NCBI RefSeq assembly: GCF_040712075.1
Contig: NZ_JBFCVL010000003.1
Location: 124,001-188,000, forward strand
DNA length: 64,000 nt
From: Fodinicurvata sp. EGI_FJ10296
GTDB lineage: Bacteria > Pseudomonadota > Alphaproteobacteria > DSM-16000 > Inquilinaceae
Direction of reading: 5' to 3'
Made by a program: the position numbers and the translations under genes. This document shows, piece after piece, positions 1 to 64,000 of this stretch (positions are counted from its first letter, which is position 1; the number at the start of each line of letters is the position of its first letter). Below the pieces are notes generated by a model. The model made no database searches. It had not been told where the DNA came from and worked only from the letters and a program-made list of their open reading frames with translations.

Positions 1-99
1 GTCGTTAATCGCCTGGGCCTCACGCTCGGGCCGGCCGGTCGTCGCGCGGCTCGTGATGCCGTGCCATTCGGAAAGGGCGTCGGGCGTCGTTTCCATCAT
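1..99 (-). CDS. N-terminal fragment of an unidentified protein (cut by window edge)
   Basis: The reverse strand reads an open frame from ATG ATG at 99 to the window edge, beginning MMETTPDALSEWHG. Its start overlaps the TGA of the IclR gene (ATGATG sharing TGA), which implies translational coupling and co-transcription. Only 33 residues are visible, too few to name a family. It is probably the first enzyme or transporter gene controlled by the IclR regulator. Confidence 0.5.
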   Translation of the reverse strand, partial: MMETTPDALSEWHGITSRATTGRPEREAQAIND

Positions 100-914
100 T
101 GATTCCTCGAAGCAGCTTTCGCGGCCTTGATGGGCGCGAAGCGCCGGCCGCCGATGCGGGTCGCCAGGGCGTCGCCCTGTTCGACAAGTGAACACAATGC
201 AGCCTCGCGGCGCTTGCCGGTAAGGCGCTCGCTGATCGCCAGACAGCTCAGCGCGGCGATCGGACGGCCGCTCTGATCCAGGATGGCCACTGCCAGGGCG
301 CTCATGCCGGCCACGATGTCGCCGGCGCTTTCGGCAAAGCCGTTTGCACGGGTGGTCGCCGTCAACGACCGCAATCGATCCTTGGTGAAGGAAGGAAACG
401 ACTGTCGCGCCGCCTCGTCTTCCTCGATAACGCGCTCGACCGCCGCATCCGGCATGGCAGCCAGCAACGCCATCGAATGTGCGCCGCAACCCAGTGGCCG
501 TGTCACCTTTACCTTCAGGTTCATCGGCAGAATTGGATGGTCGCCTTCCTCGCGCCCCACCACGCGGGCGGTCCGGCCGAATGGCACCGACAGGATCGAA
601 ACGTCGCCGGTTACCTCGGCAATCCGCAGGAGACAGTCGCGGCCATGGGTCGTCAGGGAGTGGCGCTCGGTTGCCGCCTCGCCCATCAACCAGGCCTGAA
701 CACCGAGCGAATATCCCAATGGCGTCACCTGGACCAACCCTTCGGCACACAGCGCCTGGGCGATGCGGCGTGTCGAACGCTCATTTAGCCCGACCGCATC
801 TGCCAGGGCGGACAACCGCCAATCAGCCTGCGGATCGCTGGCGAGCGTTCTGAGAATCGCCGTAGCCCGGGCAATTGATCGCAGCGACGTATCGGCAGGA
901 GAGGACGAATGCAT
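96..914 (-). CDS. IclR-family transcriptional regulator
   Basis: A 272-residue protein of the usual IclR length. Residues 10-75 form a winged helix-turn-helix (SIARATAILRTLA, then LADAVGLNERSTRRIAQAL, where the second helix reads DNA). Residues 90-260 match the GAF-like effector-binding domain, with the typical ending that runs from GMSALAVAILD to IAALSCLA. IclR proteins bind small aromatic or organic acids and control neighbouring catabolic operons. The gene heads a leftward operon whose next gene overlaps its stop codon. The effector cannot be inferred; the divergently placed acetamidase/formamidase is in the same orientation about 370 bp upstream and may or may not be a target. Confidence 0.9.
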   Translation of the reverse strand: MHSSSPADTSLRSIARATAILRTLASDPQADWRLSALADAVGLNERSTRRIAQALCAEGLVQVTPLGYSLGVQAWLMGEAATERHSLTTHGRDCLLRIAEVTGDVSILSVPFGRTARVVGREEGDHPILPMNLKVKVTRPLGCGAHSMALLAAMPDAAVERVIEEDEAARQSFPSFTKDRLRSLTATTRANGFAESAGDIVAGMSALAVAILDQSGRPIAALSCLAISERLTGKRREAALCSLVEQGDALATRIGGRRFAPIKAAKAASRNQ

Positions 915-1281
915 GGCACCGTTCCGACTATTCTTGTGCGTCGAGAATGAGAAACGGGGACCAGCGAGTCCAGTAAATGCCGATTTTTCTGTCGTAACAG
1001 GCGCACAGCGCCGGCAATTCGACTCTGGGGAGCATTCGATGCCATGGCACTACTGCCTGACGCGGTCCAATTGCGCAGCATCTCGCCTTGTCGAAGATGC
1101 CGAGAACCTTCGGGTTTTGTCACCGGGTTGGAGAGTGGTCGAGCCGAGGCAGTTTGATTTTTTGGGGGCCGTTCGGGGCGCGGCGATGATGAAACTGCGC
1201 CACAGCGAAAGGATCGCGCGCCAGATGGACGCCATGCACGGGGACGCCCTGCTCGTGGATGGTGGCCTGGCTTTACAGGGA
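915..1281. other. Non-coding interval upstream of the IclR gene
   Basis: About 370 bases lie between the start of the IclR gene and the end of the acetamidase gene. The short open frames here have no recognisable protein features. The interval presumably holds the promoter of the IclR operon. I see no convincing promoter, hairpin or repeat. Confidence 0.4.
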
Positions 1282-2310
1282 TTACTGCGCCGGGCTGGCC
1301 TGATCGCCGCCCTGATGCATGATCCATTTGGCGACTGACGCGCCGACGGTATATTTCGGGTCGACCATGTTGCCCAGCCGCGCCTTGCCGCATTGCGTCA
1401 GCAACATATAGGCGTCCATCGTGTCGAAACCGAAATCCGCCGCTGCCCACCGCACCAGTTCGCGATAGGCGATACGGGCCGCATCCTCCAGCGGGCGGGC
1501 ACTGCCGATCGCCATGTAGAAGTCTTTGGTTTCCAGGCGCGGCCAGGCGATATCCAGACCCTTGATCAGATCGACATGCAGCGTGGTCGTGGTCGCCTGC
1601 TCGATCGCAACACCGCACAGCTCGCCGTCGCCCTGGATGGCGTGGCCGTCGCCAAGATAGAGGAAGGCGCCGGCATGATGGACCGGCAGATAGATGATCG
1701 CGCCGGGGGCGACATCCGGCAGATCCATGTTGCCGCCATAATAGTCCGGCTGGAGCGAGGTGATGGCCTCGATTTCCGGCGACACGCCAATGGTGCCCAG
1801 AAACGGCTCGTAAGGCAGCGTGATCCGGTCCGACCAATAGACGCCATTCTCGTCGACATTCACCTTCTTCACCCGTTCGGGCAGCGGTGCATTCAGCAAT
1901 GCGGTTGCCGTCGTTCCGGTCAGCCCGCCGAATTCCGGAACGAGCGCGGTCGTCCCACGCGGCTGCGGGCCGCGCGGGGCGATGGCGTGTATATGGACGG
2001 CGAGCACATCGCCCTTCTCGGCGCCGGTGACGCGGATCGGTCCGCTTTGCGGGTTCAGGAACGGCATCTTCAGCTTCTCGCTGGGGCGGTCCTGCTCTGT
2101 CTTCAGCTTGCCCTCGAAGGCGTCGACGGTCTCGACCGAAACAACATCGCCGGGATCGATCTCCAGCACCGGTTCGGCATAGGGGCCGTAGACATAGTGA
2201 TACGTGCCGGCCTGAACGGCGTCGGTCAGTTCATGGCGGCGTCCCGGCACGCCACCGGCAACACCCTGCCGCGCCATGATCGAGGTCCTGAACCAGTCAG
2301 CGTCGGCCAT
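1282..2310 (-). CDS. Acetamidase/formamidase family protein
   Basis: FmdA/AmdA family hydrolase, which cleaves short amides such as formamide or acetamide to ammonia and the acid in the cytoplasm. The 342-residue reading keeps the family's landmarks: an N-terminal beta segment with YVYGPYAEPVLEIDPGD, the conserved GDVLAVHIHAI, the acidic GDGHAIQGDGELCG motif near the middle, and a C-terminal DAYMLLTQCG segment. I chose ATG 2310 over the upstream ATG at 2340 because GGGGTGGCGG lies directly before it. It stands alone, with no transporter genes beside it in the window. The substrate cannot be told from sequence. Confidence 0.88.
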   Translation of the reverse strand: MADADWFRTSIMARQGVAGGVPGRRHELTDAVQAGTYHYVYGPYAEPVLEIDPGDVVSVETVDAFEGKLKTEQDRPSEKLKMPFLNPQSGPIRVTGAEKGDVLAVHIHAIAPRGPQPRGTTALVPEFGGLTGTTATALLNAPLPERVKKVNVDENGVYWSDRITLPYEPFLGTIGVSPEIEAITSLQPDYYGGNMDLPDVAPGAIIYLPVHHAGAFLYLGDGHAIQGDGELCGVAIEQATTTTLHVDLIKGLDIAWPRLETKDFYMAIGSARPLEDAARIAYRELVRWAAADFGFDTMDAYMLLTQCGKARLGNMVDPKYTVGASVAKWIMHQGGDQASPAQ

Positions 2311-2388
2311 CCGCCACCCCACCCGTTGCCCTTGTTGCAAGCCGGTTCCGGGCGTTTCCCGCCACTGGACGAACCGGAGCCTATCAGA

Positions 2389-2826
2389 TCAATCTGCCAC
2401 CTGGACAGACACGACGACACGGCGACCCAGCGCCGCCAGAGCCTGATCGACCTCTTCCATATAGCAGCGATTGTGGAGATCGAGCAGCCGATCGACATAG
2501 CTTTCCGGGCGGTCCAGCCGATTGGCCAGCCCCGCCTTTCCGATGCAGCCTTCACACAGCGTTTCATAAAGCGCCAGCTTTGCGGCTACGATGGCGGGCA
2601 CCGTCACCGTTGCCTGATTCTCATCGGCAAGCGACGGAACCGGCAAGGATTCGCCCATCTCGATGCAGAAATTCAGGGCCGTTATCAGCGCATCGGCTGC
2701 CCGATGATTCAGGTCAGTCAACCGTTCCGCACCATTGATCGCCTCGGGAATATCCGGAAAGCGGGTTACGAAAAAGCCGTTGCTGTCGACCTCGACGGTG
2801 CAGGGATACGCGTAGCGCCCGATCAT
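2389..2826 (-). CDS. hicB: HicB-family antitoxin, orphan
   Basis: A 145-residue protein. The N-terminal 70 residues are the HicB partial RNase-H-like fold (YPCTVEVDSNGFFVTRFPDIPEAINGA), followed by a helical DNA-binding segment with LANRLDRPESYVDRLLDL. HicB normally neutralises the small mRNA interferase HicA encoded just upstream. The 150 bases upstream hold no HicA-like frame, so it is a solitary antitoxin. Such orphans can act as autoregulators or protect against HicA from mobile elements; that role is inference. Confidence 0.82.
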   Translation of the reverse strand: MIGRYAYPCTVEVDSNGFFVTRFPDIPEAINGAERLTDLNHRAADALITALNFCIEMGESLPVPSLADENQATVTVPAIVAAKLALYETLCEGCIGKAGLANRLDRPESYVDRLLDLHNRCYMEEVDQALAALGRRVVVSVQVAD

Positions 2827-2977
2827 CTTGTGCCACTCCCGCCATTGAAATCGGAGTATTCAAACCATATCACAGTATGCACCGATTACCTTTCCGCGAG
2901 AAACACAAAAACAACAGCCTTGGGTAGCACCGACCGCTCCTGGTTTCACGGAGCCCAAAACACGCTTTCCCCAGACG

Positions 2978-3907
2978 TCAGCGACCCTCATGTTCGGCTT
3001 TGAGCACCTCGATGTCGATCTTTTTCATCGCCAACATGGCCTGCATTACCCTGGCGGATCTGGCGGGGTCCGGATCCGCGAGAAGCCTGGGCAGGATCCG
3101 CGGCACGATCTGCCACGAAACGCCGAACCGGTCCTTGAGCCAGCCGCAGCGCTCGGCATCCGGCACCGCCGACAGGCCGGACCAGTAATGATCGACCTCC
3201 GCCTGGTTATCGCAGCCGACCATGAACGAGACCGCTTCGGTGAAGCCGAAATCGTGAGCGGCCGCACTGTCCATTGCCATGAATGTCTCGCCCGCCAGCC
3301 TGAATTGAGCATGCTTGACCGTTCCGGCCGGATCGGGACCGCCATCATAGCGCAGGATTCCGTCAACGGCCGTGGGCGCGGTTGATGACGCGGCAGGCGA
3401 CGTGCTGAAAACAGCCATGTAATGCTCCATCGCTGCTTCGGCCCGGCCGTGTTGGGCGCCGACGAACAGCAGGGACGGGCAGATGGCCTGATGCCCGACC
3501 TCGGCGCAGTCGCCGAGCGCGATCTGCCACGACACGCCATAGCGATCGCTCAACCAGCCATATTTCTCCGACCAGTCATAGCGGTCGAGCGGCATCAGGA
3601 CGGTGCCGTCGGCGACCAGCCCCGACCATATTGCGTTCACCGCCTCTTCCGTTTCCAGGGTGACGAAGAACGATATCGCAGGGGTGAAACGGAAATGCGG
3701 CCCGCCGTTCAGCCCCAGCATGTCGTATCCGGCCAGGGTGAAGGGCACCGTCATGGCCTGTCCTTCCGGCTGGCCATGCACCTCCTGACCGGTCTTGCCA
3801 TAGCGGCTCACGGTGCCGATTGCGGAATCCGGGAACAGGGAGGCGTACAACCGGGCGGCGTCTTCGGCTTCCCGGTCGAACCACAGATGGGGCGTGATTT
3901 TCTGCAT
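2978..3907 (-). CDS. Tandem VOC-fold (PhnB/glyoxalase-like) protein
   Basis: 309 residues made of two successive PhnB-type vicinal-oxygen-chelate domains of about 140 residues each. Each has the family pattern of a start like ITPHLWF, a middle GGPHFRFTPAISFFV or DFGFTEAVSFMV, and an end YGWLSDRYGVSWQIA or CGWLKDRFGVSWQIV. Such proteins are often annotated as 3-demethylubiquinone methyltransferase-like but usually have no proven reaction. ATG 3907 is preferred to 3934 because GGGAG precedes it. A perfect 12-base palindrome about 50 bases upstream is a likely operator. Confidence 0.85.
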   Translation of the reverse strand: MQKITPHLWFDREAEDAARLYASLFPDSAIGTVSRYGKTGQEVHGQPEGQAMTVPFTLAGYDMLGLNGGPHFRFTPAISFFVTLETEEAVNAIWSGLVADGTVLMPLDRYDWSEKYGWLSDRYGVSWQIALGDCAEVGHQAICPSLLFVGAQHGRAEAAMEHYMAVFSTSPAASSTAPTAVDGILRYDGGPDPAGTVKHAQFRLAGETFMAMDSAAAHDFGFTEAVSFMVGCDNQAEVDHYWSGLSAVPDAERCGWLKDRFGVSWQIVPRILPRLLADPDPARSARVMQAMLAMKKIDIEVLKAEHEGR

Positions 3908-3955
3908 CGGATGCTCCCTCACGGTCGGCATCAACTTGCGTTGTCGACTATATTA

Positions 3956-3967
3956 GTTGATATCAAC
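3956..3967. promoter_or_regulatory. Palindromic operator candidate upstream of the VOC gene
   Basis: GTTGATATCAAC is a perfect 12-base palindrome 49 bases upstream of the VOC-protein start, within an AT-rich stretch in otherwise GC-rich DNA. PhnB-like genes are commonly controlled by small ArsR- or MarR-type repressors that bind such sites. No such regulator gene is adjacent here, so the binding protein is unknown. Confidence 0.45.
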
Positions 3968-4145
3968 GCTATAGATCGCGGTCAAAGATTATTGTGGCGC
4001 GGCCGATCCGGCCACGACCGACGCCCGGACGCAGCCTTCATTAGCCTAGACGCAAAGCATTCGACACCACCGGGCCGAAACTGAGGCTCCGTAGATTTCA
4101 ACTGACGGGGCGGGGTTCGACCTCCCGCTCAATGGCCGGACCGGC

Positions 4146-4388
4146 TCAGGCTTCGGCCTTTGATAACGAGTAGGCTGACTGAGCATTCAACCAGAACCGC
4201 GCCGTCGTTCCGAAATACCGCCCGAACCGCAACGCGGTATCGGCGGAAATCTCCTGCCGTCCCCGGATGATGTCATTGATCCGATTGGCCGGGACGTTCA
4301 GCTGTCGCGCCAGTTCGGTACCGCTCAAGCCCAGCGGCTCCATGAATTCCTCTTTCAGGATTTCGCCTGGGGATGTGCGCACGGGCAT
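4146..4388 (-). CDS. higA: HigA/VapI-family antitoxin
   Basis: An 80-residue Xre-type protein starting MPVRTSPGEILKEEFMEPLG, the signature beginning of HigA antitoxins. A helix-turn-helix follows (SGTELARQLNVPANRINDIIRGRQEIS), then the conserved RFWLNAQSAY. ATG 4388 has an AGAGGG ribosome site seven bases upstream. HigA partners the ribosome-dependent RNase HigB, usually encoded immediately upstream. No HigB frame is present in the 100 bases before the BrnA gene, so the toxin seems lost or lies elsewhere. Confidence 0.85.
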   Translation of the reverse strand: MPVRTSPGEILKEEFMEPLGLSGTELARQLNVPANRINDIIRGRQEISADTALRFGRYFGTTARFWLNAQSAYSLSKAEA

Positions 4389-4490
4389 ATGTCCCTCTAC
4401 CTTTGCACCGGATGCCGCATAACACCTGTTGCGATTCAGGTGCCAAGCAACGGCAACCATGGCTGGCCGTCCACGGATGATACTATCGCC

Positions 4491-4802
4491 TCAGCGTTTC
4501 AAGGTGTCTTCCATTTCCCTGCGGAGGATGGCGTTAATGCGCGTCTGGTATCCCGGCCCTTGCGCACGCAGCCATGCAAGCACATCGGCATCTATACGGA
4601 CGGTGGTCGACGCTTTCTTCGGCTTATAGAACGGGTTGCGCACCGCTTTTCGCCAGAAATCATCCGACAGTTCCGGGATATAGGACGTATCGATCTCGGC
4701 ATCTGTCTTCGCTTTCAGCGCCTCGAGCTCAGCCTTCTGATCGTCGCTGAGCACCGGTGGGTTCTGGGGGTCCATCGTGACCTTAACGTCGTTCGCGCTC
4801 AT
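4491..4802 (-). CDS. brnA: BrnA-family antitoxin
   Basis: 103 residues ending in the BrnA ribbon-helix-helix (KASTTVRIDADVLAWLRAQGPGYQTRINAILRREM), which dimerises on operator DNA and binds the RNase toxin BrnT. The N-terminal half is a charged linker with SDDFWRKAV, also typical. Its start lies 20 bases inside the end of the upstream BrnT frame, the usual brnT-brnA order. Since the toxin frame looks damaged at its N-terminus, this antitoxin may now be orphaned. Confidence 0.85.
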   Translation of the reverse strand: MSANDVKVTMDPQNPPVLSDDQKAELEALKAKTDAEIDTSYIPELSDDFWRKAVRNPFYKPKKASTTVRIDADVLAWLRAQGPGYQTRINAILRREMEDTLKR

Positions 4803-5187
4803 AGCGTTTCACCTCATGGCCTGTGGCTCGTCGGGCCGAAATAATTCGAATGCGTTCGATCGCATCATCGTCAGCAACTGTGTGGGCAACCAGCAGCATC
4901 ACGCAGCCGTTTACGAGCCCGATAGTTTGCCAACGATATTCGCCATTTTCGATCCGTTCCATTTCAGAGACGGCGAACGTGCCGCCCGCTTCCCGCTCGG
5001 CCCCCAGCACCTGAGCGCCACGAAAACCGCCCCTCGGGGATCGGACAGGGTGATTGGAAACGGCGCTTCGGCCATGCCTTGATCGTAGAAAGCAAGAATA
5101 TCGTCGCCGGTCATCCCCATCTGAAAGCCAAGCCCTAGACCTTAACCACTCGCCGGAACGATGCCCGAGAGACCCTGCGCGACGCAA
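4783..5187 (-). pseudogene. brnT: BrnT-like RNase toxin, N-terminus not recognisable
   Basis: The last 65 residues of this open frame match the C-terminal half of BrnT: SEMERIENGEYRWQTIGLV, LLVAHTV, then IRIISARRATGHEVKRYE. BrnT toxins are about 90-100 residues and begin with a segment carrying a KHG motif. That segment is missing, and the upstream part of this frame (residues 1-65) is arginine-rich and unlike BrnT. A different frame is open there (5120 to 4911). The toxin has therefore probably lost its N-terminal catalytic half through deletion or frameshift. It overlaps brnA by 20 bases. Confidence 0.5.
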
Positions 5188-5657
5188 GAGACAGCACGGC
5201 CGAGGAGGTCATGCCGCCGAATGAGGGGATGATCATGCGGGTCACCTGACCCTCAGACCAGATCGTCACGATCGACCTTCAATGCCCCGACGATGGCTTA
5301 CGAAGCCGGTGAAAAGCCGTCAGCGAGCCCTACTATTCTATCGCTCGCATCCTCTTATTGATCCATAATATGCGACGACCACCATCGACCGCGAAACAGG
5401 GTATACGCCGAGAATACGGATGGTAATATAGGACTAGATTAGAGGCAACGATCGACCGAAGTCGTCGCTATAGATAACTCGGCGAGCCAGAAGATGTCTT
5501 ATTGAACAAAACGGCATATCATGGTATGTTTTTGGCGCCCTATTGAGGGAGAGTTATAGAGAATTTTTGGAAATTTTTATTTTTATCCTTACCAGAATTG
5601 AAAATCTCTCTTCATGCCCCATCTCTACTATTGAGCTACGAAAGGTTGTCAACGAAA
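5188..5657. other. Non-coding interval at a sharp GC-to-AT transition
   Basis: Roughly 470 bases with no gene. Base composition drops from GC-rich to strongly AT-rich near 5340-5450, marking the edge of foreign DNA. A promoter-like pair, TTGAAC at 5502-5507 and TATGTT at 5525-5530 with a 17-base spacer, precedes the secreted repeat protein. Confidence 0.5.
5502..5530 (+). promoter_or_regulatory. Candidate promoter for the secreted repeat protein
   Basis: TTGAAC, a 17-base spacer and TATGTT resemble a sigma-70 promoter. It lies about 130 bases upstream of the most likely start codon at 5658. This rests on pattern only. Confidence 0.35.
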
Positions 5658-6800
5658 ATGTGTAAGATAAATTACGTTTTTATTATATTTTTTGCGTTAG
5701 TTTTCCATTTTCAATCTTTAGCAGCAGAAAACCTGACTCACGATATTGATCGGCGGTTTGCTATTTCCTTGACTTCCGAAGCCCGAGAGATGGCTCGCGA
5801 AATAGACGATTCAACTGAACGAGCTATGGCCCTCACAACTATTACCACTGCACATGCCAATCTGAATGATTTCTATGTAGCTCTGAAATCCATCTATGAC
5901 ATTCGAAATACACACGTTCGCGAGGAATTGCTGAGAGATATTGCTATCACACAGGCTGAAGCAGGTTTTATGCTGGAAGCTTTGACGACAATCCGAACAA
6001 TCGAAAGTTCTTGGCCCAAGGCATCAGCTTTGATAGCCATTGCTGAACAACCTCAAAACGGCGATCAATGGACTTTTCTACGCCCAGATCTTATCACAGA
6101 GGCCTTAGAAGTTGCCCGCCAAATCGCATCTCCGCTCCACCGCAGTCAGGCTCTCAGCAAATTCGCTCTCACACAAGACAATACTCACCTATTTGAAGAA
6201 GCTTTGGACGCAGCCCGAGGCATCGAGACGGAAGGTGATCGGAGCATAGCGTTCGCAGCTATCGCTTCTGCTCAGGCGAAAGCTGGCTTATTCCATGAGG
6301 CTCTGAACACAGCCGACGACATTGTTGACGCACTATGGCGAGCACAGGCGCTTGGAGATATTGCCGCTAGCCGATCCGACCCAAGTGTTTTCATAGAAGC
6401 TCTGCAGCTAGCAAGAGGAATAGAAACCGCCACTAGTCGATCTTTAGCGCTCCAATTCATCGCTAGCGCACACAACGACCGAGAACTTTTTATCGAAGCA
6501 CGCGACGCCGCACTAGATATCGCATTTGAAACTAGTCGCGAGATGGCGCTGAGCGATATAGCAACAGCCCAAGCTAATGCTGGATTCCTAGCTGACGCCC
6601 GACAAACAGCCAGTCAAATTGAAACTGAATTTTATCTCGGTTGGGCGCTTGGAGATTTGGCATTTGCGCATTCACAAGCAGAACTTCACAGCGAAGCACT
6701 GCGCATGATTCAACAATCAAGTAAACCACTGAATCAAATCATCGTATTATCGGCAATCGCTAGATCGATAAATTATAATGACGACAATATCGAATATTAA
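5658..6800 (+). CDS. Secreted helical-repeat (TPR-like) protein of unknown function
   Basis: 380 residues beginning with a clear Sec signal peptide: MCKINYVFIIFFALVFHF with cleavage likely after SLAA. The rest is about nine tandem repeats near 33 residues long. Each follows a pattern of R-x2-AL-x2-IA-x-AQA-x-AG-x6-A-x2-A-x2-I, so it should form a superhelical alpha-solenoid like TPR proteins. I prefer ATG 5658 to 5598 because the signal peptide begins there. Codon use is AT-rich and unlike the GC-rich neighbours, which points to horizontal transfer. A periplasmic or extracellular scaffold role is inferred; no enzyme motif is visible. Confidence 0.7.
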   Translation: MCKINYVFIIFFALVFHFQSLAAENLTHDIDRRFAISLTSEAREMAREIDDSTERAMALTTITTAHANLNDFYVALKSIYDIRNTHVREELLRDIAITQAEAGFMLEALTTIRTIESSWPKASALIAIAEQPQNGDQWTFLRPDLITEALEVARQIASPLHRSQALSKFALTQDNTHLFEEALDAARGIETEGDRSIAFAAIASAQAKAGLFHEALNTADDIVDALWRAQALGDIAASRSDPSVFIEALQLARGIETATSRSLALQFIASAHNDRELFIEARDAALDIAFETSREMALSDIATAQANAGFLADARQTASQIETEFYLGWALGDLAFAHSQAELHSEALRMIQQSSKPLNQIIVLSAIARSINYNDDNIEY

Positions 6801-7192
6801 TTCAAATTATTATTTAGTGTATTAGCCATTGTAGTCTATAACTATGTAATGATTCCGTTTTGTTTTTATGTCCAACTTTCATCCTCGGACCTCGGAGATT
6901 AAAAAAAATTTGTGTCCAATACTGTATGCTGTTCAACACACCGGCTTCAGAGACCATTGCATAGGTCCAATCCTTGGGAAGGGACGTACTTTTTATCTCA
7001 GAATTGTGGAGTAGGGTCTACAGGGCTTCCTTTGACATAAAATGCGCGTTAGTCTCGGATGACCAGACCGGAACTCCCATCGGAATTTCATTGGTAGATG
7101 TATCAGCTCTATGGCTCTGAACAGTGCAATACTAATTCAAAATTAATTTGTTATTTAATTCTCAGATAACCGCAGAAAGAACGAGAACAGCA
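6801..7192. other. AT-rich non-coding interval
   Basis: About 390 bases between two AT-rich genes. I see no gene, no clear terminator and no repeat. It presumably contains the promoter of the DUF4238 gene. Confidence 0.4.
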
Positions 7193-8041
7193 TTGACCAC
7201 ACCAAAAAAACACCACTTTGTCCCTCAGATGTTGTTAAGGAATTTCTGTGATGTTGACGGGAAAATATGGCATTACAATAAAAAATTTGGAAAAAGGCGC
7301 GTTATTTCCGCCAATCCTGAGAGTATTTTTTTCAACACGAATTTATATAGAATAGAAACCGGGCAAAACAATGATCTTTCAGCCGAACGCTATTTTTCCC
7401 ATATGGAAGGGCTGGCGAAACCGGTCATTGATAAAATGTGCATATCTGCTCGCAACGGAAAAATACCAGCTCTTACGGATGAAGATAAAAAAATTTGGAA
7501 CATGTTTCTATTTTTGCAATGGAAAAGGACTCCAGATTCATTGAGCGAACTAAAAGAAAACGTCGATATGGAAGTATTAATCAACGACTGCATCAACGAT
7601 TTTGGCAAAATTTACCGTTCACTTGCAGACGAGGAACGAAGGAATTATTTCACTACAAATGTAAAACAACGTATGAGCAATAATGCTTGGATAATGGCGA
7701 TCGGCCACTTTGGCCCTGAAGTTGAGGCGGCTATTCGCGACATGAGCATTGCGATCGCGGTCATTCGGAAATCAAAGAAAAGCTTCATCATCGGTAGCAG
7801 GCCAGTAGCCAAACTAACGCCGCCAAGCACAAGCCATCTAGGGCATCCGGGCGTAGAGGTGTGGCTTCCAGTCGCCTCCGACGTCGCAATCGGCATATTT
7901 GCCGGAAAAGGAAAAGACTTGGTCATCCAGCTAAATGACTTCGAATGGCTTCGAGAATTCAATTTTAGTATATATATCCAGTCAACTGTGATCGCAGGAC
8001 GGTCAGAGCGTCTTGTGAAGTCTTTGATTACAGCCCGATGA
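7193..8041 (+). CDS. DUF4238 domain protein
   Basis: Carries the DUF4238 hallmark near its start, KKHHFVPQMLLRNFCD, followed by W-x-YNKKFGK, SIFFNTNLYR and AERYFSHMEG, and later WLPVASDVAIGI. The function of DUF4238 is not established; members are scattered on mobile DNA and some lie in defence islands. The frame is open from a TTG at 7148, but the family normally starts just before the KHHFVPQ motif. The TTG at 7193, preceded by AACGAGAA, is therefore a better start. Its AT-rich composition matches the secreted repeat protein upstream, so both probably arrived on one island. Confidence 0.72.
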   Translation: MTTPKKHHFVPQMLLRNFCDVDGKIWHYNKKFGKRRVISANPESIFFNTNLYRIETGQNNDLSAERYFSHMEGLAKPVIDKMCISARNGKIPALTDEDKKIWNMFLFLQWKRTPDSLSELKENVDMEVLINDCINDFGKIYRSLADEERRNYFTTNVKQRMSNNAWIMAIGHFGPEVEAAIRDMSIAIAVIRKSKKSFIIGSRPVAKLTPPSTSHLGHPGVEVWLPVASDVAIGIFAGKGKDLVIQLNDFEWLREFNFSIYIQSTVIAGRSERLVKSLITAR

Positions 8042-8250
8042 ACCCTCCATCATACGGCGCCGCTCCTGATATTTCTGAACAGCCGATTAAATAGCACCTA
8101 TTTTAAGGCCATGCCTCCCTGTCGTAGCTGACAATGAAAGCGATTTGGAAGGCAAGCCATCTTGGGTGTGTGGAAATCATGTGTGGAAGGCGAGGGTCTG
8201 TCCCCCGCTTTTCTGTTTTAAATCAGTCAGTTTGCGGTCGCGCAAAAGGG
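8042..8250. other. Non-coding left flank of attL, displaced 3' flank of tRNA-Ser
   Basis: No gene is visible. A hairpin at 8190-8208 (GCGAGGG with CCCCCGC) followed by TTTT could end transcription from the left. The stretch 8231-8246 (TTTGCG-GTCG-CGCAAA) is a perfect stem-loop. Read on the minus strand, it would follow the tRNA-Ser 3' end directly in the uninterrupted chromosome, so it is probably the tRNA's original terminator or processing hairpin. Confidence 0.45.
8190..8212 (+). terminator. Weak intrinsic terminator candidate
   Basis: Stem GCGAGGG/CCCCCGC with one mismatch, a five-base loop and a TTTT tail. It could terminate transcripts from the DUF4238 gene about 150 bases upstream. 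Confidence 0.35.
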
Positions 8251-8264
8251 TGGCGGAGAGAGAG
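8251..8264. repeat. attL, prophage attachment core
   Basis: TGGCGGAGAGAGAG is identical to bases 63491-63504, which form the CCA end, discriminator and most of the acceptor arm of tRNA-Ser on the minus strand. The match ends exactly at both borders (G versus T before it, T versus G after it). It is the truncated tRNA end left by site-specific integration. Confidence 0.85.
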
Positions 8265-8325
8265 TCCTACCTATAGTTGCTATATGTCATTGATTTTTCG
8301 CCATTTTCTCCCGTGCCGCGACGCG

Positions 8326-8352
8326 CCATGGTACACGGTATTGTACACAGTG
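8326..8352. repeat. Terminal inverted-repeat site, left copy (integrase arm site candidate)
   Basis: CCATGGTACA followed by six bases and TTGTACACAGTG. The core GTACA-N6-TGTAC is an inverted repeat. A closely similar copy lies at 63356-63382, upstream of the integrase, in the same orientation. Placement about 70-130 bases inside each att core suggests arm-type binding sites for integrase or excisionase. Confidence 0.5.
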
Positions 8353-8435
8353 CGCGGAGATCACCGTGAATGACCATAGACGAATCGCGAGCGCCACCGT
8401 ATGTCCGCCAACCTGCGGCAGCGCTCGCCACCCGA

Positions 8436-8675
8436 TCACGATACAGCCTGACCACCCTGACTTTCAAGCCAGCCCACGATATCGTCCAGACGCCAACCGA
8501 CCGCCCGGCAGCCGAGCGGCTGTTGCCGCGGGAATGTCCCCAGCTTCACGTGCTTGTAGATCGTCGGCCGCTTGAGGCCGGTCATTTCTTCGACCTCGGA
8601 TATGCGCAGCATCCGCGTCACGGGTCGGCGGGGCTTTTCCGCGAGCCCTTCCATCTGCAATTCTTCCAGTATCAT
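8436..8675 (-). CDS. AlpA/MerR-type helix-turn-helix regulator, excisionase-like
   Basis: 79 residues with the AlpA-like winged helix: RMLRISEVEEMTGLKRPTIYKHVKLGTFPRQQ, then VGWRLDDIVGWLESQ. AlpA proteins are phage regulators related to excisionases and often activate integrase or excise the element. ATG 8675 is chosen because GGAGG lies seven bases upstream and the codon overlaps the stop of the preceding gene (TAATG). It is the last gene of the leftward early operon, closest to attL. Directionality control of integration is therefore a reasonable inference. Confidence 0.78.
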   Translation of the reverse strand: MILEELQMEGLAEKPRRPVTRMLRISEVEEMTGLKRPTIYKHVKLGTFPRQQPLGCRAVGWRLDDIVGWLESQGGQAVS

Positions 8676-9133
8676 TATGCCACCTCCTGACAGCCCGTTG
8701 CGCTCGCTTCCCTGCCCCCTTGCCTGCCGGCCGGACAACACGACTGGCCTAGATGCTCGGCCAACTGAATCACAGCCCGCAGATGCACGGGGTCTGTGAT
8801 GGCGCTTACCGCCCGCGCCGCCTCCAGATTCGGCAGGGGATGCGGGAATTCCTCCGCTCCGGTCGATCCCGGCAGCAACGCCGCGGGACGCACGCCCAAA
8901 ACTTCGGCCAGCCGGACCAGCCGACCAGCAGAGATCCGGTTGGACGCCCGCTCGTATTTCTGGATCTGCTGAAACGTCACACCAACGAGATCTCCCAACC
9001 GTTGTTGCGACACCCCAGCCATGACCCGGTAAACCCGCAACCGCCGCCCGACTTCGACGTCGATCTCGGCGGGTGACAGGTGTGCATCCGGGGGACGCCG
9101 GTGGGTCGGCGCCTCGATCGTCTGCAATTCCAT
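8675..9133 (-). CDS. XRE-family DNA-binding regulator
   Basis: 152 residues. The region from about 27 to 88 is a Cro/CI-type helix-turn-helix (EVGRRLRVYRVMAGVSQQRLGDLVGVTFQQIQKYERASNRISAGRLVRLAEVL). The C-terminal part has no recognisable domain. ATG 9133 follows AAAGG; the frame remains open further upstream, but those residues lack a ribosome site. Its stop overlaps the AlpA-like gene. It is probably a second-tier regulator of the leftward operon or of excision. Confidence 0.82.
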   Translation of the reverse strand: MELQTIEAPTHRRPPDAHLSPAEIDVEVGRRLRVYRVMAGVSQQRLGDLVGVTFQQIQKYERASNRISAGRLVRLAEVLGVRPAALLPGSTGAEEFPHPLPNLEAARAVSAITDPVHLRAVIQLAEHLGQSCCPAGRQGGREASATGCQEVA

Positions 9134-9135
9134 TT

Positions 9136-9396
9136 CTAACCTTTCTGATTCGGTATGTCGGCTTCGAGGATGGCGTAGCCCGCTTTGGTCAGCGTCCACA
9201 TCACTCCACCCGGCTCGATGCCGCGCTCCGCCGCGAACGGATCCTCCAGCGCCTGCTCGTCGACGGGCATCAGCTGGATCAGGCCGGCTGCTTCCATCCG
9301 GTCGGTGAGCGTTTCCCTTTCCGGGAAATTGTCGGCGTCACAAAACGCGGACCGGTGCCGGCGCAGGTCCTCGGCTTCCACCTCACCGCCCGCCAT
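9136..9396 (-). CDS. Hypothetical early phage protein
   Basis: 86 residues with no named domain. The sequence includes MEAAGLIQLMPVDEQALEDPFAAERGIEPGGVMWTLTKAGYAILEA, which reads like a small winged-helix or cofactor fold. It overlaps the end of the beta-clamp gene by 14 bases, and its stop lies just before the next start. It is clearly an operon member. The function is unknown. Confidence 0.62.
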   Translation of the reverse strand: MAGGEVEAEDLRRHRSAFCDADNFPERETLTDRMEAAGLIQLMPVDEQALEDPFAAERGIEPGGVMWTLTKAGYAILEADIPNQKG

Positions 9397-10618
9397 CGCG
9401 AACCCTCATCGGCATCATGACCGCCTGAAATCCGATGGGGTCGACCGGCAACACCTGAAATGATCCCGTTCCGATCACTCCGGCGTTGAAAGCCAAGTTG
9501 ACGCGTTTCACGCCGTGCAGGCTGTCGAGGATCCGGCTCATGAGCGTGGGGTTGACGCCAATGCATCGGTTCTCGCCTTCAAGCAAGTCGGTGTCGGGCC
9601 GGCAATCCAGAACGGTCGACACTTCCCCGCCGTCCTGGCGTTTGGCGCGCAGCACGGCTGTGTCGCCCTCGAACGTGATGGTGACCGAGTGGGTCCAATG
9701 GTTTTGGGTATTCGAAGCCGTCCGCAGCAGGTCGATCGCCTGGCGCAGGCGCCCCCGGTCGAACGTCGCCATTTCGCGGTTATCGGGAATGACCTTCCGA
9801 TAGTTTGGAAAGGTCCCGTCGATGCACTTTGTGCGCACCGTCACGTCGCCGATCGTCCAGACGGCTACCGGCGTTCCTTCGGCAACAATCTCGGATTCGG
9901 ACCCGTATTTCGGCGGCGTCATGTGGATCGCGAGACGGACGGGCGCCCCCCGCCGCCGGCGCGCGATCTGCAACACGGTCCCAAGGGCCACGTGCGGCAG
10001 GATCACGCCGGACGTGTTGCCGGAAGCGGTCGGCATCTCGCCAGCACTCCCGGGCAGATCAACATCGGCAAGGCCCATCACGTGGCCGGTGGTGGCCACC
10101 AACCGGTATGCGCCTTCTTCCCCTTGTTCAAGATATACGCCGTTCAGATAGTACCGGGTGCTTTCAATCGAGATATAGGTTTGGAGACGCCGCAACGCGG
10201 TCAGGACCCCGTCCCCCAGATCGGCCGACCAGACCGGGCTGTCGTCGTACCGGGCAAATGCTGGGAACTCTTCTCCGGGAATGGTCTGAGCCTCGATGTC
10301 GAGGCGGCCGCAAATGATTCCACAATGTTGGCTGCTATCAAGCGGTGACAGTTTGACGGATCCGCCGCCGCTGCCGCGCATGGCCTTGGCAAGGCTGCGG
10401 GGGTGACCGATGCAGCAATCGGGCGCCCAGCCGTTCATTGTCGGCACGATCGATGTTTCGACTTCGTGGTCGATATCGGTGGCGACCATGGCCAGCCGAT
10501 CGCCGTCCCGCCGCAGCCGGACGGTTTCCAGCACAGGTACAACCGCTTCACGATCAATGGCAGTCGCGGCTGTATCGAGACCCGCCGAAAATTCCTTGGC
10601 GTCCAGGATCATGCTCAT
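9383..10618 (-). CDS. dnaN: Phage-encoded DNA polymerase III beta subunit (sliding clamp)
   Basis: 411 residues, slightly longer than bacterial DnaN (about 370). Landmarks are an N-terminal VVPVLETVRLRRDGDRLAMVATDIDHEVE, a central ESTRYYLNGVYLE with LVATTGHVMGLADV, and TFPNYRKVIPD in the third domain. These are the positions of the DnaN signatures in the three clamp domains. The extreme C-terminus (QAVMMPMRVRDGGR) matches the usual VMPMR ending. The clamp dimer would tether a polymerase to DNA. Lying in the CI-controlled leftward operon, it would be made on induction. Its start overlaps the upstream gene by ATGA. Confidence 0.88.
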   Translation of the reverse strand: MSMILDAKEFSAGLDTAATAIDREAVVPVLETVRLRRDGDRLAMVATDIDHEVETSIVPTMNGWAPDCCIGHPRSLAKAMRGSGGGSVKLSPLDSSQHCGIICGRLDIEAQTIPGEEFPAFARYDDSPVWSADLGDGVLTALRRLQTYISIESTRYYLNGVYLEQGEEGAYRLVATTGHVMGLADVDLPGSAGEMPTASGNTSGVILPHVALGTVLQIARRRRGAPVRLAIHMTPPKYGSESEIVAEGTPVAVWTIGDVTVRTKCIDGTFPNYRKVIPDNREMATFDRGRLRQAIDLLRTASNTQNHWTHSVTITFEGDTAVLRAKRQDGGEVSTVLDCRPDTDLLEGENRCIGVNPTLMSRILDSLHGVKRVNLAFNAGVIGTGSFQVLPVDPIGFQAVMMPMRVRDGGR

Positions 10619-11433
10619 GTGTTGCCTCCATTTTCTGGCCGTTCGGATCCGTGTCCCGCGCCCGACCGCTCAGAGAGCAGGGTGTCGACGTTGGCGAGGT
10701 GCGGCGTAAAGGTTATGCGCCACACCCAGTCGTTTCGGTCCCATGCACCAGGGCCGTGGATGCCCTCCCACATCTCGGAGAACCCCTCCCGGTAGGAGCC
10801 GTTCACCGACGGGTCATAGGATCGGTTGCGGCAAAGCTTGATGGAGCTGGAGTATTGAGGCGCACCCTCAGCAATCGCATCCGCCTCGCTGATGTCCTGG
10901 ACGCGCTCAAAGCGCACGTCCGTCACCCGCAGCGTGAGGCGACTGACCCAGCGTGGCATGTGTAGAGGCGTTACCATTCCCTTTCGGGCGGCCTTGGGAA
11001 ATCGCCAGTCGCCCACATCGACATCGCAGTCCTGCAGGTGGATTTCGGAATCGTCGGCGGCGTACCTAATCCGAAGATCCCAGTTCGAATAGCCCTGCAA
11101 AGGGCGCCACGTCTCGCGAACCCAGAGCAGGTCACCGGGTCTTAAAGTCGGCTTGCCCAGCCATTGGCTCAGCACGCCCACTTGGTTTGGGACGCAGTCA
11201 GCCTGCCAACTCAGCAGGCCTTCGATGAAGCGAAAACCGCGAGCGTTGTTGAGGGCAGCCGTCATCATCGCTTCATCAGGCCTGACGTATCGCCCATCGA
11301 AATCTAATCCGCCCGTCCAGATGCGCAGATTCTGTGGCGATAGAATCCGCCTTGTCTGCGTCTTGCGCTTCTCCTGGATCGCTCGAGCCATCGGGCCGTT
11401 GAAGGTGATCGGCTTCGTCGCGACTCCGCTCAT
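10615..11433 (-). CDS. ASCH/PUA-like phage protein
   Basis: 272 residues with the pattern of a widespread phage family: ITFNGPMARAIQEKRKTQTRRIL, GDLLWVRETWRPL, HMPRWVSRLTLRVTDVRFERVQDISEADAIAEG, and a C-terminal WEGIHGPGAWDRNDWVWRITF. The fold is expected to be ASCH/PUA-like, which binds RNA or modified nucleotides; the exact role in phages is not established. ATG 11433 overlaps the stop of the upstream gene (ATGA), so it is preferred to the ATG at 11445. It is also coupled to the clamp gene downstream. Confidence 0.72.
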   Translation of the reverse strand: MSGVATKPITFNGPMARAIQEKRKTQTRRILSPQNLRIWTGGLDFDGRYVRPDEAMMTAALNNARGFRFIEGLLSWQADCVPNQVGVLSQWLGKPTLRPGDLLWVRETWRPLQGYSNWDLRIRYAADDSEIHLQDCDVDVGDWRFPKAARKGMVTPLHMPRWVSRLTLRVTDVRFERVQDISEADAIAEGAPQYSSSIKLCRNRSYDPSVNGSYREGFSEMWEGIHGPGAWDRNDWVWRITFTPHLANVDTLLSERSGAGHGSERPENGGNT

Positions 11434-11849
11434 GATTGCCCCCACCTGTTGCCAAGCTTCCCCCTGACCAGCCGGCCAGTCCCCCGGCCGGATCGCCTCC
11501 GGCCGCCGCCGGGGGCTCGTGGCCGGTGGCTGTTGCGCGTTGATTCAGGCGTCGCCGGATAGGGATCGGGATATCCCAGCGGGATCAGGGCTTCGCCGAT
11601 CTCGCTGTGGCGGACCTGGAACGGTCCGTGCGGTATCCAGGCCGCCGGCTCGAGGCCGTTGGTCCAGATGCGGTTGAGGATCCGGAGAGCCGCATCGGCC
11701 GCACCCAGCCGGCCGGCGACCTCGCGCAACAGATCGGCCGATTTGTTGCAATCCGCCCCCCGCATCCGGCGTTCCAGCTCGGCCAGATCCGCAACAAGGG
11801 CATCGGTCGGCCGCTGTTCCGGCCCCGGTGGTATCGGCACCGGCTGCAT
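11430..11849 (-). CDS. Hypothetical early phage protein
   Basis: 139 residues. The first 95 are mildly acidic and helical (ALVADLAELERRMRGADCNKSADLLREVAGRLGAADAALRIL); the last 40 are basic and Arg/Gly-rich, which suggests a nucleic-acid-binding tail. The start shares one base with the upstream stop (TGATG) and the stop overlaps the ASCH gene by ATGA. Both overlaps support translation. No family is recognised. Confidence 0.6.
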   Translation of the reverse strand: MQPVPIPPGPEQRPTDALVADLAELERRMRGADCNKSADLLREVAGRLGAADAALRILNRIWTNGLEPAAWIPHGPFQVRHSEIGEALIPLGYPDPYPATPESTRNSHRPRAPGGGRRRSGRGTGRLVRGKLGNRWGQS

Positions 11850-12550
11850 CAGAAGTCACCGATCGCGGTGACGACGGAATCCTCATCGACGATCAGCTTG
11901 CCGCCCCGGCAGTAGAGCGCGAACAGCGTCCGATGATGATCCTTCCAGCTACCCAGACGGGCGGATTTTTCCATGTCGACGCCGTCGAGAAAGAGCGCGC
12001 CGATTTTGCCGTCATCCCTGACCAGCGCGCGCACCTCGCAGCTGTGCCTTTTGACGTCTTCGCCCTCATCAAGACGCACCCAACGGGACCCGTACTCTGT
12101 CTCACCGACGTCGCAGGTGACGTAACTGCCGAACCGGTCGCTCTCGCCCTCGAGCCGTGTCACCATTTCCTGGACGATCTCGCTCAGCTTCACCTCGCCG
12201 GCGCCGATACCGAGGATCTCATCCAGCTCGATCTTCAGCCGCTCGTTGATGGTCGCATCCATGTGCTCTTCGACCTTCGCCTGAACGACGGCCGAGACCA
12301 TGTGGCTATAGGACGGGATGGTCAGGTCGCCCACCTCGAGCGCGGCCCCGACCTGTTTTTGTATCTGCTTTCCGATGTCGCCATAGCTGCGCAGCGCACT
12401 CTCGACGGTCTGCTTGATCAGCGCCTCAACATTCTTGGCCACGATGCCCCGCACGGCGTCGTCGGTGGTCTGGCGCTGGACCTCGTCGATGACGATATTG
12501 GCGAGTGGCTTGTTGGTCTGGACAGCCGGGGCCGTTTGCGTCTCATCCAT
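11849..12550 (-). CDS. Hypothetical early phage protein
   Basis: 233 residues from ATG 12550. The N-terminal two thirds look helical, with repeated amphipathic stretches (VDEVQRQTTDDAVRGIVAKNVEALIKQTVESALRSYGDIGKQIQKQV). The C-terminal 80 residues look beta-rich (DVGETEYGSRWVRLDEGEDVKRHSCEVRALVRDDGKIGALFLDGVDM). No named family is recognised. It is tightly coupled to the downstream gene. The position in the leftward operon suggests a host-takeover or recombination role, but no motif shows it. Confidence 0.65.
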   Translation of the reverse strand: MDETQTAPAVQTNKPLANIVIDEVQRQTTDDAVRGIVAKNVEALIKQTVESALRSYGDIGKQIQKQVGAALEVGDLTIPSYSHMVSAVVQAKVEEHMDATINERLKIELDEILGIGAGEVKLSEIVQEMVTRLEGESDRFGSYVTCDVGETEYGSRWVRLDEGEDVKRHSCEVRALVRDDGKIGALFLDGVDMEKSARLGSWKDHHRTLFALYCRGGKLIVDEDSVVTAIGDF

Positions 12551-12595
12551 GGGACACATCCTTCTTCTCGGAATTTCGGAGGGGTTTGGATTCCG

Positions 12596-12694
12596 TCAGC
12601 GCCAGTCGGCGTAGCGGATTTCATATCGTCGCCGGGCAATGCGGCGGCGCCGGGTGGCGCGGTTGATCAGGCTGGCAATAAGCAACGTCAGCAT
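12596..12694 (-). CDS. Possible very small basic peptide
   Basis: A 32-residue frame starts with ATG at 12694, overlapping the stop of the upstream gene (ATGCTGA). It reads MLTLLIASLINRATRRRR and ends YEIRYADWR: a short hydrophobic stretch followed by a very basic segment. The overlap with the upstream stop is the main support. It could be a small membrane peptide. Confidence is low because no good ribosome site is visible. Confidence 0.33.
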   Translation of the reverse strand: MLTLLIASLINRATRRRRIARRRYEIRYADWR

Positions 12695-12984
12695 GCCCGC
12701 ACCTCTCGGCCGGTGGGCGCGGGGTTGCCGGCGGAAACGGTGCGGCCGTCGACGGCGACCAGTCGCGGGCCGCTCGGCAGGGGCGTGACCTGCCCTGCCC
12801 CTGCGATCACAGTCCGGTCTTCTCCGAAGACGTCGATGACGGCGACGACATTGCCGCAGCTGACGGCCCGGCCAGCGACGCGGCCGACTTGGTCAGTTCC
12901 GGATATGCTGACGACGGTTCCGGTGGGCGGTATTCGGGTAGCTTTGAAGATGAGAGTATTCAGAGGCATGTTTGCGCTCGACAT
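12688..12984 (-). CDS. Hypothetical first gene of the leftward early operon
   Basis: 98 residues from ATG 12984, preceded by GGGGATC. The sequence is beta-rich and small-residue-rich (TRIPPTGTVVSISGTDQVGRVAGRAVSCGNVVAVIDVFGEDRTVIAG) and has no known family. It is the first gene downstream of the leftward promoter with its CI operator, the position of lambda N. I see no arginine-rich N-peptide, so an antiterminator role is not supported. Confidence 0.5.
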   Translation of the reverse strand: MSSANMPLNTLIFKATRIPPTGTVVSISGTDQVGRVAGRAVSCGNVVAVIDVFGEDRTVIAGAGQVTPLPSGPRLVAVDGRTVSAGNPAPTGREVRAC

Positions 12985-13077
12985 TAGCGATCCCCAGTTG
13001 AAGGCGTTGCGTTTGCCTGTCTGGATCGCGCGTCTGAGCATACCCCATGACGACTGGAGGACACGCGATCCACAACA

Positions 13078-13112
13078 TACCCAATATGGGTAAGATAGAA
13101 ACAGCGTGTCAA
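13078..13112 (-). promoter_or_regulatory. Leftward early promoter (pL-like) with CI operator
   Basis: On the minus strand, TTGACA (13112-13107), an 18-base spacer and CATATT (13088-13083) form a promoter. The perfect inverted repeat TACCCAATATGGGTA (13078-13092) covers the -10 box. The same CCCA-N3-TGGG pattern recurs three times between cI and cro, so repressor bound here should block the leftward operon. Confidence 0.65.
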
Positions 13113-13144
13113 CCAAAATTGTGTAAGGTTACCCTACTGAGCAA

Positions 13145-13852
13145 TCACAAGTTGCCGTCACCATGGACTTTGTGGGTCTGACGCGCCGTTCCGCGCGGCA
13201 CAGCCCGAATATCGGCCATTGCGACAACGATACCTGAAATGCGGGTCTCGCCAGAATCCACTGGCAACGGCGCTTTATGATCTCGATGATCCGAAAGGGG
13301 CCACAACCATTCGTTTCCCATTTCATCGACTCGATATTCCGCGACTCGTCGCTCCAGCTTCTCACCGTCGATCCGCTCAGCGACCACATGGTCTCCGGAT
13401 CGCACGGGACCAACTGGGCCATCGGCGTTCGCACAGAGCACGTGTGACCCGTCCGGATAAACCAGGTTTGTCGCCGGCCCTGAAATCTGGACGACGAAAT
13501 CCGCCTGAACAGGCGGAAATCCAACAAACGACGGAACAGTCACGTAGTGCACAGGATCCTCGGTCATGATTGGCTGCCAAAGGCCGGGAGCTGCTTGCCC
13601 AGCCAGAACAACCCTCTTCATGCCAACGTCTTCGTTTATTAAAGGTTGATTTCCGCGAGGAATATTCTCGTCTTCAATAATCTCCGCTGGAAGGACGTCT
13701 AGCGCCTTCGCCAAGCGATTCAGCCACTCAACGGTAAGCCGCCGCTCACCGCGCTCGAGTTTCACGATCTGGCTTTCGCTGGTTTCGGCAGCACTAGCAA
13801 GCTGCCGTCTGGACCAACCCTTGTTTTCCCGAATCGTACGAATTCTATGCAT
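13145..13852 (-). CDS. cI: CI-type phage repressor with degenerate S24 domain
   Basis: 235 residues. Residues 1-60 are an XRE helix-turn-helix (MHRIRTIRENKGWSRRQLASAAETSESQIVKLERGERRLT). Residues 95-225 align with the LexA/S24 C-terminal domain (VQISGPATNLVYPDGSHVLC, SGDHVVAERID, VDEMGNEWLWPLS). In the family the dyad serine sits in GDSMN and the lysine in a TVKR-like strand. Here these positions appear to be Ala (GPATN) and Ala (RRVAEY), so self-cleavage is doubtful. ATG 13852 follows GAGGG. It is divergent from cro across a three-operator region. Confidence 0.85.
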   Translation of the reverse strand: MHRIRTIRENKGWSRRQLASAAETSESQIVKLERGERRLTVEWLNRLAKALDVLPAEIIEDENIPRGNQPLINEDVGMKRVVLAGQAAPGLWQPIMTEDPVHYVTVPSFVGFPPVQADFVVQISGPATNLVYPDGSHVLCANADGPVGPVRSGDHVVAERIDGEKLERRVAEYRVDEMGNEWLWPLSDHRDHKAPLPVDSGETRISGIVVAMADIRAVPRGTARQTHKVHGDGNL

Positions 13853-13877
13853 CATGCCCTCAATATGGAGCAGACGA

Positions 13878-13939
13878 CCCGGAATGGGCATAACCCATTT
13901 CGGGTACAATTTTCGTGTTGAAATCTTCCCCATAATGGG
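13878..13939. promoter_or_regulatory. cI-cro intergenic operators (three sites)
   Basis: Three 11-base sites match the symmetric pattern CCCA-N3-TGGG with at most one change: CCCGGAATGGG at 13878-13888, CCCATTTCGGG at 13894-13904, and CCCATAATGGG at 13929-13939. Centres are 16 and 35 bases apart. A fourth, perfect copy overlaps the leftward promoter at 13080-13090. This is the layout of lambda-type OR and OL operators for CI and Cro. Confidence 0.65.
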
Positions 13940-13953
13940 TAACTTCGGGTCTC

Positions 13954-14157
13954 ATGCACCTGCGAGAATACCTCCGACAGCATCAGTCATCCCCGGCGGA
14001 TTTCGCTCGCAAATGCCAGCGATCAGAAAGAGCCGTGATCAAATGGTTACGGGGTGAGCGCTTACCCCGACGCGAAACAATGATGAAAATCCTTGAGATA
14101 ACGAACGGCTGCGTAGGACCAGAGGACTTTTATAAACCAGATATCATGAGAAATTGA
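13954..14157 (+). CDS. cro: Cro-like repressor
   Basis: 67 residues, almost entirely a helix-turn-helix: MHLREYLRQHQSSPADFARKCQRSERAVIKWLRGERLPRRETMMKILEITNG. Small size, divergence from cI and operators in between identify it as the Cro-type antagonist that commits to lytic growth. It is the first gene of the rightward early transcript. It is followed at once by a convergent minus-strand gene, which is unusual because this would oppose rightward transcription. Confidence 0.8.
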   Translation: MHLREYLRQHQSSPADFARKCQRSERAVIKWLRGERLPRRETMMKILEITNGCVGPEDFYKPDIMRN

Positions 14158-14198
14158 TGCCTAGTGAACATCGAATCCATCCGGACGCTAACGCTCAT

Positions 14199-15137
14199 CT
14201 AGTCAGAACTTTCTCCATACTTCAGAAGGTCAACAAAGCCGCACTGCGTTGTACGATTCACGCGAACCATCTCCAGATTTTCATTCCGTATTCGAAATTC
14301 TCTGAACTGAACTTCTCCTGGAGTAACGGTGCCTTGAATGGTCGGGATATCCGGACGCGCATCCGCCACCTCGATCAATCGCTTCGCCGATCTCAGAGTG
14401 TTGGACCAACTCGTCAATTTTGCTCCGGGATGATCATACAGAATGTCACCTCTACCAAAGGCATATGCCGGAGGCACCCCCTGCGAATACATGTGGTCTG
14501 GGTTCAATCGCGCACGCACAGAATTAACGCTCCCGACGAGATCAAGCGCCCCCTTGAATGCCGCATCAACGTGAAAATGCCAGCCCGGAAGTCCGCCGTT
14601 CGGACCGCAAAAGCTGAGCCCATGCTCCACCGTTCGCAGCCGGGATACCTTTCGATCAAGCCCGATACTGACAACCCGTTCAGGGAGCCCGGCCGCAACG
14701 AGCACGCGCTTAAGATTCAGTATTTCTCCCGTTTCAGCATCGATGGCCTCAATAACCCTATCTGCAAGGTAGGTTCGGACCGGCCCCTGCGCCTTGGATG
14801 CCTCCCTATCAAACGAAACGAGATGGATCACGACACGATCAATTTCGACATTTGTCGCAAATATCGTTGCCTTCGCTGTTCGAATGAACGTGCTTCGATA
14901 GACGACAGTGCCTTTGTTGTAGTGCAGCACGACGTGCCGATTAATCGGAATGGTTGTGACTGTAGGCCCATCCGGCTCCCCATTTCCTACCTGCCCCCGC
15001 AGATCACTCGGCATAAACCCTACCCGCTTCATCACCAGACTCGCGCTCCGGTAGAATTTGAAGCCAATAGTGATCCACGTCGAGAGGTTAGTGAAAATCA
15101 CCCCAGTTGTTCTTCTCCTGTTCGCACTCAGCGCCAT
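14199..15137 (-). CDS. Unidentified protein, cargo gene in the immediate-early region
   Basis: 312 residues if the ATG at 15137 is used; ATGs at 15032 and 15014 are alternatives and none has a strong ribosome site. The first 35 residues include a moderately hydrophobic segment. The central part (TYLADRVIEAIDAETGEILNLKRVLVAAGLPERVV) and the later GLPGWHFHVDAAFKGALDLVG have no family I recognise. It runs against cro and the replication genes and is less GC-rich than its neighbours. Both features suggest an inserted lysogenic-conversion gene, possibly expressed in the lysogen. The function is unknown. Confidence 0.6.
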   Translation of the reverse strand: MALSANRRRTTGVIFTNLSTWITIGFKFYRSASLVMKRVGFMPSDLRGQVGNGEPDGPTVTTIPINRHVVLHYNKGTVVYRSTFIRTAKATIFATNVEIDRVVIHLVSFDREASKAQGPVRTYLADRVIEAIDAETGEILNLKRVLVAAGLPERVVSIGLDRKVSRLRTVEHGLSFCGPNGGLPGWHFHVDAAFKGALDLVGSVNSVRARLNPDHMYSQGVPPAYAFGRGDILYDHPGAKLTSWSNTLRSAKRLIEVADARPDIPTIQGTVTPGEVQFREFRIRNENLEMVRVNRTTQCGFVDLLKYGESSD

Positions 15138-15350
15138 TGAAGGCCAGATTTTGCACCATGATTCGCAATACCGCCGTGCGGCCGCCGCTCTTGGGCAAAT
15201 CTACCGCCAACGGTGGGCGGCCGGGCACACCCTGACGAAAGAAAGGTCGCGAATGATGACACCACTATTGATTGAGAAAACTCGCTTTAATGTCCCTCTT
15301 ATGATGTCCGCCGCTTCGACCTTTCTGGCCGATTTGAACGGGTGCAATCC

Positions 15351-15935
15351 ATGACGACGATGACCATGAAAGCGCCGCCGGACGAACTGGTGGCAGAGCG
15401 GCTACGAGGCTGGCTGCGCGCCTATTCGGCCAAGGATGTCGCCCGGCAACTGGATATCCGGCTGCGCACGGTCGAGGCCTGGCGCGTGGGCCAGACGTCG
15501 CCGAACCTGCGGTATCTGACGGCCATGATCGCTTTGTGGGGCGAGCCTTTCGTTCGCGACATCTTCGCGCCTGTCATCGAGGATGGCGGCGCCGATCTGC
15601 CCAAACGCCTGGAACGGCTTGAACACGAACTGCGCTCGATCCGGAGTGACTATAATGAAATGGCTAAGAATTCTGCGCGCCCGCGTGATGCTGACGATCG
15701 CGGAATGGACCGGCAGGCAAGCGCGACGGGATCTGGACGCAGCGGATCCGCGGCCAAGGCGGCCCGGTCCATGGCGCGGTCCATGGGGGTAATCGCGCTG
15801 GCCGCCCTGTCCGGATGGGCGGCCACCGATTCCGACGTCATCCGCACCACGACCCGATCCAATGTCCGGACGCCGATAACGCAATCGGCCCGCGTCGCTC
15901 GGGCCACGGCAGCCGATAGCGGCTTGCCTGCTTAG
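15351..15935 (+). CDS. Helix-turn-helix early phage protein with C-terminal membrane segment
   Basis: 194 residues. Residues 20-60 form a helix-turn-helix (LRAYSAKDVARQLDIRLRTVEAWRVGQTSPNLRYLTAMIALWG). A coiled-coil-like stretch follows (LPKRLERLEHELRSIRSDYNEM). Near 135-155 a short hydrophobic segment (MGVIALAALSGWAAT) might anchor it. The frame can also start from a GTG nine bases earlier. It is the first gene of the rightward operon after the inserted minus-strand gene. It may regulate early genes; no specific family is named. Confidence 0.62.
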   Translation: MTTMTMKAPPDELVAERLRGWLRAYSAKDVARQLDIRLRTVEAWRVGQTSPNLRYLTAMIALWGEPFVRDIFAPVIEDGGADLPKRLERLEHELRSIRSDYNEMAKNSARPRDADDRGMDRQASATGSGRSGSAAKAARSMARSMGVIALAALSGWAATDSDVIRTTTRSNVRTPITQSARVARATAADSGLPA

Positions 15936-15994
15936 TCGCTGGCCCCTCCCCCGAACGCTGATCCGAACCGAGCCGAGATGGAGTTCGTATTTCC

Positions 15995-16591
15995 ATGACC
16001 ACAACCTTTAGCGGAAAATCCTCCGCCACCGCTATTTCGGTCGTCGAGGAGCCGGATGACACCGCACCGATGCCGCCGGCCAATCCGCCGATTCCGCATT
16101 TCGACCCGGATGCCGGCATCAGCATCGAGAACGATGTTCGCCGGCTGGCAGCGCGGATGATCGATATCGACAAGGACATGGCCCAGCTGCGGCGCGAGAA
16201 GTTGCAGACGGTCGCCGAAGCCAAGGAACTGGGCATCGACACGTCGGCCCTGAAACAGGTGGTCAAGCTTCAGACGACGCCGGCGGCCGAACGCCAGCAG
16301 GCCGAAGACACCCTCGACGCCTACAAGCGGTTCCTCGGCCTGATCCCGGACTTCGCGCAGACGCCGATCGGCGCCCACATAGCCAAGGACCACGCCCGCG
16401 AAGCGATGGCGAAGCTGCAATCCGATCCGGCATTGGCGGCGACGGCGGCGCGGTTGGTGGATGCGTTCGGCTCGGTCGAGGCCGCGCGCGGCGCGATCGA
16501 GGCCGTCACCGCCATGTCAGATCAGGAAACAATCGCCGGTGGGGGCGCGACAGTCACCCCGATCGGCCGGACCGGTGGGGGGCGGAATTGA
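15995..16591 (+). CDS. GapR-like (DUF2312) DNA-binding protein, paralogue 1
   Basis: 198 residues. Residues 45-115 follow the GapR/DUF2312 pattern: paired helices that sense overtwisted DNA (RRLAARMIDIDKDMAQLRREKLQTVAEAKELGIDTSALKQVVKLQ, then a YKRFLGL helix). An extra C-terminal module, PALAATAARLVDAFGSVEAARGAIEA, is shared with the next gene. In alphaproteobacteria GapR binds positively supercoiled DNA ahead of replication and stimulates topoisomerases. The phage copy may do the same during phage replication. The downstream TTG start overlaps its stop. Confidence 0.72.
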   Translation: MTTTFSGKSSATAISVVEEPDDTAPMPPANPPIPHFDPDAGISIENDVRRLAARMIDIDKDMAQLRREKLQTVAEAKELGIDTSALKQVVKLQTTPAAERQQAEDTLDAYKRFLGLIPDFAQTPIGAHIAKDHAREAMAKLQSDPALAATAARLVDAFGSVEAARGAIEAVTAMSDQETIAGGGATVTPIGRTGGGRN

Positions 16592-17028
16592 GCGAGGACG
16601 CGACGACGAACGTGGGCGGCATCGCGGGCGACCAGCTTGCCTCCTACATCGAGCGGATCGAGCGTCTGGAAGAAGAAAAGGCGACTCTTCAGAATGACAT
16701 GAAGGAAGTCTTCGCCGAGGCCAAGGGCAACGGCTTCGACGTCAAGATCATGCGCCAGATCCTGAAACTGCGGAAGATGCAAGCCGCCGACCGCAGCGAG
16801 CAGGAGGAATTGCTCGAGCTCTACAAACGCGCGCTGGGCATGGACACCGGCCCCGATTCCGACCCCGACGATACTGGGGCCGACCCGGCACTGGCGGCGA
16901 CGGCAGCGCGGCTGGTGGAGGCGTTCGGATCGGTAGAAGCCGCGCGCGACGCGATCGAGGCCGCCAGAGCCATGGCGGATCCGGAAACCGATCCCGGCGA
17001 TGACGCTAACGTTGGGGCCGCCCAATGA
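16588..17028 (+). CDS. GapR-like (DUF2312/UPF0335) protein, paralogue 2
   Basis: 146 residues. It is closer to the family consensus than its neighbour: YIERIERLEEEKATLQNDMKEVFAEAKGNGFDVKIMRQILKLRKM, then LLELYKRALGMD. The C-terminal PALAATAARLVEAFGSVEAARDAIEA nearly repeats that of the preceding gene, so the two arose by tandem duplication. TTG 16588 overlaps the previous stop (TTGA). It is followed with overlap by the SSB-like gene, placing it in the replication operon. Confidence 0.82.
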   Translation: MSEDATTNVGGIAGDQLASYIERIERLEEEKATLQNDMKEVFAEAKGNGFDVKIMRQILKLRKMQAADRSEQEELLELYKRALGMDTGPDSDPDDTGADPALAATAARLVEAFGSVEAARDAIEAARAMADPETDPGDDANVGAAQ

Positions 17029-17411
17029 CCGCCGATCATTCCACCGACATCAATCACGTCGAGCTGCGCGGCCGACTGATGAGCCCGCCCCGGATGCTGG
17101 AGACCAAGCGCGGCCCGCTGTGCCGTCTGTCGATCGCCACGGCCGACGAATGGCTCGGTCCGGAGGACACACGGCGGTGCAAAATCACCCATCACGAGGT
17201 GGTTGTCTGGGTCCCGGCGCTGATCGAGCGGATCCGCGAGCGCGGCGTGACCAATGCCCGTGTCCACTTGACCGGGCAGATGATCACCCGCCCGGACTTC
17301 AGCCATCCGACCCGTCGGATCCGCGAGATCGAGATCAATAGCCGCTGCGGCGACATCGACCTGGTGCAGCCGGTGGTCGATACCGCGCCGGCCTGGACGG
17401 GGGTCGCGTGA
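17025..17411 (+). CDS. ssb: Single-stranded DNA-binding (OB-fold) protein
   Basis: 128 residues with an SSB-like OB-fold layout: INHVELRGRLMSPPRMLETKRGPLCRLSIATADEW, then HHEVVVWVPALIERIRERGVTNARVHLTGQMITRP. This matches the N-terminal half of bacterial SSB. The usual acidic C-terminal tip is absent; it ends AWTGVA, so contacts with host replication partners may differ. Start and stop overlap both neighbours by ATGA. It should coat single strands during phage replication. Confidence 0.75.
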   Translation: MTADHSTDINHVELRGRLMSPPRMLETKRGPLCRLSIATADEWLGPEDTRRCKITHHEVVVWVPALIERIRERGVTNARVHLTGQMITRPDFSHPTRRIREIEINSRCGDIDLVQPVVDTAPAWTGVA

Positions 17412-17848
17412 TGGCGGCAGCGGTGCAAACGGCAATCGCCCCCTGGCTTGTCCGTCTGATGACGGTGGCCGCCTATACCGGCCACCGGGCGGGGCCGGAG
17501 GACCGCGAGGCGATCGCGCTGGCCAATCGCCTGCGCGCCTGGACACTCGAGGGACGCCTGCAGGCCGTGTGGTGGCATACCGCGTCCGAGGTCGGCGGCG
17601 GCGGCAAGAACGCCGGCCTGCGGTATGCGCTGGCCAAGGCCATGGGACTGACTCCCGGATCGCCCGACTATGTGTTCCTGACGGACGCCGGTGCCTACGC
17701 GATCGAACTCAAGGCCACCAACGGGCGCCAGACCGACAGCCAGCGGGATTTCCAGTCATGGTGCGCGGCGCGCGGCATCCCCTATGCCGTCTGCAAAGGC
17801 GCCGACGCGGCCGAGACCCAGTTGCGGGCGTGGGGTGTCGTGGCATGA
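17408..17848 (+). CDS. VRR-NUC domain nuclease
   Basis: 146 residues ending in the VRR-NUC pattern: SPDYVFLTDAGAYAIELKATNGRQTDSQRDFQSWCAARGIPYAVCKG. The D in SPDY and the E-x-K in IELKA form the PD-(D/E)XK metal site, and the Q of RQTDSQ is also conserved. Stand-alone VRR-NUC proteins are found in many phages and cut branched or recombining DNA. It is coupled to SSB upstream and to the next gene by ATGA overlaps. Confidence 0.82.
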   Translation: MMAAAVQTAIAPWLVRLMTVAAYTGHRAGPEDREAIALANRLRAWTLEGRLQAVWWHTASEVGGGGKNAGLRYALAKAMGLTPGSPDYVFLTDAGAYAIELKATNGRQTDSQRDFQSWCAARGIPYAVCKGADAAETQLRAWGVVA

Positions 17849-18249
17849 ACCCGCAACCGTACAAAGACTCGGCTGACTGGATCGAGCGCAGCCGTATCGC
17901 TGCCGAGAAACTGATGGCCGAGCACCGATTCCGGTCGGAAGATTTCGTCACGGTCACCGAAGCGGGTGATGTCGAACCGTGTGACGTCACCCTCGATATC
18001 GACCCTGGGCGTATGCCGCTGGAATGGGGCGAGTATGTTCGTCGAGACGAAGACGGCACTGTCGTCAGCGGGTGGGTGCGCGAAGACTGCATCCCGATCG
18101 GCCTGACCATTTTTTGGCCGGACGGCTTGGATTGCTGCGGAGAAGCGCACGACGCAGCGGACCCGGAATATCTGCTAAGCGACGTCGAAGCTTGGGAGAA
18201 CCTGACCGACGACGAAATGCGCGCGCTTTGCGAAGGGAGCGCGGCATGA
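17845..18249 (+). CDS. Hypothetical acidic phage protein
   Basis: 134 residues, strongly acidic (for example AEHRFRSEDFVTVTEAGDVEPCDVTLDI and DDEMRALCEGSAA). It starts with an ATG that overlaps the VRR-NUC stop and ends overlapping the MT-A70 start, both by ATGA. No family is recognised. Its acidity is compatible with DNA mimicry or a protein-binding role, but there is no direct evidence. Confidence 0.65.
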   Translation: MNPQPYKDSADWIERSRIAAEKLMAEHRFRSEDFVTVTEAGDVEPCDVTLDIDPGRMPLEWGEYVRRDEDGTVVSGWVREDCIPIGLTIFWPDGLDCCGEAHDAADPEYLLSDVEAWENLTDDEMRALCEGSAA

Positions 18250-18920
18250 CCGGCTCGCTGTTCGCATCGACGTCGCCCTTCGCGCCGATCGCCGACGAAG
18301 GTCCGTTCGGGGCCATTCTGGCGGATCCGCCTTGGTCGTATGCCAATTTCTCGGCCAAGGGCGAGGCCAAGAACCCGAACGCTCACTATGGCTGCATGTC
18401 ACTGGCCGACATCGCCGCCCTGCCGGTGGCCGAAATCGCCGCCCGGGACTGCGCCCTGATCATGTGGGCGACCGCGCCGATGATGCCGCAGGCTTTTGCG
18501 GTGATGGACCGATGGGGGTTCCGGTTCTCGACGATGGGGGCGTGGGCCAAGCAGAGCAAGACGGGCACGAAATGGGCTTTCGGCACCGGCTATGTGCTGC
18601 GCTCTGCCGCCGAGTTCTGGCTGATCGGCGTGCGCGGGAAACCTCGCGTCAAGGTCCGCAATACCCGCAACCTGATCGTCGCCCCGGTGCGCGAGCATTC
18701 GCGCAAGCCCGACGAAATGCGGGCCACGGTCGAGCGGTTGTTCGATGGCCCGTACCTCGAGCTCTTCGCCCGTGAGCGGGCGCCCGGCTGGTCGGCCTGG
18801 GGGAATGAGACCGACAAGTTCACCGAGCCGAACCCGTCACCAGCACCGCCTCCAACCGTTACGGCCGTGACGCCGGAAGCGTCACACCTACCGTCACACT
18901 CAATGATTTCAGAGGGTTAG
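18246..18920 (+). CDS. MT-A70 family DNA N6-adenine methyltransferase
   Basis: 224 residues. The catalytic DPPW motif lies at about residues 27-30 (GAILADPPWSYANFSA), followed by YGCMSLADIAALPV, CALIMWATAPMMPQAF and GTGYVLRSAAEFWLIGVRG, and a C-terminal EHSRKPDEMRATVERLF. Phage MT-A70 enzymes methylate adenine in DNA and can shield phage DNA from restriction. The last 30 residues are proline- and threonine-rich and overlap the first GTCAC repeats of the candidate replication origin. Confidence 0.88.
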   Translation: MTGSLFASTSPFAPIADEGPFGAILADPPWSYANFSAKGEAKNPNAHYGCMSLADIAALPVAEIAARDCALIMWATAPMMPQAFAVMDRWGFRFSTMGAWAKQSKTGTKWAFGTGYVLRSAAEFWLIGVRGKPRVKVRNTRNLIVAPVREHSRKPDEMRATVERLFDGPYLELFARERAPGWSAWGNETDKFTEPNPSPAPPPTVTAVTPEASHLPSHSMISEG

Positions 18921-18981
18921 CCATGTCACGCAGCGTCACGCCGAGCGTCACACCCCGTCACGCCGAGGCGTTACGCGTGAC
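18867..18981. repeat. GTCAC iteron cluster A (candidate replication origin)
   Basis: Eight copies of GTCAC or its complement GTGAC occur in 115 bases, at 18867, 18881, 18893, 18925, 18935, 18947, 18957 and 18977. Most extend to GCGTCAC or CCGTCAC. They span the end of the MT-A70 gene and the gap before the replication gene. The density and the position beside a replication protein suggest initiator-binding iterons. Confidence 0.6.
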
Positions 18982-19031
18982 GCTTGGCTGCGTCTATTCC
19001 ATCCGCTGATTCATCCCGAAAGGGGGCGATA

Positions 19032-20345
19032 ATGACGGCATCAGTTCCTGCCGACGATTTCCCTGACCCATTGTTGCCGCCGGAAATCGACCTGACCCGG
19101 CTGCCCAGCATGATGGTGAACATCCGAGAGATCAAACGCTCTCCGATGATGCTCAAGGTCCCGGATCGCGCGTTGCGGGCGGCGATGGCGCTGCTCTGGA
19201 GCGCATGGGAGCAGATTCCCGCCGGCACGCTGCCAACCGACGACGCCGAACTGGCGTATCTGGCCGATCTCGGCGCGGGACCGCGAGCAACCACGCGATG
19301 GCTGAGGATCAAAGACGAAGCCTTGAAGGGATGGACCCTGTGTTCGGACGGCCGCTATCACAACGCCATGATTGCCCGATGGGCGCTGGACGCATGGGCC
19401 CGCATCGGTGGCGAGGTTCCGGGCCAGCCGGGCAAGCAGCGTACGCGCGCCCCCGCAGCAACCAAGGAGGCCGAACGCCAGCGCCGCTATCGCGCCCGCA
19501 AGATAGCCGAGAAGGCGGCCGAAGAATCGACGGCAAAGGCGCCGGCCGATGGCGGGTGTGACGCCGGTGACGCCCGTAACGGTGGCGTCACATCCGTAAC
19601 GGTGGGAAGCGTCACATGTGACGTCACATCCCCCCTTAAAGGGAAAGAGAACAGAAAACAAAAACCTTCCCCCCAAAGCCCCCCGGCGGGGGGTGGTGGG
19701 GAGATGATTGATTCCGGTGGGGGTCGGGCCGGTGGCGCCGACGGTTCGCCGGATGCCGAGGCCCCACCGCCCCGCAAGGTCATGCTGCCGGCGGACTGGA
19801 CGCCCACCGCGGCCGACTGGGAACTGGCAAGGGAACGCGGCATGTCCGACAAGGCGATCCGGGCCCAGGCCGACCAATTCCGCGATTATTGGCGATCGCG
19901 AGGCGACCGGCGACTGGATTGGTCGGGAACCTGGCGCAACCGGATCCGCGATCTGACCCGCAAGCTGGACGAAGCCGCCGACGACACGGCCGAGGCCAAA
20001 CCGGCCACCGACGACCGGCCGCCCGGCCCGGGTGCGGAGGATCCGCAGTGGCAGGCAATCGCCGAGGCCTTCCGCCGGCTGGACCGGCGCGGCGAAGGCG
20101 ACTTCCGGTCGTGGCTGCGGCCGTTGGGCTTTCAGGGGATCGACGGCGGTACGCTCCGCCTGACCACCGACAGCCGGTTCGCGGCAACCAAAGTCCGCCA
20201 GACCATGGCCGACCGGCTGCGCGACGCCGCGCTGGCCGCCGGGATCCCGATCGACGATGTCGAAGTGGCAGCCGCCCAACCGCCGCCGAACGCTGCAGCG
20301 ACGGCAACGGCCTCACAAAGCCCACCGGCCCGCGCGGCCGCCTGA
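19032..20345 (+). CDS. Phage replication initiator-like protein
   Basis: 437 residues. The N-terminal 130 resemble the DUF1376-type winged region of phage replisome organisers (MMLKVPDRALRAAMALLWSAWEQIPAGTLPTDDAELAYLADLG). The middle is a low-complexity linker. Residues 250-315 contain LPADWTPTAADWELARERGMSDKAIRAQADQFRDYWRSRG, common in phage O-like proteins. The C-terminus (FRSWLRPLGFQGIDGGTLRLTTDSRFAATKVRQTMADRL) resembles the DnaA N-terminal domain that recruits helicase. ATG 19032 follows AAAGGGGG. Iteron-like repeats lie before and inside the gene, as in lambda O. Confidence 0.75.
   Translation: MTASVPADDFPDPLLPPEIDLTRLPSMMVNIREIKRSPMMLKVPDRALRAAMALLWSAWEQIPAGTLPTDDAELAYLADLGAGPRATTRWLRIKDEALKGWTLCSDGRYHNAMIARWALDAWARIGGEVPGQPGKQRTRAPAATKEAERQRRYRARKIAEKAAEESTAKAPADGGCDAGDARNGGVTSVTVGSVTCDVTSPLKGKENRKQKPSPQSPPAGGGGEMIDSGGGRAGGADGSPDAEAPPPRKVMLPADWTPTAADWELARERGMSDKAIRAQADQFRDYWRSRGDRRLDWSGTWRNRIRDLTRKLDEAADDTAEAKPATDDRPPGPGAEDPQWQAIAEAFRRLDRRGEGDFRSWLRPLGFQGIDGGTLRLTTDSRFAATKVRQTMADRLRDAALAAGIPIDDVEVAAAQPPPNAAATATASQSPPARAAA
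19558..19692. repeat. GTCAC iteron cluster B with A-rich and hairpin segments
   Basis: Inside the replication gene, GTCAC/GTGAC occurs six times (19558, 19567, 19587, 19611, 19618, 19623), and CCGTAACGGTGG is directly repeated at 19574 and 19595. An A-rich stretch with little GC follows (19640-19665), then a CCCCCC-GGC-GGGGGG hairpin (19678-19692). Repeats followed by an easily melted tract inside an initiator gene match the lambda origin layout. Confidence 0.6.
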
Positions 20346-20367
20346 ACGATCGGAAGGAACCATCCCG

Positions 20368-20652
20368 GTGACAGTCTTCAGCATTGCCCTCGCCATCGTG
20401 CTCGCCGTCCTGATGCTGATCGGATGCGGCCTGATCGGCTTTGTGGCCGGCTTCGTGATGTTCGCTCACGTGAAACGCCACGAGATCAGGCGAACCTTAG
20501 CTGCCATCAAGGCGTCGGAATCCAAGACGTCGGAGCCGCCAGGATCTGCGTGGTGGGATGATTGGCCCGGCGCCCGAAGTCGGCCGCCCGGCGCCCGGTT
20601 TCGACCAGAGGACTTGCGGCGCCCGGATGGCCCGGAAGGGCCGGCTCAATGA
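20368..20652 (+). CDS. Small membrane protein
   Basis: 94 residues from GTG 20368, preceded by AAGGA. Residues 2-33 are one long hydrophobic span (SIALAIVLAVLMLIGCGLIGFVAGFVMF), followed by a basic turn (HVKRHEIRR) and a hydrophilic proline-rich tail, so N-out/C-in topology is likely. The stop overlaps the next gene by ATGA. The function is unknown; superinfection exclusion is one possibility. Confidence 0.6.
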   Translation: MTVFSIALAIVLAVLMLIGCGLIGFVAGFVMFAHVKRHEIRRTLAAIKASESKTSEPPGSAWWDDWPGARSRPPGARFRPEDLRRPDGPEGPAQ

Positions 20653-20825
20653 CTTTGGGTGGGCTACTGTTCCTGACTTCGATCGTGGCCGGCATGGGCC
20701 TGGCGGTGGGCGCCCGACTGGGCATCGCGGCCATGGACGCCATCGTAGACCTTCACGACATGGCCATCGCCCGGCTGGGCCGGTGGTGGCGCAATCGATT
20801 CCGTAACGCAGATGGCGGCAAATGA
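20649..20825 (+). CDS. Small membrane protein
   Basis: 58 residues with an N-terminal hydrophobic segment (LGGLLFLTSIVAGMGLAVGARLGIAAM) and a basic C-terminus (LGRWWRNRFRNADGGK). Both ends overlap neighbours by ATGA, which is strong support for translation despite its size. It pairs with the preceding membrane protein. The function is unknown. Confidence 0.58.
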   Translation: MTLGGLLFLTSIVAGMGLAVGARLGIAAMDAIVDLHDMAIARLGRWWRNRFRNADGGK

Positions 20826-21427
20826 GCAAAGCACGGCGCAAGGGCAAAGGCCCGACCTCCCGCACCCGACGGCGCGCCCTTGCGCGGACCACGACGCCCA
20901 CCCAGGACCGGCGACCGGCTGGACGCCACCGCGCGCCCGGATACGACACCCATGTCACCAACCGGCCGATGCTCGGCGCGGACGGCAAGCCGCTGCCGAC
21001 GACGCCCGACGAATGGCAACAGCGCCACAGCCCGACCCGGACAGTGACGATCGCCGCCGGCGAACCGCACGAGCGGCAGAAGACGGCCAAGGTCCGCCGC
21101 CGGATCGCCGACGACAATCTCTGGGGTCAACTGACGCCGGAACAGATCCAGGCGGCCGAACAGATCCTGTGGTGCTGTAACTACCTGACGCGCGGCGTCC
21201 GCACACCGTCACGCGCCATCGAACCCCACGCCGTCACAACCCCGGGCCACAACGGCGCCGCCGCCCCCATGGCCGATTGGCCGCTCACGCCGTGGGAACT
21301 GCGCTGGCTCGACCGCTATAAGGCCTGGCGCCGGGAATGCCGGTGGGCGGGGCACACGGTGCAGGCGCTGGCGGCGGGAACACAGACGCCATCTGAGTTT
21401 CTGGCTGAGGCACTGAAGGAATGGTAA
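20822..21427 (+). CDS. Basic protein ending the early operon, possible late-gene regulator
   Basis: 201 residues. The first 45 are very basic (MSKARRKGKGPTSRTRRRALAR). The rest includes LTPEQIQAAEQILWCCNYLTRG and WELRWLDRYKAWRRECRWAGHTVQALAAG, which looks helical. No family is recognised. It is the last gene of the rightward early operon, where lambda-like phages place the Q antiterminator, and the late promoter is followed by a terminator. A regulatory role is therefore proposed on position only. A broken partial copy of its 3' half lies at 22292-22531. Confidence 0.6.
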   Translation: MSKARRKGKGPTSRTRRRALARTTTPTQDRRPAGRHRAPGYDTHVTNRPMLGADGKPLPTTPDEWQQRHSPTRTVTIAAGEPHERQKTAKVRRRIADDNLWGQLTPEQIQAAEQILWCCNYLTRGVRTPSRAIEPHAVTTPGHNGAAAPMADWPLTPWELRWLDRYKAWRRECRWAGHTVQALAAGTQTPSEFLAEALKEW

Positions 21428-21498
21428 GACGCAAGGGCGATTGTGCCCTTTGCGCATCTCGACCCCGAGCGGGGGAGAACTTCGCTGAGGTCAGGCTA

Positions 21499-21960
21499 TC
21501 AGCAAATGATGAAGCCGTAGCGACGTTCGGCATGATCGGCTTCGAGCATCGCGCAGGAGAGATCGACGCCATCGGCTTCACATCGGCCGAGCGTCCGGCC
21601 ATAGCGGTCCGTGCCCTCTGAGGTGCACTCGACCCGTGTGCGGGTGATCGACGAAAGATAGCTCGTTGCCGCACGCGGATCGCCAGCGACGCAACGCCGC
21701 CCTGGGCGGCAGTGTCCTGGCATTTCCGGCGCGTCGATTCCGACCAGGCGCACCCGCTGGCCGTCGCACCCGAACGTGTCGCCATCGACAATATCCGGTT
21801 GATAGCAGGCGAGATCAGCCGTGCCCGGACTACGGGCCCCATCCTGATCGGTCTGCGCGGCAACATCGCGCGCCTTCGTCCCAAGGTTGCCGCTCCATTC
21901 GAGGCCGCTCTGAGCCAGCCATGCCGCCGCGAGTATGCCTACGACCAGGATCGGCATCAT
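21499..21960 (-). CDS. Membrane-anchored staphylococcal-nuclease-like protein
   Basis: 153 residues. An N-terminal hydrophobic segment (MMPILVVGILAAAWLAQSG) would anchor or export it. Residues 50-150 are an SNase fold: VDGDTFGCDGQRVRLVGIDAPE and DRYGRTLGRC supply the calcium-binding Asp, both catalytic Arg positions and the Glu. Phage or plasmid nucleases of this kind degrade DNA in the periplasm and could attack incoming DNA. It runs opposite to the early operon and lies between the intact regulator-like gene and its broken copy, so it belongs to the cargo. Confidence 0.78.
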   Translation of the reverse strand: MMPILVVGILAAAWLAQSGLEWSGNLGTKARDVAAQTDQDGARSPGTADLACYQPDIVDGDTFGCDGQRVRLVGIDAPEMPGHCRPGRRCVAGDPRAATSYLSSITRTRVECTSEGTDRYGRTLGRCEADGVDLSCAMLEADHAERRYGFIIC

Positions 21961-22291
21961 GAAAGGGAAGCGCCCTCGCCACTGTTTCCGCCGTCTCTTT
22001 GGTCGCTGGAACTTAATGATGTTATGAGGTTTCAGAGCGCACCTGTGTGCCCGTGAAATTATGTAAAATTTGGAGCGGACCCCAGAGTTTGCGGACTTTA
22101 GATAGTCATGAACCGACGCGCCAAGGGATCTTTGGTAAGTTTACGTTGCTTAATTCAAGGACTCAATAGTGAGCCAGTTTGCTTGCCGGTCCCTGCAACG
22201 ATCGCCACGTTTTCAGTACATGATCATGCGTTCGGTTACACCGTCATAAGATGACAGACCAGGGGCAAACATCGCCTCAGGGAGGCCGTCA
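21961..22291. other. Non-coding cargo junction
   Basis: Roughly 330 bases between the nuclease gene start and the broken duplicate. I find no gene. The first part should contain the nuclease promoter. It is AT-richer than the flanking phage genes. Confidence 0.4.
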
Positions 22292-22531
22292 GCTCGCGCC
22301 GGAACAGATCCAGGCGTCCGAGCAGATCCTGTAGCGCAATGACTACCTGACCCGCGCCCATAGCCGACTGGCCGCTGCCCCCCTTGGGAACTGCGCTGGC
22401 TGGATCGCTATAAGATCTGGCGCCGCGAATGCCGGTGGGCGGGGCACACGGTGCAGGTATTGGCCGGTGATGCGCGGGCGGCGATGGGGCTGGTTTCGGA
22501 TGCGTTGGGGGATTGGACGATAATCTCGTAG
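22292..22531 (+). pseudogene. Truncated, nonsense-mutated copy of the 20822-21427 gene
   Basis: Closely resembles bases 21131-21427: PEQIQA-EQIL, YLTRA, WELRWLDRYKIWRRECRWAGHTVQVLAG can be read in it. It lacks the 5' half, has TAG at 22332-22334 where the intact gene has TGG, and has an internal deletion. It marks the far side of an insertion between two related copies, or a scar of recombination with a related phage. Confidence 0.75.
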
Positions 22532-22650
22532 CGGGGCATCTGCCTTAAAGCATCCTCGACGCACGAAATACTTGATACCCCGTGAACGAACTCTTTAAAT
22601 TAACGTATACACAACAAACTGAGAAATGTATTTGCAAACAGGACTTGAAA

Positions 22651-22881
22651 ATGATCAGAGTTACATTTAAAAATGAAAAGGCTCAGTCTTTCTCAGGAAG
22701 GATCCCAGAAGCTTTATCTTTCCTCCAAAATTTGCGATCTGAAGACCGAAATCCTTTGATAATCGAATTTTCCAACGGTCAGAAGGATGAATATCACGAC
22801 GCTGCCGAAGCCATCAGGTTTCTGAGCTCCGTCAAGATTTGTGCAGTCGATTCGAACGGCAGTCTGGAAGGCTTTCCATAG
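22651..22881 (+). CDS. Small hypothetical protein preceding the R-M genes
   Basis: 76 residues from ATG 22651, preceded by AGGAC; the frame extends upstream to 22582 without a ribosome site. The sequence MIRVTFKNEKAQSFSGRIPEALSFLQNL has a beta-alpha start and no recognised family. It is AT-rich and in the same direction as the type III genes about 200 bases downstream. It may be part of the cargo and could influence the restriction system, but this is inferred from position. Confidence 0.5.
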   Translation: MIRVTFKNEKAQSFSGRIPEALSFLQNLRSEDRNPLIIEFSNGQKDEYHDAAEAIRFLSSVKICAVDSNGSLEGFP

Positions 22882-23084
22882 CCGCGGGCGAGGAGCGGCC
22901 ATTCGCTATGTTGCGCACCAAACTCCGCCCTCCGTGATCCCGATGTCAAGATCGGTACCACCGCAGCCCAGCGCAGCCTGGGTGGATAGGTCAGCTCAAA
23001 GTGGATTCGAGCGTGCAAACACAAGGTCTGCGCGATAGGGTCGCGAAAAAGCGCACCCCTTTGCAAGTGCTGAAAGCCGCACGA

Positions 23085-26000
23085 ATGTCCAAAAGCCTGA
23101 CCGACCTAATTCTCTCTCTGACCCCTGAAGACGGTTCTTCCATCGGCAATGGCGCGATGATGGCGCTGGTGCGCGAGCATGTGTCGAGCCTTTCCGATGA
23201 AGATTACGTTGCCGCGCGCGATGCGTTGGTCGATGACGGGCTTTTGGCTCGTGGCCATGGGCAGGTCGGATCGATAATGCGGGTAGTGGACGATGCGGAG
23301 GACGAGGCAGATGGCGAAAACGCGTCCGACGAGGACGACGACGAGGTAGGTGGGTTCGAACTGATGCCGACAGATGAGCCGGCACCGCGGCAACGCGCGG
23401 CCTCTGGCAGGAAGAAGGCCGCCCGCAGGCCGAAGGGTCCCGCGGAGGTGCTGAGCTATCGCCATGAGCAAACCCGGGTGAATAACCCGGAGGTCGGGAT
23501 GGTTCATGCCGGCACCGATCCCGATGGCGAGAAGTCGAACTGGGCCTACGATCCTCATCTCGATCCGGTACTGAACTTCGACAGCGCGCGGGCGGGGATC
23601 GAGAAGCTGATCGACGACGCGCTGGCCAGCGACGATCCCGAACGCATGAAGGACGCGCTGCAGGAGTTGAAGCGGCTACAGGCACCCTATCTCAACTGGA
23701 CGGGCAAGGCTGAGCGGACGAGTTTCGAGGTCGATACCGTCTCGCTGCATGTTCATGAACGCGTCGACCCAGCGACGATCCTCGCTAATGCGGCGAAGCG
23801 GCTGAAGGGCAAGGACGCCGAGACGCAGTGGCGGCAACCTGACCTGCTCGCGGCGCCTTTCGAGAACCTGCCGCTGCGTGAGGCGCTGGATTTCTACCGC
23901 CACGAAAAGGGCTGGTCGAACCGGCTGGTGGCCGGCGACAGCCTGCTGGTGATGAATTCGCTCCTGTCCAAGGAGAGCATGGGCGGTAAGGTCCAGATGA
24001 TCTACATCGACCCGCCCTACGGCATCAAATACGGGTCGAATTTCCAACCTTTCACAAACAGGCGCGACGTGAAGGACCGCTCCGACGACGACCTCACCCA
24101 GGAACCCGAAATGATCAAGGCGTTCCGGGATACGTGGGAGCTCGGCATCCACTCCTACCTCACCTATCTGCGCGACCGGCTGATGCTGGCGAGGGAGCTT
24201 TTGACTGAGAGCGGCTCGGTGGTTGTTCAGATTTCGGACGAGAATTTGCACCATGTTCGCGAAGTGCTCGATGAACTCTTTGGGCCGGACAACTTCGTCA
24301 GCAACATCGTGGTTCAAAAGACTGGCGGACAGGCGTCGCAGAACCTCGCGAATATCTCCGACTACTGCGTCTGGTATGCGAAGAACCGGAGCAAACTGAA
24401 ATATCGACAGATATACCGCGAGAAAATAGCGGGCGAAGGCCATGGCTCCGGCGCGCGGTATAACTTGGAGGATGACGAGGGGCGGGCCTACCAATGGACT
24501 GCGCTCGTTTCGAACCGCCCGCCGGGATCCTTTCCAGTAGATTTTGAAGGAAAGGAGTGGAGCCCTTCTGGCGGATACTGGAAAACCGGCGAGGTCGGTT
24601 TCCAGCGGATCATTGCTGCGGGCCGAGTCAGCGGAAGCGCCACCACGCTTCGTTACAAGAGATACCTCGACGACTTCCCAGCATATGAAATTTCCAATAT
24701 TTGGTCAGATGTCGCCGGAAGCCCGGGAAAAATATACGTGGTTCAAACGTCTGGCGCGGTTGTCGAACGCTGCCTGCTGATGACCACCGATCCCGGCGAT
24801 TTGGTGCTCGACCCCACCTGCGGATCGGGCACAACCGCCTTTGCGGCGGAAAAATGGGGGCGCCGCTGGATCACCTGCGACACCTCTCGCGTGGCGATCA
24901 CGCTGGCCAAGCAGCGGCTGATGACCGCCAGCTTCAATTACTATGCACTGCGCTATCCACATGAAGGGCTGAAGGGCGGCTTCGACTACGAGACGGTCCC
25001 GCACATCACGCTGAAGAGCATCGCGAACAACCCTGATATCAACACGATCTACGACGAGGGCTACCCGAAGATCGCAGCGGCGTTGGCCGACCTCAACGCT
25101 GCGCTGGCTGCTCAGCCCCCGAAGCCGCACAAGCCGACGCAGGGCGTGCGCAAGGGCAAACCGGTGAACTTCGCCAAGGGCGGCACCCTGCACGAATGGG
25201 AGGTGCCCTTCGACTGGCCGAAGGATTGGCCGGAGGCCGCCCGCGCGCCATTCGATGCTTTTCGGGCCGCCCGTCAGGCGATGCAGCGCCGCATCGACCA
25301 GTCCATCGCCGACCATGCCGAGCAGGAGACGCTCTACGACAAGCCGCGCATCGACGACACGAAGCGGCGCATCTCCGGGCCATTCTCGGTCGAGGCGGTT
25401 CCGGCGCCGACCGTCCTGTCGCTGGACGAGAGCATGCCGCAGCAGGAGGCCGACGAGACCGTCGCCCGCTCCGGCGAGACCTCGCGCCAGACGCTTTGGC
25501 GGGACGAGCTTCTGAAGGCCGGCGTGCGCGGCAAGGGTGGCGCCATGCTCCGCTTCGCCGAGTTCGAGACGCTGCCGGGTCTGCGCCACATCCACGCCAG
25601 CGGGTCTCTGGCCGAATCAGGCGACCGTGTCGTCGTAAGCTTTGGCCCTGAGCACGCAGCATTGGAGCAGCGGCAGGTGGAACTGGCGCTGACCGAGGCC
25701 GAGACGCTGCGCCCGTCGCCCAAATTCATCCTGTTCTGCGCCTTCACCTTCGACCCGGAGGCCGCGAAGGACCTCGACGAGGTGAACTGGCCCGGTGTCA
25801 CGCTGCTCAAGGCGCAGATGAACACCGACCTGCTGACCGAGGATCTGAAGAAGAAGCGCGCCTCGAACCAATCCTTCTGGCTTATGGGCCAGCCGGACGT
25901 GGAGCTGCGCAAGCGCGAGGACGGGTTCTGGGAGATCGAGGTGAACGGCTTTGACTATTTCGATCCGAAGGCGGGCGACCTGGTGTCCGGCGGCAAGAAG

Positions 26001-26264
26001 CAGATCGCGATGTGGTCGCTGGACGTGGACTACGACAATCGCTCGCTGATGCCGCACCAGGTGTTTTTCCCGATGGCAGACGCGAAAGGCGGCTGGAACC
26101 GCCTACGCAAGACCGTCCGCGCCGAGCTGGACGAAGACCTGTTGGAGCAGTTCCACGGCACCGTCTCGTTGCCCTTCGAGGCGGGCGATAACCGGCGGAT
26201 CGCGGTTAAGATCGTGGACGACCGGGGAATCGAGTCGCTTAAGATCATGCCGCTCGAGGAGTAG
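23085..26264 (+). CDS. mod: Type III restriction-modification, DNA methyltransferase (Mod)
   Basis: 1059 residues from ATG 23085; an in-frame GTG at 23001 is possible, but MSKSLTDLILSL matches the family's usual start. The catalytic DPPY motif (IYIDPPYGIKYGSNFQP) is near residue 309 and the AdoMet-binding motif (LDPTCGSGTTAFAAEKWGRRW) near residue 576. This is the beta-class order used by type III Mod proteins. The specificity region lies between. It methylates adenine on one strand of an asymmetric site and is needed by Res for target recognition. Res follows six bases after the stop, in one operon. Confidence 0.92.
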   Translation: MSKSLTDLILSLTPEDGSSIGNGAMMALVREHVSSLSDEDYVAARDALVDDGLLARGHGQVGSIMRVVDDAEDEADGENASDEDDDEVGGFELMPTDEPAPRQRAASGRKKAARRPKGPAEVLSYRHEQTRVNNPEVGMVHAGTDPDGEKSNWAYDPHLDPVLNFDSARAGIEKLIDDALASDDPERMKDALQELKRLQAPYLNWTGKAERTSFEVDTVSLHVHERVDPATILANAAKRLKGKDAETQWRQPDLLAAPFENLPLREALDFYRHEKGWSNRLVAGDSLLVMNSLLSKESMGGKVQMIYIDPPYGIKYGSNFQPFTNRRDVKDRSDDDLTQEPEMIKAFRDTWELGIHSYLTYLRDRLMLARELLTESGSVVVQISDENLHHVREVLDELFGPDNFVSNIVVQKTGGQASQNLANISDYCVWYAKNRSKLKYRQIYREKIAGEGHGSGARYNLEDDEGRAYQWTALVSNRPPGSFPVDFEGKEWSPSGGYWKTGEVGFQRIIAAGRVSGSATTLRYKRYLDDFPAYEISNIWSDVAGSPGKIYVVQTSGAVVERCLLMTTDPGDLVLDPTCGSGTTAFAAEKWGRRWITCDTSRVAITLAKQRLMTASFNYYALRYPHEGLKGGFDYETVPHITLKSIANNPDINTIYDEGYPKIAAALADLNAALAAQPPKPHKPTQGVRKGKPVNFAKGGTLHEWEVPFDWPKDWPEAARAPFDAFRAARQAMQRRIDQSIADHAEQETLYDKPRIDDTKRRISGPFSVEAVPAPTVLSLDESMPQQEADETVARSGETSRQTLWRDELLKAGVRGKGGAMLRFAEFETLPGLRHIHASGSLAESGDRVVVSFGPEHAALEQRQVELALTEAETLRPSPKFILFCAFTFDPEAAKDLDEVNWPGVTLLKAQMNTDLLTEDLKKKRASNQSFWLMGQPDVELRKREDGFWEIEVNGFDYFDPKAGDLVSGGKKQIAMWSLDVDYDNRSLMPHQVFFPMADAKGGWNRLRKTVRAELDEDLLEQFHGTVSLPFEAGDNRRIAVKIVDDRGIESLKIMPLEE

Positions 26265-26270
26265 ACTCCG

Positions 26271-29072
26271 ATGTCGCTTATCATTAACAAGCCTTGGGAG
26301 CAACCCGAACAACACTGGGTTGACAGCGCAGGCGGCAAGCTGGAAATCAAGCCGAAGCGGCGCCCGGCGAGCTACGAAGTTTTCGATGCGCGGAACAACA
26401 CCAAACGCGTGCATGATCTAGATCTGGTCAACACGATACGGGATCGCGTTGATGCTTGGCGTAAAGCGGGCTGGCCGGGCGTGACCATCGTCACGCGCAA
26501 GCTACTGGAACACTGGCACGACCAAGAGGGGCGGCAGCACCCCTTCTACTTCTGCCAGCTCGAGGCGATCGAGACGCTGATTTGGTGGATCGAAGGCGCC
26601 GAGGCGTACAAGCAGGGCATCGCGATCCCTGGCGATGGTGGGTCGTGGGAACGGCTGTGCAACAAGATGGCGACCGGGGCCGGCAAGACGACGGTGATGG
26701 CAATGATCATCACCTGGCAGGTGGTCAATGCACTGACATATCCCAAGCGGAACAAGGACTTCAGTCGCGCTGTTTTCATCGTGGCACCTGGGCTGACCGT
26801 GAAGGAGCGGCTTCAGGTACTCATGCCGAGCGAGGGCAGCTACTACGACGAGTTCAATCTGTGCCCGTCCGAAGCGATGCGCCAGAAATTGAACCAAGCA
26901 GTGGTTCTGATCGAAAACTGGCACACACTAATGCCGCTGAAAGAGGCGAGTCGCTCGGTGGTTAAGAAGGGGCGCGAGTCGGACGAGGCCTTCACGCGGC
27001 GGGTACTGGGCAAACTGGCCGCGCACAAGGACATCATCATCATTAACGACGAGGCGCATCACGCTTATCGTAAGCCGCCCGAGGTGAAGATCAGCAAGAA
27101 GCAGGCTGTGGAACAGGGCATCGACCTAGACGAGGCGACCCGCTGGATCGAGGGGCTGGACCGCATTCACAAGACACGACGCATCCAGCGATGCTTCGAT
27201 CTGTCGGCGACGCCCTTCGCACCAACCGGCAAGAAAAGCACTGAGATCGCTCTGTTTGACTGGGTCGTCTCAGATTTTGGCCTGAATGACGCGATCGAGG
27301 CCGGGCTGGTCAAGACGCCGCGCGTGGTGGTGCGCGACGATGCCGTTCCGGACGCGAAGACACTTCGCTCGAAGCTCTACCACATCTACCGTGACCCGTC
27401 CGTCTCCGAGGACCTGAACAGGGCAAAGGCCGAGCCGCACGAGGCCCTGCCGAAGCTTGTCCAGGACGCCTACACACTGCTTGGTGCCGATTGGCGGGAA
27501 ACCCGTCGGCAGTGGCAAGAGGCAGGACATCAAGTTCCTCCAGTCATGCTTACAGTCTGCAATCGCACGGAGACCGCGGCCCGTATCGAGAACTATTTCA
27601 ACAACGGCGATGCGCACTGGCCAGAGTTGGAGGCTCCGACCCGTACGCTCCGGGTAGATTCGAAGGTGCTGGAGAAGGCTGAGATCGGTGAAGCCGCGTC
27701 ATCGGACAAGGACTACGAAGCGCGCCTGAACGCGATTATCGACGCGGCAGACATTCCTGAAACGCGCCTCCAGCAGTTTCTCGCCATGAAGAAGGAGGAT
27801 CTGCTGCGCGAGATCGTGGACAACGTCGGGAAGCGAGGAGCAGCCGGTCAGGATCTGCAAAACGTTATATCCGTCGCGATGCTGTCCGAAGGATGGGACG
27901 CCAAGAACGTCACGCATATCATGGGTTTGCGCGCGTTCACGTCGCAGCTCTTATGCGAGCAGGTGGTCGGCCGCGGTCTCCGCAGGGTCTCTTACGACAC
28001 GGATGAGAACGGGCTGTTCCTTCCGGAATATGTGAACGTCTTCGGCGTTCCGCTTTCTATCTCGGAGACCAGCGAATCTGGCGATCCTCCTCCGCCTCCC
28101 AAACCGACCACCCAGATCGAGGTCATACCGGATCGGGCACATCTCGAGATCAAATGGCCAAACGTGCTGCGTGTCGAAACTGTCGTTAAGCCGCAACTAA
28201 CCATGGCGTGGGACAAAGTGCCGGCTCTGGCGCTTGACCCGGCTACAACGCCTATCAGTGCCGAACTGGCACCGGCGTTGGGAGGGGCCACAGACATGGG
28301 CAAAGCGACCGCTATTGATCTCGAACGCCTTCCCGATGGATTCCGGCTCCAGCGACTTGTTTTTCAGGCCGCCCGAAAAGGCTTTGCTGAGCTACGGCAC
28401 AGCTTTTCGGGAACCGAGGAGTTCCTTGCTGCACAACTGGTGCGCATCATCGAGAAGTTCATGAATTCCAATCTACTAGACATCCCATCCCTTTTCCACT
28501 CGGACCCTTTGCGTCGTCGGATTCTCATTGCCCTGAACATCGACCTCGTTGTTCAGCATGTCATGCGCTATGTGAGCGAGCAGAACACGGAACGCCTTAC
28601 CCCTGTCTTCGACGAGGAGAACCCGATCGGCGCCACCGGTCAGATGCGAACCTGGTATTCGACTAAGCCCTGCTTCCCGGCCATGAGGTCGCACATTAGC
28701 CACCTCGTCGGAGACTCATCATGGGAAGGTCACGCAGCCAATGTTTTCGAGGGGCGGGACGAAGTGGCCGCCTATGCGAAGAACGATCATCTCAGTTTCC
28801 AGATCCATTACATGTGGGCCGGTTCACGCCGGCGATACCTGCCCGACTTCCTTGTCCGGCTGTCCACCGGTAAGATGCTTGCCCTCGAAATCAAAGGGAC
28901 CGACAGTCCGCAGAACAGTGCCAAGCGCGAAGCACTGAATGAGTGGGTCAATGCGATCAATGGGACTGGAGGATTTGGAGAGTGGGCCTGGGACGTTGCG
29001 TTCAATCCGAGTGACGTCCAAGACATTATCACAAAACACGCGAATATCCGGATGGCAGAGACGGTCGCTTAG
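26271..29072 (+). CDS. res: Type III restriction enzyme, helicase-nuclease subunit (Res)
   Basis: 933 residues. An SF2 helicase core carries Walker A MATGAGKTT (residues 133-141) and the DEAH box in IIIINDEAHHAYR (260-263), then FDLSATPF and the motif VI region EQVVGRGLRR. A PD-(D/E)XK nuclease at the C-terminus shows YLPDFLVRLSTGKMLALEIKG, with Asp near 859 and Glu-Ile-Lys near 873-875. All motors and cutting residues are intact, so the system should restrict unmodified DNA together with Mod. Convergent to HerA, with 39 bases between. Confidence 0.92.
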   Translation: MSLIINKPWEQPEQHWVDSAGGKLEIKPKRRPASYEVFDARNNTKRVHDLDLVNTIRDRVDAWRKAGWPGVTIVTRKLLEHWHDQEGRQHPFYFCQLEAIETLIWWIEGAEAYKQGIAIPGDGGSWERLCNKMATGAGKTTVMAMIITWQVVNALTYPKRNKDFSRAVFIVAPGLTVKERLQVLMPSEGSYYDEFNLCPSEAMRQKLNQAVVLIENWHTLMPLKEASRSVVKKGRESDEAFTRRVLGKLAAHKDIIIINDEAHHAYRKPPEVKISKKQAVEQGIDLDEATRWIEGLDRIHKTRRIQRCFDLSATPFAPTGKKSTEIALFDWVVSDFGLNDAIEAGLVKTPRVVVRDDAVPDAKTLRSKLYHIYRDPSVSEDLNRAKAEPHEALPKLVQDAYTLLGADWRETRRQWQEAGHQVPPVMLTVCNRTETAARIENYFNNGDAHWPELEAPTRTLRVDSKVLEKAEIGEAASSDKDYEARLNAIIDAADIPETRLQQFLAMKKEDLLREIVDNVGKRGAAGQDLQNVISVAMLSEGWDAKNVTHIMGLRAFTSQLLCEQVVGRGLRRVSYDTDENGLFLPEYVNVFGVPLSISETSESGDPPPPPKPTTQIEVIPDRAHLEIKWPNVLRVETVVKPQLTMAWDKVPALALDPATTPISAELAPALGGATDMGKATAIDLERLPDGFRLQRLVFQAARKGFAELRHSFSGTEEFLAAQLVRIIEKFMNSNLLDIPSLFHSDPLRRRILIALNIDLVVQHVMRYVSEQNTERLTPVFDEENPIGATGQMRTWYSTKPCFPAMRSHISHLVGDSSWEGHAANVFEGRDEVAAYAKNDHLSFQIHYMWAGSRRRYLPDFLVRLSTGKMLALEIKGTDSPQNSAKREALNEWVNAINGTGGFGEWAWDVAFNPSDVQDIITKHANIRMAETVA

Positions 29073-29111
29073 TAACGTCGCAAGGCCAGACGCCGCGGCA
29101 TGGCCATCCTG

Positions 29112-31127
29112 CTATTCAAATTCCAATTCGTCCGCGCGCGCTTGACCGGGCAGTTGTATATGCGCAGGGCGCCCCCCTTCGTGAAACCAGAGATCGCGAA
29201 TTCTTGCGTCATCACTCATTGGCAGAGGGCTCGCTTCACGGACGCAAAACGTCGTTGGCAAATTGACCGACGTCCCAAAAACAAGTGCATGCTGCTTCGG
29301 TAGGGACGGCAAGCGCTTCAAGACCGAATCAGAAATGAAAGGCGTCATCTGGCGAATCTGTGAAAGATCGTCCGGATTCTGGATACGATGAATGACGAAG
29401 TTCGAGCACTGCGACAGAACCGTCTTCGAGAGCTCGCTCGGTCTTTGGGATGCGACGAGCAAAAACAGCCCGTACTTGCGGCCTTCCTTCGCAATACGTT
29501 CATAGATGCGGGTAGCGTCTATGGAATAGCGAGAAGGAGTCTCTGCAATATATCGATGCGCTTCCTCAAGGAGAAGATGGACGGGAAAGCGGCTTCGTGG
29601 CTCCGCCCGCCGGAGCAATTGAAAAATCATACGAGCCAGTACGGACCCCACTAATTCTACAACTTCGTCTTCGACGGAATTCATATCAACGATAATTATC
29701 TGACAGCATTTAGACCACATGTGGCCATGGCGGTTCAGTCCGAGCAATTTTTCCAAGAATACATCGATAGACTTGGTCTCGCTTTCACCTCGCACACCGT
29801 GCCGCAAAAATTCGTACTCAGGACGTTCTTCGAGAGACTTAAACCTTGTTAACATCTGAGAGCAGTAGTCACGAATTTGCCGATTTCCATGCGCCTCTTC
29901 ATAGAGAATCGCCAAATCGAGCGCTTCACCTAAAACAGCGAAATCGAATGGCGAATTGTCGTAATTGGGTAGCTTCAATCCTTCTATCAGAAACCCTCCT
30001 CCACCTGACCCACCTGTAAGAAATTCGATTAAACCTTGAGGATCAATCAGCTTTCCCCAGTCTATCCTGATAAAATTCTCTATTCTTTTATTGTTTATAT
30101 CCCGCGTGCTGAATCGATTTAACAGTCCGACCATACGATCATGCTTAGATGGACTCCCTGATTCTTCGCGAAGTATCTGGCTGAGACAGGTTGCCAGAAT
30201 ATGATTCTTGAGGTCCTCCAGCTCACCAGAGCTCTTGTTAGAAAACAATGTCGCCAGCCCGAGTGCTGTTCGCAGTATCGGCACTTGAGTCCGCTCGCTT
30301 GCCTTGAGCAGTAGTTCCCATTCGGATTGATCCAAGAACCAGTGAGGCAGCCGGAACCGGTCCTCGGCTGCCGATCCATCAAGAACCAATCTGGCCACCC
30401 CAATTCCATGTTCATTGGCCAAAGGCGATAGCGCCTGTGAATATTCCCCATTGACATCAAAGACTACAAAGGTCGCGCCACGGGCAAGATGCTCATCAGG
30501 CTTCTCGAATATCGACTGCAGTATGGAGGCTACAGTACAGGACTTGCCACTGCCGGTGTTGCCTAGAACTGCTGAATGGCCACCAAAAAAATCGTCGATC
30601 CGGACCTTCACGTCGTATCCGTCAAAGACAACCGAGGTGCCAATCGTCAACGCTCTATAGCGCGTCGCCTCCAGCGGTGTGGGCGGAATTCCTCCCATTT
30701 TCGGCGCTGGCTCGATAGGGGCGTCCGTCTCAAACACCCTATCTAATTCTGCGTCAAGTGCGTAAAGCGCATCCGCGTAGAGCGACGGAAAGACAGAGAC
30801 GCCGAATCGAAACCTCTCATTCTCGTCCTGCGGCAACATTCCAACGGGAACGACATCGAGATATTTTGCCGAGGCTGCCTTGTCCAAATCGCCGTCAGCA
30901 TTGCTGGGACCGCCTACGTCACGTTCGCGCAACCCAGTCACCTCGACCACGACATATTCCGCCTGGACGGGCACCATTAGAAAAGATCCGAGCCGCGCGA
31001 CGTAATGCACATCGTCGAACCCTACGACTGTGAAATTATCCGTGCCCGCATGCATTTCAACGACCAACCTGTCGGCTGCGACAGAGATGATTTTGCCGAT
31101 TGCACGCTTCTGATTGTCCCGGCTCAT
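29112..31127 (-). CDS. herA: HerA-type hexameric ATPase, partner of SIR2 defence protein
   Basis: 671 residues. The N-terminal 90 form a HAS-barrel-like domain (AIGKIISVAADRLVVEM). The ATPase has Walker A GNTGSGKS at 189-196, Walker B-like strands QIIIVDMNS, and the HerA-type LLLEEAHRYI and LLVASQRPSELS segments. Its start overlaps the SIR2 stop by ATGA (31124-31127), so the two are translationally coupled. In described SIR2-HerA systems the two proteins form a complex that depletes NAD or degrades DNA on infection. Membership of that type is strongly supported by order and motifs. Confidence 0.9.
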   Translation of the reverse strand: MSRDNQKRAIGKIISVAADRLVVEMHAGTDNFTVVGFDDVHYVARLGSFLMVPVQAEYVVVEVTGLRERDVGGPSNADGDLDKAASAKYLDVVPVGMLPQDENERFRFGVSVFPSLYADALYALDAELDRVFETDAPIEPAPKMGGIPPTPLEATRYRALTIGTSVVFDGYDVKVRIDDFFGGHSAVLGNTGSGKSCTVASILQSIFEKPDEHLARGATFVVFDVNGEYSQALSPLANEHGIGVARLVLDGSAAEDRFRLPHWFLDQSEWELLLKASERTQVPILRTALGLATLFSNKSSGELEDLKNHILATCLSQILREESGSPSKHDRMVGLLNRFSTRDINNKRIENFIRIDWGKLIDPQGLIEFLTGGSGGGGFLIEGLKLPNYDNSPFDFAVLGEALDLAILYEEAHGNRQIRDYCSQMLTRFKSLEERPEYEFLRHGVRGESETKSIDVFLEKLLGLNRHGHMWSKCCQIIIVDMNSVEDEVVELVGSVLARMIFQLLRRAEPRSRFPVHLLLEEAHRYIAETPSRYSIDATRIYERIAKEGRKYGLFLLVASQRPSELSKTVLSQCSNFVIHRIQNPDDLSQIRQMTPFISDSVLKRLPSLPKQHALVFGTSVNLPTTFCVREASPLPMSDDARIRDLWFHEGGRPAHIQLPGQARADELEFE

Positions 31128-32413
31128 TCGTCGCCTCCCTTCTTAGCTTCTCTTCTTGGCGACATCGCATCCATCACCCTTTTCACGGCATCATCAATGC
31201 GCTCACTCGGTCGCTGGGGCAGGAATTCTTCGACGATTGTATCGAAATAATGGGCCTTCCGGTCTTCTTCCGGGCCATCACCTCCGATGATCCAGATCCT
31301 CGGATCATCAAGCTCACGAAGCTTGGCAATTTCACCCTGGGCCATTGGATCAGCAAAGATGACCAGACGAAACGTCGGAATCGTCAGACCCTGATAGATA
31401 ATGTTGTTAATATGCTCATCGCCGAAACCATAACCCATGGTGAAAAGCACGCTCTGTTCACGTACGATGCGTGACTGGAACTCTCGGAACAGATCGGCAT
31501 AAGGAGATCCCAAAGCGGAGTTCTGTTTTGCAGGTGTCGGATAGATCATCACCTTTCCGGGATCTTGCGTTACCGCTGCTTCGCGGATCGGAAACAGCCC
31601 GTGATCGTCCTCAGTCCAACTAACCGAGCCGTGGAGCTTGCAGAGATAAACAAACCCATCGACCGCTGACCACTTTCGGCTCGTCAGATCGAGCTGTTCG
31701 GCCAATGCATATCGAAATGTTGAGGGATTGAAACGTCTTTCCACTACGCCGGAAAAGCCGTTCGCATAAGGCAACCCGAGCCGGTCCATGGCCGTCTCGT
31801 TGAACAAATCGTAATTTGTCGTGAAAACCCATGGCCTCGGCAACGATCGATCCCGAAGAACGAGCTTTCGATAGAACGACTCATAGAGACCCATAACGGA
31901 GTTGTTGGCGCTGGCTAACTCTACGTTCGTGCATTTTCCCCAGACGAATCTCTGAACCTTGCTGATTACAGAATTAATGACCCAAAGTTGGCCCCTTGCC
32001 TCGCTGAGCGAGCTTCGCTTGAGGGCGAAGCGCAAGCTGAAGAGAAGTTCCATCAACCTTTCAAGGTTCTGCGAATACTCTTCGGCGCCAATTTCAATTC
32101 CAAAACTGCGGAGAAGCAGTTCGCGTTCGGCGGCGGTCGGAAATTCTGAATCGCCCGCTTCGCGTACTTTCGTGAACTCTTTTGCAAGGGGTGCCATAGT
32201 TGGCACGCCGACTTCCAGTCCTCCAACCCGATATGACGAACATCCCGCGCCCAAAAGAAAGGCTACGTTCTTTGCATTCAGCGCCTCGGCCAGCGCTTGG
32301 CGCGCCTTTTCTGCACCGGTTGGCCATCCGTATTCTGAACCATCACTATCGCCACCTCGAATAAATTTGAACGTGCGCTGCGGCAGTTCCTGATCGACCG
32401 TTTTCGCAATCAT
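31124..32413 (-). CDS. SIR2-domain defence protein (NAD-consuming)
   Basis: 429 residues. The SIR2 Rossmann motifs are VAFLLGAGCSS (GAG at 55-57), VFTTNYDLF (TTNYD at 198-202) and LCKLHGSVSW (catalytic His at 261). A late MGYGFGDEHINNII segment is typical of defence-type SIR2 proteins. There is no zinc-finger cysteine set, so a protein deacetylase role is unlikely. NAD hydrolysis as an abortive-infection response fits the HerA partner. It likely starts its own transcript from the AT-rich 159 bases upstream. Confidence 0.9.
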   Translation of the reverse strand: MIAKTVDQELPQRTFKFIRGGDSDGSEYGWPTGAEKARQALAEALNAKNVAFLLGAGCSSYRVGGLEVGVPTMAPLAKEFTKVREAGDSEFPTAAERELLLRSFGIEIGAEEYSQNLERLMELLFSLRFALKRSSLSEARGQLWVINSVISKVQRFVWGKCTNVELASANNSVMGLYESFYRKLVLRDRSLPRPWVFTTNYDLFNETAMDRLGLPYANGFSGVVERRFNPSTFRYALAEQLDLTSRKWSAVDGFVYLCKLHGSVSWTEDDHGLFPIREAAVTQDPGKVMIYPTPAKQNSALGSPYADLFREFQSRIVREQSVLFTMGYGFGDEHINNIIYQGLTIPTFRLVIFADPMAQGEIAKLRELDDPRIWIIGGDGPEEDRKAHYFDTIVEEFLPQRPSERIDDAVKRVMDAMSPRREAKKGGDE

Positions 32414-32572
32414 TTACGCGCCCAATCTTTAATATATTTATTAATACATCTCATTATTGATCCACCTATAATCGACGAATGTTTCTAATCCTTTCGGAAA
32501 CTGGAATTGTATAAATCACAGTTTACAGTGTTGGTAAAAGAAGTGAGTTACATTTTTCTGCAAACATATACA

Positions 32573-33463
32573 TTACAATTCCGAATCGGAAACGAGAATA
32601 TTACGAAGATAAGCTTGTACGTCAATCTCAAGACCCTCTTCATTCTGTAAACCTCTTGCGCCCGAGGCTGCTGCTTTGGCTATGAGTTCACGGACGCAGC
32701 GATCATGATAGCGTGCCAGCCACACGTATTTTCGTCGTGTACGCAGGTCGCGTTCCTGAGATAGTCCAGCGCGAATCAACGCAGAATGCTGTGACAGGAA
32801 GCCGAAATAGGATTCATAATCGTCGTATTCACTTCGGCTAGCCCTTATGTAATCCAAGAATAGAGTCCCATCGTCTCCAGACGTTATGAAGCTATTTATG
32901 GCCTCTATATCCTCTTCTACATCATTATCTTCGTTGCGTAAGTACGGATCATTTCGATATTGCTCTAAAGCATGGCTGTCAATAACAATTCTCGGATAGA
33001 TAGATTCCTTACTCTCGATGTCATAAGCTCGGATCATTGCTGGGCCAAACATTGGCCCTTCACCCCGCAAGCCAACATGTGCATTTCCCACCGTTACGCC
33101 ACCGCGGATAAGGACGTTGCTGCTCACCAGTGAAATTTGAGCGTGGAGCAAGTCATATAGTTCCCAAAAGAAGGCACCGTCACAAGATTGCGTATGATAG
33201 GGGCGAGCCCTCACGACGGCGTCAGAGACTGAAAACGCGAACGCTCGGCTATGAAGGCGAATCTCATCCGATGACCGCGGCGGCGGCTCCGACTCCGGCC
33301 GGGTAAAGCGTTCGAGACGCAGCAGAATATTGTGAACTTCCGCCGCCGGTCGCGTGTCAATAATGTCACGAAAGCCCAGCACATCGATAAAGCTAACAAT
33401 GCACGCTTCATAAGCAACGTGACGGCTTTCCGATGGTGTATCGTCGTTTGCACTGTCTGACAT
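32573..33463 (-). CDS. Class III nucleotide-cyclase-like protein
   Basis: 296 residues from ATG 33463, preceded by GGAG; the frame also opens from 33526. Motifs parallel class III adenylate/guanylate/pyrimidine cyclases: CIVSFIDVLGFRDII (first metal Asp, residue 27), FAFSVSDAVV (second Asp, residue 81), IRGGVTVGNAHVG (120-129) and MFGPAMIRAYDIES (138-151). It has no sensor or membrane domain, only a helical C-terminus. Proteins like this are usually hypothetical; related cyclases power Pycsar defence. It lies upstream of SIR2-HerA in the same direction. A signalling role is inferred. Confidence 0.65.
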   Translation of the reverse strand: MSDSANDDTPSESRHVAYEACIVSFIDVLGFRDIIDTRPAAEVHNILLRLERFTRPESEPPPRSSDEIRLHSRAFAFSVSDAVVRARPYHTQSCDGAFFWELYDLLHAQISLVSSNVLIRGGVTVGNAHVGLRGEGPMFGPAMIRAYDIESKESIYPRIVIDSHALEQYRNDPYLRNEDNDVEEDIEAINSFITSGDDGTLFLDYIRASRSEYDDYESYFGFLSQHSALIRAGLSQERDLRTRRKYVWLARYHDRCVRELIAKAAASGARGLQNEEGLEIDVQAYLRNILVSDSEL

Positions 33464-33848
33464 ATAAATTCTCCATGTTTTTAGCCCATACCACGATATC
33501 AGTTCAGCCTCTAGCGATGACCGCATTCGGAACGCTTGTCCATCGTACGCGGCCAGATTCGTCGTTCTAAAGAGGAGCTGATGAGAGCGGTTCTAAAGAG
33601 AGGGTGGCTAACTCGCAGAAGACTCTACCAGTGATATTCGGAAGCCGTACCGTTCATTTTTCATTGACGACGTAAGCTCGCGAGAGCGTTCATTCGGCCT
33701 CCACCGGGAGCCGACGCCTCATTGCAATTCAGGAACTATCTCGGAAACTATGTCAGTTCCACTTGACAATCGATCGAGCCGACTGTTATCAGCACATCCA
33801 TAACGTCGCGGCGCTGTGGGTTTTTCACCCCTCGCGCGACGTTTTCGA
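33464..33848. other. Intergenic junction between cargo and late genes
   Basis: No gene is visible. The left part should hold the promoter of the cyclase-like gene. The right part carries a rightward promoter candidate at 33763-33791 followed by alternative stem-loops leading into a terminator at 33849. Confidence 0.45.
33763..33791 (+). promoter_or_regulatory. Candidate late promoter
   Basis: TTGACA at 33763-33768, a 17-base spacer and TTATCA at 33786-33791. It is the only consensus-like promoter seen before the packaging and structural genes. The transcript would meet an intrinsic terminator within about 90 bases, the lambda pR'-tR' pattern of Q-dependent late control. Confidence 0.5.
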
Positions 33849-33878
33849 GGGCGCACCCAGCCGGGCGGCGCCCTTTTT
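33849..33878 (+). terminator. Intrinsic terminator in the late leader
   Basis: Stem GGGCGC (33849-33854) with GCGCCC (33868-33873), followed by TTTTT. Overlapping alternative stems CCCTCG/CGAGGG (33829-33834 with 33846-33851) and GGGT/ACCC upstream could compete with it. It lies just before the first late gene. Confidence 0.65.
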
Positions 33879-33898
33879 CGTTTCAGGGCTGATTCGCC

Positions 33899-34465
33899 AT
33901 GCTGGTCATCACCGACGACATCACCCGGCAGATCAACCGGCTGCGGCGGCACCAGCGTCGGCATGTGCCATTCGCGATGGCCCGCGCAATGACGCTGCTG
34001 GCCCGCGAGGGGCGGGACGCGGTGCGGGAGTCGCTGCCGCAACGGTTCAACATCCGCCGGCCCTGGGTGATCCAGGGTGTGCGATTCGTGTTCGCCACCA
34101 AGCAGTCGCTAACCTCGACCGTCTATTCCCGCGACCGGTTCATGGTCGAGCAGGAGACCGGCGGCACCAAGACGGAGAATGTGCGGCCCATCCCGGCCGG
34201 GCGGCTGGCGACCTTGCACCGGCGACGACCGATTCCGCGGTCGCTGTCGGCGGAACGCATGAAGGACCGGTCCGACGTGTTCGAGCGCGACGGCATGCTG
34301 TGGCAGACCAAGCCCGGCGGCCTGGAACCGCTCTATGTTCTGGCTGGCCGGCTGCGGATGAAGAAGCGGTTCGGCATGCGCGAGCAGATCACCGAGTTGG
34401 CCGGGCGCCGCAGCGAGGCCGTGTTCGCCCGCGTGTTGCGCGAGGCGACGGCCGACGATCGATAG
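33899..34465 (+). CDS. Hypothetical late phage protein upstream of terminase
   Basis: 188 residues, very basic. Pattern: RHVPFAMARAMTLLAREGRDAVRESLPQRFNIRRPWVIQGVRFVFATKQSLTSTVYSRDRFMVEQETGG. The same outline is seen in a family of phage proteins often placed near head or tail completion genes. No specific function is assigned. It follows the late promoter and terminator directly. The interval to the terminase small subunit is about 430 bases. Confidence 0.65.
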   Translation: MLVITDDITRQINRLRRHQRRHVPFAMARAMTLLAREGRDAVRESLPQRFNIRRPWVIQGVRFVFATKQSLTSTVYSRDRFMVEQETGGTKTENVRPIPAGRLATLHRRRPIPRSLSAERMKDRSDVFERDGMLWQTKPGGLEPLYVLAGRLRMKKRFGMREQITELAGRRSEAVFARVLREATADDR

Positions 34466-34892
34466 CCATTCATCATAGTTTAGCATCCGAAGCGACCGCC
34501 GCGGCTCCTCCGAAATGCTGTCGGCGCTCATTGGTATGCACTTGTTGATCGCTGCAACGGCCCGTTGTGGCCGCGTCGACGCGCGCCGTTCGATCGGGTT
34601 TTGCACGCTGAAACGGCCCGATTTCGGCGCTCCCCGCCCCCTCTGAGGCCCGCCGGAGGGGGGTCATTTGGGGGTCCCTGGGGGCCCGGAATCCAATGCG
34701 GTGCCGCCGCGCGGCCTTCCGGTGGTTTGAAGATTCTGGAACTCGAGGCAGCGTCAGCATCCCCGGCCGATTGATAAGCGATTTCAATGGATTAACACCC
34801 AAGGGGATGCACAATCGGCCGATTCCGGCGTGGCACCCATGCCCGGCAAAAACCGTTCTGTTTCAGTCTGTTACGGCAAAAGGGGTGCACAA
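34466..34892. other. Non-coding interval before terminase, candidate packaging site
   Basis: About 430 bases with no convincing gene. It contains G- and C-tracts and inverted stretches at 34640-34690 (GGAGGGGGG, GGGGGTCCCTGGGGGCCC). Near-duplicate motifs AAGGGGATGCACAATCGGCC (34800) and AAAGGGGTGCACAATTGGCC (34878) also occur. In lambdoid phages the cos site lies immediately upstream of the small terminase gene, so this is where a packaging site would be expected. Confidence 0.4.
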
Positions 34893-35507
34893 TTGGCCGG
34901 CAGGACCAGACGCGCCAGTGGCAAACGCACCGAAAGCCTGGTCAACGCCGCCGCGATCCTGGGCCTGCACCGCAATACGCTGGCCCAGTGGATCAAGCAG
35001 GGCTGCCCGGTGGTCACCGAGGCCGATCGCTCCCAGGGCATCGAATGGGCGATCTGCGTTGCCGACGTCGTCGAATGGCGGATCCGGACCGCGGTCGAGG
35101 ATGCGCTGTCGGGCTATGACAGCGGGTCCGATCGGATCAGCCGGGACGAGGCCGACCGCCGCCGCGCTGTCGCCCAGGCGATCACGGCCGAGGTCGAGGC
35201 CGATCAGGCCCTTGACCAGGTCGTCGACCGCGGCGACGCCGAGGCCGATATCGCGACCTTCTGCGCCGGCCTGCGCGCCGGGCTCTCCAACGCCGCGGCC
35301 AAGATCGCCTCTCGCACCGTCACCATGGAAAGCGCCCCGGAGATCCAGGACCTGGTACTGGGCGAGCTGAACCGCGCCTTCAACACAGCCGAGGCCGAAC
35401 TGGCGGAACAATGGGCCCTCGCCGCAACGGAGGACGGGGACCCGGAGACGACCGATGACGCACACGGGAACGGCGGCGGAACGGATCGGACGCCACCGTC
35501 GGGGTGA
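34893..35507 (+). CDS. Terminase small subunit (Nu1-like)
   Basis: 204 residues from TTG 34893, which follows AAAGGGG; GTG 34830 is an alternative. The N-terminus has a Nu1-type winged helix-turn-helix (LVNAAAILGLHRNTLAQWIKQGCPVVTEADRSQGIEWAICVADVVEWR), the cos-binding element of lambda-type small terminases. The helical rest (ADIATFCAGLRAGLSNAAAKIASRTV) would carry oligomerisation and large-subunit contacts. It overlaps the large subunit gene by 53 bases. Confidence 0.8.
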   Translation: MAGRTRRASGKRTESLVNAAAILGLHRNTLAQWIKQGCPVVTEADRSQGIEWAICVADVVEWRIRTAVEDALSGYDSGSDRISRDEADRRRAVAQAITAEVEADQALDQVVDRGDAEADIATFCAGLRAGLSNAAAKIASRTVTMESAPEIQDLVLGELNRAFNTAEAELAEQWALAATEDGDPETTDDAHGNGGGTDRTPPSG

Positions 35508-37497
35508 TTACCAGCGCGGGCGCCACAGCCTGCGCCGGCACATCCGCCAGCTGTTCGACACCGCGCTCCGGTACCGTGAACGGCTCAGCGGGTCGGAATG
35601 GGCCGACCGTTACGGCGTCATCCCCAAGGGCACCGGCGCGGAACACGGGCCGGTCACGCTCTACGGCTATCAGCGCGGCCTGGTCGATGCGATGTGCGAC
35701 CCGTCGATCCCGCTGGTGACGGTGCTGAAGGCAGCCCGGGTCGGCTATACCCGCTGCGCGACGCTGGCGATCGGCTATCACCTGCACCAGGAAGTCGCGC
35801 TGTGCGCCGTCGCGCAGCCGACCATTCCCGACGCGGAGGATTTCGGCGGCTCGGAGATCGCGCCGATGCTGCGCGAGACGCCGGTTCTGGCCCGGCTGCA
35901 GCGGCCGGGGCGCAAGGGCGAGAAGCCGGACAAGGCGACGTTTCACCAGCTGGCCAACGGCGCCCTGGTCCGGACGGTCGGGGCGGCCTCCGACGATGCC
36001 TTCCGGCGCTATTCGGCGCGGTTTCAATTCGCCGACGAGGTCGACGGCGACGGCTGGACGCCCGGCGCCAATACCCAGGGCGACAAGCTGACCCTGTTCT
36101 GGACACGCGGCGAGACGTTCTGGAACCGCAAACAGGTGCGCGGCTCGACGCCGCTGATCGAGGAAACCTCGCGCATCTGGAAGCTCTGGCATCAGAGTGA
36201 CCAGCGCCGCTATTTCGTGCCCTGCCCGCAATGCGGCGAGATGCAATATCTCGACTGGGGCGGCCCCGATCAGGTTCACGGTCTCAAATGGCGGCTGACC
36301 GAGGACGGCAAGCTGAACGACGTCTGGTATGTGGGCACGTGCGGCTGCATCATCGAGGAACGCCACAAGGTCTGGATGGACGCCCAGGGCGAGTGGCGGC
36401 CGACCGCGACGCCGCGCACGCCGGACCATGTCGGATTCCACCTTTGGACCGGCATGTCGCTCAACCCGAACGCGGCCTGGCGGGTCATCGTTCAGGAATG
36501 GCTCGACGCGCTGGAAGATCCGGCCACCCTGGTCCAACCCTTCGTCAACCTGCGGCTGGGCAAGCCCTATAAGGCCGTCCACGGCAAGGCGCTGGACAGC
36601 CACCGGCTTACCGAACGCCTCGAGGACTACGGCGCCGAGGTACCGGCAAGGGTCCGGCTGCTGACGGCCGGCACCGACGTCCAGGCCGGCGTGACCCACC
36701 CGCGCATCGAGGTCGCGGTTTATGGCTGGGGTGCCGGCAGCGAATGCTGGCTGATCGGCCATTGGGTGATCGCCGGCGATCCCGGCCAGACCGCCGTCTG
36801 GGCGGAACTGGACGCTCTGCTGCGGCGCGGGTTCCAGCGGGCCGACGGCCGGACGATGCGCATCGAGGCCACCACCATCGACAGCGGCGGCCACCACACG
36901 GCGGAGACCTATCAGTTCGCCAACGAACACCGTCACCGCCGGGTCTGGGCGATTAAGGGCCGCTCGGAGCAGAAGGGCGAACGCGGCCGCATCTGGCCGA
37001 CCAAACCGAGTTCGAAGCTCGGCCGAGTCTGGTACATGATCGGCGGCAACGCCGCGCGCGACTGGGCCTATGGCAGCCTGGCGGTCGAGGATCCCGGGCC
37101 GCGTCACGTTCACTTTCCAGCACTGCCGCCAACGGGCTCGCGGGCGATTGACGATGAATTCTTTACCCAGCTGACGCGGGAACGGCTGAGCGTCAACCGG
37201 CACGGCTATACCGAATGGATCAAGCCCAAGGGCGCACACGAAGCCGGCGTGTGCTTCGTCTATGCCTATGTCGCGCTGTGCGGCCTGCAGGCGGTCAGTC
37301 AGCGCTTCGTCAACGCGGTCAAGACGGATGGCGCCCCGGCATCATCGAGCCCCGACGCCGGGGCGACCGGGACGCCGGCGACCGATCCGTCCCAGTCTCC
37401 GCCGCAAGCTCAGCCGCCGCAAACCCAACCCCGGCCCGCCCCGAAGCCAACCCCCCGCCGCCGGCGGATCGGGCGCCGGGCGATCAGGGGGCGATAA
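35455..37497 (+). CDS. Terminase large subunit, lambda GpA family
   Basis: 680 residues. The GpA-type ATPase motif appears as VLKAARVGYTR (about residues 90-100; lambda has KSARVGYS). A Walker B-like FQFADEVDGDGW lies near 190, and the nuclease domain begins near LLTAGTDVQAGVTHPRIEVAVYGWG (about 402). A CPQCGEMQYLDW zinc-binding pair near 265 with a later CGC is typical of the family. It cuts concatemers and drives DNA into the prohead. The C-terminal 70 residues are a proline-rich basic tail. Confidence 0.92.
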   Translation: MTHTGTAAERIGRHRRGDYQRGRHSLRRHIRQLFDTALRYRERLSGSEWADRYGVIPKGTGAEHGPVTLYGYQRGLVDAMCDPSIPLVTVLKAARVGYTRCATLAIGYHLHQEVALCAVAQPTIPDAEDFGGSEIAPMLRETPVLARLQRPGRKGEKPDKATFHQLANGALVRTVGAASDDAFRRYSARFQFADEVDGDGWTPGANTQGDKLTLFWTRGETFWNRKQVRGSTPLIEETSRIWKLWHQSDQRRYFVPCPQCGEMQYLDWGGPDQVHGLKWRLTEDGKLNDVWYVGTCGCIIEERHKVWMDAQGEWRPTATPRTPDHVGFHLWTGMSLNPNAAWRVIVQEWLDALEDPATLVQPFVNLRLGKPYKAVHGKALDSHRLTERLEDYGAEVPARVRLLTAGTDVQAGVTHPRIEVAVYGWGAGSECWLIGHWVIAGDPGQTAVWAELDALLRRGFQRADGRTMRIEATTIDSGGHHTAETYQFANEHRHRRVWAIKGRSEQKGERGRIWPTKPSSKLGRVWYMIGGNAARDWAYGSLAVEDPGPRHVHFPALPPTGSRAIDDEFFTQLTRERLSVNRHGYTEWIKPKGAHEAGVCFVYAYVALCGLQAVSQRFVNAVKTDGAPASSSPDAGATGTPATDPSQSPPQAQPPQTQPRPAPKPTPRRRRIGRRAIRGR

Positions 37498-37509
37498 CGG
37501 AGATTCCCG

Positions 37510-37713
37510 ATGGCCTGGACCCATGCCGACCGCGATAGGCTCAAGCGCGCCATGGCGCTGGGAGCGACCGAGGTTCGCCACGGCGACAAGGTGACCCGAT
37601 ACCGATCGCTGAACGATATGCGCCAGACCCTGGCGCTGATCGAGAAGGAACTCGGTGTCAGCCGTGGACGCCGGATCCGGTCCTTCGTGATCCATAACCG
37701 GAGGGGATGGTAA
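37510..37713 (+). CDS. gpW-like head-tail joining protein
   Basis: 67 residues, the usual size for lambda gpW. It reads ADRDRLKRAMALGATEVRHGDKVTRYRSLNDMRQTLALIEKELG, the alpha-beta-alpha signature with the RYRSL strand that plugs the portal after packaging. It lies between terminase and portal, the same order as in lambda, and its TAA overlaps the portal start. Confidence 0.85.
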   Translation: MAWTHADRDRLKRAMALGATEVRHGDKVTRYRSLNDMRQTLALIEKELGVSRGRRIRSFVIHNRRGW

Positions 37714-39293
37714 TGACGGCGCGCACGGCCCGCACCCGTGTCCGGATCAAGGGCACCAAGCTCTATCTCAATCCCTCCCAGACGACCCCAACTCAGGCAG
37801 CCACCAGGACAGCCCCGGTCCGACTGGCCGCCACCGCGTCCTATCAGACCACTGCCGGTGGACCCCGCGCCCGGCGCTGGCAGCCCGGTGCCGCCGGTCC
37901 CAACAGCGTCGCCGACGAAGGCCTGTCACAACTGCGCGACCAGGCCCGCGACCTGTCGCGCCGGAACGCATTGGCCTCGACAGCTCTCGACCGGCTGGTC
38001 GACAACGTCGTCGGTACCGGCATCAAGCCGCAGCTGCGCGGGTCGATCCAGGATCTGTGGCTACGCTGGACCGATGCCGCTGACGCCGCCGGGCAACTGG
38101 ATTTCTACGGCCTGCAGGCCCAGGCCTATCGCGCCATTGCCGAGGCCGGCGAAGTCTTCGTGTTGCTGCACCCGGATCCCGGCGCGCCGGTGCCGCTGAC
38201 CCTGCAACTGGTCGAGGCCGAACATTGCCCGCTGCATCTCAACCGCCTCGAGGGCGGCGACCGGATCATCCGCCAGGGCATCGAGTTCGATCCGCGCATC
38301 CCGACGCGGCGGACGGCCTACTGGCTTTATCCCCGCCACCCGGGCGACGGAGACATGACCACGGCCCCGGCCGAACCGCAGCGGATCCCGGCCGACCGGG
38401 TGCTGCATCTCTACTGGCCGACGCGGCCGGGCCAGTTGCGCGGTGAACCCGCACTTTCCCGCGTGCTCGACCTGATCAGCGACGTCGCCGACTACAACCG
38501 CGCCGAACTGACCCGGAAGAAGACGGCGGCTCTGCTGGTCGGATTTGTCCGGCGCAACATGCCCGACGGCATGAGCGTGGAGGATCTGAAGGAAAGCTGG
38601 GGCGACGTCGCCATGGAAGACGATGCCGGCGACGACCGCGCTCACATCGACATGGAGCCTGGCACCATGCAGCTGCTGGCGCCGGGCGAGGAAGTGAGCT
38701 TTGCCGACACGACCGATGTCGGCAGCAACTACGACCCCTTCATGCGCCATTTGCTGCGCTCGATCTCGGGTGGCGCCGGCGTGCTCTACGAGCAGCTCTC
38801 CGGCGACTTCAGCCAGATCAACGATCGCACCTGGCGCGCGGCGGTCAACGAATTCCGCCGCCACTGCGAGATCCTGCAGCACCATCTGATGGTGTTTCAG
38901 TTCTGCCGGCCAGTCTGGCAGCGCTTTGCCCTGCTCGCCCAGGCGCTGGGCCGGGCGCCGGCGGGATCCGACGCCTCAGCGCCGGTCAAATGGACGCCGC
39001 AGGCCTGGCCCTACATTCATCCGGTCCAGGACGTGGAGGCCAAGCGCGAGGAAGTGCGGGCGGGACTTGCCTCGCGCACCGGCGTGGTCAGCGATCGCGG
39101 CGAAGACTCCGAGGTGATCGACCGCGAGATCGCCATTGACAATGCCCGCGCCGACCGGCTGGGCCTGGTCCACGACAGCGACGGCCGCTATCCGCGCGGC
39201 GGCGGCCGGGCGGGCGCCATGGCCCATACGCCGACCTCCAGTACCGGCCCCGACACCCCCAACAACGGAGACGACAATGCCGATCCTGACTGA
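37713..39293 (+). CDS. Portal protein, lambda gpB family
   Basis: 526 residues from ATG 37713, preceded by GGAGG; an ATG at 37707 lies within the ribosome site. Family landmarks are LSRRNALASTALDRLVDNVVGTGIKP, AEAGEVFVLLH, VEAEHCPL, LHLYWPTRPGQLRGEP and YEQLSGDFSQINDRTWRAAVNEFRR. Twelve copies form the DNA channel at one capsid vertex. The C-terminus overlaps the protease gene by 17 bases. Confidence 0.92.
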   Translation: MTARTARTRVRIKGTKLYLNPSQTTPTQAATRTAPVRLAATASYQTTAGGPRARRWQPGAAGPNSVADEGLSQLRDQARDLSRRNALASTALDRLVDNVVGTGIKPQLRGSIQDLWLRWTDAADAAGQLDFYGLQAQAYRAIAEAGEVFVLLHPDPGAPVPLTLQLVEAEHCPLHLNRLEGGDRIIRQGIEFDPRIPTRRTAYWLYPRHPGDGDMTTAPAEPQRIPADRVLHLYWPTRPGQLRGEPALSRVLDLISDVADYNRAELTRKKTAALLVGFVRRNMPDGMSVEDLKESWGDVAMEDDAGDDRAHIDMEPGTMQLLAPGEEVSFADTTDVGSNYDPFMRHLLRSISGGAGVLYEQLSGDFSQINDRTWRAAVNEFRRHCEILQHHLMVFQFCRPVWQRFALLAQALGRAPAGSDASAPVKWTPQAWPYIHPVQDVEAKREEVRAGLASRTGVVSDRGEDSEVIDREIAIDNARADRLGLVHDSDGRYPRGGGRAGAMAHTPTSSTGPDTPNNGDDNADPD

Positions 39294-40320
39294 CGGCAAC
39301 GAACTGGCCCTGGTCGGGCCGGTTGCCATGGAAGGCGGGTTCGCCGCGGCCGACGTCATCGCGGCCCTGGCGACCATCGGGCGCGACAGCGATATTGCCG
39401 TGCGGCTCAATTCCGGCGGCGGCCTGGCGACCGAGGGCGCGGCCATCCACGCGGCGCTCTCGGCCCATCGCGGCCAGGTCGCCGTAACGGTCGAAGGCGT
39501 GGCGGCATCGGCGGCATCGCTGATCGCGATCGCCGGCGACAGTGTCGCCATGGCGCGCGGCGCGGTGATGATGATCCACGATCCGGCGGCCGTCACCATC
39601 GGCACAGCGGCGGACCACACGCGCTCCGTCGCCGGGCTGGAACGGCTGTCGGCGGCTTATGCCCAGCTTTATGCCGACCGGACCGGCAAGGCCGCCGATG
39701 CCATGCGCACGCTGATGCAGGCGGAGACCTGGATGACGGCGGACGAGGCCGTCGCCGCCGGCTTCGCTGATTCCGTTCTCGGCGACGATGCGTCCGACCC
39801 CGAGCCGACCGCCTTTGCCTATGGGCTTTATGCCAGGCCGCCGGAACGCGTGATGACGGCCGCGGTCGCGACGCCCGACCGATCCCCCGGCACCGCCCCG
39901 GCGTCCTCGCCCAGCTCGTCGGCTCCAGTCTCCGACCCATGCACCCCGGCGTCGGGCGCGGATGCCGGCGCCATCGCGCAGCTGTGTGCCGAAGCCGGCG
40001 AACCGTCGACCATGGTCGCCCGGCTGCTGTCCGAGGGCGCCAGTGTCGCCACCGCCCGGGCGCGGCTGGCCGCCGCGGCGACGATCCGGGAACGGGTCAC
40101 GGCCGCGCGCCGGCTGACAGCCTCGATCGCCGACACTTTCGCCGACGACGCTGTCGCGCGCGGCCTGTCACCGGACGAGGTCAGCACCGCCCTGCTGGCG
40201 CGGCTGACCACCGATCCCCTGCCCACGATCGACAGCCATCCGCCCGATCGCTCGCCGCCGGCGACGGCGCGCCTTGATCACACTGCCATCTTCGACCGCA
40301 TGAACCGGATCAAAGGATAA
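39277..40320 (+). CDS. ClpP-like capsid maturation protease with scaffold region
   Basis: 347 residues. The ClpP/SppA-type fold spans residues 1-190: LNSGGGLATEGAAIHAAL, then GVAASAASLIAIAGD with the catalytic Ser, and AVMMIHDPAAVTIG with the catalytic His. The last 150 residues are Ala-, Pro- and Ser-rich and helical, like the scaffold part of lambda gpC/Nu3. The protease frees the prohead of scaffold. It overlaps the portal gene. Confidence 0.88.
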   Translation: MPILTDGNELALVGPVAMEGGFAAADVIAALATIGRDSDIAVRLNSGGGLATEGAAIHAALSAHRGQVAVTVEGVAASAASLIAIAGDSVAMARGAVMMIHDPAAVTIGTAADHTRSVAGLERLSAAYAQLYADRTGKAADAMRTLMQAETWMTADEAVAAGFADSVLGDDASDPEPTAFAYGLYARPPERVMTAAVATPDRSPGTAPASSPSSSAPVSDPCTPASGADAGAIAQLCAEAGEPSTMVARLLSEGASVATARARLAAAATIRERVTAARRLTASIADTFADDAVARGLSPDEVSTALLARLTTDPLPTIDSHPPDRSPPATARLDHTAIFDRMNRIKG

Positions 40321-40324
40321 CCCC

Positions 40325-40696
40325 ATGCCATCCGTGCTGAATGAAGGCCGGCGCACCGGCGAGTTCCTGGTCTCCGAGGCGAGCGGCTATCGCTCCCGCG
40401 ACCAGGGCCAGCTGATGACCGACGAACCGCTGCCGGCGGGAACGGTGCTGGGCCGGATCACCGCCACCGGCACCTTCGTGCCGCTCAACCCGGGTGCTGA
40501 CGACGGCGGCGAGACACCAGCCGCCATTCTATACGCCAACGCCGAGGCGTCGGAGAGCTCGCAGCCGGCGACCGTGATCCTGCGCGATGCCGAGGTGAAC
40601 GCCCATTGCCTCGAATGGCCTGCCGCGATCTCCGAGGCCGAGCAAGCCGCCGCCGAGGCCGCTCTGACCGCCGCCGGCCTGATTCCCCGCCGATAA
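40325..40696 (+). CDS. Head decoration protein, lambda gpD family
   Basis: 123 residues. Characteristic segments are GEFLVSEASGYRSRDQGQLMTDEPLPAGTVLG, AAILYANAEASE and VILRDAEVNAHCLEWP. Trimers cap the capsid threefold axes and stabilise the expanded head. It is placed between protease and major capsid as in lambda. Confidence 0.9.
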   Translation: MPSVLNEGRRTGEFLVSEASGYRSRDQGQLMTDEPLPAGTVLGRITATGTFVPLNPGADDGGETPAAILYANAEASESSQPATVILRDAEVNAHCLEWPAAISEAEQAAAEAALTAAGLIPRR

Positions 40697-40708
40697 GGAC
40701 CCCTTGCC

Positions 40709-41767
40709 ATGCCGCAATACCAACTGCCCGATATCTTCACCGGCGACGCGTTCTCCGCCGTCACCCTGACCGCGTCGATCAACGACGTGCCCTACACCCC
40801 GCAGCTGCTGGGATCGATGGGGCTGTTCGCGGTCGACGGCGTGCGCACCACCGACATCGCCATCCATAGCCAGGGCGGCGCGCTATCCATCGTCCAGACC
40901 AGCGAGCGTGGCGCACCGCCCGGCCAGATCGCCAACCCCAAGGGCACCATGCGCAAGGAAAGCGTGCGCCGCCTGTCGCTGGAAGCGTCGGTCTATGCCG
41001 ACGAGGTGCAAAGCACGATCGGCTATGCCCAGTCCACCGGCCAGCCGGTCACGCCGACCGCCCAGGATCTGCTGACCGAGCGCTTCTCAGGTCCGTTCGG
41101 ACTGCGCGCGCGGCTGGAACTGACTCAGGAATACCACCGCCTCGGCGCCATCAAGGGCATGGTGCTCGATGCCGACGGTGCCGTTCTGCACGACTGGTTC
41201 CAGTTCTTCGGCATTGCGCCGCTGGCCGACGTCGAGATCGACTTCGCGACCTTCACGGCGGACGAGCGCAAGTTCGAGGTGCAGTGCACCCAGCTCGTTC
41301 GCGACATGGCGCGCGAGACGGAGGGTTTCCCGCTGGTCGGGCTGCAGCCGGTGGCGCTGTGCGGCGACCAGTTCTACGATCGGATCTATGCCAACAAGGA
41401 GGTCGCCGCCGCCAGGGGCAACCGAGATACCGGCCGCGACGCCGACGTCTTCGGCCAGTCCAAGGCGTTCAGCCGGTTCGAATACGGCGGCATCGTCTGG
41501 GCGAACTATCGCGGGACCAAGGATGGCGCTGTCGGGATCGGGGCAAACGAAGCGCGCCTGTTCCCGGCCGGTGTCCCGGGCCTGTTCCAGATGCTGTTCG
41601 GCCCGCCCGATATCATGGGCCTCACCAACATGCGCGGGCTGCCGGTCTATGCCTTCATGCCACCGGAACGCCAGACCAGCCGGGCGGCGGTGATCGAGGC
41701 GCAATCCAATCCGCTGACCCTGTGCATGCGGCCGCGCGCCCTGCGCCGGCTGATCCTCAAGCCATGA
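40709..41767 (+). CDS. Major capsid protein, lambda gpE family
   Basis: 352 residues. Family segments are DAFSAVTLTASINDVPYTPQLLGSMGLF, NPKGTMRKESVRRLSLEASVYADEVQ and RFEYGGIVWANYRG, with a C-terminal LCMRPRALRRLILKP. It has the HK97-like fold and builds the shell. A ribosome site (AAGGA) precedes it. Confidence 0.92.
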   Translation: MPQYQLPDIFTGDAFSAVTLTASINDVPYTPQLLGSMGLFAVDGVRTTDIAIHSQGGALSIVQTSERGAPPGQIANPKGTMRKESVRRLSLEASVYADEVQSTIGYAQSTGQPVTPTAQDLLTERFSGPFGLRARLELTQEYHRLGAIKGMVLDADGAVLHDWFQFFGIAPLADVEIDFATFTADERKFEVQCTQLVRDMARETEGFPLVGLQPVALCGDQFYDRIYANKEVAAARGNRDTGRDADVFGQSKAFSRFEYGGIVWANYRGTKDGAVGIGANEARLFPAGVPGLFQMLFGPPDIMGLTNMRGLPVYAFMPPERQTSRAAVIEAQSNPLTLCMRPRALRRLILKP

Positions 41768-42096
41768 GCCGCTGGGCCGGGACAGTAGACGTCGCCATGG
41801 ACGCGGTGCTGGCGGCGTTCGGGGACCCGGTCGCCTATCGCCCGGCCGGCGACGCCGACCAGGCGGTCGAGATCGAGGGCGTGTTCGACGAGGCCCACCA
41901 GGCGGTCGACCCCGGCACCGGCGTGCCGATATCGACGACTGCGCCGGCGCTCACCGTGCGGGTGGCCGATCTGCCCCGGCCGCCGGTCGCCGGTGATGCC
42001 CTGACCGTCGACGGCCGGGACTGGCTGGTCATGGACGTCCAGCCCGACGGCGCCGGCAATTCCCTGCTCAAACTGCATCGGGATCATGGACGATGA
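41764..42096 (+). CDS. Head-tail connector protein (FII-like)
   Basis: 110 residues. The pattern AALTVRVADLPRPPVAGDALTVDGRDWLVMDVQPDGAGNSLLKL is that of small head-tail joining proteins following the capsid gene. It is coupled by ATGA at both ends. It should seal the connector for tail attachment. Confidence 0.68.
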   Translation: MSRWAGTVDVAMDAVLAAFGDPVAYRPAGDADQAVEIEGVFDEAHQAVDPGTGVPISTTAPALTVRVADLPRPPVAGDALTVDGRDWLVMDVQPDGAGNSLLKLHRDHGR

Positions 42097-42920
42097 CCAC
42101 CCGTACCCAGCTGCTGGACGCTGTAAAGGCAGCGCTGCTGACGCCGGTACCGCAGACCGGCGCCGGCAAAGAAGTGCATATCGGGCGGCTGACGCCGGTG
42201 TTCGAAGCGCGGATGCCGACGATCCTGATCTATGCCGCGCAGCGCCGCATCCGCCGGAACCTCTCCGACCCCGCCCGCGCCCGGCAATGGGAAGCCACGA
42301 TCAGCATCGAGGTCGGCGCCGCCGGAGCGGATGCGGAAACGACGGCCGAGACGGTCGCCGCCGAGGTCGAGCGGGTGCTGGACCGCGACCCGACACTGGG
42401 CCAGCTGGCGGAATCGCTGCAGCTGACCGAGGTCGAGACCGATGCCGACGGCGACGGTCAGACGCCGCTGGCCGGCACCCGGCTGAGCTATGAGGCGGTG
42501 TACTGGGACACGGCCGGCCGCGACGTCGATCTACCACCCGCCGCGGTCGTGTTCGATCCGGAAGCCGATGATCCGAGTGGCGAAGGCTATGCGCCGCTGG
42601 CCCGGGATGCGATCGACAACGGCGTTGCCCCCGTCCATGTCCGCCGCGACGCGATCGAGGCCCGCCTCGTCGCCCGCCAGTCCTTCATGCCGGGATCGTC
42701 CTTCGAGGATCAGCCGGCGCTGACGCCGGCCGAGGCCGCCACAGCCGTCGAACCGATGCTGCTGGTCCGGGAAACCCGGATCCTCGCGCTGCCGGCGATC
42801 CACCGGGACAGCGCCACCCGCCCCGGCCGGACCGGCGTCTTCGCCGGCCACGCGCCGGAGGTCGGGCCGGATCACGAAGACGCCTACACGGCCGTCGATG
42901 CCTGGGTGAACGGGGAGTAA
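42093..42920 (+). CDS. Tail-terminator-like protein with C-terminal extension
   Basis: 275 residues. The first 150 resemble minor tail or tail-terminator proteins: RTQLLDAVKAALL, IGRLTPVFEARMPTILIYAAQ, WEATISIEVGAAGAD and LSYEAVYWDTAGRD. The remaining 120 residues are acidic and lack a known domain. The position between connector and baseplate genes supports a head-tail junction role. The extension is unexplained. Confidence 0.62.
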   Translation: MTTRTQLLDAVKAALLTPVPQTGAGKEVHIGRLTPVFEARMPTILIYAAQRRIRRNLSDPARARQWEATISIEVGAAGADAETTAETVAAEVERVLDRDPTLGQLAESLQLTEVETDADGDGQTPLAGTRLSYEAVYWDTAGRDVDLPPAAVVFDPEADDPSGEGYAPLARDAIDNGVAPVHVRRDAIEARLVARQSFMPGSSFEDQPALTPAEAATAVEPMLLVRETRILALPAIHRDSATRPGRTGVFAGHAPEVGPDHEDAYTAVDAWVNGE

Positions 42921-42924
42921 GACC

Positions 42925-43422
42925 ATGCCCGAACGCCGCCACCTGACCCGCGACCTGTCCGACGTCGAACGCCAGGTCAACGGCGTGATCCGCTATGCCC
43001 GCGTGACCGAGATCAATCACGCCGCCGCGCGGGTCCGGGTCACCGACGGGCCGATCGTCAGCAATTGGATCCGCTGGGCCGAAGTCCGCGCCGGCGCCGA
43101 CCGCACCTGGGATCCGCCGACCGTCGGAGAACGCGTCATCGTCGTCTGTCCCGGCGGCGATCTGAACAACGGCACCGTCATCGCCCGGCTCAACTGCACC
43201 GACAACCCGCCACCCGATGACCGGCCGGCGGTGGACAAGCGCGTCTATGCCGACGGCACGGTGGTCGAACATGACGGCCAGGCCGGCACCACCCGGCTCA
43301 CGACGCCCGGGCGCGTGATCATCGAAGCGGAAGGCGATATTGCGCTACGCTCCAAAGGGGCGATCGAGATTCGTGCCGAGGGCGCGATTACGATCAACGG
43401 GGCGACGGTGGATATCAATTAA
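42925..43422 (+). CDS. Baseplate assembly protein V (spike)
   Basis: 165 residues of the P2 gpV type. An N-terminal OB-fold (NGVIRYARVTEINHAAARVRVTDGPIVSNWIRWAE) is followed by VGERVIVVCPGGDLNNGTVIARL and a C-terminal beta-helix-like repeat (GDIALRSKGAIEIRAEGAITINGATVDIN). Trimers form the membrane-piercing spike that the PAAR protein tips. It is the first P2-type gene after the lambda-type head block. The next tail gene is separated by an inserted minus-strand pair. Confidence 0.9.
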   Translation: MPERRHLTRDLSDVERQVNGVIRYARVTEINHAAARVRVTDGPIVSNWIRWAEVRAGADRTWDPPTVGERVIVVCPGGDLNNGTVIARLNCTDNPPPDDRPAVDKRVYADGTVVEHDGQAGTTRLTTPGRVIIEAEGDIALRSKGAIEIRAEGAITINGATVDIN

Positions 43423-43438
43423 ACGGGCATTATATCGA

Positions 43439-43882
43439 CTATTTTGTATATATACTTCGATCAATTCGGTGTCCGGCAGCGGGAACTGGATAAGGTTGCA
43501 CCAATACCCGCCTTATTTTTACGCCATGATTATATTTTGTGAGTTTCATTATCGTATCGCTCAAATCCTTTTCAGTATTTTTCCATTTTAGAGCTCTTAT
43601 CTGGTTTACAGGCTTATACAGTCCAACTCCACCCGACAGCCTGTCAAGAATTACTAATATTGCATCAAATCGATGGTATTTAAAGCTTTTATCTTTGTAT
43701 CTCCTGTCAAACGTCAGGGACATATAATGATCTGGGCGTCTTGGGTTTGACAAGATATCCCTTAGTTCATCATCTTCTTCTATTTGACCAAATATATCTC
43801 TAAGGAAAAACTGTGTTTTTCTGTGCGTGTACAATTGGAACACATATTCCCGAGTTTCATCAATCAGTCTTTGTTCATTCAT
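43439..43882 (-). CDS. Unidentified cargo protein B inside the tail operon
   Basis: 147 residues from ATG 43882, eight bases after GAGGAG; a GTG at 43891 overlaps the upstream stop. The sequence has no known family: RLIDETREYVFQLYTHRKTQFFLRDIFGQIEEDDELRDIL, then VILDRLSGGVGLYKP. It is AT-rich and runs against the late genes. It is coupled to the upstream cargo gene, so the two form one operon. A defence, toxin-antitoxin or exclusion role is plausible only from context. Confidence 0.62.
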   Translation of the reverse strand: MNEQRLIDETREYVFQLYTHRKTQFFLRDIFGQIEEDDELRDILSNPRRPDHYMSLTFDRRYKDKSFKYHRFDAILVILDRLSGGVGLYKPVNQIRALKWKNTEKDLSDTIMKLTKYNHGVKIRRVLVQPYPVPAAGHRIDRSIYTK

Positions 43883-43887
43883 GTTGT

Positions 43888-44235
43888 TCACTCCTCATTT
43901 TCGTTGTTTTCCATGTCAAAATCGTCAGTCTCATTGATCGGGAAGTACTCCGAGAACACCTCGGCCGGTGGACGTCGATATTTCTCTACGATATCCTTTT
44001 CGACGCACGGAAATGTCTCGTCCAGATCAATAATGACCAAACCCATTTCAAGTGCTTCATCTTGAAGCTTTTGAATTGTCTCAGAGCGCAGTCGTTCAAC
44101 TCCTAGCGCCGTCTTTAATTGCCGTCGTGTCAGACAGAACCGACCCCGCTTCTTTCCACGAAACTCCTCGTTATAAATGTTTATCTTAAGAGACCGCGCA
44201 ACTTTTCGGATAGTCAGGTCCGTCGGCTTGATCAT
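43888..44235 (-). CDS. Unidentified cargo protein A inside the tail operon
   Basis: 115 residues from ATG 44235, which follows GGGGGG at 44241-44246. Sequence: IKPTDLTIRKVARSLKINIYNEEFRGKKRGRFCLTRRQLKTALG, then LQDEALEMGLVIIDLDETFPCVEKDIVEKYRR and a very acidic end. Basic N-terminus and acidic C-terminus suggest DNA binding with autoregulation, though no named domain is recognised. Upstream are two 28-base direct repeats spaced 50 bases apart. It is AT-rich. Confidence 0.62.
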   Translation of the reverse strand: MIKPTDLTIRKVARSLKINIYNEEFRGKKRGRFCLTRRQLKTALGVERLRSETIQKLQDEALEMGLVIIDLDETFPCVEKDIVEKYRRPPAEVFSEYFPINETDDFDMENNENEE

Positions 44236-44251
44236 TATATCCCCCCTACGT

Positions 44252-44329
44252 TGCTCTCTAGAGCGAAAATACGATCTATTCCTACTTCTGTCAACCAAAT
44301 CTGCTCTATGTAGCGATTTTGCGATCTAT
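44252..44329 (-). promoter_or_regulatory. Paired direct-repeat operator of the inserted cargo operon
   Basis: TGCTCT-N4-AGCGA-N4-(A/G)CGATCTAT occurs at 44252-44279 and again at 44302-44329, with 21 of 28 bases identical and exactly 50 bases between equivalent positions, about five helical turns. The region is AT-rich and ends just before the cargo gene, so it is probably its operator and promoter region. Confidence 0.6.
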
Positions 44330-44379
44330 AATTCAGTCCGATGGTAGCTGTAACCCCGCTCCGTGAAGGTGAAAAACAG

Positions 44380-44676
44380 ATGCCCCCAGCCACCCGCCTC
44401 GGCGATCTCTGCACCGGCCATGACTGCTGGCCGTCCCGGCCGTCGGTGACGGGCAGCGGCGATGTCCGGATCGAGGATGCGGCCGCGCACCGCGTCGGCG
44501 ACGGCTGGGCCGTCCATTGTTGCGTCGACCGGCCGAGTGATTGCCATGCCGGGGTTCTGGCGGCCGGGTCCGGCACCGTGCGGATCAACGGCCGCCCGGC
44601 CGGGCGGATCGGCGACCCGGTGAGTTGCGGCTCTGTCGCCGCGACCGGCGCCGCCACGGTGCGCATCGGCGGATAG
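44380..44676 (+). CDS. PAAR-domain tail spike tip protein
   Basis: 98 residues from ATG 44380 after AGGTG. The PAAR pattern is MPPATRLGDLCTGHDCWPSRPSVTGSGDVRIEDAAAHRVGDGWAVH, repeated as GVLAAGSGTVRINGRPAGRIGDPVSCGS. His and Cys residues bind the zinc at the point of the spike. It sits on gpV. Its distance from gpV is due to the inserted cargo pair. Confidence 0.88.
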   Translation: MPPATRLGDLCTGHDCWPSRPSVTGSGDVRIEDAAAHRVGDGWAVHCCVDRPSDCHAGVLAAGSGTVRINGRPAGRIGDPVSCGSVAATGAATVRIGG

Positions 44677-44690
44677 TTCGAGGTTCTCCC

Positions 44691-45032
44691 ATGCAAGGAA
44701 TGGATGCCATCACCGGCGAGCCTCTGGCCGGAACGGACCATCTCGCCCAGTCGATTCGCGATATCCTGACCACGCGGGTCGGCACGCGCGTGATGCGCCG
44801 GGAATACGGCTCGGACCTGCCGCGCCTGGTCGATGCGCCGCTGACGCCCGCGACCGTGGTCGATTTCTACGCCGCCACCGCCAAAGCCCTGCGCCGGTGG
44901 GAGCCGAGGTTGAGGCTGACCCGGGTCCAGGCGGTCGCCGGATCGCGCCCCGGCCAGGTGGTGTTGAGCCTGACCGGCCGGGTGGTCGCAGACAATCAAT
45001 CCGTTTCCCTGACCGTGGAGCTGTCGCCATGA
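44691..45032 (+). CDS. Baseplate wedge protein W (gp25-like)
   Basis: 113 residues. GPW/gp25 family: TDHLAQSIRDILTTRVGTRVMRREYGSDLPRLVDAPL, including the conserved R-x-M-x-R-x-YGS. It has lysozyme-like ancestry but a structural role in the baseplate wedge. It is coupled to gene J by ATGA. Confidence 0.9.
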   Translation: MQGMDAITGEPLAGTDHLAQSIRDILTTRVGTRVMRREYGSDLPRLVDAPLTPATVVDFYAATAKALRRWEPRLRLTRVQAVAGSRPGQVVLSLTGRVVADNQSVSLTVELSP

Positions 45033-45943
45033 CCGACATCAATATCCCGCCAGTGCGGGCCTATGCCGGGGTGGATCTGGCCAGCTTCGAGCCGCCGCCG
45101 ATCGTCGACGAGGGCGACTTCGAGGTGATCTTTTCGGAGATGCGCGCCGAGTTGGTCCGGCGCTATCCGGATTACACGGCCATGGTCGAATCCGACCCGG
45201 TATCGGCACTGTTGCAGGCCAACGCCTGGCGCGAGCTGCTCCTGCGCCAGCGCATCAACGAGGCCTCGCGCGCGACCCTGCTGGCCAGCGCCCGGGGCGA
45301 GGATCTCGACCGCAAGGCCTGGGACCTGTCGCAGACCACGCGCCTACTGATCGAGCCCGGCGACCTGGACGCCCTGCCGCCGGTCGAACCGGTCTGGGAG
45401 GGCGATGACGCGTTGCGCGAACGCGCGCAGCTGGCGCTTTACCGGCTGAGCGTGGCCGGGCCGGACAATGCCTATATCTCCGCCGCCCGCGACGCGCATC
45501 CGGCAATCAAGTCGACCTCGGTCGCCAGCCCGGAACCGGGCCGGGTGATCGTCACGGTGCTGACCCGCGAGGGCAAGGGCGTGCCGGGACCGGAGGTGCT
45601 GGCGGCGGTCGAATCTGCGCTGTCGGCCCGCAATGTCCGGCCGCTGACCGACCAGGTCGAGATCCGCCCGGCCGCGATCCTCGTCTATCGGGTCGAGGCG
45701 CGCTTGCGGGTCTATGATGGCCCCGACGCCGAGGTGGTGCGGGCCGAAGCCGACAAGCGCCTGCGGGCCTACGTCGCCGCCCGGCACCGGCTGGGCGATC
45801 CGGTCACCCGCTCCGGCCTCTTTGCCGCCCTGTCGCCGCCGGGGGTCCAGCTGGTCACGCTCGACCGCCCGGCCGATCACATCCTGCCCACGTCCGGCGA
45901 GGCCGCGTGGTGCGAATCCATCACCATCACCCTGGAGGATTGA
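45029..45943 (+). CDS. Baseplate protein J
   Basis: 304 residues of the P2 gpJ/T4 gp6 type. The N-terminal LVRRYPDYTAMVESDPVSALLQANAWRELLLRQRINEASRATLLA and RARGEDLD-like segment, LRERAQLALYRLSVAGPDNAYISAARDAHP and the C-terminal SPPGVQLVTLDRPADHI are family marks. It forms the outer baseplate ring with W and I. Confidence 0.92.
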   Translation: MTDINIPPVRAYAGVDLASFEPPPIVDEGDFEVIFSEMRAELVRRYPDYTAMVESDPVSALLQANAWRELLLRQRINEASRATLLASARGEDLDRKAWDLSQTTRLLIEPGDLDALPPVEPVWEGDDALRERAQLALYRLSVAGPDNAYISAARDAHPAIKSTSVASPEPGRVIVTVLTREGKGVPGPEVLAAVESALSARNVRPLTDQVEIRPAAILVYRVEARLRVYDGPDAEVVRAEADKRLRAYVAARHRLGDPVTRSGLFAALSPPGVQLVTLDRPADHILPTSGEAAWCESITITLED

Positions 45944-45947
45944 CCCC

Positions 45948-46334
45948 ATGGCCCTGACACCCCTTGGCACCGACACCGCCGTTGCCGCGCTGGCGGCGGC
46001 CGCGACGTCCCTGTCGCTGCACGGCGACGATCCCGGCGCCGACGGCGCGCAGGAGATCGACGGCGGCGATTATGCCCGCCGCCCGGTGACCTGGAGCGAG
46101 CCGGAGAACGGCGCGGTTGCCGCCACCGGCACGATCGGCTTCGAGGTGCCAGCCGGCGCCGTCGTCTCCCATATCGGCTTGTGGTCCGGCGCCGGCGGCT
46201 TTCTGGCAAAGATCAGTGTGCCTGAGGAGATGTTCGGCTCGGCCGGCGAGTACCGCCTCACCGAACTGACGCTGACCGTCGGCGACTGCCCAGCGCCGAC
46301 TGACGGCCAATCGGGTGACGGGGGCGGCGCATGA
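45948..46334 (+). CDS. Phage tail-associated beta-rich protein
   Basis: 128 residues from ATG 45948 after GGAGG. It reads SLHGDDPGADGAQEIDGGDYARRPVTWSEPENGAVAATGTIGFEVPAGAVVSHIGLW. This pattern is widespread in small phage tail or fibre-associated proteins of unknown function. It lies between J and the tail protein I fusion. Overlap with the next gene is ATGA. Confidence 0.65.
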   Translation: MALTPLGTDTAVAALAAAATSLSLHGDDPGADGAQEIDGGDYARRPVTWSEPENGAVAATGTIGFEVPAGAVVSHIGLWSGAGGFLAKISVPEEMFGSAGEYRLTELTLTVGDCPAPTDGQSGDGGGA

Positions 46335-46789
46335 CGGCGCTGGTCTTTCCCGGTGAGGCCGACGCCGACGGCTGGGCGCCGGTGGTCGCCGCCCATCACC
46401 GCCCCGACGACCTGGCGCCCGAGCGCCGGGCCCAGGGCGTGGAAGTCGAAACCTGGGACCCGCCCGCCGACAGTGAATTCCGCACCCATGCCGCCTTCGT
46501 CCGGATCGAGACCGGTGCCGTCGAATATCGCCCGGTGGCCCGGCCGGTGGATCCGCGCCGCGTTCGCGCGCTGTTCACGCACGCCGAACGCCGGGCGATC
46601 AAGCTGGGCGACAGTCTGGACGCGGCCCAATCTGCCGACCTTGCCATCCTCTGGGAAGACGTCTTTGACCGCGAGACCGTCACCCTCGACGATCCGGCAC
46701 TGGCCGACCTGCTCGACTGGCTGGTCGCCCGCGATCTGCTGACCGCCGAGCGCCGGGAGGCGATCGCCTCCGGCCAGCCGCCTGCCTGA
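46331..46789 (+). CDS. Hypothetical tail protein
   Basis: 152 residues. The N-terminal part is proline-rich; the C-terminus is helical (VRALFTHAERRAIKLGDSLDAAQSADLAILWEDVFDRETVTLDDPALADLLDWLVARDLLTAERREAI). No family is recognised. Its position and overlap place it in the baseplate module. Confidence 0.58.
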   Translation: MTALVFPGEADADGWAPVVAAHHRPDDLAPERRAQGVEVETWDPPADSEFRTHAAFVRIETGAVEYRPVARPVDPRRVRALFTHAERRAIKLGDSLDAAQSADLAILWEDVFDRETVTLDDPALADLLDWLVARDLLTAERREAIASGQPPA

Positions 46790-46820
46790 TCTACTGCCCC
46801 GCTCCCTTCCATAGGCCCCC

Positions 46821-49115
46821 ATGACCGAACCCGCGCCCTATCTCGTCGGCAGCGATCAGCTGACCGACGGGACCGGTCTGCGCGGATTCGGGACCGACGG
46901 TACACCGCTCTGGACGCGGGAGAGCCGGGCGTCGGCGCTGGCCCGTCATCGCGACGGCTGGCTGGTCGCCGGTGGTGCCAGCCGGGTCCGGCGCCTCGAC
47001 CCCGACGGAGCGGAGATCTGGTCGGCGGAGGCCGGCGGTACCCTGCGCGCCGTCGCCGTCAATCTGGCCGGTACGGTGGTCGCCGCCACCGCCAGCGGCG
47101 TGGCTGCCTTCGACGCCGGCGGGGCGCCGCTATGGACGGTACCCAGCGGTTCCGACGTCTGGGGCGTGGCCATCGACCGCGACGGCGGCATCGCGCTGGC
47201 CCGGGTCGATGGCCGGGTCGAGCGCCGCGACGCCGGCGGTGCCCTGATCTGGGCGGTCGAGCGCGGCGCCGCCGCGATCGCGGTCGCGCTGACCTCCGCC
47301 GGTGGCGTCATTGCCGCCGGCAGTGCCGACGGCGACGGCCGGCATCTGAACGTCTATGAGGCCGACGGCACCCCGCGCTGGTCGGCATCGTTCGGCACGG
47401 CCCCTTATATCTGGGCCGTCGCGGTCGATGATCGCGGCCATGTCACGGTCGGCGGCGCCCCCGATGCCGGCATCGTCGCCCGCCAATACACCGGCGACGG
47501 CGATGTCGTGTGGTCGAGCACCGCCGGCAACCCGGGCCAGATCCGCGCCGTTTCGGTGACGCCGGACGGGACGGTGCTGACCGCCGGCGCCTGGGGCAGT
47601 GGTCCGAAAGCGGCGCTGCTCGATGCCGGTACCGGCACGGTGATCTGGACCGATGACAGCTTCGACCGCGCCGCCTCGACAGCGGCGGTACCGGGCGTGC
47701 GCGGCGGCGGCCACTGGCGCCACGAAGCCGAACGGGCGGCGCATAGTCGGGCCACGGCGACCCTTGCGGCCACCAGCGGCAAGCGCAGTACCGGGGCCGG
47801 ATCGGTGCCGGCAACGGGCAGCGTCGCCGGGATGGGCCGCAAGCGGATATCCCGCACGCCGACGATCGACGCTGGTGTGGGCATCACGGCTGGCGGAACG
47901 AAGCATGCTTTCGTCTCAGCCGCCGTCGACGCGGGAGCGCAAACAACCGGTGTCGCGCGCAAGTCGATCCCGGCCGCCGCCATGGTCCGGGCCGGTGCCG
48001 TTACCGACGCCCGGGCGTTCAAGCGGTCGAGCGGCGGCGGATTGTTCGCCGCCGGCGCCATCCTCGGCGCCAGTGGCGTGACGATCACGGACCAGCCGGC
48101 CGAACCGCTGATCGTCACTGTCGACGTAACCGTCACGGCAGGGGCCAGCCTCGACGGTACGGCCGGTCGGATCGTCGGCGGAACGGCAGCGGTCCCGGCC
48201 GTCGGGACGATGGCCGGGACCGGCCACAAGCGCGCCGACCGCACCGGGGCAACCGCTTTCGCATTCGGGATCGGGGGGCATGGCCGGCCGCACCGGCGGG
48301 GCACTGTCAACATCATTGCCGGCGGCACCGGACGGGCGGTGGCGAACGGCAGCCGATCGGGCGCGGCGATACTGAAGGCCGTCGGCACCGGCGAGGCCGC
48401 CACGACCGCCACCCACTACGGCCGGGCACGTGTCCGCATCGGCACGCACGGCCAAGCGGCGTTCACGACCGCCAAGCCGACGCCGACGCTGCTGCCGTCG
48501 AGCGCGACCAACGAGATGCGCGCGCTCGAGGCCGTGACCGTTCGCGCCACCGATCTGCCCGCCCTGCACCGGCACAACGCCGATCCGGAGCGGGTGCGCT
48601 CGCAGCTGCTGCCCTGGCAGGCCTGGGAGCGCGCCGTTGATATCTGGGACACAACCTGGCCCGACGCCACCAAGCGCGCGGTCTCGGGTCGCGCCATCGC
48701 CACCCACCGCATCCGGGGCACACCGGCGGCGGTGGAATCGGCACTCGCCAGCCTCGGCGTCGACGATGCCGTACTGACCGAATGGTTCGAGGATACGCCC
48801 GAAGGCCCGCCCTACACCTTCCGCGCCACCGTCACCCGGGCCGGAGGCATCGAGCGCGGGCTGACCCGCAATCTCGGCCGCGCGGTCGCCGCCTCGAAGA
48901 ACACCCGCAGCCACATGACCCGGCTGACCCTGGTCGTGCCGATGGCCGCGACCACGCTTCATGCCGCCCCGGCCGCGCTCAGCGGCCAGGCGGTCACCGT
49001 CGCCCCGATCTGGGATCCGCCGGGACCGATCATGGGGGCAACGGCCGGCGCGAGCGCAATTCACAGCGTCACGGCCGTCACCGTGCCCGCTCACAATGAG
49101 GATACCGATGCCTGA
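46821..49115 (+). CDS. Tail protein I fused to an N-terminal seven-bladed beta-propeller
   Basis: 764 residues in one frame. Residues 20-290 contain seven D-x-DG-x3-W signatures (GTPLW, GAEIW, GAPLW, GALIW, GTPRW, GDVVW, GTVIW), the PQQ/WD-like propeller pattern with about 37-45 residues per blade. Residues 300-560 are a Gly/Ala/Thr-rich repeated region. Residues about 562-720 match P2 tail protein I: RATDLPALHRHNADPERVRSQLLPWQAWERAVDIWDTTWPDATKRAVS. Normal gpI has about 180-230 residues, so the first 560 are an addition. Propeller use as a receptor- or glycan-binding module is inferred. Confidence 0.82.
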   Translation: MTEPAPYLVGSDQLTDGTGLRGFGTDGTPLWTRESRASALARHRDGWLVAGGASRVRRLDPDGAEIWSAEAGGTLRAVAVNLAGTVVAATASGVAAFDAGGAPLWTVPSGSDVWGVAIDRDGGIALARVDGRVERRDAGGALIWAVERGAAAIAVALTSAGGVIAAGSADGDGRHLNVYEADGTPRWSASFGTAPYIWAVAVDDRGHVTVGGAPDAGIVARQYTGDGDVVWSSTAGNPGQIRAVSVTPDGTVLTAGAWGSGPKAALLDAGTGTVIWTDDSFDRAASTAAVPGVRGGGHWRHEAERAAHSRATATLAATSGKRSTGAGSVPATGSVAGMGRKRISRTPTIDAGVGITAGGTKHAFVSAAVDAGAQTTGVARKSIPAAAMVRAGAVTDARAFKRSSGGGLFAAGAILGASGVTITDQPAEPLIVTVDVTVTAGASLDGTAGRIVGGTAAVPAVGTMAGTGHKRADRTGATAFAFGIGGHGRPHRRGTVNIIAGGTGRAVANGSRSGAAILKAVGTGEAATTATHYGRARVRIGTHGQAAFTTAKPTPTLLPSSATNEMRALEAVTVRATDLPALHRHNADPERVRSQLLPWQAWERAVDIWDTTWPDATKRAVSGRAIATHRIRGTPAAVESALASLGVDDAVLTEWFEDTPEGPPYTFRATVTRAGGIERGLTRNLGRAVAASKNTRSHMTRLTLVVPMAATTLHAAPAALSGQAVTVAPIWDPPGPIMGATAGASAIHSVTAVTVPAHNEDTDA

Positions 49116-50442
49116 CCAGGACTATTACACCATTCTGACCGATACCGGCCGGGCCGAACTGGCCGCCGCCATGGCAGACGACAGCCCGCTCGGTATCACC
49201 GAGGCGGCGCTGGGCGACGGCGGCGGGGCGAGCTATGACCCGAGCCCGGACCAGACGGCGCTGGTCGGCGAATGGCACCGCCGGCCGATCAACCGGATCA
49301 CGGTCGACCCGGCCAACCCGCATTGGGTGGTGGTCGAGGTGGTGGTGCCGATGTCCGTCGGCGGGCATTACGTGCGCGAGGTCGGGCTGATCGACAGCGA
49401 CGGCGCCCTGATCGCAATCGCCAAGTTCCCGCCGACTTACAAACCCACCCTGATCGCCGGTACCGGATCGGACCTTGTCATCCGGGTGATCCTGGAAGTG
49501 GCCAACGCCGACAGCGTTGAGCTGCTGATCGACCCGACAGTGGTCACCGCAAGCCGTGCCTATGTCGACCAGACGGTCGGGGCGATGGCCGGCGATCTGA
49601 CGCAGGCGATCGAGACGATGCGCGACGAGGTCGAGCAATCGATCGGCGACCTCCGCGCGGCCCGCGAGGCCCTGGCGGCGACCATGGGCGATTATCGCCT
49701 CGCCCCCATCTTTCCAGAAATCGAGACCGGGGGCGGCCGTTTGCCGGTCTCGGCCGAACATGGCGGCATCACGACGGGGGCGGCGACGCTGCTGCATCGT
49801 GGCGGCCGGCGGTTCGATCTGGGCACCATTGCTGACAGAAACTTCCCGACGGCGCCGAACCGCACCTATCACCTGCGTTGGCTGGCGCCGGGACAGCATA
49901 ACGTCGAGCCAACGATATGGCCGGCGGGGCGGCTGGTGCTGCGCGACCTGAGCGATCCGGCCTACAATCCCCACGGCCGGGCCGAGGATCACAGTGTCTT
50001 CGATACCGGCTATGACGACGCATTGGTGGCGCGGGTCGTTACCGGCGGCGCCAACACACCGGCCGTCACGCCGCTGATCAATCGCGCAACGCTCACCTGG
50101 AACGAGCAAAGCGCCATCTATTCCAATGATCCACCGTTCCGCAACCGCTTCGAGTTGATCACCGGCAGCAACTCGATCCGGGCGACCATCGCCTCGGCCC
50201 CCTATAACTGGAGCCGTGTACCGCGTCTGCGGTCCTTTGGCGGCGTCGTCGGCTGGGGCAACCTTTATGCCTACGAAGTTCAGCCGGCAACCTCAGGCGT
50301 CGCGAATAACATGACCCTTACCGAGGTCAACCGGTACGGCGCCGAGATCCAGGGTTTTTCCGATTATCGCGGCGGTGATGGCCCGTTCCATCTATCGACG
50401 GACCGCATCTACATCGTCGGCCGATTCCACTTCACGGCTTGA
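49108..50442 (+). CDS. Tail fibre protein (P2 gpH-like collar/fibre)
   Basis: 444 residues. The N-terminal 150 are the DUF3751-type attachment domain: YYTILTDTGRAELAAAMADDSPLGITEAALGDGGG, HYVREVGLIDSDGALIAIAKFP. A short coiled coil follows (LTQAIETMRDEVEQSIGDLRAAREALAATM). The C-terminal 220 residues are beta-rich and would bind the receptor. It overlaps the gpI fusion by 8 bases. Confidence 0.85.
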   Translation: MPDQDYYTILTDTGRAELAAAMADDSPLGITEAALGDGGGASYDPSPDQTALVGEWHRRPINRITVDPANPHWVVVEVVVPMSVGGHYVREVGLIDSDGALIAIAKFPPTYKPTLIAGTGSDLVIRVILEVANADSVELLIDPTVVTASRAYVDQTVGAMAGDLTQAIETMRDEVEQSIGDLRAAREALAATMGDYRLAPIFPEIETGGGRLPVSAEHGGITTGAATLLHRGGRRFDLGTIADRNFPTAPNRTYHLRWLAPGQHNVEPTIWPAGRLVLRDLSDPAYNPHGRAEDHSVFDTGYDDALVARVVTGGANTPAVTPLINRATLTWNEQSAIYSNDPPFRNRFELITGSNSIRATIASAPYNWSRVPRLRSFGGVVGWGNLYAYEVQPATSGVANNMTLTEVNRYGAEIQGFSDYRGGDGPFHLSTDRIYIVGRFHFTA

Positions 50443-50456
50443 GAGGATACCCTTCC

Positions 50457-50651
50457 ATGCGTTTTGCGATTTCCAATGGCGAGGCCGTCGTCTCGATTGT
50501 CGATGGCGACGGGGCCGAAGGACTGCCCGGCGCCGTGCCGATCCCCGAGGCGTTGGCCGGCTATCCGATCGACCGGCTGGTCATCCGCGACGGCCAAATC
50601 GTGCCTTCGCCCGAAAGCGTAAACGACCCGGCCCGGTCCGAAACCCGCTAA
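50457..50651 (+). CDS. Small hypothetical late protein downstream of the fibre
   Basis: 64 residues from ATG 50457 after GAGAGGATA. It reads MRFAISNGEAVVSIVDGDGAEGLPGAV, beta-rich and acidic. The position right after a fibre gene is that of tail-fibre assembly proteins, but it is much shorter than those and has no matching domain. The role is unknown. Confidence 0.55.
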   Translation: MRFAISNGEAVVSIVDGDGAEGLPGAVPIPEALAGYPIDRLVIRDGQIVPSPESVNDPARSETR

Positions 50652-50923
50652 ACGATATCGTCGAGATCGACCTGCAAGGCTCCGGCGATGGCTTTCAGCA
50701 CCGACAGACTGCCGTCCTTTCGGCCGGTCTCGATCTCCGAGAGATAGGCCGTGCCGATGCCGGCGGCGGTGGCCAGGCCCTCGAGCGTCATTCGGCGATG
50801 CTCCCGCCAGACCCGCACCGGGTTCTCACCGGCGTTTACCCGGCGTGAAACCGCAGCCGGCGTCAACTGATCGACGCTCCGGCGAATGGCTTGGGCGAAC
50901 GACAGTTCGCGGTCATCAGGCAC
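50648..50923 (-). CDS. Solo XRE-family regulator on the opposite strand in the tail operon
   Basis: 91 residues from GTG 50923, preceded by GGAG. A helix-turn-helix spans residues 35-85 (NPVRVWREHRRMTLEGLATAAGIGTAYLSEIETGRKDGSLSVLKAIAGALQVDLDD). No toxin-like frame adjoins it. It overlaps the small fibre-downstream gene tail-to-tail by 4 bases. It may be an antitoxin-like regulator expressed from the lysogen. Confidence 0.8.
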   Translation of the reverse strand: MPDDRELSFAQAIRRSVDQLTPAAVSRRVNAGENPVRVWREHRRMTLEGLATAAGIGTAYLSEIETGRKDGSLSVLKAIAGALQVDLDDIV

Positions 50924-50968
50924 GTGTTCGTCTCCGTGGGTCCGTCACTCGTGCGCCTTCCTAACACC

Positions 50969-50994
50969 ACCCGCCAGCGAGCGGGTTTTTTTTT
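50969..50994 (+). terminator. Intrinsic terminator upstream of the sheath gene
   Basis: Stem CCCGC (50970-50974) and GCGGG (50981-50985) with an extra A-T pair, a six-base loop and a run of nine T. It would stop late transcription coming from the fibre genes, so the sheath and tail-tube genes may depend on antitermination or on another promoter. Confidence 0.75.
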
Positions 50995-51014
50995 GCTCAA
51001 CCGCAGGAGATCGT

Positions 51015-52208
51015 ATGCCCGATTCCTTTCTTCACGGCGTCGAGGTCGTCGAGATCGACCACGGCCCGCGCCCGATCCGCACGGTGCGCTCGAGCGTCAT
51101 CGGCGTTGTCGGCACCGCGCCGGACGCCGATGCCGAGGTGTTCCCGATGGATACGCCTGTCTTGGTCGCCGGCAGCCGCCGCGAGGCGGCCAGACTGGGC
51201 GAGGCCGGTACACTGCCCGACGCGCTCGCCTCGATCTTCGACCAGGTCGGCGCGATGGTCGTGGTCATCCGCGTGGCCGAGGGCAGCGACGACAGCGACA
51301 CCCGCGCCAATGTCATCGGGGGGGTCGATGCCGAGACCGACGCCTATACCGGCGTGCATGCGCTCAAGGCCGCGCAGTCCCGGCTGGGGCTGACGCCGCG
51401 CCTGCTGATCGCGCCGGGCTTCACCCATCAGCGCCCGCCCGACCCGGACGATCCCGACCGGCTGCTGGCCAACCCGGTGGTCGCCGCCCTGCAGGCGATC
51501 GCCCGGCAACTGCGCGCCACCATCATTGCCGACGGCCCGGACACGACTGACGAGGCGGCAATCGGGTATCGCGGCGACTGGGGCAGCGCGCGCGTGTTCC
51601 TGGTCGATCCGCATGTCAGGGTCGATCGCGGCGGGATCCGCACGGTTCCGGTCAGTGCCGCCGTGGCCGGGCTGATCGCCCGCATCGACGCCGAGCGCGG
51701 CTTCTGGTGGTCGCCATCGAACCAGGAGCTGTTCGGCATCATCGGCACCGCGCGGCCGGTTGACTTCCGGCTCGGCGACCGCAATGCGCGGGCCAACTAT
51801 CTGAATGAGAACGACGTCGCCACCGTCATCCGCGAGAACGGCTATCGGCTGTGGGGCAACCGCACCTGTTCGTCGGATCCGCGCTGGGCGTTCCTGTCGG
51901 TCCGGCGCACCGCCGACATGGTCAACGAGTCGGTCCAGCGCGCGCATCTCTGGGCGGTCGACCGCGCCATCTCCCGGACCTACATCGAGGACGTGACCGA
52001 AGGCGTGAACGGCTATCTGCGCAGCCTCAAGGCCCGCGGCGCAATCCTGGGCGGCGAATGCTGGCCCGATCCCGACCTCAACACGCCCGCCAACATCAGT
52101 CAGGGCAAGGTCTACTTCAACTTCGACTTCACCGCGCCGTATCCGGCCGAACACATCACGTTCCGGTCGATGATGACCGACGGCTATCTGGAGGAACTGG
52201 TCGCATGA
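51015..52208 (+). CDS. Contractile tail sheath protein (P2 FI)
   Basis: 397 residues. FI family landmarks are FLHGVEVVEIDHGPRPIRTVRSSVIGVVGTAPDAD, RGFWWSPSNQELFGIIGTARPVDF, NENDVATVIRENGYRLWGNRTCSSDPRWAFLSVRRTADMV and a C-terminal INFDFTAPYPAEHITF-like end. It forms the outer tube that shortens during DNA injection. The AGGAG ribosome site is four to five bases from the start. It overlaps the tail tube gene. Confidence 0.93.
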   Translation: MPDSFLHGVEVVEIDHGPRPIRTVRSSVIGVVGTAPDADAEVFPMDTPVLVAGSRREAARLGEAGTLPDALASIFDQVGAMVVVIRVAEGSDDSDTRANVIGGVDAETDAYTGVHALKAAQSRLGLTPRLLIAPGFTHQRPPDPDDPDRLLANPVVAALQAIARQLRATIIADGPDTTDEAAIGYRGDWGSARVFLVDPHVRVDRGGIRTVPVSAAVAGLIARIDAERGFWWSPSNQELFGIIGTARPVDFRLGDRNARANYLNENDVATVIRENGYRLWGNRTCSSDPRWAFLSVRRTADMVNESVQRAHLWAVDRAISRTYIEDVTEGVNGYLRSLKARGAILGGECWPDPDLNTPANISQGKVYFNFDFTAPYPAEHITFRSMMTDGYLEELVA

Positions 52209-52702
52209 AACACCCGCGCGTCATCCGCAACTTCAACCTGTTCGTCGACGGCCAGGGCTTTGCCGGCCGGGTCGAGGAAGCCGAACTGCCCAGCCTCAAT
52301 CTCAACACCGACGAGTTCCGCGGCGGCGGCATGGATGCTCCGGTCGATGTCGAGCTCGGCATGGAGAAGATGGAGTTCACCGCCACCTTCGCCGACTGGG
52401 ACCCCGACCTGCTGGGCCTTCTTGGAACCAGCAACCAGCCCGTGACCCTGCGCGCCGCCGCCCAGGCGCAGGGCGGGCCGGTGGAACCGATCCGGATCCA
52501 GCTGCGCGGCCTGTGGCGCGGCCTGGAACCCGGCGGCGTCAAGGCCGGCGACCGCGCCACGCTCAAGGTCAGTGCCACCCTCGCCTATTACCGCTTCACC
52601 CAGGCCGGCACCGACGTGATCGAGATCGACCTGGAGAACATGATCCGGCGCATCCGTGGCATCGATCAGCTCGCCGACCAGCGGGCTGCCCTGGGTCTCT
52701 GA
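52205..52702 (+). CDS. Tail tube protein (P2 FII)
   Basis: 165 residues. FII pattern: VIRNFNLFVDGQGFAGRVEEAELPSLNLNTDEFRGGGMDAPVDVELGMEKMEFTAT. Rings stack to form the inner tube. It is coupled to the sheath gene by ATGA. Confidence 0.93.
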   Translation: MKHPRVIRNFNLFVDGQGFAGRVEEAELPSLNLNTDEFRGGGMDAPVDVELGMEKMEFTATFADWDPDLLGLLGTSNQPVTLRAAAQAQGGPVEPIRIQLRGLWRGLEPGGVKAGDRATLKVSATLAYYRFTQAGTDVIEIDLENMIRRIRGIDQLADQRAALGL

Positions 52703-52746
52703 CCCTCCAATCCCCCCGTCCTCTTTCCATCGAAAGGACCATCCCC

Positions 52747-53007
52747 ATGACCGAACGCGCAGCCAATACGCTCACCCTCAACCACCCGATCACACGCACC
52801 GACGACACGGTGCTGCGTGAACTGGAGTTCCGCCGTCCCACTGGCCGCGACCTGCGCCAGATGGGGAAGCTGAAGGGATCGCAGATCGATCAGAGCCTGT
52901 GGCTGATCGCGAAGCTGACCGGCATCGCCCCCGACGAAACCGATCTGCTCGACGGCGAGGACATCAACCGCGCCAGCGAGATCATCGACGGTTTTTTGTC
53001 GCGCTGA
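52747..53007 (+). CDS. Tail assembly chaperone E, zero-frame product
   Basis: 86 residues of the P2 gpE type: ELEFRRPTGRDLRQMGKLKGS, ending IIDGFLSR. A slippery site shortly before its stop lets some ribosomes shift back one base and make the longer E+E' protein. Chaperone E coats the tape measure during tail assembly. Confidence 0.87.
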   Translation: MTERAANTLTLNHPITRTDDTVLRELEFRRPTGRDLRQMGKLKGSQIDQSLWLIAKLTGIAPDETDLLDGEDINRASEIIDGFLSR

Positions 53008-53177
53008 CCCTCGGCCCGGAAGGCGTCGGCGAGGCCATGGCCGATATCGCCGCCGTCTTCCACTGGCCGCTCGCCGACCTGGAACGTCTTGAAGTGTCGG
53101 AACTTGCCTTGTGGCACGACAAGGCGGTCAAGCGCTACCAGGCCATGAGCCAGACGAAAGAACCCCGCCATGTCTAG
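52747..53177 (+). CDS. Tail assembly chaperone E+E' made by -1 frameshift
   Basis: At 52992-52998 the heptamer T TTT TTG allows a -1 shift, the same sequence P2 uses. After the shift, translation continues FFVALTLGPEGVGEAMADIAAVFHWPLADLERLEVSELALWHDKAVKRYQAM to TAG 53175-53177. That tail is the conserved GpE' domain (IAAVFHWPLADLERL), which has no start codon of its own in good position. The stop overlaps the tape measure start. Confidence 0.85.
52992..52998 (+). promoter_or_regulatory. Programmed -1 ribosomal frameshift site
   Basis: TTTTTTG in register X-XXY-YYZ relative to gene E, nine codons or less before its stop, with a GC-rich sequence downstream that may form a stimulatory structure. 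It matches the site used by P2 for E/E'. Confidence 0.85.
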
Positions 53178-55692
53178 TTCCCGATCGCGGGTTCAGGTCA
53201 TCATCTCGGCCATCGATCGGCTGACCGCGCCGCTGCAGCGGATCACCCGGTCGATCGGCCGGCTGTCGGCGCCATTGCGCCGGATCCGGTCCCTGGCCAG
53301 CCGCATCGGCCGGGCGACGGGGCTGCAGCGGATCGGGCGCGCGGCCGACGCGGCCGCCCGGCGGGTGCGCGTCCTGTCCGATCGCCTGAGCGAAGCCGGG
53401 CGCCGGAACCGCGAAGCCCTGTCCGAACGCCACGGCCAGGCCATGGAAGCGGTCGGCATCGGCATGGCCCTTTATGGCGCCATGCGCCCGGCGGTGGCGT
53501 TCGAGGATTCCATTGCCCGGGTCGGCGCCGTCGCCAATGCCAGCGGCGCGGACATGGAACGGCTGTCGGAGTCGGCGCGCGAGATCGGCCGGGTGGCGCC
53601 GGTGGGCGCATCGGACGCGGCCGACGCCATGGGCTATCTGGGCATGGCCGGCATGGACACCAACGAGATCCTTGCCGCCACGCCCGACCTGGTCAACCTG
53701 TCGATCGCCGCCGGGACCGATCTGGCCCGGACGGCCGACATCGCTTCAAACATTCTCAGCGGCTTCAACATGTCCGCCGGCGAGATGGGCACGGTCGCCG
53801 ACACCATGGCGGCAACCGTGACCTCCGCCAATGTCGACGTCGCGATGCTGGGCGACACCATGGCCTATGTCGCCCCGGCCGCATCGAGCGCCGGCGCCTC
53901 GCTGCAGGAGGTCGCGGCCATGGCCGGCATGCTGGGCGATGTCGGCATCCAGGGCAGCCGGGCGGGCACGGCGCTCAATGCGGTCTATTCGCGGCTGTCC
54001 TCGCCGGTGGGCGAAGCGGCCGACGCGCTCGCCGATCTGGGTGTCGAGGCGTCGGACGCCGACGGCAATCTGCGCGCCGTGCCGGATATTCTGGCGGATC
54101 TGGCCAACCAGGTCGACGGCATGGGCAGTGCCGAACTGTCCGCCACCATCACGCGGATCTTCGGGCGCGAGCCGGCCGCCGCCGTTCAGCAGCTGCTGAA
54201 CCAGTCGATCGACGGTTCGCTTTCGGCCTATATCAACGAACTGTCCGACGCCGAGGGCGCGGCCCAGAACCTCGCCACGCGTATGGACGATACCACCGGC
54301 GGCGCCCTGCGGCGGTTGAGCAGCGCGGCCGAGAGCGTGGCGATCACCGTTGGCGAGTTGTTTCTGCCGGCGCTGGCCGATCTGGCGGAGAAACTGGCGG
54401 TTGCCGCCAACTGGGTGACCGATCTCGCCGAACGCTATCCGACCCTGACCCGGTGGATAGGCTATACCGTCGGCGGGCTATTGGCGCTGCGGGTCGCGAT
54501 GACCGCCGTCAGCATCGCCACGCTGGTGATGAAGGGCGGCCTGATCGGGGCGGCGCTGGGCGTCACCCGGATGGCGACCGGCCTGGCGCTGATGCTGTCG
54601 CCGGTGGGACTGGTCATCGGCGCCGTCGCCGCGCTCGCCGCCGGCGCCTATCTGATTTATAGCAACTGGGACAGCGTGGCCGCGTGGTTCAGCGGCCTCT
54701 GGAACTGGCTGAGCGAGACGGTCGGCGGCGCCCTGAGCGCGATCACCGGATTCCTTTGGGACTGGCATCCCGGTGCCATAGTGGCGCGGGCGGTCAACGG
54801 CATCGTCGAAAGCCTGTTTGGCATCGATATGTTCGCCCTCGGGCGGGAATGGATCGGCGCCCTGGCCGACGGCGTTTCCGGCGCCTGGAACAGCTTTACC
54901 GACTGGCTGACCGGCGCCATCACGTCGCTGCTCGACTGGATGCCCGATCTGGTCAAGGACAAGCTGGGTATCGAGGTGACGGCAACGCCGCTGTCAGACA
55001 GCGAGATCGAACGGCAGGCAGCCGAGACCGCCCGCCGGGAAAGCGCCGGCAATGGCCCGGGTCCGGGCAACCGCGGCGAATACCAAGCCGCCTTCGAGCG
55101 CGAGCGCGACCGGCTGCGGGCGGAAAACGAACGGATCCGGCGCGAAGCCGCCAACCAGCTCACGCTGCCCGACGTGCCGGACATCGCGAACGATACGGCA
55201 CAACGGCCGGGCGTCGATCTCGATCGCTTCCGCGTCGCCACGCCGACGACCCCCACGGTCGCCGCCTACACCCCCGGATCGACCGCGGCCGCGATGCCGG
55301 CGATCCCGATGCCGACGTCGCCGGCGGTCGAGGCGGTTTCGATGCCGACCGTGGAATCTGCCATCGACGCCGGCGCCGCCGGGCCCGCGATGCGGGAGCT
55401 CGAGGGGCTGGGACAGTCGCTGACGGCGATGGAAGATGACAATGCCGGCATCCAGGCGCAGCTGCGGAACCTGGACGATCCGGAGACGTCGCTGTCCGGC
55501 CCGACCATTACCCAGCTGGCCGAGGCGGTCGAACAGCCGCAGCCCGACGTGACGGTCAATATCAGCGAGGGCGCGATCGTCATCCAGGTCCAGAACGGCA
55601 ATCCGGAATCCATCCGCCAAGCCGTCGACCAGGGCCTGCGCCGCTCCGCCACCGACGCGGCCCGGACCGCGCGGGCGTCATTCCATGATTGA
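53170..55692 (+). CDS. Tail tape measure protein (P2 gpT-like)
   Basis: 840 residues; its length fixes the tail length. The N-terminus is basic and helical with the TP901-type core: ESAREIGRVAPVGASDAADAMGYLGMAGMDTNEILAATPDLVNLSIAAGTDLARTADIASNILSGF. Hydrophobic stretches lie at about 437-495 (GGLLALRVAMTAVSIATLVM, GLVIGAVAALAAGAYLIY), and coiled-coil and proline-rich parts follow. It starts inside the end of E'. Confidence 0.93.
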   Translation: MSSSRSRVQVIISAIDRLTAPLQRITRSIGRLSAPLRRIRSLASRIGRATGLQRIGRAADAAARRVRVLSDRLSEAGRRNREALSERHGQAMEAVGIGMALYGAMRPAVAFEDSIARVGAVANASGADMERLSESAREIGRVAPVGASDAADAMGYLGMAGMDTNEILAATPDLVNLSIAAGTDLARTADIASNILSGFNMSAGEMGTVADTMAATVTSANVDVAMLGDTMAYVAPAASSAGASLQEVAAMAGMLGDVGIQGSRAGTALNAVYSRLSSPVGEAADALADLGVEASDADGNLRAVPDILADLANQVDGMGSAELSATITRIFGREPAAAVQQLLNQSIDGSLSAYINELSDAEGAAQNLATRMDDTTGGALRRLSSAAESVAITVGELFLPALADLAEKLAVAANWVTDLAERYPTLTRWIGYTVGGLLALRVAMTAVSIATLVMKGGLIGAALGVTRMATGLALMLSPVGLVIGAVAALAAGAYLIYSNWDSVAAWFSGLWNWLSETVGGALSAITGFLWDWHPGAIVARAVNGIVESLFGIDMFALGREWIGALADGVSGAWNSFTDWLTGAITSLLDWMPDLVKDKLGIEVTATPLSDSEIERQAAETARRESAGNGPGPGNRGEYQAAFERERDRLRAENERIRREAANQLTLPDVPDIANDTAQRPGVDLDRFRVATPTTPTVAAYTPGSTAAAMPAIPMPTSPAVEAVSMPTVESAIDAGAAGPAMRELEGLGQSLTAMEDDNAGIQAQLRNLDDPETSLSGPTITQLAEAVEQPQPDVTVNISEGAIVIQVQNGNPESIRQAVDQGLRRSATDAARTARASFHD

Positions 55693-55719
55693 GCACCGGA
55701 CGAACGAGGGAATCAGACC

Positions 55720-56109
55720 ATGCCCCTGATGGCACTCGGCGACTATCGCTTCGAGCTCGGCACCGCCGCCTATCAGAGCCTCGAACGCGGCGAGCGGTAC
55801 CGGTGGCAGGCCCAGGACCGGCTCGGCCGCCGGCCGGCCCAGCAGTTCACTGGCCCCGATGCGCCGGAGATCAAGCTCGACGGCGTGATCTATCCCTATC
55901 ACCGGGGCGGTCTCGGCCAGGTTGACGCCATGCGAGCGATGGCCAGCCGAGGTGAGCCGCTGGACATGGTCGACGGCACCGGCCGCGTCTGGGGGCTGTG
56001 GTGCATCACGGAAGTGACCGAGACCCAAACCCATTTCCATCCCGACGGCAGCCCGCGCAAGGTCGAGTTCGGCGTGCGGCTGGTCTGCTACGGCGAGGAT
56101 ACGGCATGA
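55720..56109 (+). CDS. Tail protein U
   Basis: 129 residues of the P2 gpU type: MALGDYRFELGTAAYQSLERGERYRWQAQDRLGRRPAQQFTGPDAPEIKLDGVIYP, then WCITEVTETQTHFHPDG. It acts at the end of the tail tube during assembly. It overlaps gene X by ATGA. Confidence 0.9.
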   Translation: MPLMALGDYRFELGTAAYQSLERGERYRWQAQDRLGRRPAQQFTGPDAPEIKLDGVIYPYHRGGLGQVDAMRAMASRGEPLDMVDGTGRVWGLWCITEVTETQTHFHPDGSPRKVEFGVRLVCYGEDTA

Positions 56110-56318
56110 CGGCCGCCACCCACCGCACGACAGACGGCGACATGATCGATGCCATCGTCTGGCGGCACTACGGCCGCACCGACGGCGTGGTCGAGCGCGT
56201 CATCGCCGCCAATCGCCACCTGGAAGGCTATGGCCCGATCCTGCCGGCCGGCGTCGAGATCACATTGCCGCCGCTGCCGACCACCCCCGAACGCCGCGTC
56301 ACCCGCATCTGGGGATGA
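56106..56318 (+). CDS. Tail protein X (LysM-like)
   Basis: 70 residues with the X pattern: TDGDMIDAIVWRHYGRTDGVVERVIAANRHLEGYGPILPAGVEITLPPL. This is a LysM-like fold that attaches tail parts. Order U-X-D is as in P2. Confidence 0.9.
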   Translation: MTAATHRTTDGDMIDAIVWRHYGRTDGVVERVIAANRHLEGYGPILPAGVEITLPPLPTTPERRVTRIWG

Positions 56319-56321
56319 TCC

Positions 56322-57392
56322 ATGCCCACCCACTGGACACCCGACTTCCGGATCGAGGCTGATTCGGTCGACGTCACCGCACGCCTGCGCGACCGGCTGA
56401 TCAGCCTGGAGATCACCGACGAGGCCGAGGACAAGTCCGACCGCCTGGCGCTGGTGCTCGACGACCGGCCCTATCCCGACGGCACCGTGGCCGCGCTGCC
56501 GGCGATAGCCACCCGGCTGACGGTCTCGATCGGCTATCGCGAGACCGGCCTGGTCCGCATGGGGATTTACGAGGTCGACGACCGCGAGCTGTCCGCACCG
56601 CCGGCCGTGCTGGACATCGGGGCGACGGCCGCCGCCCTGGCCGGACCGATCCGCGCCCGCCGGACCCGGTCCTGGCACCGGCAGACGCTGGGCGACATCG
56701 CCCGCACCGTCGCGGCCGGTCATGAGCTCGAGGCTCGGGTCGATGCCGATCTCGACGCGCTGCCAATCGCCCATGCCGACCAGCAGGCGGAATCCGATCT
56801 GGCGTTTCTGAACCGGCTGGCCCGCGATCACGACGCGGTTGCCCGGCCGCTGGGCGACTATCTGGTGCTGGCCCGGCGCGGCAACGCCTCGGCCGTCACC
56901 GGCGAACCGCTGGCGGGGACCGCGTTGGCGCCCGGCGACGTCGACACCTGGTCGTACAGCCATGCGGCCCGGCGCGAGAAGGGTTCGGCCGAGGGATCCG
57001 GCGGCGGCGTCCGCGCCTGGTGGTGGGATGACGAAGCCGGCGAGCGCCGGTCGGTCGATCGCGGCCGGGAGCCATTCGAGGACATCGCCACCCTGCACGA
57101 ATCCGAAGCCGCCGCCCGCGCGGCGGTGGCCAGCCAGAGCAACAGCGCCGCGCGCTCGAAATCCGAACTGTCGCTGTCGATGGCCGGGCGGCCGGAGATC
57201 CAGGCCGAGGCGCGTCTGACGCTCACCGGCTGGCGCCCGGGCGTGCCGCTGCGCTGGCGCATCACCCGCGTCAACCACCGGATCGGCAGCGACGGCTATA
57301 CCACCGAAATCGCCGCCGAAGAACAGCCCGAACAGGGCAACGTGGCCGCCCTAGTGCGATCGGCCCCCACCGGCCCGGCCGACGCACTCTGA
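56322..57392 (+). CDS. Late control/baseplate hub protein D
   Basis: 356 residues of the P2 gpD type: TPDFRIEADSVDVTARLRDRLISLEITDEAEDKSDRLALVLDDR, DVDTWSYSHAARREKGSAEG and a C-terminal WRITRVNHRIGSDGYTTEIAAE. It forms the baseplate hub on which the spike sits. It is the last clear tail gene. Confidence 0.92.
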   Translation: MPTHWTPDFRIEADSVDVTARLRDRLISLEITDEAEDKSDRLALVLDDRPYPDGTVAALPAIATRLTVSIGYRETGLVRMGIYEVDDRELSAPPAVLDIGATAAALAGPIRARRTRSWHRQTLGDIARTVAAGHELEARVDADLDALPIAHADQQAESDLAFLNRLARDHDAVARPLGDYLVLARRGNASAVTGEPLAGTALAPGDVDTWSYSHAARREKGSAEGSGGGVRAWWWDDEAGERRSVDRGREPFEDIATLHESEAAARAAVASQSNSAARSKSELSLSMAGRPEIQAEARLTLTGWRPGVPLRWRITRVNHRIGSDGYTTEIAAEEQPEQGNVAALVRSAPTGPADAL

Positions 57393-57441
57393 ACAACACC
57401 GACCCCACCCGATAGCCATCCACACCACAAAGGAGGCCGCC

Positions 57442-57822
57442 ATGCCGGCGAGCGATTCCGCGACGGCCGAGATCCGGCCGAACGTTCCCCCTATGCCCGC
57501 AGCCCAGCTGAGCGAGGATTATCTGCACCGCATCGTTCAGGAGACCGCCGAAGCGACGGCCCGGCGGGCGGTCGCCGACGTCCTGGAGCGGCTTGGCTTC
57601 GATGCCCAGGACCCGCGCTCGGTCCGTCAGGATGCCGACTGGCTGCGCGAGGCCCGCCTGCGCTCGTCGGATCCGGAATACCAGAAGGATCGGCAGTTCC
57701 TGCGCCGGCAGCGCGAGACCCACGAGGCGGTCGGGCGTCATACCCGCCGCGCGATTCTCACCACCCTGATCGGCGGCACCATCACCGCCATGATTCTCGG
57801 CCTGCAGGAAATGCTGCGCTGA
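57442..57822 (+). CDS. Small membrane-anchored late protein
   Basis: 126 residues. It has a helical, charged body (EDYLHRIVQETAEATARRAVADVLERLGFDAQDPRSVRQDADWLREARLRSSDPEYQ) and a C-terminal hydrophobic segment (AILTTLIGGTITAMILGL). The layout and place just before the lysozyme gene suggest a lysis accessory protein, but no holin family is certain. Confidence 0.6.
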   Translation: MPASDSATAEIRPNVPPMPAAQLSEDYLHRIVQETAEATARRAVADVLERLGFDAQDPRSVRQDADWLREARLRSSDPEYQKDRQFLRRQRETHEAVGRHTRRAILTTLIGGTITAMILGLQEMLR

Positions 57823-57864
57823 GGCCCGAACCCTATTCCCCACGGCAACAGGAGATCATCCACC

Positions 57865-58395
57865 ATGACCCCCTTCGATTCCGCGCTGGCCTTCGTCCTG
57901 GAGCACGAGGGCGGCTTCGTCGACCACCCCGAAGATCCGGGTGGCGCCACCAACCAGGGCATCACGCTGGCCACCTTCCGCCGGTGGGCGCGCCGGCACG
58001 GTCACCATACGCCGACGGTCGACGAGTTGAAGGCGATCCCGGCCGCCACCGTCCGGGCGATCTATCGCGACGATTACTGGCAGGCCGTGCTGGGCGACGA
58101 GCTGACGCCGGCACTGGCGCTGATCACCTTCGACATGGGCGTCAATGCCGGCCCGGACCGGGCGGTGCGGATCCTGCAGCAGACGGTCGGCGCCATCGTC
58201 GACGGCAAGATCGGGCCGCAAACGATCAGCTATGCCCGCCGTGAAGGTGACGACCCGGCAACGCTGGACGAGATCACCGCCAGGCGGCTGCACTATTACG
58301 GCCAGCTCGGCCACTTCGGCACCTTCGGGCTCGGCTGGGCGCGCCGCACCGTCGCCGCCCGCCGCGCGGCCGAAGCCATCGCTGTCGCCGGTTGA
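57865..58395 (+). CDS. GH108-family lysozyme (endolysin)
   Basis: 176 residues. The N-terminal catalytic part reads LEHEGGFVDHPEDPGGATNQGITLATFRRWAR; the Glu of EGG is the expected catalytic acid. The C-terminal half (FDMGVNAGPDRAVRILQQTVGAIVDGKIGPQTISYA) is the peptidoglycan-binding 3 region. It cleaves the glycan backbone for host lysis. No signal peptide is visible, so a holin is required. Confidence 0.92.
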   Translation: MTPFDSALAFVLEHEGGFVDHPEDPGGATNQGITLATFRRWARRHGHHTPTVDELKAIPAATVRAIYRDDYWQAVLGDELTPALALITFDMGVNAGPDRAVRILQQTVGAIVDGKIGPQTISYARREGDDPATLDEITARRLHYYGQLGHFGTFGLGWARRTVAARRAAEAIAVAG

Positions 58396-58421
58396 GCCCC
58401 TTCCTCACGACCAATCATCCG

Positions 58422-58443
58422 CCCGCCCTTCGGCGGGTTTTTT
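58422..58443 (+). terminator. Intrinsic terminator after the lysozyme gene
   Basis: Perfect stem CCCGCC-CTTC-GGCGGG followed by TTTTTT. It is a strong candidate for the end of the late transcript. Confidence 0.85.
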
Positions 58444-58466
58444 GTGCCTGAACCCAAGAGAAGACC

Positions 58467-59297
58467 ATGAATTCCGAAGCCACCGGCGATACCGCCTTCG
58501 ACGACATGCGGCCGGTCACCCCGACCCTGCCGGTCGCGCCCTATCTGGGCGGCAAGCGCAACCTTGCCCGGCGCCTGACCGAGCGCATCGAGGCGATCCC
58601 CCACACCACCTATGCCGAGGCCTTCGTCGGCATGGCCGGTGTGTTCCTGCGCCGCCGTTCGGCCCCGAAGGCCGAGGTGATCAATGATTACAGCCGCGAC
58701 GTGGCGACCTTCTTCCGAGTGATCCAGCGTCACTATCCGGCGTTCCGCGACATGATCCGGTTCCAGATCACGACCCGGGCCGAGTTCGACCGGCTGACCG
58801 CCACAGACCCGGAGACCCTGACCGACCTGGAGCGATCGGCCCGGTTCCTCTACCTCCAGGCTACCGCTTTCGGGGGAAAAGTTGCGGGGCGAACCTTTGG
58901 TGTTACCCCGGAAAGGCCCGGCCGGTTCGACCTGACCCGGCTGGGGCCGATGCTGGAGGACGTCCACGCCCGGCTCGCCGGGGTGACGGTGGAATGTCTG
59001 CCCTATGAGCGGTTCATCCCGCGCTACGACCGGCCGGGCACGCTGTTCTATCTCGACCCGCCGTACTGGGGCTGCGAGACGGATTACGGCAAGGGGATGT
59101 TCGGCCGTGACGACTTCGCCCGGCTGTCGGAAATCCTGGCCACGATCAAGGGCCGGTTCCTTCTGTCCCTCAATGACAGGCCGGCGCTGCGCGAGATCTT
59201 CGCCGGCTTCGAGCAGGAAACGGTCGCCACCCGCTACAGCGTCAAGGCGACTGGCAGTACCGCGCCGGCGCGCGAGCTGATCATCAGCAATGTCTGA
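58467..59297 (+). CDS. D12-class DNA adenine methyltransferase (Dam-like)
   Basis: 276 residues. The AdoMet motif is at PVAPYLGGKRNLARRL and YAEAFVGMAGVFLRR, and the catalytic DPPY at LFYLDPPYWGCETDYG (about residues 198-201). This is the Dam order, with motif I before motif IV. It can protect phage DNA or alter expression. It lies after the late terminator, so it may have its own promoter. It is the third methylase gene in the prophage. Confidence 0.9.
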   Translation: MNSEATGDTAFDDMRPVTPTLPVAPYLGGKRNLARRLTERIEAIPHTTYAEAFVGMAGVFLRRRSAPKAEVINDYSRDVATFFRVIQRHYPAFRDMIRFQITTRAEFDRLTATDPETLTDLERSARFLYLQATAFGGKVAGRTFGVTPERPGRFDLTRLGPMLEDVHARLAGVTVECLPYERFIPRYDRPGTLFYLDPPYWGCETDYGKGMFGRDDFARLSEILATIKGRFLLSLNDRPALREIFAGFEQETVATRYSVKATGSTAPARELIISNV

Positions 59298-59332
59298 CCG
59301 TCCCACACTGAGACTTCGACGAACCGGAACCC

Positions 59333-59653
59333 CTACTTGATGACCTGAAGCGCAGGGACCAGGCGGCCGAGTATCTGGCCCGACGCCACGCCGCCGCCGA
59401 TGATCCTGATATCGGTTGGCTCGCCCGCTCCGGCTTCTCCGTCGACGGCATCACCGACACAAAGCACCGTCGTCTCGTCGGTCCCGACACGAATGCTCGC
59501 GACGACGCGGTCGCCGGCCCGGATCGGACGGCGCTGCGTGTCGAAATAGACCGTCTCGCCGCCGATCCTGACCGCGCCGAGACCATCGAACCGGGCCACG
59601 TCGCCGCCACAGGGCAGGCCATCACGCCCGGAGGGTCCGCGGCGACAGTTCAT
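59333..59653 (-). CDS. Hypothetical beta-rich protein
   Basis: 106 residues from ATG 59653 after GAGGTAAGG. Sequence GAVRIGGETVYFDTQRRPIRAGDRVVASIRVGTDETTVLCVGDAV suggests a small beta-barrel. No family is assigned. It runs against the late genes in the lysis region. Confidence 0.5.
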   Translation of the reverse strand: MNCRRGPSGRDGLPCGGDVARFDGLGAVRIGGETVYFDTQRRPIRAGDRVVASIRVGTDETTVLCVGDAVDGEAGAGEPTDIRIIGGGVASGQILGRLVPALQVIK

Positions 59654-59777
59654 CCTTACCTCGATCGTTGGGGTGACGGGGACTGCCGATGGCCATGCCC
59701 AGGCAGGCCTCGCCATCGAAGGCGATCGGCCATCTGTCGCCCCCTATAACCCCGATCGCACCCGCCGCCAACCACAA
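59622..59777 (-). CDS. Possible small protein overlapping its downstream neighbour
   Basis: A 51-residue frame from TTG 59777 reads LWLAAGAIGVIGGDRWPIAFDGEACLG and ends LSPRTLRA. It has a hydrophobic start and a reasonable protein composition, and overlaps the next gene's start by 32 bases. There is no ribosome site and the start codon is weak. Listed only as a possibility. Confidence 0.22.
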   Translation of the reverse strand: MWLAAGAIGVIGGDRWPIAFDGEACLGMAIGSPRHPNDRGKDELSPRTLRA

Positions 59778-59879
59778 TCATCGGAAGCAACCACGCCGCC
59801 GGCTCGCCGATGAGTATGCCTGCCGGCGGCCTACTGTCCCGAAGCCTCATCTAGAAGTATTAACTCGAAAGGAAAGACC

Positions 59880-60227
59880 ATGACCGAAATCGATCTGACT
59901 CCCGTCATCGATCTCGCCATCACGCTCGGCGTCGCCGGCGTCAGCACCGCGGCCGGCTGGCTGATCAAGCGCGCAGGCGAGCTGGTCGGCGTGCGGGTCG
60001 AGGATACCCTCGCCCGCCGCGTCCAGGAAGCCGCGTCCTGGGGCGCCCGACGTGCGATCGCTAATGCCCGCGGTAAGGGCGAAGACATCGCCCGCATCGA
60101 CGTCCGCGGCCGCGCCACGGCCGAGGCCGTCAACTACGTCCTCGACCATGTCCCCGATTCCACGCGGCGGCTCGGATTGTCCGAAGCCGGGGTTCGGGAG
60201 ATGGTCGAGGCGCGGCTGGAAGGGTAA
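59880..60227 (+). CDS. Holin-like phage protein
   Basis: 115 residues from ATG 59880 after AAAGGAAAG. A hydrophobic N-terminal segment (LAITLGVAGVSTAAGWLI) is followed by a long charged helix (RVEDTLARRVQEAASWGARRAIANARGKGE). This resembles LLH-type phage holins, which also have one membrane span and a helical tail. The placement after lysozyme and Dam fits. Its 3' half is repeated, broken, at 61027-61183. Confidence 0.6.
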   Translation: MTEIDLTPVIDLAITLGVAGVSTAAGWLIKRAGELVGVRVEDTLARRVQEAASWGARRAIANARGKGEDIARIDVRGRATAEAVNYVLDHVPDSTRRLGLSEAGVREMVEARLEG

Positions 60228-60463
60228 ATTATCAGAGGTTGCCGGGGCTGACACTAGTCAGCCCCTGTGGTATTTTTCGACCCAAAACTCGCTGTTCATG
60301 CCATTCTCGATCCAAATCCCCTCGCACTGACCGACCGGATCATCAAACTACTTCTTTGGGCATTGCGGCGAAATTAAGTTCTGAGGGAGCTGTTTTGGAA
60401 TTGAAGTTCTTATGCTCAAGATCCAACCGATTGTCGTTCATGAATAGCTAGGATGTGGTTGCT

Positions 60464-61009
60464 ATGAATGAAATGCCGGCCAATTTAAATGGTATGTTAC
60501 TTCAGCGCTCTCTAAGAGATTCTGTTAGACGGTTGTTTATGAGTAAAAAGAAAAAGTCAGAAGAAGCCGATTATGAAAATAGAATTAAAGGTATAATGTA
60601 TAAAATAATTCATGAAGGTGGACAGATAATTGCGAACAATGAGTTAATGTCTATACCGCATATAGATAAAGTTAACGATGATGATTATAATTTAGTGTGC
60701 AATTTATTTCTAATTGGAGTTTTTGAGGAGATTGGATATAGATATGAGAACGAGTTTGCTCGTGACCCGGGAGGTCGTCACCATTTATCTCCGGAACAGA
60801 GATCATATATTCATTTTATTCATTACAGTTATGTGACTAAGAGAGATAGTTTCGAAAACTCTCGTAAAATTGCTAGTGAGTTGCGGGAAATGCGGAATGA
60901 TGATCTCGGGTATGCAATCATTAATTCTGGGAGCAAGGCTGTCAGGGAGAAAAGCGACATGGAGTTGACTAGAGTCCTGTCAATATTGCAAGCGTCTCGG
61001 GCGTCCTGA
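60464..61009 (+). CDS. Unidentified AT-rich cargo protein
   Basis: 181 residues from ATG 60464, ten bases after AGGA; an in-frame GTG at 60455 is less likely. It has a lysine-rich N-terminus (LFMSKKKKSEEADYENRIKG) and a globular helical body (YNLVCNLFLIGVFEEIGYRYENEF). No family is recognised. The gene is strongly AT-rich and lies between the intact holin-like gene and a broken copy of its 3' end, so it is an inserted cargo gene. Confidence 0.62.
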   Translation: MNEMPANLNGMLLQRSLRDSVRRLFMSKKKKSEEADYENRIKGIMYKIIHEGGQIIANNELMSIPHIDKVNDDDYNLVCNLFLIGVFEEIGYRYENEFARDPGGRHHLSPEQRSYIHFIHYSYVTKRDSFENSRKIASELREMRNDDLGYAIINSGSKAVREKSDMELTRVLSILQASRAS

Positions 61010-61026
61010 GAGTACGCCAAAAGCCT

Positions 61027-61183
61027 GCGGCAAGGCCGAGCGCATCGCCACATCGACGTCCGCAGCCGGGCCACGGCCGAGGCCGTCAACTACGTCCTCG
61101 ACCATGTCCCCGATTCCGCCCGGCGGCTCGGATTGTCCGAAGCGGGAGTGCGCGAACTGGTTGAGGCGCAGCTCCCACAGTGA
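61027..61183 (+). pseudogene. Broken copy of the 3' half of the holin-like gene
   Basis: Reads HIDVRSRATAEAVNYVLDHVPDSARRLGLSEAGVRELVEAQLPQ and TGA at 61181. It closely resembles the end of the gene at 59880-60227 (IDVRGRATAEAVNYVLDHVPDSTRRLGLSEAGVREMVEARLEG). It has no start and is out of frame upstream. It flanks the inserted cargo gene. Confidence 0.8.
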
Positions 61184-61266
61184 CCTGGACCGGTTAGATC
61201 CAGGGCCGCTCTGGAGGCACAGTTTCGGCGCTACCTCCACGACGTTCGCACTGCTCGGCGCGCTTC

Positions 61267-62016
61267 TTACTTTACAGCAGCGTTGCCGCCGTCGGCCGAC
61301 AGAGCTGAGCCTGTAACGAAGCTTGCCATGGGGCCGGCGAGGAAAAGGGCGGCGGATGCGATCTCGTCAGGCTGAGCAATCCGTTTCATGGCATGCAGAC
61401 CAGCCGCCCAATCCTTCTGGCCTTGATCGCCTGCCATCTCGGTATCCACGCCACCCGGCAGAAGTGCGTTCGCACGGATGCCCCGGGCGGAATAGTCCGC
61501 CGCTATCCCTTTCACCAACCCCATCAAACCGGCTTTCGATGCTCCATAGGCAGCCATGCCGGGAAGGCCGACGCTCGTCCCCACGAAACTGGACGTGGAC
61601 ACTATCGACCCGCCGCCACGTTCAAGCATGGCGGGTATCTGGCTGCGAGCCCCGAGATACGCAGCCGTCAGATTCACGGTCAGCGTTCGCTGCCAGTCTT
61701 CAGGCAAGATTTCGGCGAGCGGTCCGAGCGGTCCCACCGTGCCCGCATTGTTGATGGCGATGTCGAGGCCACCGAATTCGCGCACCGCATCAGTGACCAA
61801 TTGCTCGTGCGTTTCCGTCCTGCCAATGTCGCCAGCAGATACATGTGCCTGGCCGCCCTTGCTGCGGATGACGTCTGCGACCTCTTCGAGCTGAGCTTCG
61901 CGTCGTGCGGTCAGAACAACCGCTGCGCCATGTTCGGCGAACATCAACGCGATCGCACGTCCGATTCCAGTTGATGCGCCGGTGACAATGGCAACCTTGC
62001 CGTCGAGTGTAGTCAT
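61267..62016 (-). CDS. Short-chain dehydrogenase/reductase
   Basis: 249 residues from ATG 62016. Classical SDR: cofactor motif VTGASTGIGRAIAL (TGxxxGIG), NNAG at INNAGTVGPLG, catalytic Ser in GGSIVSTSSFVG, and YGASK (Y-x3-K) near residue 157. The pattern ARR after the second strand favours NADP(H). It oxidises or reduces an alcohol/ketone not predictable here. It is unusual beside a phage integrase and is likely a lysogenic-conversion gene. Confidence 0.92.
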   Translation of the reverse strand: MTTLDGKVAIVTGASTGIGRAIALMFAEHGAAVVLTARREAQLEEVADVIRSKGGQAHVSAGDIGRTETHEQLVTDAVREFGGLDIAINNAGTVGPLGPLAEILPEDWQRTLTVNLTAAYLGARSQIPAMLERGGGSIVSTSSFVGTSVGLPGMAAYGASKAGLMGLVKGIAADYSARGIRANALLPGGVDTEMAGDQGQKDWAAGLHAMKRIAQPDEIASAALFLAGPMASFVTGSALSADGGNAAVK

Positions 62017-62140
62017 GTGCCGTGTATCCTTTTGGTTTCGTTCACGGCAGCAAGATATCCGGTCGTTCTCCGGCAGCCTCTCCACTTCTTGCGATCGAAC
62101 CGACCCATCTCCAAAATAGGCGATGCTAGAGCAAGCTTCT

Positions 62141-63340
62141 CTATTGATTAACCGATCGAGCCCAATCCGCCATCAACGCCCGCCGCTTTTCGAAGACATC
62201 GCCGCGCCGATAGGCCCGCTCGACCGCTGACCCGACAATATGAGCGAGTGCTTGTTCGGCGATTTCGGAGGGGTAGCTGGTCGTCTCGGCGACCCAATCC
62301 CGGAACGTCGATCGGAACCCGTGCGCCGTCAGATCGCCCCGACCCATCCGGCGGAGAAGCATGAGGAACGCCATGTTGCTGAGCGGCTTGCCCTTGCGCT
62401 GGCCCGGGAAGACATAGCCGGTCCGGCCGAACATGGTGCCCATGTCCTGAACGATCCTGGCGGCTGCTGGCGGCAGCGGGACGCGGTGTTCCTTGCCGGC
62501 CTTCATCCGGTCGGCCGGAATGGTCCAGACGGCGCCGCCATCGCGATCGAGATCGATCTCATCCCATGTCGCGCCGAGGACCTCTGACGTCCGGGCGACG
62601 GTCAGGATCGCGAACTCCAGCGCCCGGGCACTGGTCCCCACCTGTTCGCGCAGCGCCTCCATGAAAGCCGGCAACTCGGCATATGGTAGCGCCGCGTGGT
62701 GCTCGACCTTCTGAACCTTCGACTTGGCCGGCAGGATGTTCTGAAGGTGACCGCGCCAGCGGGCCGGGTTCTCGCCCTCCCGATAGCCGCGAGCCGTTGC
62801 CCAATCCAATACCGATTCGATGCGGCCACGCAGCCGGCTTGCGGTTTCGGATTTGCTCGACCAGATCGGCTCGATTGCCTTTAGCACCAGGTCGGTATCG
62901 ACGTCAGCCACCGGCCTGTCGCCGAACACCGGATAGGCATAGGTCTTCAGCGTCGATCGCCATTGGCCCTTGTGCTTGCCATTGCGCCAGGCAGCCTCGT
63001 GTGCCTCTATATAGGATTCGGCGGCTGTCTCGAATGTGATCGCCCGGGCGGCATCCATGGCCGACGCTTCGAATTGGCGCTTCCGATGGTCCATGGGATC
63101 GATACCGCCGGCGAGCAGCTTGCGCGCGGCCAGTGCCTTTTCGCGCGCCTCGGCCAGCGACACCAGATCCACCGAACCGACGCCCATGACGCGGGCCCGG
63201 CCCTGGAACCGATATCGGACCAGCCACGACTTCGCCCCGGTTGGCCCGACATTGAGCCAGAGGTTCCCACCGTCGCCATAACGACCCGGCTCCTTGACCG
63301 TCGCCACCTTTCGCGCGGACAGCTTGCCCGTCGCCGCCAT
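62141..63340 (-). CDS. int: P4-type tyrosine site-specific integrase
   Basis: 399 residues. An N-terminal DUF4102 arm-binding domain (LSARKVATVKEPGRYGDGGNLWLNVGPTGAKSWLVRYRFQG) and a core-binding SAM-like part precede the catalytic domain. Catalytic residues seen are R in VARTSEVLGATWDEID, H-x-x-R in LTAHGFRSTFRDW, H in ALAHIVGS and Y in VERAYRRGD. P4-type integrases use tRNA 3' ends, consistent with the tRNA-Ser beside it. The promoter region contains the terminal inverted repeat. Confidence 0.95.
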   Translation of the reverse strand: MAATGKLSARKVATVKEPGRYGDGGNLWLNVGPTGAKSWLVRYRFQGRARVMGVGSVDLVSLAEAREKALAARKLLAGGIDPMDHRKRQFEASAMDAARAITFETAAESYIEAHEAAWRNGKHKGQWRSTLKTYAYPVFGDRPVADVDTDLVLKAIEPIWSSKSETASRLRGRIESVLDWATARGYREGENPARWRGHLQNILPAKSKVQKVEHHAALPYAELPAFMEALREQVGTSARALEFAILTVARTSEVLGATWDEIDLDRDGGAVWTIPADRMKAGKEHRVPLPPAAARIVQDMGTMFGRTGYVFPGQRKGKPLSNMAFLMLLRRMGRGDLTAHGFRSTFRDWVAETTSYPSEIAEQALAHIVGSAVERAYRRGDVFEKRRALMADWARSVNQ

Positions 63341-63355
63341 CCCGACCCCCCAGAT

Positions 63356-63382
63356 CCATGGTACATGTTGTTGTACACACTG
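63356..63382. repeat. Terminal inverted-repeat site, right copy (integrase arm/operator)
   Basis: CCATGGTACA, six bases, TTGTACACACTG. It matches the left copy at 8326-8352 in all but a few positions and lies between integrase and attR. It could be an integrase arm site or an operator controlling int. Confidence 0.5.
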
Positions 63383-63490
63383 ACACGCGTTCGCAGTAAA
63401 TCACGATGGGTCGACGTAGACAAACGCCATCGCTAACGCCTTGATTTCTGGGCGTTTTCTGCTTTTCCGAGATGTCAATAAAAGGAGTAT

Positions 63491-63504
63491 TGGCGGAGAG
63501 AGAG
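63491..63504. repeat. attR, prophage attachment core
   Basis: TGGCGGAGAGAGAG is shared with 8251-8264 and lies within the tRNA-Ser 3' end, so integration restores the tRNA. Confidence 0.85.
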
Positions 63505-63582
63505 GGATTCGAACCCTCGATACGGCGTAAACCGTATACACGCTTTCCAGGCGTGCGCCTTCGACCGCTCGGCCATCTCTCC
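63491..63582 (-). tRNA. tRNA-Ser(GGA)
   Basis: Read on the minus strand from 63582, the sequence folds as a class II tRNA. The acceptor stem is GGAGAGA with TCTCTCC, the discriminator is G and the CCA is encoded (63491-63493). The anticodon stem CACGC-CTGGAAA-GCGTG gives anticodon GGA. A long variable arm (TATACGG...CCGTATC) and a T arm GAGGGTTCGAATCCCTC follow. The long arm and anticodon identify serine. It is the integration target of the prophage. Confidence 0.93.
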
Positions 63583-63787
63583 GCAGCGAGCGGGAACCTA
63601 ATCATCTGACGGCGCCGATGCAAGCGCATTGTCGCGGTCGGCGAACCGGCCCCGCCGTTTCGGAGGTATTGATACGTTAACGGGCGCAAACATCTCTTGA
63701 CCCGCGCGCTTGCATCCGTCCCAATGGCGAGGGCTACACTCCTGCATCATTCGATCTGCCACGAATTCTCCCGGGACACCCTGCAAT

Positions 63788-64000
63788 ATGATCGTCGGAC
63801 GCTTCATCGGCTGGATCTTCGTGCTTCTGGCGTTGGTCGTCCTCGCCCTGGACATTCTGGCCTGGGCCAACGAAGGCGCGTTTACGCTCACTTCGGCGGG
63901 ACAGCTCTGGTTCAACATCGACCGGGGCAGCATCGGCGTCACCCAGGCCTTCATCCAGCGCTACCTGCTGCCGGAAATCTGGGACCCGGTCATCGTCACA
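63788..64000 (+). CDS. N-terminal part of a membrane-anchored protein (cut by window edge)
   Basis: 71 residues are visible. It begins MIVGRFIGWIFVLLALVVLALDILAW, a single membrane segment or uncleaved signal, followed by a soluble part (LWFNIDRGSIGVTQAFIQRYLLPEIWD). It is chromosomal, beyond attR. The 200 bases before it hold no gene and probably the tRNA-Ser promoter on one side and this gene's on the other. I do not recognise the family. Confidence 0.55.
   Translation, partial: MIVGRFIGWIFVLLALVVLALDILAWANEGAFTLTSAGQLWFNIDRGSIGVTQAFIQRYLLPEIWDPVIVT

Follow-up and report, generated by a model that had tools for sequence, protein, structure and literature searches.

The tail protein gpI is usually viewed as a structural wedge that anchors the fibres. 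What, then, would a beta-propeller do at its N-terminus? The question is raised by a gene in the window (the whole stretch of DNA analyzed here, 64,000 nucleotides long), where positions 46821..49115 form a single, uninterrupted open frame of 764 amino acids that reads, from N- to C-terminus, as a beta-propeller (~1-290), a Gly/Ala/Thr/Arg-rich spacer (~320-556), and a P2 gpI domain (557-705). The gene lies in a prophage with a contractile tail that encodes terminase, portal, protease, decoration protein, capsid, gpW, tail proteins, and endolysin, together with a PAAR spike, gpJ, gpH, sheath, and tape measure. It follows gpW and gpJ and precedes gpH, as is usual for gpI, and two further genes, X and Y, are located between J and I:

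44700..45032, + strand: gpW, a gp25-like sheath initiator (phrog_43 baseplate wedge subunit, E 3.7e-40)
45032..45943, + strand: gpJ, baseplate wedge partner of gpI (PF04865, E 4.2e-20; 90-91% identical between prophages)
45948..46334, + strand: gene X, 128 amino acids, Gp80-like (podophage GP4 fibre I; PF23140, E 1.3e-7; 56% identical homologue X' in locus L119)
46331..46789, + strand: gene Y, 152 amino acids, no assigned function (phrog_25252; 42% identical homologue Y' in L119)
46821..47720, + strand: predicted seven-bladed beta-propeller, residues 1-300 of the gpI fusion, with seven Trp motifs (homology, model, motifs, omega 0.17-0.25 between prophage copies)
47721..47780, + strand: junction, residues 301-320, with a modelled helix at 300-318 of low confidence (largely unchanged in sequence across the three copies)
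47781..48488, + strand: spacer, residues 321-556, with a 20-residue repeat period, fast evolving and one unit shorter in both sister prophages (period, copy alignment; modelled without structure)
48489..49112, + strand: P2 gpI / Tail_P2_I domain, residues 557-764 (Pfam match at 558-696; core pLDDT ~95)
49096..50442, + strand: gpH tail-collar fibre, conserved in its N-terminal part and replaced at residues 181-448 between prophages (PF12571, E 5.5e-51)

At 49636-50442 of the window the C-terminal part of gpH is replaced though both flanks are >90% identical, a configuration that reads as a fibre-tip swap. Between gpH and the sheath gene, a small helix-turn-helix protein of 91 amino acids is encoded on the opposite strand to the tail genes (50648-50923, - strand).

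The C-terminal part of the protein was described in an earlier note, made from the sequence alone, as a normal P2 tail protein I domain at about 562-720, and the family comparisons agree. PF09684 matches end to end at 558-696 (E 9.5e-32; 110 bits vs a cut-off of 20.6), TIGR01634 matches with E 5.6e-24 (84.6 bits vs 30.05), and the R-pyocin wedge protein Tri2 (PDB 6u5b) is matched with E 7.7e-19. The CIS12 family NF053768 has no match in the 764-residue protein, and TIGR02242 stays below its threshold (15 bits vs 51.85). The single uninterrupted frame pointed out in the same note recurs in two further prophages of this genome (C5:381767-383998 and C2:67627-69846), whose copies are full length and 80-82% identical. 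Two separate genes, the alternative that had been raised at the outset, and likewise a frameshift, sequencing, or assembly error are ruled out, because three prophages encode the full length with a conserved frame and with purifying selection on both ends. Production of a short gpI from an internal start was also considered and rejected: no start codon with a ribosome-binding site was found within the open frame ahead of the gpI domain, so a separate short gpI is unlikely. An unfused Tail_P2_I gene is absent from the genome, which holds only the three fusion copies.

Residues ~1-290 are assigned, by homology and a structural model, to a seven-bladed PQQ/WRAP-type beta-propeller. Seven [D/G/T]G-x3-W motifs, ending at W31, 67, 105, 144, 187, 231, and 276, are spaced 36-45 residues apart (the scan pattern also counted one off-period match in the window copy), and all seven motif Trp residues are invariant across the three copies. 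A chance origin of the seven motifs is very unlikely, since 20,000 shuffles of residues 1-300 averaged 0.7 such motifs and never exceeded six. They had been written as seven D-x-DG-x3-W motifs; the seven Trp motifs stand, but the stricter D-x-x-G-x3-W is present only three times, so the wording was loose, a minor error. The region matches phrog_8401 'beta-propeller repeat protein' (E 8.5e-17) and, in the PDB, designed 'Cake' propellers and the PQQ-type 3hxj (E 1e-16 to 3e-10). Structure prediction, proposed in the earlier note as the way to confirm or dismiss an N-terminal seven-bladed propeller, supports it as well: a single-sequence AF2 model of residues 1-310 contains six four-stranded blades and the N-terminal strands of a seventh (pLDDT 61, pTM 0.64; ~70-86 in blades 2-5), the strand that closes the ring being of low confidence in this model built from one sequence. 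VIA-align superimposes the model on the 7-bladed nvWrap-T with Z 27.8 and rmsd 2.8 over 257 residues. In the full-length model the propeller is retained, the gpI core reaches a pLDDT of ~95, and the spacer stays at ~25.

The spacer had been characterized as a repeated Gly/Ala/Thr-rich region, and its repeats are real. A 20-residue period is present in all three copies (z 5.9, 3.4, and 3.7); in the window copy the clearest repeat array covers residues 309-428 and is followed by a divergent stretch and then a second group of units. At the DNA level the spacer no longer has convincing tandem repeats, and the period is therefore considered old. From the propeller end to the gpI start there are 256 residues in the window copy but 236 in each sister, so the copies differ by precisely one unit; this length difference and the 20-residue period are newly noted here. 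Residues 321-556 are 52-71% identical between copies, with raised synonymous differences (0.30-0.46 vs 0.17-0.22 elsewhere). A spacer that changes its length between two conserved domains probably serves as a tether.

Both ends of the protein evolve slowly. By the Nei-Gojobori method, dN/dS comes to 0.17-0.25 in the propeller and 0.15-0.18 in the gpI domain, meaning that the two are under purifying selection of about the same strength. At 92-93%, conservation of the propeller between prophages is comparable to that of gpJ (90-91%). When the three prophages are compared gene by gene, gpJ, X, Y, the propeller, the gpI domain, and the N-terminal part of gpH are 87-98% identical in both sisters, while for terminase, portal, capsid, and tape measure the identity of the C2 prophage to the window prophage drops to 32-38%. 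Similarity of the C-terminal part of gpH (181-448) to either sister prophage is undetectable. This pattern indicates that the propeller and the baseplate wedge module (W-J-X-Y-I-gpH(N)) are passed on together and that the swappable part is the fibre tip, and it constitutes the main argument against the propeller as a host-range determinant. Diversification or swapping is common, though not obligatory, for receptor-binding proteins; here the propeller is kept and the gpH C-terminal part is replaced.

One more propeller of the same family is found in the host. A stand-alone protein of 566 amino acids on contig C6 (L119:11488-13188) is 31% identical over the matched stretch, lacks a gpI domain, and has an acidic (DDQSG)n linker/tail instead of the 20-residue units. 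It is flanked by X' and Y' (region L119:11081-13518), with flagellar genes beyond one end and a phosphoketolase-like gene beyond the other (names read from sequence). X, the propeller, and Y thus occur together in two settings, which would make them cassette-like. IMG/VR yielded no relatives of the C6 propeller. A simple host-cell origin of the propeller was rejected, because the host search turned up just this one other member of the family, and its neighbours X' and Y' are related to the phage genes X and Y. X' has a match to phrog_240, a family labelled head protein, and X-like genes are present among the minor tail proteins of some actinophages; gene Y has no phage matches at E 0.01. On another contig (L132:4468-8668), an X-like gene precedes a 1268-residue tail protein with Ala/Thr/Arg-rich repeats behind an N-terminal region that is lectin-like by eye. 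The likeness of this protein to the spacer is by eye with a weak match (E 0.29), and it may share the spacer principle.

The place of gpI in the baseplate can be approached through Mu, in which the equivalent wedge protein gp48 is found at the baseplate periphery with its N-terminus in the core bundle and the apex near the sheath initiator, residues 133-155 forming a fibre-docking loop (PMC11915804). The same triplex plan has been described for diffocin (PMC10996793). By analogy, and given that gpI aligns with Tri2, gpI is presumably arranged like Mu gp48, in which case the tether would start at the gpI end opposite the fibre-docking loop, on the sheath-proximal side. The earlier description of tail protein I as sitting where fibres join the baseplate is imprecise: Mu gp48 does dock a fibre through residues 133-155, but its N-terminus is near the sheath initiator, away from this loop.

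A second receptor-binding or decoration role for the propeller, as first proposed, is plausible, and its 92-93% conservation suggests that decoration or a constant secondary adhesin fits better than a second specificity determinant. The protein is tentatively regarded as a chimeric gpI whose tethered propeller most likely acts as a constant secondary adhesin, the C-terminal part of gpH deciding specificity. In each of the six wedges of the baseplate, the C-terminal domain would occupy the position normal for a gpI/Tri2/gp7-like protein, and a tether made up of 20-residue units would connect it to a rigid propeller of seven blades at the N-terminus. Since the genome lacks an unfused gpI and the gpI domain is not preceded by any start with a ribosome-binding site, each wedge would bear one propeller, and a virion would bear six because it has six wedges. 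These propellers would start near the sheath-proximal side and be free to reach outward, on a tether possibly long enough to reach outside, where each would attach the virion to a widely shared ligand, probably a glycan, that is either exposed on the surface or extracellular. Specificity would be set by the swappable gpH C-terminal part. A constant secondary adhesin would explain the conservation, the purifying selection, and the changeable tether; in its favour are also the full-length frame in three prophages with omega 0.15-0.25 at both ends, the wedge-linked inheritance, and two propeller precedents, the five-bladed propeller of the phi11 RBP, with a cavity that could hold GlcNAc, and the seven-bladed PhiKZ gp131C at the baseplate periphery (PMC4901313). 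However, receptor-binding tips are usually less conserved than this propeller, a start near the sheath initiator is not an obvious adhesin site, and the spacer is without order in the model.

The linkage with X and Y fits equally well with a docking platform, which is the main rival and a real possibility. Here the propeller would be structural, for example seating X (with Y as a helper) or bracing the baseplate against the sheath, without direct host contact. That X and Y homologues also flank the stand-alone propeller is readily understood on these terms, as is conservation at the level of gpJ, and in SU10 a seven-bladed propeller of the nozzle protein carries a fibre-docking loop (PMC9509320). 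A platform for X and Y would account for conservation and linkage as well as an adhesin would, but a long, fast-changing tether is odd for a rigid brace, and X-like proteins exist in actinophages without an identified propeller neighbour.

Of the other readings, that of a second specificity determinant, in line with the receptor-binding role suggested in the earlier note, would have the propeller recognize a strain-variable receptor and so contribute to host range; it draws on the peripheral position of gpI, on the propellers of phage receptor-binding proteins (PMC4901313), and on the changes between propeller copies, which are densest in blade 1 (8/38 positions). It is nevertheless unlikely, given an omega of 0.17-0.25 and strong conservation of the propeller between prophages whose gpH C-terminal parts share no similarity. 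A tolerated fusion without present benefit would suit a form that, among the genomes sampled, is found exactly as such only in its own genome, but it is improbable for a propeller that is under about the same purifying selection as the gpI domain and has been kept in three otherwise diverged prophages. Least probable is an enzyme that cleaves a surface polymer: enzymes with propeller folds exist, and the nearest folds to the model include CylK, an alkylating enzyme that has a propeller, yet the closest sequence matches (designed propellers and a PQQ-type protein) are uninformative for catalysis and no active-site motif was identified.

Whichever role applies, the architecture combines known parts, a propeller and gpI, in a new way, and the domain arrangement is rare but not unique. 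Tail protein I was said to be usually under 230 residues, in keeping with the IMG/VR gpI frames, 78 of 80 of which measure 180-262 amino acids and none of which has >58 amino acids before the domain. Close relatives of the propeller amount to two in 50,697 phage records (~22-24% identical) and none in IMG/VR or among 385 genomes sampled from the class. Neither the whole protein nor the X alignment matched anything when scanned against genome contigs; the genome surveys are samples, and such pattern scans detect close relatives only. Among strong-scoring gpI proteins outside the own genome, no N-terminal propeller was seen in the long frames read out from the class sample (385 genomes, 19 with Tail_P2_I) and the phylum sample (398 genomes, 52 with Tail_P2_I). 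In two genomes of one genus, gpI has a different N-terminal extension of 263 residues (L026:3612-4925, L027:3625-4938, minus strand), which is lectin-like by eye and has very weak matches to carbohydrate-binding modules.

The search for other propeller-gpI fusions recommended earlier did find some. On three IMG/VR phage contigs (L133-L135; also L102:3495-5069), a canonical gpI is followed by a WD40-like C-terminal propeller in one 524-residue frame, with PF09684 at 5-143 (E 4.7e-45), propeller families at ~190-490 (best E 4e-11), and a W-J-I-H gene order. At two non-phage loci, L018 and L019, a gpI-like TIGR02242 domain stands behind a long N-terminal region, which matches NHL repeats in L019 and weakly resembles the window propeller in L018 (E 6e-8, a single comparison); by eye, the neighbouring genes look injection-system-like. 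Propeller-gpI joins recur independently, including in reverse order and, with an NHL propeller, at an injection-system-like locus, a further point in favour of the secondary adhesin. Within the open-licence literature, one paper names both Tail_P2_I and beta-propeller, and its propellers are in fibres and not in the wedge protein (PMC12923769).

Fusions in either domain order suggest that phages can put constant surface modules on the wedge, independent of the fibre genes. If true, two-level adsorption, pairing a constant grip with a swappable specificity, could arise by a simple natural route, and convergence of phage baseplates with contractile injection systems could be put to the test here. 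A more speculative and somewhat doubtful extension is that contractile tails generally use the gpI wedge as a display port, to which propellers have been added independently at either end in phages and injection-system-like loci; here the port would hold a mobile X-propeller-Y adhesion cassette, also present detached in the chromosome, with its reach set by the 20-residue tether.

Compared with P2 gpI, Tri2, and PF09684, the window protein has a full canonical domain (residues 557-705) in the usual gpW-gpJ-...-gpH neighbourhood, but differs by 556 extra N-terminal residues and by X and Y between J and I. The fusions on L133-L135 likewise join a canonical gpI and a propeller in one frame within a W-J-I-H cluster, although their propeller is WD40-like and C-terminal, the long repeat spacer is missing, and the protein has 524 amino acids. 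L018 and L019 (TIGR02242; CIS12-like) share an N-terminal propeller-like region and a gpI-like domain in one frame, whereas their gpI domain is divergent (TIGR02242 vs TIGR01634), the propeller is NHL-type, and the gene cluster is another one. PhiKZ gp131C and the phi11 RBP are also beta-propellers at or on phage baseplates, gp131C being seven-bladed like the window propeller and phi11 five-bladed, but they are separate proteins in which the propeller is a C-terminal or middle domain, unfused to the wedge. In AlgoCIS, the gp7-like wedge part Alg12 is exposed at the periphery and has been described as an evolutionary hotspot (PMC8894135), and in tCIS an extra domain of Cis12 reaches the thylakoid membrane, without mention of a propeller (PMC8894136); in this wedge part they resemble the window protein, but both are injection systems rather than phages.
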